Assembly (NCBI GenBank): GCA_946635125.1
Contig: CAMPBB010000001.1
Location: 1-17,240, forward strand
From: an uncultured Clostridia bacterium
GTDB taxonomy: Bacteria; Bacillota; Clostridia; Christensenellales; UBA1242
Reading direction: 5' to 3'
Length of the DNA stretch: 17,240 nucleotides
Part shown: positions 1 through 17,240 of the stretch, piece after piece
How the letters are laid out: each line of letters begins with the position of its first letter
How positions within the stretch are numbered: position 1 is the first letter of the stretch
Position numbers and translations under genes: made by a program
Notes under the pieces: model-generated
Database searches by the model: none
Seen by the model: only the letters and a program-made list of their open reading frames with translations
Told to the model about the DNA's origin: nothing

Positions 1-576
1 TCTCAAGTTGTTGTTTCAATATTTTTGTATGTGATAATGCCACTTTTTGTTTTTATGTTTGTTTTAACTGTTATTGCACATTTTTCAAGCAGCATAAAAT
101 TAAACAAAATGATTGATTTTTTCCGAACTTTAATCAAGTGGATTGCAAGCTTAACTTTTGGTGTTTTTTTAGCGATTTTAGGGGTTCAAGGCATTGTTGC
201 ATCAAGTGTTGATGGAGTGAGCATAAGAGCAGCAAAATTTGCTTTAAAAAGTTATGTTCCAATTCTTGGGGGATATTTGTCGGATGGCTTTAATGTTGCG
301 GCAGCTGGAAGCATACTCATCAAAAACGCTGTTGGTGTTGGTGGAATTTTTTTGCTTCTTGCTTGCCTTGTGGAACCGCTTGTCCAAATTGCTGTTTTGT
401 CTTTAATATTAAAACTTTCTTCGGCAATTTTGGAACCAGTGGGCGAGCAAGGAATATCAAACTTTTTGCATGAACTTTCACGGCTTTTGGGACTTTTGTT
501 GATGATTTTTTTGGCAATTTCTTTTATGTATGTGTTAACAATTGGCCTGTTTTTGTGTTCGGCAAATGTTTTGTGA
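1..576 (+). CDS. spoIIIAE: Stage III sporulation protein AE (SpoIIIAE), C-terminal part
   Basis: The reading frame is open from the first base, so this is the last 191 residues of a gene starting outside the window. The product is a polytopic membrane protein. Hydrophobic segments include the stretch beginning PLFVFMFVLTVIAHF, a segment around FGVFLAILGVQGIVASS, and two more before the C-terminus. SpoIIIAE is the large multispanning component of the SpoIIIA complex in the mother-cell membrane, which with SpoIIQ in the forespore forms the channel needed for late forespore gene expression. Identification rests on hydropathy, on the segment GVQGIVASSVDGVSIRAAKF and on spoIIIAF-AG-AH following directly. 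It ends 8 bp before spoIIIAF, whose ribosome binding site overlaps the stop codon, so the genes form one operon. Confidence 0.9.
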   Translation, partial: SQVVVSIFLYVIMPLFVFMFVLTVIAHFSSSIKLNKMIDFFRTLIKWIASLTFGVFLAILGVQGIVASSVDGVSIRAAKFALKSYVPILGGYLSDGFNVAAAGSILIKNAVGVGGIFLLLACLVEPLVQIAVLSLILKLSSAILEPVGEQGISNFLHELSRLLGLLLMIFLAISFMYVLTIGLFLCSANVL

Positions 577-584
577 GGTTGTAA

Positions 585-1070
585 ATGAATGGTTTGTCGG
601 TGTATTTATTATCTGTTGTTGGTGTTGTGATTTTGTCTTCAATTCTAAATTTGTTGTTAGAGAATTCAAAACTGCATGGCTATATAAAAAGCGTGACAAG
701 TTTGATTTTGGTTTTTGTGATTGTAAGTCCGCTTCCAAAACTTTTAAAAAGCAAGATTGACCTAACATCATTTTTAGATGAAACAATAACTTTTAACGAA
801 AATTACAAAGAAGTTTTTTCGTCTCAACAAAAACTAACCCTTGAAAAGAATTTGGAAAAAGTGTTAAGTGATGAAGGCTTTGTTGGTGCTGGTGTGGAAG
901 TGTGGGCAGATTTTGAAAATGGGAACATGAAAATTAACTATATTTTTGTCGATTTAAGTGGTTTGGTTCTAAACACAAATTTGGAGCATATAAATGAAAT
1001 TGAGGCTATAAAAAGTTTGCTTATAAAAAATACTGGGGTGGACGAAGAACGGGTGGTTTTTAATGTTTAA
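585..1070 (+). CDS. spoIIIAF: Stage III sporulation protein AF (SpoIIIAF)
   Basis: A 161-residue protein with two N-terminal membrane segments (about residues 5-25 and 33-53) followed by a soluble domain ending GVDEERVVFNV. This is the SpoIIIAF layout: two transmembrane helices and a ring-building-motif-like domain exposed between the membranes of the engulfed forespore. The ATG follows a GAGGT motif that overlaps the spoIIIAE stop codon. The last 8 bp overlap the start of spoIIIAG, indicating translational coupling. Sequence similarity to the family is low by eye, so position and topology carry much of the call. Confidence 0.87.
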   Translation: MNGLSVYLLSVVGVVILSSILNLLLENSKLHGYIKSVTSLILVFVIVSPLPKLLKSKIDLTSFLDETITFNENYKEVFSSQQKLTLEKNLEKVLSDEGFVGAGVEVWADFENGNMKINYIFVDLSGLVLNTNLEHINEIEAIKSLLIKNTGVDEERVVFNV

Positions 1071-1641
1071 ATTAAACTTTTTGAACAAGTTAAAATTTTT
1101 TCAAAAACTAAAAAAAATTAAGCACATTGAGTTTATTGTTGTTGGAATTTTGGCTGTTTTGGTTTTATTTATTGTTTTTGCTGATTTTAAGCCAGGAAAG
1201 AAGACTTCAAACCAAACTGCTGTTTCATCATCAAATTCATCAACTTTTGAATATGCTGCAAAACTTGAAGAAAGGCTTGAAGGAGCACTTTCAAAAATTA
1301 GTGGTGCTGGCAGTGTTAAGGTGCTTTTAACTTTTGATGGAGTCAAAGAACTTGTTCTTGCCAAACAAACTGATGAAAAAACAAGCAAAACAAACAACAC
1401 ATCTTCAAATGGAACTCAAAACTCAACAGAAACCACAACAGTTAGCACAGAACCAGTTTTAATTAACGAAAATGGTTCAACAAATCCAATAGTCTTGATG
1501 GAAATATTGCCAGAAATAAAAGGGGTGATTGTTGTTGCTCAAGGGGCAAATAATGTTAAGGTTAAACTTGACTTATTAAAAGCAGTTCAAGCACTTTTAA
1601 AAGTTGATTCAAGTCAAGTTGAAATTTTTGCAGGAAATTAA
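1063..1641 (+). CDS. spoIIIAG: Stage III sporulation protein AG (SpoIIIAG)
   Basis: A 192-residue protein with a basic N-terminus, one membrane segment at about residues 22-42 and a soluble domain. In B. subtilis SpoIIIAG assembles into a large ring in the intermembrane space that forms the conduit between mother cell and forespore. The soluble part has a ring-building core (KISGAGSVKVLLTFDG, then KGVIVVAQGANNVKVKLDLL) split by a Ser/Thr/Asn-rich linker at about residues 103-135, as in other clostridial homologues. Its start overlaps the spoIIIAF end by 8 bp. The GAGSVKV and GVIVVAQGA segments are characteristic of the family. Confidence 0.92.
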   Translation: MFKLNFLNKLKFFQKLKKIKHIEFIVVGILAVLVLFIVFADFKPGKKTSNQTAVSSSNSSTFEYAAKLEERLEGALSKISGAGSVKVLLTFDGVKELVLAKQTDEKTSKTNNTSSNGTQNSTETTTVSTEPVLINENGSTNPIVLMEILPEIKGVIVVAQGANNVKVKLDLLKAVQALLKVDSSQVEIFAGN

Positions 1642-1660
1642 AATAAAAGGAGAATAAAAA

Positions 1661-2140
1661 ATGTTTACAAAGAAAAAGAAAATAATTGTTTTATGCTCAA
1701 TGGTTGCTCTTCTTGTTTTAACTGGATTTTTAAATTTAACGCTAAACAAACAGGCGGTTTCAACAACATCAACACAAGGGGAAGTGACAACTCAAAGTTT
1801 TTTTGAAAGTTACAGGATTGACCGTAACACATCAAGGGAACAACAAGCTTTATATTATCAAGCAATTTTAGAAAGTGAAAATTCAACCGAAGAAGCCAAA
1901 AAAGATGCAGAAAAAGGGCTTTCTGTGCTGGCAGCCAAAAAAGAACAAGAACTTGTTTTGGAAAGCTATATTATGGCGAAAGGTTTTAATGATGCCGTTG
2001 TTTCATTCACTGATAACTATGTTAATGTGATGGTTAAGTCTAGTGAGTTAAGTGACCAACAAGTTGCTCAAATTGTTGAAGTTGTTGAAGAACAAACATC
2101 AAAATCTATTGATAATATTAAAATTATTCCCGTTGAATAG
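1661..2140 (+). CDS. spoIIIAH: Stage III sporulation protein AH (SpoIIIAH)
   Basis: A 159-residue protein: basic N-terminus, one membrane segment at about residues 8-28, a charged helical linker rich in Glu and Lys, and a C-terminal ring-building domain (AKGFNDAVVSFTDNYVNVMV...). SpoIIIAH is the mother-cell partner that binds forespore SpoIIQ across the intermembrane space. This anchors the channel and acts as a ratchet during engulfment. The ATG has a well-spaced AAAGGAG and lies 19 bp after spoIIIAG. The stop is TAG, and a sigma-A-type promoter begins at the next base, so the spoIIIA operon probably ends here, although I see no strong terminator. Confidence 0.93.
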   Translation: MFTKKKKIIVLCSMVALLVLTGFLNLTLNKQAVSTTSTQGEVTTQSFFESYRIDRNTSREQQALYYQAILESENSTEEAKKDAEKGLSVLAAKKEQELVLESYIMAKGFNDAVVSFTDNYVNVMVKSSELSDQQVAQIVEVVEEQTSKSIDNIKIIPVE

Positions 2141-2169
2141 TTGCACTTAAAAAAAATATATGCTATACT
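2141..2169 (+). promoter_or_regulatory. Sigma-A-type promoter for the Asp23-family gene
   Basis: TTGCAC at 2141-2146, a 17-bp spacer, then TATACT at 2164-2169 with an extended TG element (TGC just upstream of the -10). It starts immediately after the spoIIIAH stop codon. It separates the sporulation operon from the Asp23/nusB/xse genes, which would then be expressed in growth. Confidence 0.75.
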
Positions 2170-2201
2170 TTTCTTATAAGAAAAAAGGGGATAAAACATT
2201 T

Positions 2202-2570
2202 ATGAACTATAAAACACAAACAACAGCAAGCGATGGTCTTGTCACATACAACAAAAAAATTTTGTTATCAATCATCAACTTGGCAGCAAAAGAGATTAGT
2301 GGGGTTAGTTCTTTGTGTTCAAACTTTAAGGGTAGTTTTATGAAAAAAATGTTTTCAAAGAACTATTATGAAGGTGTTGAAGTTTTAAACACAAAAGATG
2401 GACTTGTTGTTGATGTTTACTTAAACATATTTTCAAACTATAATGTTTCTGATGTTGCTTTTAGAGTTCAAGAAAATGTTAAAAGTGGAATTATATCAAT
2501 GATGAACATGCCAATTCGTTCCATAAATGTTAGGGTTATGGGCGTTGATTTCACGGCAGAGAAGAAATAA
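2202..2570 (+). CDS. Asp23/Gls24 (YqhY/YloU)-family envelope stress protein
   Basis: A 122-residue protein counted from the ATG at 2202, which has AAGGGG 11 nt upstream. An in-frame ATG at 2160 is rejected because it lies inside the promoter. The fold pattern is that of the Asp23 family: an N-terminal GLVTYNKKILLSIINLAAKEISGV (first strand and helix), a central variable part, and a strand-helix-strand ending with INVRVMGVDF. Family members are small cytoplasmic or membrane-associated proteins linked to envelope homeostasis, and in B. subtilis to control of acetyl-CoA carboxylase (YqhY). The place between spoIIIAH and nusB matches yqhY in Bacillus, although accB and accC are missing. Exact function cannot be told. 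Confidence 0.85.
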   Translation: MNYKTQTTASDGLVTYNKKILLSIINLAAKEISGVSSLCSNFKGSFMKKMFSKNYYEGVEVLNTKDGLVVDVYLNIFSNYNVSDVAFRVQENVKSGIISMMNMPIRSINVRVMGVDFTAEKK

Positions 2571-2608
2571 AAATATTCCCTCTAATTTTTGGAGGGTTTA
2601 TTTTCTTT
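2571..2608 (+). terminator. Possible intrinsic terminator or attenuator upstream of nusB
   Basis: A short GC-rich stem, CCCTC (2578-2582) with GAGGG (2592-2596). AAATA (2571-2575) and TATTT (2599-2603) can extend it across a 2x2 TT interior loop. The tract TTTATTTTCTTT follows. The nusB ribosome binding site lies a few bases further on, so partial termination is as likely as full termination. No separate promoter for nusB is evident after it. Confidence 0.4.
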
Positions 2609-2621
2609 AAAAGGAGATTTT

Positions 2622-3020
2622 ATGAGCAGAAAAATTGCAAGAGAAAAGGCTTATCAAGTTTTGTTTGGAATGAATTTTGATGAGAAGTTTGATTATAGTG
2701 TGGCCCTTAATGAAATGCAAGAAGAGTGGAAACTTGACGAAGAAGACAAAAAATTTGCAATAGAAATTTGTGAAGGTGTTCAAAACAACAAAGAAAAACT
2801 GTTGGATGTTTTAAGTTCTTCTTTAAAAGATTACACATTAAGTCAGTTAAACAAAGCAGACAAAACTGTTCTTTTAATTGCTTTATATGAAATGCTTTAT
2901 TCAAGCACACCAAAAAAAGTTGTTATAAATGAGGCTTTGGAAATATCAAAAAAATATGGAATTGAAAAAAGCCCTAAGTTTGTTAATGGTGTTTTGTCGG
3001 GAGTTATGAAGAAAATATGA
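2622..3020 (+). CDS. nusB: Transcription antitermination factor NusB
   Basis: A 132-residue all-helical protein, the usual NusB length. It begins MSRKIAREKAYQVLFGMNF, matching the family's R-x-x-A-x-x-x-L-F opening, and ends with PKKVVINEALEISKKYG and KFVNGVLSGV, the NusB hallmark helices. NusB with NusE (S10) binds the boxA element of rRNA transcripts to prevent premature termination. The ATG at 2622 is chosen over an upstream in-frame ATG at 2589 because AAAGGAG sits 6-7 nt before it and the N-terminus then matches the family. Its TGA overlaps the ATG of xseA (ATGA), which indicates translational coupling. Confidence 0.95.
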   Translation: MSRKIAREKAYQVLFGMNFDEKFDYSVALNEMQEEWKLDEEDKKFAIEICEGVQNNKEKLLDVLSSSLKDYTLSQLNKADKTVLLIALYEMLYSSTPKKVVINEALEISKKYGIEKSPKFVNGVLSGVMKKI

Positions 3021-4204
3021 GTGAGAACATAATTAGTGTCACTGAATATTCAACATATATAAAACAAATTTTTGCAAGTGAAGAAATTCTTCACAATATT
3101 TCCATTTATGGCGAAGTTTCAGGCTTTTCTGTTTCAAGGGGAACGGCTTATTTTAACATTAAAGACAGTGAAAGTTTGCTTCCTTGTGTTTGCTTTGGAA
3201 TTGATGACTTTCCATACATTCCAAAAGAGGGTGACATGGTGATTGTTGTTGGCTCTCCAAATTATTACGCTAAGGGTGGAAGACTTAGTTTTGTTGCAAG
3301 AGAAATAAAAGCATATGGATTAGGGCTTTTATATCAGCAGTTTTTGGAGATGAAACAAAAACTTGAAAAGGAAGGGCTGTTTGACGAGAAAAACAAGAAA
3401 ACACTTCCAAAACACATAACCAAAATTGGTGTTGTCACTTCGCAGACTGGTGCTGTTATTCAAGACATTATTGATGTTAGCCACAGAAGAAACCCAATGC
3501 TTAACATTTTGCTATATCCTGCAAAAGTTCAGGGCATTGGGGCGGAGCAAACAATTTGTGATGGAATTTACGCTTTGGACCAAACAGATGTTGACCTTAT
3601 TATTGTTGCTCGTGGGGGCGGTTCGCTTGAAGATTTAAGCCCATTTAACACAGAGGTTGTTGCAAGGGCAATTTTTGCCGCACACAAGCCGGTTATTTCA
3701 GCGGTTGGCCATGAAACAGACTTCACAATTGCCGATTTTGTTTCTGACCTTCGAGCTCCAACACCATCAGCAGCAGCTGAAATTGTGTCAGTTGACATGG
3801 GCGTTTTAATTGAAAGATTTGAGGAAGTTATTCAAAAAATTGAATTTAGGTTTGATGATAAACTTCAAGATTGTTTGGATTCGTTTTTAAACACTTTTTC
3901 AAAGATTTCAGTTTTAATAGAAAAGATGCTTGTTGAAAAGCAAAAGCCGTTAGATAAAATTTTGTCGTCATTTGTTCATGTTCCAGAAAAACTGGTGCAG
4001 GCAAAAGAGCAAAACTTAAATTTGCTCACAAGCAAAATTGAATTAAACAATCCGCTCTCAATCATTAAAAGGGGTTACTTAACTGCTGAAAATGGTGGAA
4101 AAAGAGTTTTGAGTGTTGATGACATAAAAATTGATGATGAAATTAAATTAAGGCTAATTGATGGTAGTCTTATGGCAAAAATAACAAACAAGGAGAAAAT
4201 GTGA
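3017..4204 (+). CDS. xseA: Exodeoxyribonuclease VII large subunit (XseA)
   Basis: A 395-residue catalytic subunit of exonuclease VII, which degrades single-stranded DNA from both ends to short oligonucleotides together with XseB. The N-terminal OB-fold (about residues 1-100) contains GEVSGFSVSRGTAYFNIKD. The catalytic domain has GVVTSQTGAVIQDI (from about residue 138), RGGGSLEDLSPFN (from about 199) and GHETDFTIADFVSDLRAPTP (His at about 232). The C-terminal coiled-coil region is shorter than in B. subtilis (about 450 residues in total there). The gene ends with NPLSIIKRGY, a conserved segment near the family's C-terminus. It overlaps nusB by 4 bp and xseB by 1 bp. Confidence 0.96.
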   Translation: MSENIISVTEYSTYIKQIFASEEILHNISIYGEVSGFSVSRGTAYFNIKDSESLLPCVCFGIDDFPYIPKEGDMVIVVGSPNYYAKGGRLSFVAREIKAYGLGLLYQQFLEMKQKLEKEGLFDEKNKKTLPKHITKIGVVTSQTGAVIQDIIDVSHRRNPMLNILLYPAKVQGIGAEQTICDGIYALDQTDVDLIIVARGGGSLEDLSPFNTEVVARAIFAAHKPVISAVGHETDFTIADFVSDLRAPTPSAAAEIVSVDMGVLIERFEEVIQKIEFRFDDKLQDCLDSFLNTFSKISVLIEKMLVEKQKPLDKILSSFVHVPEKLVQAKEQNLNLLTSKIELNNPLSIIKRGYLTAENGGKRVLSVDDIKIDDEIKLRLIDGSLMAKITNKEKM

Positions 4205-4407
4205 TGACTTTTGAAGAAAATGTTAAGAAACTTGAAGAGATATTAAAACAAATGGAAAGTGGGAAACTAACACTTGAAGAAATGAACAAGTCGTTTGAAG
4301 ATGCTTGCAAAATTTCAAAAGAAAGTTATGAAATGCTTCAAAAGAGCAAAGGAAAGATAACAGTTTTAACAAAAGAAATTGAAAAATTAACAGAAAAACC
4401 GCTTTAA
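4204..4407 (+). CDS. xseB: Exodeoxyribonuclease VII small subunit (XseB)
   Basis: A 67-residue helical protein, the usual XseB size, with the family pattern FEENVKKLEEILKQMESGKL followed by TLEEMNKSFEDACKISK. XseB forms a coiled-coil arm around XseA to build the active exonuclease. The ATG at 4204 overlaps the xseA TGA by one base and lies 7 nt from AAGGAG. A GTG at 4201 is possible but too close to that site. Confidence 0.93.
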   Translation: MTFEENVKKLEEILKQMESGKLTLEEMNKSFEDACKISKESYEMLQKSKGKITVLTKEIEKLTEKPL

Positions 4408-4427
4408 TGGTGCTAAACACTCTTTAT

Positions 4428-4441
4428 CATATAATATAATA
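4428..4441 (+). promoter_or_regulatory. -10 element(s) of a probable leaderless promoter
   Basis: The stretch holds CATATAATA at 4428-4436 and an overlapping AATATAATA at 4433-4441. The latter ends 4 nt before the ATG at 4446. The bases 4434-4448 are identical to 15081-15095 in front of yunB. A TATAAT also reads as a sigma-A -10, but I see no good -35. No Shine-Dalgarno sequence lies between this element and the ATG. Confidence 0.5.
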
Positions 4442-4445
4442 ATGT

Positions 4446-5066
4446 ATGGATGAAAGTGATGTTAACAGCATAAAAGTTAATGTGATGAAAGAAAAGAGGG
4501 GAAAGTTTAAGTCCGGCATTTGGTATGTGGAAATTTTTTTCATTTCTCTTCTTTTGTGTTTTGTGTTTTCAATCATATCTCAGCTTCTTTTAATTAACGC
4601 AAAATTATCACTGGCTTTGTTTTTGGTTTTGGTTTTAATTTTTGTTAGTGTGTTTTTTGATGTTGTTGGTGTTGCAGTTGCAGCTAGCAACATTAAGCCT
4701 TTTTTGGAACTTAGGATGAAGAAACAGAATAGGGGAGTTGAGCAAGCAATCAAACTTGTGAAAAATGCCGACAGAGTTTCTTCAATTTGCACAGATGTTG
4801 TGGGAGATATTTGCAGTATTGTTAGTGGAGCAAGTGGTGTTGCAATTTCAATAATTTTAATTAAAGAACTTCCAAGCATTAGTGGGGCGTTTTTATCAAC
4901 ATTTGTTAGTTCCATAATTGCAGCGTTAACTGTTTTGGGGAAGGCGTTAGGAAAAAATTTTGCTCTAACTTGTTCAACAAAAATTCTGCTTTTTGTTGGA
5001 AAAATTATGTCTACTTTTGGTAGAAATAAGAAAAAAATTAAAAGCACACACGCCAAAAAGCCCTAA
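4446..5066 (+). CDS. Multispanning membrane protein, possibly CNNM/DUF21-like, function unknown
   Basis: A 206-residue protein with a charged N-terminus, hydrophobic segments at about residues 26-50 and 55-80, two more in the C-terminal half (about 125-145 and 148-170) and a very basic tail (NKKKIKSTHAKKP). The central segment FFDVVGVAVAASNIKPFLEL, then QAIKLVKNADRVSSICTDVVGDICSIVSG, reminds me of DUF21/CNNM-type transmembrane domains of CorB-like proteins, but there are no CBS domains. That assignment is from memory of motifs and is tentative. The gene sits where B. subtilis has ispA-dxs-yqxC between xseB and the arginine repressor gene. No ribosome binding site precedes the ATG. It shares its start architecture with spoIIM and yunB, which suggests sporulation expression. 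Confidence 0.75.
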   Translation: MDESDVNSIKVNVMKEKRGKFKSGIWYVEIFFISLLLCFVFSIISQLLLINAKLSLALFLVLVLIFVSVFFDVVGVAVAASNIKPFLELRMKKQNRGVEQAIKLVKNADRVSSICTDVVGDICSIVSGASGVAISIILIKELPSISGAFLSTFVSSIIAALTVLGKALGKNFALTCSTKILLFVGKIMSTFGRNKKKIKSTHAKKP

Positions 5067-5081
5067 AATAAGGCATTTTAG
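5063..5081 (+). terminator. Weak hairpin after the 4446 gene
   Basis: CTAAAAT (5063-5069) and ATTTTAG (5075-5081) form a 7-bp stem with a 5-nt loop overlapping the stop codon. T-rich sequence follows after CCA. The stem is poor in GC, so termination would be weak. Confidence 0.3.
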
Positions 5082-5100
5082 CCATTTTATAAATTTTTGA

Positions 5101-5131
5101 ATAATTATGCATAAATCTATTGCATAATTAT
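5101..5131 (+). promoter_or_regulatory. Perfect 11-bp inverted-repeat operator upstream of argR
   Basis: ATAATTATGCA (5101-5111) and TGCATAATTAT (5121-5131) are exact inverted copies separated by 9 bp. The second arm overlaps the probable argR -35 (5120-5125), so a bound protein would block RNA polymerase. The arrangement of two AT-rich palindromic half-sites fits an ARG box and autoregulation. The half-site core is TGCAT rather than the usual TGAAT/ATTCA. ArgR as the binder is inference from position. Confidence 0.6.
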
Positions 5132-5148
5132 AAATTTTCATGTATAAT
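5120..5148 (+). promoter_or_regulatory. Promoter of argR
   Basis: A perfect -10 TATAAT at 5143-5148, 17 bp after a weak -35 TTGCAT at 5120-5125. It lies within and just after the inverted-repeat operator. Confidence 0.55.
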
Positions 5149-5179
5149 AGAAAATATACATAGAAACGGAGATTTGAAA

Positions 5180-5635
5180 ATGGCAAGGTCACTAAGACAA
5201 TCCAAGATTATTGAAATCATAACAAACAACGAAATTGAAACGCAAGAAGAACTTGTGTCTTCATTGTGTCAGGCGGGTTTTGATGTAACACAGGCAACTG
5301 TGTCAAGAGACATAAAAGAACTTGGCTTAATTAAAATTGTTGGGGAAACAAAAAAATATCGCTACGCTTTTGTTGGCAGTGGAGACAACGCCAGCACAAA
5401 CAGGTCTGCAAACATTTTTAGAGAAGCTGTGATGTGGGTCAAGTTTGTTTCAAATCTTGTTGTTATTAAAACAATCAAGGGAACAGCAGGGGCAGTTTCA
5501 AACTTTGTGGATAGGCTTGGCATTGAACATGTTATGGGGTGTGTTTATGGTGAAGACACTGTTATGGTGATTGTTGATGACCAAAACTTTGTTTCAAAAA
5601 TAAGCGCAAGGCTTTCAGAAATCCTTGAAAGTTAA
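5180..5635 (+). CDS. argR: Arginine repressor ArgR/AhrC
   Basis: A 151-residue protein, the standard ArgR length. The N-terminal winged helix-turn-helix (about residues 1-70) contains QATVSRDIKELGLIKI, the family's DNA-recognition signature. The C-terminal hexamerisation and arginine-binding domain has GTAGAVSNFVDRLG and the GEDT segment, where most relatives have GDDT. With L-arginine bound, ArgR represses arginine synthesis genes and can activate catabolic ones. The ATG at 5180 follows ACGGAG and gives the family N-terminus; upstream in-frame starts lie inside the operator and promoter. ArgR next to recN is a conserved pairing in the phylum. No arginine genes are in the window, so it acts on distant targets and probably on its own operator. 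Confidence 0.95.
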   Translation: MARSLRQSKIIEIITNNEIETQEELVSSLCQAGFDVTQATVSRDIKELGLIKIVGETKKYRYAFVGSGDNASTNRSANIFREAVMWVKFVSNLVVIKTIKGTAGAVSNFVDRLGIEHVMGCVYGEDTVMVIVDDQNFVSKISARLSEILES

Positions 5636-5651
5636 AATTAAAAAAAAATTT

Positions 5652-5682
5652 AAGCAACCATGAAAAATTGGTTGCTTTTTTT
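5652..5682 (+). terminator. Intrinsic terminator of argR
   Basis: AAGCAACC (5652-5659) pairs perfectly with GGTTGCTT (5670-5677) around a 10-nt loop. The run of T continues to 5682. It separates argR from the SOS-controlled recN promoter. Confidence 0.85.
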
Positions 5683-5700
5683 GTTCATTTGTTCTATAAT
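5672..5700 (+). promoter_or_regulatory. Promoter of recN
   Basis: A perfect -10 TATAAT at 5695-5700, 17 bp after a poor -35 TTGCTT at 5672-5677, which overlaps the terminator stem. The -10 starts at the inner edge of the left arm of a 10-bp inverted repeat (5686-5716) and is directly followed by a LexA-type box. Confidence 0.5.
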
Positions 5701-5706
5701 AAAATT

Positions 5707-5720
5707 AGAACAAATGTTTG
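5707..5720 (+). promoter_or_regulatory. LexA (DinR)-type SOS box controlling recN
   Basis: AGAACAAATGTTTG fits the Bacillus LexA consensus CGAACRNRYGTTYG at 13 of 14 positions (only the first base differs). It sits just downstream of the recN -10, about where transcription would begin, a typical repression position. The left half of the box is also the right arm of a perfect 10-bp inverted repeat with CATTTGTTCT at 5686-5695. Confidence 0.75.
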
Positions 5721-5731
5721 AGGTGGAATTT

Positions 5732-7396
5732 ATGTTAACAAATCTAAGAGTTAAGAATTTTGCTTTAATTGAGGAATTATCAATAAATCTTGGTGAAAAC
5801 TTAATTGTTTTTAGTGGGGAAACTGGGTCTGGTAAGTCAATTTTGATGAATGCCATAAGTTTTTTGATTGGAGAGAAAATAGACAAGGCTTTTGTGAGGT
5901 TTGGGGCAGATTATGCATTGGTGGAAGGAATTTTTTCTGTTGATGAAAAAGTTAAAAGTGTTTGTGATGAACTTGGAATTGAATGTTGTGATGAACTTTT
6001 AATTTCCAGAAAAATTAAGGCTGATGGAAAAAGTGAAACAAGAGTTAATGGTTCAATCATAACAGTTGCAATGCTTAAAAAGTTAACAAGAGCTTTGGTG
6101 GATATTTATGGGCAACACCAACACCAAACTCTTTTAAACGAGCAAAGTCACATTGATTTTATTGATTCCATAAAAAGACCAGAAGGCCTTGATGCTTATC
6201 AAGATATTTTAAGTCAAATTGATGAAATAAACAAAAAACTTTGTGAATTTGGGGGAGATGAAGGGAAAAGGCAAAGAGAAATTGACATTTTGGAGTTCGA
6301 ACTCAAAGAGTTAAATGATGCCAGCCTTTCAATAAATGAAGAAGAAGAACTTTTGGAAAAACAAAAAAGGTTTAAAAACACGCAAAAAGTTTGTGAAGCG
6401 ATAACAGGTGCAACATCAATTTTGGAAGGCGATGACAATTTTTCAATTTTGAGTGGACTTAAAACATCGGCAAAGAGCTTGCTTTCAGCTACTTTGGAAG
6501 AAAAAGAGATTGAAAACGCATATTCAAGGCTGGAATCTGTTCAAATTGAACTTGAAGACATAAAAGAAAGTTTGATGTCTATCATGGAAAGTTATTCATT
6601 TAGTGAAGAAGAATGTGAAATGGTTGAAGACAGACTTGCAATTTTAAAAAACATTAAAAGAAAATATGGTGGAAGCATTGAAAGTGCAATAACATACATG
6701 GATGAAGCAAGCAAAAAACTTGAATTTTTGCAAAACAGTGATTTTGAGTGCCAAAAGCTTGAAAAGCAAAAAGAGGAGTTAACAGAAAAGGCAAGGCTTC
6801 TTGCAAATCAAATCAGCAAAGCAAGGCATGAAAACGCCAAAATTTTTGAACAAAACATGAAAGATGAACTAAGTCAGCTTGGAATGAAAAACGCTCAAAT
6901 TTTGGTTGATTTTGTAAGTCTTAACAGTTTTACAAAAAATGGCACTGATGGGGTTAGATTTTTGTTTTCAGCAAACAAAGGTGAGCCATTAAAGCCATTA
7001 ACAAGTGTTATTTCTGGTGGAGAAATGTCGAGATTTATGCTCGCTTTTAAGGCTGTTATGGGCAACAATAATGGAACAGGCACAATGATTTTTGATGAAA
7101 TTGACAACGGAATTGGCGGAGAAGTGGGTTTTTTTGTTGGAGCAAAACTAAAAAAGATTGCAAAAAATTCTCAGGTTATTGTTGTAACTCACTTGGCAAG
7201 CATTGGTGTTATGGCGGATGAGCACTTTAAAGTGTTTAAAACATCTTCAAATGAAAGAACAGTTTCAAACATTGTTAAACTTGGCGAAAATGAAAAATTG
7301 TTGGAGATTGCAAGGCTTGCTGGTGGCATTAGTGAAAAGTTTGCATATAGTTACGCCCAAGAACTAAAACAAAAAGCAACGCAAATTTGTGCTTAA
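5732..7396 (+). CDS. recN: DNA repair protein RecN
   Basis: A 554-residue SMC-like ATPase of the usual RecN length. RecN is recruited early to double-strand breaks and helps hold and process DNA ends for recombination. The start is MLTNLRVKNFALIEEL. Walker A GETGSGKS is at residues 29-36, followed by DIYGQHQHQTLL typical of the family. A long coiled-coil region fills the middle (about 150-390). The ABC signature SGGEMSRFMLAFK begins near residue 428, Walker B MIFDEIDNGIGG near 452, and the VVTHLASIG H-loop follows. The ATG at 5732 has AGGTGG 5 nt upstream; an in-frame ATG at 5660 lies in the argR terminator. A LexA-type box points to SOS induction. Confidence 0.97.
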   Translation: MLTNLRVKNFALIEELSINLGENLIVFSGETGSGKSILMNAISFLIGEKIDKAFVRFGADYALVEGIFSVDEKVKSVCDELGIECCDELLISRKIKADGKSETRVNGSIITVAMLKKLTRALVDIYGQHQHQTLLNEQSHIDFIDSIKRPEGLDAYQDILSQIDEINKKLCEFGGDEGKRQREIDILEFELKELNDASLSINEEEELLEKQKRFKNTQKVCEAITGATSILEGDDNFSILSGLKTSAKSLLSATLEEKEIENAYSRLESVQIELEDIKESLMSIMESYSFSEEECEMVEDRLAILKNIKRKYGGSIESAITYMDEASKKLEFLQNSDFECQKLEKQKEELTEKARLLANQISKARHENAKIFEQNMKDELSQLGMKNAQILVDFVSLNSFTKNGTDGVRFLFSANKGEPLKPLTSVISGGEMSRFMLAFKAVMGNNNGTGTMIFDEIDNGIGGEVGFFVGAKLKKIAKNSQVIVVTHLASIGVMADEHFKVFKTSSNERTVSNIVKLGENEKLLEIARLAGGISEKFAYSYAQELKQKATQICA

Positions 7397-7417
7397 ATAC
7401 ATAATTATTAAAAAATA

Positions 7418-7452
7418 AAAAAGACTATACAACATGGGAGTATGGTCTTTTT
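7418..7452 (+). terminator. Intrinsic terminator of recN abutting the spoIVB start codon
   Basis: GACTATAC (7423-7430) pairs with GTATGGTC (7440-7447), with one G-T pair, around a 9-nt loop. AAAAA (7418-7422) and TTTTT (7448-7452) extend the stem. The T-run ends at the base before the spoIVB ATG. The only SD-like motif for spoIVB, GGGAG at 7436-7440, lies in the loop and the first stem base. Confidence 0.75.
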
Positions 7453-8454
7453 ATGTTTAAAGTTTTAAAAAAAACAATGTTGTTTCTTTTGCTTTTTGTG
7501 AGTTTTTTGTGTTCGTTTTCAAGTCAGCAAACAAATTCCCAATTTTTTTGTTTGGGTCAAACTCAAAGAACAAACCAAGTTATTTTGGGCGGACAAACAA
7601 TTGGAATTAGTTGTCAAACAAGGGGACTTTTGGTGATGGCGTGTGCTGATTATTGTGATTATTTAAAGCCAAATGACATAATCATTGCAATCAACAATCA
7701 AACTGTTAACTCAAATTTGGATGTTAAAAATCTTTTAAAGGATGGTGGAAAAGAAAGCGTTTTGTTAACAATTATTAGAGATGGAAACGAAATGACAATG
7801 AACATAAACCCTTTTTTTGATTTGCTCACACAAAAATATGTTTTGGGTGTTTGGGTTAAAAACGAAATTAGTGGAGTTGGGACTCTCACATATGTAAACC
7901 CAAACACGGGTTACTTTGGTTCTTTGGGGCATCCAATGTTAAAACAACGCACAAAGCCAGTTGAGGTTCAAGGCGGAAAAGTTTATTCATGCAATGTGTT
8001 TGGCATTGTTAAAGGGAAGAAAGGAGTTCCAGGAGAACTTAAAGGTGTGATGTCTCGCTCAAAGGCATATGGTGATGCTTTAAAAAACAGTGAACATGGC
8101 GTTTTTGGCACAATTAACGATTATTCTTTTATTGAAAACATCAAACTTGTTGATGTTGGTGGCAGAAAAACCATAAAACCAGGGAAAGCAACAATTTATT
8201 GTTCTTTAACAGATGGAAAAGTGGAAGAGTATGACATTGAAATAATTAAAACGAACTACCAAAATGTGTCTAACGACAAAAGTTTGGTGTTTAAAGTTGT
8301 TGACAAAGATTTAATCAGCAAAACTGGTGGAATTGTTCAAGGAATGAGCGGGAGTCCAATTGTTCAAAATGGTAAACTGGTTGGGGCTGTAACGCATGTT
8401 TTCACCAATGATTCCACAAAAGGTTTTGGTGTTTATATTGATTGGATGATGTAG
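7453..8454 (+). CDS. spoIVB: SpoIVB peptidase (family S55), sporulation signalling protease
   Basis: A 333-residue exported serine protease. An N-terminal signal anchor (about residues 8-25, after basic residues) is followed by a PDZ domain (about 45-120, with LKPNDIIIAINNQTV) and an S55 peptidase domain. The latter has GSLGHPM (catalytic His160) and QGMSGSPIVQNGKLVGAVTHV (active serine within residues 299-301). In B. subtilis SpoIVB is made in the forespore and secreted into the intermembrane space, where it cleaves SpoIVFA to trigger SpoIVFB processing of pro-sigma-K. It is shorter than the 426-residue B. subtilis enzyme, mainly at the N-terminus. Its place between recN and the spo0A-like gene is the conserved one. 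The SD-like motif is 12 nt from the ATG and buried in the recN terminator hairpin. Confidence 0.96.
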   Translation: MFKVLKKTMLFLLLFVSFLCSFSSQQTNSQFFCLGQTQRTNQVILGGQTIGISCQTRGLLVMACADYCDYLKPNDIIIAINNQTVNSNLDVKNLLKDGGKESVLLTIIRDGNEMTMNINPFFDLLTQKYVLGVWVKNEISGVGTLTYVNPNTGYFGSLGHPMLKQRTKPVEVQGGKVYSCNVFGIVKGKKGVPGELKGVMSRSKAYGDALKNSEHGVFGTINDYSFIENIKLVDVGGRKTIKPGKATIYCSLTDGKVEEYDIEIIKTNYQNVSNDKSLVFKVVDKDLISKTGGIVQGMSGSPIVQNGKLVGAVTHVFTNDSTKGFGVYIDWMM

Positions 8455-8459
8455 GAATT

Positions 8460-8488
8460 TTGTTAAAAAATATATATTTTTGTATAAT
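8460..8488 (+). promoter_or_regulatory. Candidate distal promoter of the Spo0A-like gene
   Basis: TTGTTA at 8460-8465, a 17-bp spacer, then a perfect TATAAT at 8483-8488. It lies in the 126-bp gap between spoIVB and the GTG start. The 0A-box-like site at 8510-8517 would fall just downstream of its start point. Confidence 0.5.
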
Positions 8489-8495
8489 TTTGTAA

Positions 8496-8517
8496 AATAT
8501 TTTAAAATATTGTCAAA
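8496..8517 (+). promoter_or_regulatory. 16-bp palindrome overlapping a 0A-box-like site
   Basis: AATATTTTAAAATATT at 8496-8511 is a perfect 16-bp palindrome, though of low complexity. It overlaps TTGTCAAA at 8510-8517, which differs from the Spo0A box TTGTCGAA at one position. If real, the site would let a Spo0A-type protein control its own gene. Confidence 0.4.
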
Positions 8518-8522
8518 AAATG

Positions 8523-8552
8523 TTGACTCATGTTAATAATTCGTGTTAATAT
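8523..8552 (+). promoter_or_regulatory. Candidate proximal promoter of the Spo0A-like gene
   Basis: TTGACT at 8523-8528 with TAATAT at 8547-8552 (18-bp spacing, 4 of 6 in the -10). TGTTAATA is directly repeated at 8531-8538 and 8544-8551. The ribosome binding site AAGGAG follows at 8568-8573. Confidence 0.35.
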
Positions 8553-8580
8553 ACAAAAAACACCAAAAAGGAGCAACTTT

Positions 8581-9258
8581 GTGAACGCAATATTTTATCA
8601 TGAACAAAACTGCTTTATTGACTATGATATTTCATATATCTTAAAGAAAAACAATTTTTATATTGAAACGGTAAACAACATTGGAACACTTATTTCAACG
8701 ATTATTCTTAAAAAGGCGAAAATTGTTATTTTAAAAACAAGGAACAAAAGCATTGATGAAATTATTGCTGATGAATTTCTGTTAAAAACGCTTTTTAATG
8801 GGGTTTTCTTTTTAAAACTTGATGAGGAAAAAGAAAAAGACATAACATACAAACGAGATTTTTTGGCACGCCTTAAAATGTCAATCGAAGGCGTTATAGA
8901 GAAAACAAAAGAACCATTTAACATTTTCAACATAGATAACAAGTTAATTTCTCTTGGCTTTTTGCCAAAATATCGTGGTTACACTTTCTTGAAAGATTGT
9001 TTAAAATTTTGCTGCTATTTAGGTGATTGCAAAAAAATGCCAATGGGCAAGATTTATGAAAAAGTTGCACAAAAACATAACACTAGTGCAAAAAATGTTG
9101 AACGGCTAATTAGGTTAACAATTTTGCAGTCAATAAACAGGGTTGGGGCAAAAGGAATGAGTGAAAAGACTGGAATTTGTGAAGAGTTTTTTAAGTCTAT
9201 GCCAACAACAAACACAGTGCTTGAACTTTTGTGTGGTTATTTTGATTTTTGCACTTAA
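8581..9258 (+). CDS. Spo0A-like regulator: Spo0A DNA-binding domain with a degenerate, non-phosphorylatable receiver
   Basis: A 225-residue protein from the GTG at 8581, 7 nt after AAGGAG. Residues about 122-225 match the Spo0A effector domain: LGFLPKYRGYTFLKD, then YEKVAQKHNTSAKNVERLIR (recognition helix region; B. subtilis has RVERAIRHAIE), and a C-terminal MPTTNTVLELLCGYF corresponding to the KPTNSEFI segment. Residues 1-115 have receiver length and strand rhythm but none of its signature residues. The acidic pair (ADD) aligns with YHE, and the phosphoacceptor (VLVLD) aligns with IVILK (Lys52). No Thr/Ser is in the switch position and no KP motif is present. It lies directly after spoIVB, the ortholog position of spo0A, master switch of sporulation. 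Either activity is independent of phosphorylation, or this is a paralog occupying the site. The effector-domain match is strong; orthology is inference. Confidence 0.85.
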   Translation: MNAIFYHEQNCFIDYDISYILKKNNFYIETVNNIGTLISTIILKKAKIVILKTRNKSIDEIIADEFLLKTLFNGVFFLKLDEEKEKDITYKRDFLARLKMSIEGVIEKTKEPFNIFNIDNKLISLGFLPKYRGYTFLKDCLKFCCYLGDCKKMPMGKIYEKVAQKHNTSAKNVERLIRLTILQSINRVGAKGMSEKTGICEEFFKSMPTTNTVLELLCGYFDFCT

Positions 9259-9276
9259 AACAATTAACATAATTTT

Positions 9277-9306
9277 GAATAAATGAAAATAAAAAAACAT
9301 AATTTA
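9277..9306 (+). promoter_or_regulatory. Probable mother-cell (sigma-E/K-like) promoter of spoIIM
   Basis: CATAATTTA at 9298-9306 fits CATANNNTA and ends 4 nt before the spoIIM ATG. GAATAAA at 9277-9283, 14 bp upstream, matches 5 of 7 positions of the sigma-E -35 (KMATATT). There is no Shine-Dalgarno sequence. In B. subtilis spoIIM belongs to the sigma-E regulon. Confidence 0.5.
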
Positions 9307-9310
9307 TTAT

Positions 9311-9949
9311 ATGTTTAAAAAATTAACAAAACGCCGTTGTGGCACTTTTAAGTATGCCATTGCCAGCCATTTTTTTGATTATAAGTGGGGTTATATAACT
9401 TTTTTTGCAATAATAATATTAGGGCTTGTTTTAGGTTTTGTTATTGGGTTTAACAAAGCGGAAAATTTTTCAATATCAGATATGCCAGACGCCACTTTTG
9501 TTAGTTTTATCAGTAAAAAGATTGGGGCACCAGCATTGTTTTTTTCTAGATTTTTTGGGTTTTTGGGGCTTGTGTTGCTTATTTTTTGTTTGTGTTTTAA
9601 ACCAATTTTGAGTTTTGTTAACTTTTTTATTGTCTTATATCACTCCTTCTTGGTTGGCATAAACTCCTCGATTTTAATTTCCTTATTTAAAATAGGTGGG
9701 GTTGTTGATGTTGTTTTTCTATATCTTCCAATAAACATTGTGTGTCTTGTGCTTATTTCAGTTGTTGCGTCCGTTAGCCTTTTGTGTTCAATAAGGCAAA
9801 AACAAATGGGTTATGGGGTGTTTAGCGTGCAATTTTTTGCAGAAAACAAGGGGGCTTTACTTTTTGTTATGTGCGCTGCCTTACTTTGCTTTTTGCTTGA
9901 AGCAATTTTGATGCCACACATAACGCTTGCTTTGCTTATAAAAGTTTAA
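9311..9949 (+). CDS. spoIIM: Stage II sporulation protein M (SpoIIM)
   Basis: A 212-residue integral membrane protein, equal in length to SpoIIM (about 214). It has a basic N-terminus and about five hydrophobic segments (roughly residues 28-48, 80-97, 100-125, 135-160 and 183-205). The C-terminal segment CFLLEAILMPHITLALLIK matches the family's conserved end (LVEAY..P). SpoIIM, with SpoIID and SpoIIP, forms the septal peptidoglycan-hydrolysing machine that drives engulfment of the forespore. Overall similarity by eye is modest, so topology and the position before dacF, as in B. subtilis, support the call. It starts with ATG but has no ribosome binding site; a CATANNNTA element ends 4 nt before it, implying a leaderless transcript. 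Confidence 0.78.
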   Translation: MFKKLTKRRCGTFKYAIASHFFDYKWGYITFFAIIILGLVLGFVIGFNKAENFSISDMPDATFVSFISKKIGAPALFFSRFFGFLGLVLLIFCLCFKPILSFVNFFIVLYHSFLVGINSSILISLFKIGGVVDVVFLYLPINIVCLVLISVVASVSLLCSIRQKQMGYGVFSVQFFAENKGALLFVMCAALLCFLLEAILMPHITLALLIKV

Positions 9950-10005
9950 TGTTTAAGAATAAAAAAGCATTTTTTGCTTAACATAACAAAAAAGGAGAAA
10001 AAGTT

Positions 10006-11160
10006 ATGGTAAAAGCAAAAAATATGGTTGCAATGTTGCTTCTTGGGCTTATGCTTTGTTTTTTCGTTCCAAGCTCTAATGTTGCTGCATTGCAAGAAGA
10101 AGGTGTTAAGTCAAGCATTTTAATTGAAAGTGAAAGTGGTGAAGTTCTTCAAGAAAATAATTCACACCAAAAACTTGCAATTGCAAGTGTGACAAAACTT
10201 ATGACAATTTTGCTAACTCTTGAAAAATTGGATGAACAAAAGTTAACATTGGACCAAACTATTATTGCAAGCAAAACAGCAGCACAAATGGGTGGCTCAC
10301 AGGTCTTTTTGGAAGAGGGTGGAGAATACAAGGTTTTAGACCTTTTAAAAAGCGTTATCATTAGTTCAGCCAACGATTCAAGTGTTTTGCTTGCTGAAAC
10401 AATTTCTGGAAGTGAAAAGAACTTTGTTGAAGAGATGAACAAAAGGGCGGCTCAGTTAAATCTTCAAAACACACATTATAACAGTGCAACGGGGCTTCCA
10501 GCACCAATGCAATATAGTTCTGCCTATGATGTTGCCGTTGTTATGAGAGAAGTGTTAAAACACCCATTATACTTAAAACTTTCTGGAATTTGGATGGAAT
10601 ATTTTTCACATCCAAAGGGAAGAATAACTGGCATGGCAAACACAAACAAACTTTTAAAGCAATATGAGTTTTGTGATGGAGGAAAAACGGGTTACACAAA
10701 TGAAGCAGGATTTTGCTTGTGTGCAACTGCTAAAAAAGATGATTTTAGGTTAATTTCTGTTGTTTTAGGTGCGGATAGTAGCAAAACAAGATTTAACACA
10801 ACAAAAGAGATGCTTGATTATGGATTTAACAATTTTGAGGTAAAAAAACTTGTGGATAAATCGCAAAACTTTGGCGATGAAATAACCATTTCAAAGTCAA
10901 AAAACAAAGAACTTAGTTTACATGCCGAAACTGACTGCACAGTGGTTGTGAAAAAAGGTGAAAATGCCGAATTTGAAGCAAAATTTGAAGCATACAAAAA
11001 TCTTTGTGCACCAATTGAAAAAGGCTGTAAAGTTGGAGAAATAAAAATCTTTAAAAATGGCGAACTTTTTAAAACAGTTGGAGTTATTACAACTGAAAAT
11101 ATTCAAGAGCAAAGTTATTTTAACATCATTCAAAGCATAACAAAAAGATGGTTAATATAA
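10006..11160 (+). CDS. dacF: D-alanyl-D-alanine carboxypeptidase, DacF type
   Basis: A 384-residue penicillin-binding protein of the S11 family. It has a signal peptide (residues 1 to about 28, ending SNVAA), the catalytic tetrad SVTK (Ser61-Lys64), SAN (121-123) and KTG (227-229), and a C-terminal beta-sandwich ending with an amphipathic tail (about residue 365 on) that would hold it on the outer face of the membrane. It removes the terminal D-Ala of peptidoglycan pentapeptides and so limits cross-linking. DacF acts in spore cortex synthesis in B. subtilis and lies just upstream of spoIIA-sigF there. Here it follows spoIIM but no spoIIA genes follow. AAAGGAG precedes the ATG at good spacing. 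The stop codon lies in the loop of a terminator hairpin. Confidence 0.93.
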   Translation: MVKAKNMVAMLLLGLMLCFFVPSSNVAALQEEGVKSSILIESESGEVLQENNSHQKLAIASVTKLMTILLTLEKLDEQKLTLDQTIIASKTAAQMGGSQVFLEEGGEYKVLDLLKSVIISSANDSSVLLAETISGSEKNFVEEMNKRAAQLNLQNTHYNSATGLPAPMQYSSAYDVAVVMREVLKHPLYLKLSGIWMEYFSHPKGRITGMANTNKLLKQYEFCDGGKTGYTNEAGFCLCATAKKDDFRLISVVLGADSSKTRFNTTKEMLDYGFNNFEVKKLVDKSQNFGDEITISKSKNKELSLHAETDCTVVVKKGENAEFEAKFEAYKNLCAPIEKGCKVGEIKIFKNGELFKTVGVITTENIQEQSYFNIIQSITKRWLI

Positions 11161-11171
11161 ACCATCTTTTT
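11142..11171. terminator. Bidirectional intrinsic terminator between dacF and the minus-strand gene
   Basis: AAAAAGATGGTT (11142-11153) and AACCATCTTTTT (11160-11171) form a perfect 12-bp inverted repeat with a 6-nt loop. It has an A-run on one side and a T-run on the other, so it can stop transcription of dacF from the left and of the minus-strand gene from the right. The dacF stop codon is in the loop and first stem base. Confidence 0.85.
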
Positions 11172-11196
11172 AATTTAAGAAATATGTTAAATTGCA

Positions 11197-11697
11197 TTAT
11201 TTCCCGCGTGTTTGTTCTTCATTCTTTTTTTCTTCAACCAAAAATCTTGCGGCAATACCTTCAAATTTTCCTGTAATTCCACCTATTTGATTTGTTTTAT
11301 ATTGACCCCTTTCGTTAAGTGTGTAAATGCGAACAGAGTCATCAGTGTAATGAAAAACATTGTTTCTGTGGTTCATAATGTAATTTATAACATTATTCAT
11401 TGTTTCTTCTGTTTTGATTGCAAGGGCAGGTGATTGAGATGCTTTTAAAATCATGTTGAATTGTTCTAACATGTTTTTGTTTGTTCCATTAAAAAGTGAG
11501 TGAGTGTTAACAACCAAAGAAGCGTCATAATTTTCTGTTTTTGAAATATCATAATCATATTGCTTTTTATCATAGTTGTATTCAAAGTGTAAATTTAGTC
11601 CATTATTGTCATTTGTTGCGTAAATTCTTCCATTGTAAACATCGTTTTTAATTGGTTTTTCCTTTTTTGTTCCTAATTTTTCTTTTAAAATTGCCAT
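11197..11697 (-). CDS. Unrecognised 166-residue hydrophilic protein
   Basis: I do not recognise a family. The protein is soluble, without a signal peptide or membrane segment. A lysine-rich start (MAILKEKLGTKKEKP) leads into a likely beta-rich part (GRIYATNDNNGLNLHFEYNYD, then YDYDISK and ASLVVNTHSL), a helical segment around residues 78-110 and a charged tail (VEEKKNEEQTRGK). The gene is well founded: AGGGAG precedes the ATG, a consensus promoter lies upstream, and it ends before a strong terminator. It runs against dacF and with the next gene, with its own promoter between. It occupies the place where spoIIA-sigF is found in Bacillus. Confidence 0.75.
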   Translation of the reverse strand: MAILKEKLGTKKEKPIKNDVYNGRIYATNDNNGLNLHFEYNYDKKQYDYDISKTENYDASLVVNTHSLFNGTNKNMLEQFNMILKASQSPALAIKTEETMNNVINYIMNHRNNVFHYTDDSVRIYTLNERGQYKTNQIGGITGKFEGIAARFLVEEKKNEEQTRGK

Positions 11698-11730
11698 AGT
11701 TTTTTCTCCCTAAAAAATATTAACACAATA

Positions 11731-11760
11731 ATTATATATATATGTATATATTATTGTCAA
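11731..11760 (-). promoter_or_regulatory. Strong sigma-A promoter for the 166-residue gene
   Basis: Read on the minus strand: a perfect TTGACA (11760-11755), an 18-bp TA-rich spacer, then a perfect TATAAT (11736-11731). This is the best vegetative-type promoter on this strand and implies expression during growth rather than only in sporulation. Confidence 0.8.
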
Positions 11761-11792
11761 GTATTTTAAGGCTTTTGTTAAAAATATGAAAC

Positions 11793-11823
11793 AAAAAAGA
11801 GGGTGTTTTGTGCACACTCTTTT
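11793..11823 (-). terminator. Intrinsic terminator of the Asn/Gln-rich protein gene
   Basis: AAAAGAGGGTG (11795-11805) and CACACTCTTTT (11813-11823) form an 11-bp stem with one mismatch. Read on the minus strand it is followed by a T-run. It lies 22 bp past the stop codon of the minus-strand gene. Confidence 0.7.
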
Positions 11824-11844
11824 ATTTTTAAAATTTTTTTTATC

Positions 11845-13104
11845 TTAATTATGATTTGAACATTTTTCACGAGATTCCTCGGTTATTTGAGGTTCTGCCT
11901 TTGGAGTTAGGTCAGAATAATAAGCACTTGTTTGCCTTGTTTGTGGAGTTTGAAGTTCTGTTCTTGTCTGGTTGTTATTTGTGTTTTGTGATAACTCTGC
12001 ATTATTTGGCGTGTTCGTGTTTTGACTTGTGCTTGATGTGCTATTATTAAAATTTTGAGTGTTTGTTGTGTTTGAGTTTTGGCTATTTGCGCTTGTTGTT
12101 TCTCCACTGTTTGATTGATTATTTTGCGTTGTTGGAGTGGCGTATAGGTTGTTAAGTTTTGTTATCGCTTCGTTGCAACACTCCAAAATCACAATTCTTG
12201 ACTTTAAAGTTGCTTTAAGGCAAAGGCTTTCTGCACTATCGTTCATGTTTTGTGTGTTTTTGTTAAAATACATCTTATTTAAGTCAAACATAAGTTCTTG
12301 TTGATTTCTGTCCAAAGAATTTGCAAAGCGATTAAGTGCTTTTTCATAGTTTGTGATTTCACTAGTTTTTTGGTTTGTTTGGTTTGATGTTATGTTTTGT
12401 TTTAATAACTCAATATTTTGTGTTAAATTGCCATTTATGGCTGTTATGTTTTGTGTTATAGGAGTGTTTGGTTCAAAAGAACTTAAATTGTTATTTTGAT
12501 TTGTGTTGTTTTGCTCATCATTGTTTTGATTTTTTGTTATTGTGGAATTTAACTTATCTTGAGTAGAGTCAAAAGAGTTTGTTGGTTGTTGTGAAGAGTT
12601 TGTTTCTTCTGTGTTTAAATTTTCCTTTGTTGTGTTGGAAGCGTTGCCAAAGTTTTGTTTTGATGAGGTAAATCCATTGTTTGTTGTGTTGTTTTCATTA
12701 GAGTAGGTTTCTTTGCCCTGGGCTATATTATTGTTTAAAGTGTCTGGGGTATTATGCAAAACATAATACTCATTGTTATTCTCATTTTGCGAAGAGTTGT
12801 TCCTTAATTCGCTGTTATTTTCTTGATTTTGCTGAGGTAGGCTGAAGCCACCATAAAACACATATGAACGGGTGTTATTTAACATATAATTTGTTCCATC
12901 ATAAAACAAATAATAGTCATCATTCAAAAACATGTTTTCTGGATTTTGAAAATCGTATGTCATGTTTGCATAGCTTTCGATTCTGTCAAGAGTGCTAAAA
13001 ATATCTGTTTGAGCCTCAACCGTTTGTGGGGTGGCTAATGTTAATGCACCAAGCCCAATTGTGCTTAAAGTGGCAATTGCCAAAATGTTTTTTGTTTTTT
13101 TCAT
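11845..13104 (-). CDS. Exported Asn/Gln/Ser/Thr-rich protein, function unknown
   Basis: A 419-residue protein with a clear signal peptide (basic MKKTKN, hydrophobic core to about residue 25, likely cleavage after VEA at 29-31). The mature protein starts with a short aromatic-rich part (about 32-90, with many Tyr/Phe and DDYYLFYDG). Two long low-complexity tracts of Asn, Gln, Ser and Thr (about 91-250 and 322-395) flank a compact, probably helical domain (about 252-322) with Cys295 and a Cys309-Cys310 pair. One more Cys is at 415. No LPXTG, no cell-wall repeat and no catalytic motif is visible. AAAGGAG precedes the ATG; I find no convincing promoter. It could be a surface, spore-coat or matrix protein. 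It is divergent from spoVAC and not recognised. Confidence 0.8.
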   Translation of the reverse strand: MKKTKNILAIATLSTIGLGALTLATPQTVEAQTDIFSTLDRIESYANMTYDFQNPENMFLNDDYYLFYDGTNYMLNNTRSYVFYGGFSLPQQNQENNSELRNNSSQNENNNEYYVLHNTPDTLNNNIAQGKETYSNENNTTNNGFTSSKQNFGNASNTTKENLNTEETNSSQQPTNSFDSTQDKLNSTITKNQNNDEQNNTNQNNNLSSFEPNTPITQNITAINGNLTQNIELLKQNITSNQTNQKTSEITNYEKALNRFANSLDRNQQELMFDLNKMYFNKNTQNMNDSAESLCLKATLKSRIVILECCNEAITKLNNLYATPTTQNNQSNSGETTSANSQNSNTTNTQNFNNSTSSTSQNTNTPNNAELSQNTNNNQTRTELQTPQTRQTSAYYSDLTPKAEPQITEESREKCSNHN

Positions 13105-13236
13105 AAATAATTCTCCTTTTTTAAACTTGTGTTATTTTCTGCAAAAAGTGGTAAAATATTTATTTTTTTGTGTTAAAAGTTTGATTTGTGTATTTTTTTC
13201 TTATTTTGGTCAATCTTTGTTTTTAAGGGGGAAATT
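13105..13236. promoter_or_regulatory. Divergent intergenic region between the exported protein gene and spoVAC
   Basis: This 132-bp AT-rich gap must hold promoters in both directions. On the plus strand TGTATT (13189-13194) and CAATCTT (13211-13217), 16 bp apart, resemble a weak forespore sigma-G site, which is how spoVA is controlled in B. subtilis. Match is partial (4 of 7 in the -10). On the minus strand nothing convincing is seen. Confidence 0.3.
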
Positions 13237-13680
13237 ATGGAAAGTTTTGAGCGTGATAAGAGATATAATGAATATCTAAAATCCAAAATACCAAAAACAA
13301 AGCCTTGGCCAACACTATTTAATGCTTTTGTGGTTGGTGGCATTATTTGCCTTTTGGGAGAAGTGATAAAAGACCTTTTAATGCTTATTCCAAACATGGA
13401 ATCAAGTGTTGCATCTGTTTGGGAAAGTGTTATCTTAATTGTTATTGCATCCATTTTAACTGGGTTTGGAATTTATGACAAAATTGGTGCTTTTGCTGGT
13501 GCGGGGTCAATTGTTCCAATAACAGGCTTTTCAAACTCAATAACAAGCCCTGCACTTGAATTTAAAAGGGAGGGAATGATTTTTGGGCTATGTGCCAACA
13601 TGTTTAAGATTGCGGGACCAGTTATTGTTTGTGGAGTGATTGCAAGCATTGTTGCTGGACTTATATTTTTAATTTTTTAA
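13237..13680 (+). CDS. spoVAC: Stage V sporulation protein AC (SpoVAC)
   Basis: A 147-residue membrane protein of normal SpoVAC length. A charged N-terminus (ESFERDKRYNEYLKSKIPKT) is followed by FNAFVVGGIICLLGEVIKD and further hydrophobic segments. The motif GAFAGAGSIVPITGFSNSITSPALEFKREG is the SpoVAC/SpoVAE signature. SpoVAC is a mechanosensitive-type channel component of the SpoVA complex, which moves dipicolinic acid into the forespore and out again at germination. The ATG at 13237 follows AGGGGG; the upstream in-frame ATG at 13186 gives a non-family N-terminus. spoVAD follows after 10 bp. Confidence 0.95.
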   Translation: MESFERDKRYNEYLKSKIPKTKPWPTLFNAFVVGGIICLLGEVIKDLLMLIPNMESSVASVWESVILIVIASILTGFGIYDKIGAFAGAGSIVPITGFSNSITSPALEFKREGMIFGLCANMFKIAGPVIVCGVIASIVAGLIFLIF

Positions 13681-13690
13681 GGAGAAAATA

Positions 13691-14701
13691 ATGAGAAAAA
13701 TTGGAAAGCAAACAATTGTTTTTGAGCATAAACCTGGCGTTTTGTCTAGTTACTCAATTGTTGGGCCCAAAGAAGGTAAAGGCAATTTTGCAAAGTTTTT
13801 TCATCAAATTTTGAGCGACGATTTGTTTGGGCAAGATAGTTATGAAAAAGCAGAGAGAAAAATGTTTTTATCAGCAGTGCTTGAAAGCTTGAAGGAAGCA
13901 AAACTTCAAACAACAGATGTTGATGTTTTAATTGGTGGAGACCTTATGAATCAAATAATTTCATCAAATTTCATGGCAAGAGAACTCCAAGCCCCTTTTT
14001 TGGGTGTTTTTGGTGCTTGTTCAACTATGGTTGAAAGTTTGATTGTTGGGGCTTCTTTGATTGATGGAAATGGCTTTAAAAACGCTGTTTGCGTGACTGG
14101 AAGCCACTTTTCAACGGCTGAAAAGCAATTTCGTTATCCATTAGAACTTGGAACTCAGCGTCCACCAACTTCACAGTGGACTGTTACTGGTGCTGGTGCA
14201 ACAATTTTATCTAACAAAAAATGCGATGTTAAAATCACTAGAGCAACAATTGGAAAGGTTGTTGACTGGAATGTTTGTGATGTTAACAACATGGGAGGAG
14301 CAATGGCACCAGCAGCCCTTGAAACGCTTTACACATTTTTTGAGGACACAAAAACAAAACCAAATGATTATGACCTTATTTTAACTGGGGATTTGGGTAA
14401 ACTTGGCAGTGAGATTTTGCGTGACCTTATGGAATATAGGGGCTATAAACTTGAAAGCAATTATGGTGATTGCGGACAGATGATGTTTTCAAATGACCAA
14501 AAGGTTTTTCAAGGGGGAAGTGGCTGTGGCTGTGTTGCAAGCATTTTAAGTTCTTATGTGATAAAAAGGCTAAAAGAAGGAAGCCTTAAAAAAGTTTTGG
14601 TTGTGGCAACAGGTGCTTTGATGAGCACTATTTCAAGCCAGCAGGGTGACAGCATTCCATGCATTGCTCATTTAATTGAGTTGGAGGGAAAAAATGTTTG
14701 A
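13691..14701 (+). CDS. spoVAD: Stage V sporulation protein AD (SpoVAD)
   Basis: A 336-residue soluble protein with a thiolase-like fold, the usual SpoVAD size. Family segments are visible: GGDLMNQIISSNFMAREL, FGACSTMVESL (Cys110, at the ketosynthase-like cysteine position), GSHFSTAEKQFRYPLELGTQ and the C-terminal GGSGCGCVASIL. SpoVAD binds dipicolinic acid directly and works with the membrane subunits SpoVAC and SpoVAE. GGAG lies upstream of the ATG. Its end overlaps spoVAE by 8 bp, so the two are translationally coupled. Confidence 0.97.
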   Translation: MRKIGKQTIVFEHKPGVLSSYSIVGPKEGKGNFAKFFHQILSDDLFGQDSYEKAERKMFLSAVLESLKEAKLQTTDVDVLIGGDLMNQIISSNFMARELQAPFLGVFGACSTMVESLIVGASLIDGNGFKNAVCVTGSHFSTAEKQFRYPLELGTQRPPTSQWTVTGAGATILSNKKCDVKITRATIGKVVDWNVCDVNNMGGAMAPAALETLYTFFEDTKTKPNDYDLILTGDLGKLGSEILRDLMEYRGYKLESNYGDCGQMMFSNDQKVFQGGSGCGCVASILSSYVIKRLKEGSLKKVLVVATGALMSTISSQQGDSIPCIAHLIELEGKNV

Positions 14702-15062
14702 TGTTTTAATGTATTTAAAAGTTTTCCTAATTGGCGGTTTTATTTGTATGCTTGGACAAGTTTTGGTGATAACAACTCAAATGACAAGTGCAAGAATTTT
14801 GGTCACTTTTTTGATTATGGGAGTGTTTTTGGAGGTTGTTGGTGCTTTTGAACCATTAAAACAATTTGCTGGAAGTGGTGTTACTGTTCCAATTATGGGG
14901 TTTGGTTACAGCCTAGCAAAAGGTGCAATTGAGGGCGGAAAAACAAATGGCTTGTTGGGAGTGTTAACGGGTGGTTTAACTGAAACGGCTGGTGGAATTG
15001 CCGTTGCTGTGACGATGGCATTTTTGATGGCACTGCTGTTTTCAAGCAAAACAAAGAAGTAA
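14694..15062 (+). CDS. spoVAE: Stage V sporulation protein AE (SpoVAEb type)
   Basis: A 122-residue membrane protein. It has the shared SpoVAC/AE signature (LKQFAGSGVTVPIMGFGYSLAKGAIEG), and four hydrophobic segments fill most of its length. It is the third part of the minimal spoVAC-D-E set found in clostridia; spoVAA, AB, AEA and AF of Bacillus are not present here. The ATG at 14694 is preceded by GGAGGG within the end of spoVAD. An in-frame ATG at 14676 would lie before this site and is less likely. Confidence 0.94.
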   Translation: MFDVLMYLKVFLIGGFICMLGQVLVITTQMTSARILVTFLIMGVFLEVVGAFEPLKQFAGSGVTVPIMGFGYSLAKGAIEGGKTNGLLGVLTGGLTETAGGIAVAVTMAFLMALLFSSKTKK

Positions 15063-15088
15063 CTTTTTGTGGAAAAGAACATATAATA
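15062..15088 (+). promoter_or_regulatory. Probable mother-cell (sigma-K/E-like) promoter of yunB
   Basis: AC at 15062-15063, a 16-bp spacer, then CATATAATA at 15080-15088. This fits the sigma-K pattern AC-N16-CATANNNTA, and the -10 also fits sigma-E at 7 of 8 positions. It ends 4 nt before the ATG of yunB, leaving no room for a ribosome binding site. Confidence 0.5.
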
Positions 15089-15092
15089 ATGT

Positions 15093-15758
15093 ATGAAAAA
15101 ATATAAAGGTTTAAAAGTTAGACACAAATTCCTTATTTTTTTTATTTTCTTGTTTTTAATTATAACTGGAATTTTGCTGTTTTTTGTTAACTGCATAAAG
15201 CCAATCATGATTAAGTCTAGTGAAGCACAAGTGAAGTCTTCAACATCACGGGCAGTTAATGCGGCCGTTCAAACAGTTATAAATGAGTCTAATGTTTACG
15301 ATGAACTCATTGAAATAACAACAAATGATGAAGGAAAAATTGTTTTTATTCAAGTTAAGAGTTTGATGGTTAACAAACTTGCAAAGGAAGTTGGAAAAGT
15401 TGCTGGTCAAAACTTGGACCTTATTAAAAATCAAGGTGTTTCAATTCCTTTGGGAACGCTATCTGGAATAAGCCTTTTTGTTGGCGTTGGACCTGAAATA
15501 ACTTTTCACATTATGGCAATTCCAACAATTCACTCAAAATTTTCAAGCGAATTCACAAGTGCTGGAATTAACCAAACAAATCACAGAATATACTTAAATA
15601 TTCAAACAGATGTTGACCTAATTTTGCCAACAGCATCAAAGTCAATAACTGTTAATAGCCATATTTTAATTTGTGAGGCAATTTTGGTTGGTGAAATTCC
15701 AAGCACATATTTAAACTCAGATAGCTTAGATGAAATGATGAACTTAATTCCAGATTAG
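15093..15758 (+). CDS. yunB: Sporulation protein YunB
   Basis: A 221-residue protein with a basic N-terminus (MKKYKGLKVRHKF) and one membrane anchor (about residues 14-33). The extracytoplasmic domain begins IMIKSSEAQVKSSTSRAVNAAV and continues through PLGTLSGISLFVGVGPEITF, the best-conserved block of YunB. This domain is typical of the sigma-E-dependent YunB family, whose absence impairs B. subtilis spore formation; its biochemical role is unknown. It follows spoVAE by 30 bp but probably has its own promoter, with the ATG only 4 nt from a CATANNNTA element. No terminator is visible after it. Confidence 0.9.
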   Translation: MKKYKGLKVRHKFLIFFIFLFLIITGILLFFVNCIKPIMIKSSEAQVKSSTSRAVNAAVQTVINESNVYDELIEITTNDEGKIVFIQVKSLMVNKLAKEVGKVAGQNLDLIKNQGVSIPLGTLSGISLFVGVGPEITFHIMAIPTIHSKFSSEFTSAGINQTNHRIYLNIQTDVDLILPTASKSITVNSHILICEAILVGEIPSTYLNSDSLDEMMNLIPD

Positions 15759-15769
15759 CGAAAAAATTG

Positions 15770-15798
15770 TTGACACAAAAAAATTGTTGTGCTAAAAT
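15770..15798 (+). promoter_or_regulatory. Strong promoter of the T-box-pheST operon
   Basis: A perfect TTGACA (15770-15775), a 17-bp spacer and TAAAAT (15793-15798), with an extended TG element (TGC just before the -10). It starts 12 bp after the yunB stop codon. Confidence 0.85.
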
Positions 15799-15817
15799 AT
15801 TGTTATCACTTTAAATA

Positions 15818-16059
15818 AACGCAATGATGAAAGACTAGTAACAAAAACTTAAGCAATAAAAGAGAGGGATGTTGGTGAGAATGCCCATTGACAGTTTTTG
15901 CGAATTCACTTTCTAGCACTCTTTTGAAAATAACAGTAGGAAGAGCGTTGGCAACGACATAGCCAAAATGAGTTCTCTATTTTTTGTTAGAGAAGAATTT
16001 AGGTGGTAACACGGAGAAAAACTTCGTCCTAAAATTTTGGGGGCGGAGTTTTCTTTTTT
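15818..16059 (+). ncRNA. T-box riboswitch sensing uncharged tRNA-Phe
   Basis: A T-box leader filling the gap between yunB and pheS. Stem I: GAAAG (15829-15833) pairs with CTTTC (15909-15913), AGTA is at 15837-15840, and CAAAAACT (15842-15849) pairs with AGTTTTTG (15893-15900). The specifier loop presents TTC (15905-15907, Phe) followed by A. The T-box sequence AGGTGGTAACACGG is at 16001-16014, its TGGT able to pair with the ACCA end of tRNA-Phe. The terminator is ACTTCGTCC (16021-16029) with GGGCGGAGT (16041-16049), followed by a T-rich run to 16059. Uncharged tRNA-Phe stabilises the antiterminator and switches on pheST. The 5' end is approximate. Confidence 0.93.
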
Positions 16060-16072
16060 AAAAGGAGAGAAA

Positions 16073-17089
16073 ATGGAAACAAAAACAAAACAAATTTTAA
16101 ATGAAGCATTAAATGAAATTGTAAAAGCCCAAACAAAACAAGACTTGTTTTTAATTAACACAAAATATTTGGGAAAAACAGGTGAAATAAGCCTTTTAAT
16201 GCGTGAACTTAAAAATGTTCCAGCAGAAGATAAACCCAAAATTGGTTCAATTTTAAATGAATGTAGGCAAAAGATTGACACAACATTAAGAGAAAAAGCC
16301 AAAGAGTTTGATGAAATTGAGTTAAACAAGAAACTTCAAAATGAAAAGGTTGATGTAACAATTCCAGTTAAAAATGAACTTGGAACACTTCACCCAATAA
16401 CACTCACTCAAAAAGAACTTATGGATTTCTTTGTTAAGCGTGGTTTTACCGTTAGAGTTGGAACAGATGTTGAAACAGACTATTACTGCTTTGAGGCACT
16501 AAATGTTCCAAAAGATCACCCAGCAAGAGATATGCAAGACACTTTTTATATAACTGATGACATTGTTTTAAGAACTCACACATCAGCAACTCAAATTCAC
16601 ACAATGGAAAAATATAAGCCACCAATTAAGATGGTTTCAACTGGGCCAGCTTATAGGGTTGATGAAGATGCAACACACTCACCAGTATTCCATCAATTTG
16701 AAATTTTGGTGGTTGATGAAAATGTTTCAATGGCAGACTTAAAAGGAACGGTTGAAGAGTTTATTAAATACCTTTTAGGAGAAAAAACAAAGGTAAGACT
16801 CCGTCCATCATATTTTCCATTCACAGAACCTTCTGTTGAAGCTGATGCGTCTTGCCCAAAATGTGGAGGAAAAGGGTGCTCTCTTTGCAAAAACTGCGGT
16901 TGGATTGAGGTGCTTGGGTGCGGAATGGTTCACCCAAACATCTTAAAAAACCATAATATTGACACAACAAAATATTCTGGATATGCTGTAGGCATTGGTA
17001 TTGAGAGGCTTGCAATGATTAAGTATGGAATAAATGACATGCGTCAGCTTTATGAAAATGATGTAAATCTATTAAAACAATTAAAGTAA
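16073..17089 (+). CDS. pheS: Phenylalanine-tRNA ligase alpha subunit (PheS)
   Basis: A 338-residue class II aminoacyl-tRNA synthetase subunit that, in an alpha2-beta2 enzyme with PheT, attaches Phe to tRNA-Phe. An N-terminal coiled-coil arm (about 1-90, with LGKTGEISLLMRELKNVP) contacts tRNA. The catalytic domain shows HPITLTQKELMDFF, DTFYITDDIVLRTHTSATQ, motif 2 (GPAYRVDEDATHSPVFHQFE) and motif 3 (GIGIERLAMIKYGINDMR). A Cys-rich stretch (CPKCGGKGCSLCKNCGW) before GCGMVHP is usual for this bacterial type. The ATG at 16073 follows AAAGGAG; an upstream in-frame ATG at 16037 lies in the T-box terminator. pheT follows after 13 bp. Confidence 0.97.
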   Translation: METKTKQILNEALNEIVKAQTKQDLFLINTKYLGKTGEISLLMRELKNVPAEDKPKIGSILNECRQKIDTTLREKAKEFDEIELNKKLQNEKVDVTIPVKNELGTLHPITLTQKELMDFFVKRGFTVRVGTDVETDYYCFEALNVPKDHPARDMQDTFYITDDIVLRTHTSATQIHTMEKYKPPIKMVSTGPAYRVDEDATHSPVFHQFEILVVDENVSMADLKGTVEEFIKYLLGEKTKVRLRPSYFPFTEPSVEADASCPKCGGKGCSLCKNCGWIEVLGCGMVHPNILKNHNIDTTKYSGYAVGIGIERLAMIKYGINDMRQLYENDVNLLKQLK

Positions 17090-17102
17090 GGAGAGAAAAC
17101 AT

Positions 17103-17237
17103 ATGATAGTAACAAAAAAATGGTTAAATGACTTCGTGAAAATAGATGACCTTAGTGCACAAGAGATTTCTGATGCCTTCACTTTTTGTGGCTTTGAGAT
17201 GGAAAGCTATAAAGATTTGTCTGAAAAACTTAAATAG
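17103..17237 (+). CDS. pheT: Phenylalanine-tRNA ligase beta subunit (PheT), N-terminal fragment with in-frame TAG
   Basis: The ATG at 17103 follows AAGGAG. The first 44 codons match the PheT N-terminus: MIVTKKWLNDFVKIDDLSAQ (family: a W-L-x-D-Y/F-V opening), then FCGFEMESYKDLSEKLK. In complete homologues the next residues are a VVGKV-type segment and the protein continues to about 800 residues. Here the reading frame meets TAG at 17235-17237, six bases from the window edge. PheT is essential, so a sequencing or assembly indel in the nearby A-rich run (adding one A changes the reading to LKIG...) is the simplest explanation. A true truncation is unlikely unless another copy exists. It is co-transcribed with pheS under the T-box. 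Confidence 0.7.
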   Translation: MIVTKKWLNDFVKIDDLSAQEISDAFTFCGFEMESYKDLSEKLK

Positions 17238-17240
17238 GTT

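Follow-up and report, generated by a model that had tools for sequence, protein, structure and literature searches.

A spoIVB-linked Spo0A relative with a predicted pseudo-receiver domain in a family of Clostridia

The window, here meaning the whole stretch of 17,240 nucleotides that was analyzed, contains argR, recN, spoIVB, a spo0A-related gene, a SpoIIM-like gene, and a dacF-like gene, in this order, followed by two opposite-strand open reading frames (ORFs) and by spoVAC, spoVAD, and yunB (Table 1). The spo0A-related gene lies directly 3' of spoIVB, and the best tree joins it with other spoIVB-linked copies (see below), both in agreement with the original prediction, made from the sequence alone, that it occupies the canonical spo0A site. 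In the following, canonical Spo0A proteins encoded away from spoIVB are referred to as class A, the degenerate paralog as class B, and proteins of the spoIVB-slot type, including the one in the window, as class C. The SpoIIM-like product shows no Pfam match at an E value of 1, and its TIGR02831 score is below the threshold, so a firm SpoIIM label was not adopted. Two further ORFs encode proteins with no Pfam match. Positions 4446 to 5066 (forward strand), between an exonuclease VII-like ORF and argR, encode a 206-aa membrane-like protein that is conserved in genomes G085 and G065. Positions 11845 to 13104 (reverse strand) encode an apparently secreted 419-aa protein rich in Asn, Thr, and Gln, weak relatives of which adjoin dacF in G041 and G104.

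Table 1. Features of the spoIVB-linked region of the window
Feature	Positions	Strand	Basis or remark
recN	5660..7396	+	SMC_N match and position; name from the original prediction
spoIVB	7453..8454	+	Peptidase_S55, 242 bits
Promoter-like site, TTGACT, 18 bases, TAATAT with TG extension	8523..8552	+	Sequence; enrichment over 42 loci
TGTTAATAT, extended -10 portion of the promoter-like site	8544-8552	+	
Ribosome-binding site AAAGGAG	8567..8573	+	
Class C gene, pseudo-receiver Spo0A relative (predicted) in the spoIVB slot	8581..9258	+	225 aa, GTG start
Predicted receiver-fold N-terminal domain, residues 1-111	8581..8913	+	AlphaFold2, VIA-align, hhalign
Codons of E8-Q9, aligned with the acidic pair	8602..8607	+	
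Codon of K52 at the phosphoacceptor place, end of beta3	8734..8736	+	AlphaFold2, alignments
Codon of D81 at the switch Thr/Ser place	8821..8823	+	Alignments
Spo0A_C DNA-binding domain	8935..9237	+	
Recognition-helix segment NTSAKNVERLIRLTILQSI	9079..9135	+	
SpoIIM-like membrane protein	9311..9949	+	Full-length TIGR02831 match, 19.7 bits (cut-off 100.2)
dacF-like D-alanyl-D-alanine carboxypeptidase	10006..11160	+	Peptidase_S11, PBP5_C

The GTG start of the class C gene is preceded by the ribosome site AAAGGAG, and the same start residue is seen in the three database relatives of its product (224 to 225 aa, 52 to 57% identical). A homologue search with the window protein alone returned four matches, itself included; with a nine-row alignment, it returned eight. 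The protein scores 49.9 to 51.7 bits against the Spo0A_C profile of Pfam (cut-off, 25), which bears out the DNA-binding domain assigned by the original prediction. Its N-terminal half has no Pfam match and, specifically, no match to PF00072 (Response_reg) at an E value of 1. Against the TIGR02875 equivalog model, the full protein scores 27.9 bits (cut-off, 200), compared with 250 for the class A protein of congener G001. Unlike canonical Spo0A (TIGR02875, PF00072 plus PF08769), it lacks the phosphoacceptor Asp, the lysine of the Lys-Pro motif, a Pfam receiver match, and a perfect upstream 0A box, and it falls below the equivalog cut-off.

The AlphaFold2 model of residues 1 to 111 contains four strands and lacks beta5. 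Receivers stood out in the VIA-align comparison of the model but not in a Foldseek search against the PDB, where the two matches at an E value of ≤0.001 were both Spo0A C domains. The N-terminal half is recognized as a receiver by profile-profile and fold comparison and not by domain software. The comparison with known receivers points to a predicted receiver fold, and an N-terminal half unrelated to receivers was judged unlikely from the AlphaFold2 model, VIA-align, and hhalign. The claim that every phosphorylation residue had been lost stood in part: the phosphoacceptor place is taken by Lys52, but at the acidic pair (Glu8-Gln9 in the window protein) the glutamate stays, and the three closest relatives have Glu-Asp. 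Taken together, the window protein is predicted to have a receiver fold, unable to take up phosphate on Asp, followed by a DNA-binding domain.

In this respect, it resembles the pseudo-receiver, or aspartate-less, regulators (PMC12632262), which, as presented in the available part of that paper, likewise have the receiver fold without catalytic residues; unlike pseudo-receivers as defined there, the window domain has diverged too far to be recognized by the Pfam receiver model. The string "spo0a" does not occur in the main text of that paper, as far as available. In the phage-borne Spo0A proteins, as described in the available part of PMC10294663, the Spo0A DNA-binding domain is likewise freed from phosphorylation. 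Those proteins are receiverless and reside in phages, whereas the window protein has a predicted receiver fold and is encoded in a chromosomal sporulation cluster, with sporulation genes on both sides, and so is not of the phage type.

Sites of the TGnTAnnnT type scoring at least 6 of 8 are found within 100 bases upstream of 27 of the 42 class C genes of the family, compared with 7.2 ± 2.6 (maximum, 16) expected from 100 dinucleotide shuffles; the other 15 genes have no such promoter site. Read-through from spoIVB could be an alternative source of class C transcription. A perfect 0A box, TGTCGAA, is located approximately 115 to 150 bases upstream of the class A gene in all five congeners, whereas none (0.16 expected) was found in the regions, at most 150 bases long, upstream of the 42 class C genes; control of class C through 0A boxes was dismissed on this ground. 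Boxes with one mismatch number 11 in these 42 regions versus 6.6 expected, with both expectations taken from shuffles that preserve base content only; the upstream region of the window gene was counted up to the upstream ATG at position 8530, not up to position 8581. A near-match box, TGTCAAA, is found at positions 8511 to 8517 upstream of the window gene.

The idea that the window gene might be the only Spo0A of its genome did not hold up in a search with the Spo0A_C and receiver profiles. The assembly from which the window comes (772,831 bases, 67% complete) contains another Spo0A_C gene, located on contig C67, and all five congeners (89 to 99% complete) encode, away from spoIVB, a canonical class A protein with a Pfam receiver match and all five phosphorylation residues (DD/D/T-or-S/K). 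The window gene is, therefore, probably not the only Spo0A of its genome. An intact copy was recovered from the congeners only: the 67%-complete assembly yielded no class A protein and no receiver match at an E value of 0.001, so we infer from its congeners that this species has class A. Up to three Spo0A-like proteins, the window type among them, are encoded per genome. The class A gene adjoins a zinc-ribbon gene in all five congeners (an assignment that is weakly supported in two of them) and has nearby a gene that we take to be polA-like. Class B, with its part-decayed receiver, is found in the same genome as the window and in four congeners (G001, G041, G065, and G085), in three of which it adjoins what is presumably a sigG-like gene. 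In the class B protein from the genome of the window (L067:2687-3439, contig C67), Glu aligns with the phosphoacceptor place. Like class C, this is a Spo0A_C protein with a degenerate receiver, but in the tree it groups with class A, whereas the window protein groups with the slot copies. Within the genus of the window (g1), the class C gene lies directly 3' of spoIVB in all five genomes that have spoIVB, including the one studied here; in G001 (99% complete), neither spoIVB nor class C was found.

Matches to spoIVB were obtained in 110 of the 118 genomes of the family, and 110 loci from 109 genomes were read; G044, which has spoIVB fragments only, was left out of the slot count, and some loci stop at contig ends. 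Divergent forms also occur at spoIVB-linked loci of related genomes: 42 of the 110 slots, in 17 genera, contain a divergent Spo0A_C gene, counting only genes that match the Spo0A DNA-binding profile at an E value of 0.001 and placing more divergent ones under other arrangements. At 26 loci, spoIVB abuts the SpoIIM-like gene, so that the slot gene is absent or has moved in many lineages, and 42 loci show another arrangement or a contig end. By eye, none of the family slot proteins looks canonical, and none of 20 slot proteins from named genomes matched a class A receiver profile at an E value of 0.001. Shortened slot proteins occur in genus g32 (160 to 198 aa) and in G090 (a bare DNA-binding domain of 120 aa), and a class C-like protein is encoded off the slot in G036. 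Genome G004 has two spoIVB genes (L083 and L144), and a class C gene follows each; one of these two class C genes is short.

Across the order, 97 genomes have spoIVB; the 30 loci with the best scores were read, and 22 of these 30 carry Spo0A_C in the slot. Full-length forms, some with acidic-pair changes by eye, are found in families f2, f7, f18, f22, f23, and f33, and a doubtful full-length form is found in f28. In f4, f16, and f24, the slot proteins look degenerate by eye, whereas those of f13, f19, and f29 are bare DNA-binding domains. Some genomes, such as G118, G149, and G220, encode a second full-length Spo0A elsewhere in addition to the full-length slot copy. The zinc-ribbon neighbor of class A also adjoins non-slot copies in f6, f14, and f19.

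In a tree of 105 DNA-binding domains (110 columns), the class C branches are long. Class C groups with the slot copies of f24, f19, and f29 (UFBoot support of 91, or 96 without f24), while one clade (UFBoot, 89) unites the family class A proteins with the non-slot copies of other families and includes the five class B proteins, themselves grouped with a UFBoot of 99. The best tree joins class C to the full-length slot copies with a support of less than 80. Forcing class C into the clade of A and B costs 26 log-likelihood units (p-AU, 0.061), and forcing it to group with class B alone gives a p-AU of 0.043, in tests on 58 of the 105 sequences, so that the competing placements are weakly rejected. 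Most simply, the ancestor of the order would have had two Spo0A proteins, and the slot copy would have decayed in several lines.

Among 51 within-genus pairs of class C genes, pN is lower than pS in 50, the sole exception being the two copies of G004, one of which is short. The dN/dS ratios are 0.07 to 0.18 in the closest pairs of genera g8, g5, and g15. In g1, they are 0.49 to 0.65, with 2 of 10 pairs not computable, and constitute weak evidence because synonymous sites in this genus are near saturation. In the recognition-helix segment, 11 of the 19 positions are identical in all 59 class A proteins compared. The class C proteins retain E213 (36 of 45), R214 (35 of 45), and R217 (38 of 45), have Asn at position 211 in 22 of 45 cases, and mostly have a residue other than His at position 218; the helix residues are, we assume from the 1lq1 structure, DNA contacts. 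In the four closest proteins, every position but one of the K165-R175 part of the helix region is invariant.

On balance, we incline to the view that the window gene is the spoIVB-linked spo0A, inherited in place, which has lost its role as the sporulation switch to the class A paralog and now encodes a pseudo-receiver DNA-binding protein. Under this scenario, the switch role would have passed to class A elsewhere in the genome, and growing cells would transcribe class C from a sigma-A-type promoter of its own, with no feedback through 0A boxes. Its product would bind DNA without a phosphorylation step, and we propose that its effect would therefore be set by its amount rather than by phosphorylation. 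The changed recognition helix suggests that class C might regulate sites that differ from, or overlap with, those of class A.

The original prediction, that sporulation is started without phosphorylation by the window gene as the only or the main Spo0A, is very improbable. It could draw on the failure to find class A in the 67%-complete assembly and on G025 (96% complete, in 140 contigs), whose sole Spo0A_C match at an E value of 0.001 is weak and whose slot gene is likewise weak. Against it stand the second Spo0A_C gene, the class A copies in all five congeners, and the 0A boxes that class A of the genus has and class C lacks; moreover, 98 of the 118 family genomes match the canonical Spo0A profile over its full length (at least 242 bits). 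Class C might also be a decaying relic without function, given the shortened forms in some genomes, the empty slot at 26 of the 110 loci, and its very fast divergence: the window protein is 24 to 29% identical to the slot proteins of four congeners, compared with 49 to 60% for SpoIVB. Such decay is improbable in view of the open reading frames in 17 genera, the purifying selection in the closer pairs of other genera, the ribosome site and promoter, and the helix residues that do not vary among four relatives, of which three are 52 to 57% identical to the window protein.

It is quite unlikely that class C arose by duplication of class A or B and was subsequently placed in the slot instead of descending vertically as the spoIVB-linked orthologue. 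Class B sets a precedent for degenerate paralogs from the A lineage, and the p-AU of the alternative tree with class A and B is above 5%; yet other families conserve the position after spoIVB, with full-length or part-decayed copies, and both the grouping with slot copies of f24, f19, and f29 and the p-AU for class B alone argue against a duplication. A pseudo-receiver that is not locked but senses a metal, a metabolite, or a partner protein, making class C a gated regulator with a new input, seems unlikely as well, and we know of no ligand or partner of this domain. Its fold seems to be kept, and three charged residues at pocket places, E8, K52, and D81, are invariant across four relatives; the Asp at the phosphoacceptor place is kept in 16 of the 26 proteins in the structure alignment, which covers that many of the relatives at hand. 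On the other hand, the N-terminal half is less conserved than the rest of the protein, and the slot proteins of g32, G090, f13, f19, and f29 are too short to include a receiver.

The HisKA domain was detected in 15 of the 118 family genomes (14 of the 91 high-quality ones) versus 12 of 14 control genomes; it was not found in 103 genomes, including congener G001 (99% complete). Other kinase families may occur in genomes without HisKA. In a search of 16 genomes for HATPase_c, the four matches in G001 were two topoisomerase subunits, SpoIIAB, and MutL, and the nine proteins identified in G001, G021, and G034, which include every match of G001 and G034, belong to these same kinds; the remaining matches were judged by length alone. 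Genome G065 has two kinase-like frames of 398 and 424 aa, the first with HisKA, and further frames measure 723 aa in G058 and 621 and 625 aa in G010. The only receiver match in congeners G001 and G104 is their class A protein. SpoIVA was found in 17 of the 20 genomes tested, including all six of genus g1. The suggestion that sporulation here would start without a phosphorelay or orphan kinases thus gains indirect backing from the missing HisKA domains, but not from the window gene.

The class A receivers themselves vary. Of the 98 full-length matches, 59 were sampled (the best-scoring loci, the five congeners, and one or two genomes of further genera). All five phosphorylation residues, allowing Glu for either acid and Ser for Thr, are kept in 24 of these proteins, and at least one is changed in 35; the second acid is kept in 34 and the phosphoacceptor Asp in 52, the latter being replaced by Glu or Asn in g5, g6, g19, g28, and g34. 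A link between HisKA and an intact class A was considered and dropped, as class A is intact in three of the six sampled genomes with HisKA (G012, G016, G026, G029, G047, and G065) and in 21 of the other 53. In three of the four g42 genomes, in both g3 genomes, and in G014 (g14), G089 (one of five g6 genomes), G166, and G222, the class A receiver profile detects no receiver in the best Spo0A_C protein at an E value of 0.01. All nine genomes have spoIVB (fragments only in G044), and six have SpoIVA, which was not found in G003, G044, and G089. Because G044, G014, and G089 are only 76 to 83% complete, a further Spo0A copy may be missing from them. The loci of these receiver-free class A-like domains are L003, L006, and L012 (g42), L318 and L319 (g3), L320 (g14), L321 (G089), L322 (G166), and L323 (G222).

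A broader possibility, which we put forward tentatively and regard as rather doubtful, is that in this family of ~1-Mb Clostridia, which probably belongs to the order Christensenellales, Spo0A has been uncoupled from histidine kinases, with a phosphorylation-independent slot Spo0A, eroding class A receivers, and loss of the receiver in some lineages. Sporulation would then be triggered by the amount of Spo0A or by a signal that does not come from a kinase, for instance a small-molecule phosphodonor. Lineages in which HisKA was not found may form spores, judging from their genomes. A 2024 review (PMC11210211), in its available part, reports a hypothesis by which orphan kinases initiate sporulation in all clostridia, and its conclusion is that one pathway does not account for every case.

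Entry into sporulation is regarded as being gated by the phosphorylation of Spo0A. The presence of spo0A is used as the first criterion for the sporulation potential of uncultured genomes according to the available part of PMC11536998. In the case described here, the switch is probably not encoded at the canonical spo0A site, and a paralog seems to have taken over. If so, genome-based calls of "spo0A present" would be ambiguous, and class C would provide natural variants for asking how much of Spo0A control needs phosphorylation. The question of how Spo0A works without kinases is better put to class A and to the receiver-free lineages. Among the literature matches listed (titles and beginnings of abstracts, with few subscription journals covered), there was no paper dealing with a pseudo-receiver Spo0A linked to spoIVB or with Spo0A in spore formers that lack kinases.

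Several stand-alone Spo0A_C proteins were also seen. A bare 104-aa protein, encoded at L072:7546-7860 (reverse strand) on a phage- or mobile-element-like contig of G104, resembles the phage forms described in the available part of PMC10294663. Others, of 117 to 150 aa, are encoded at L332, L333, and L334, the one at L333 approximately 3 kb from a canonical spo0A gene.
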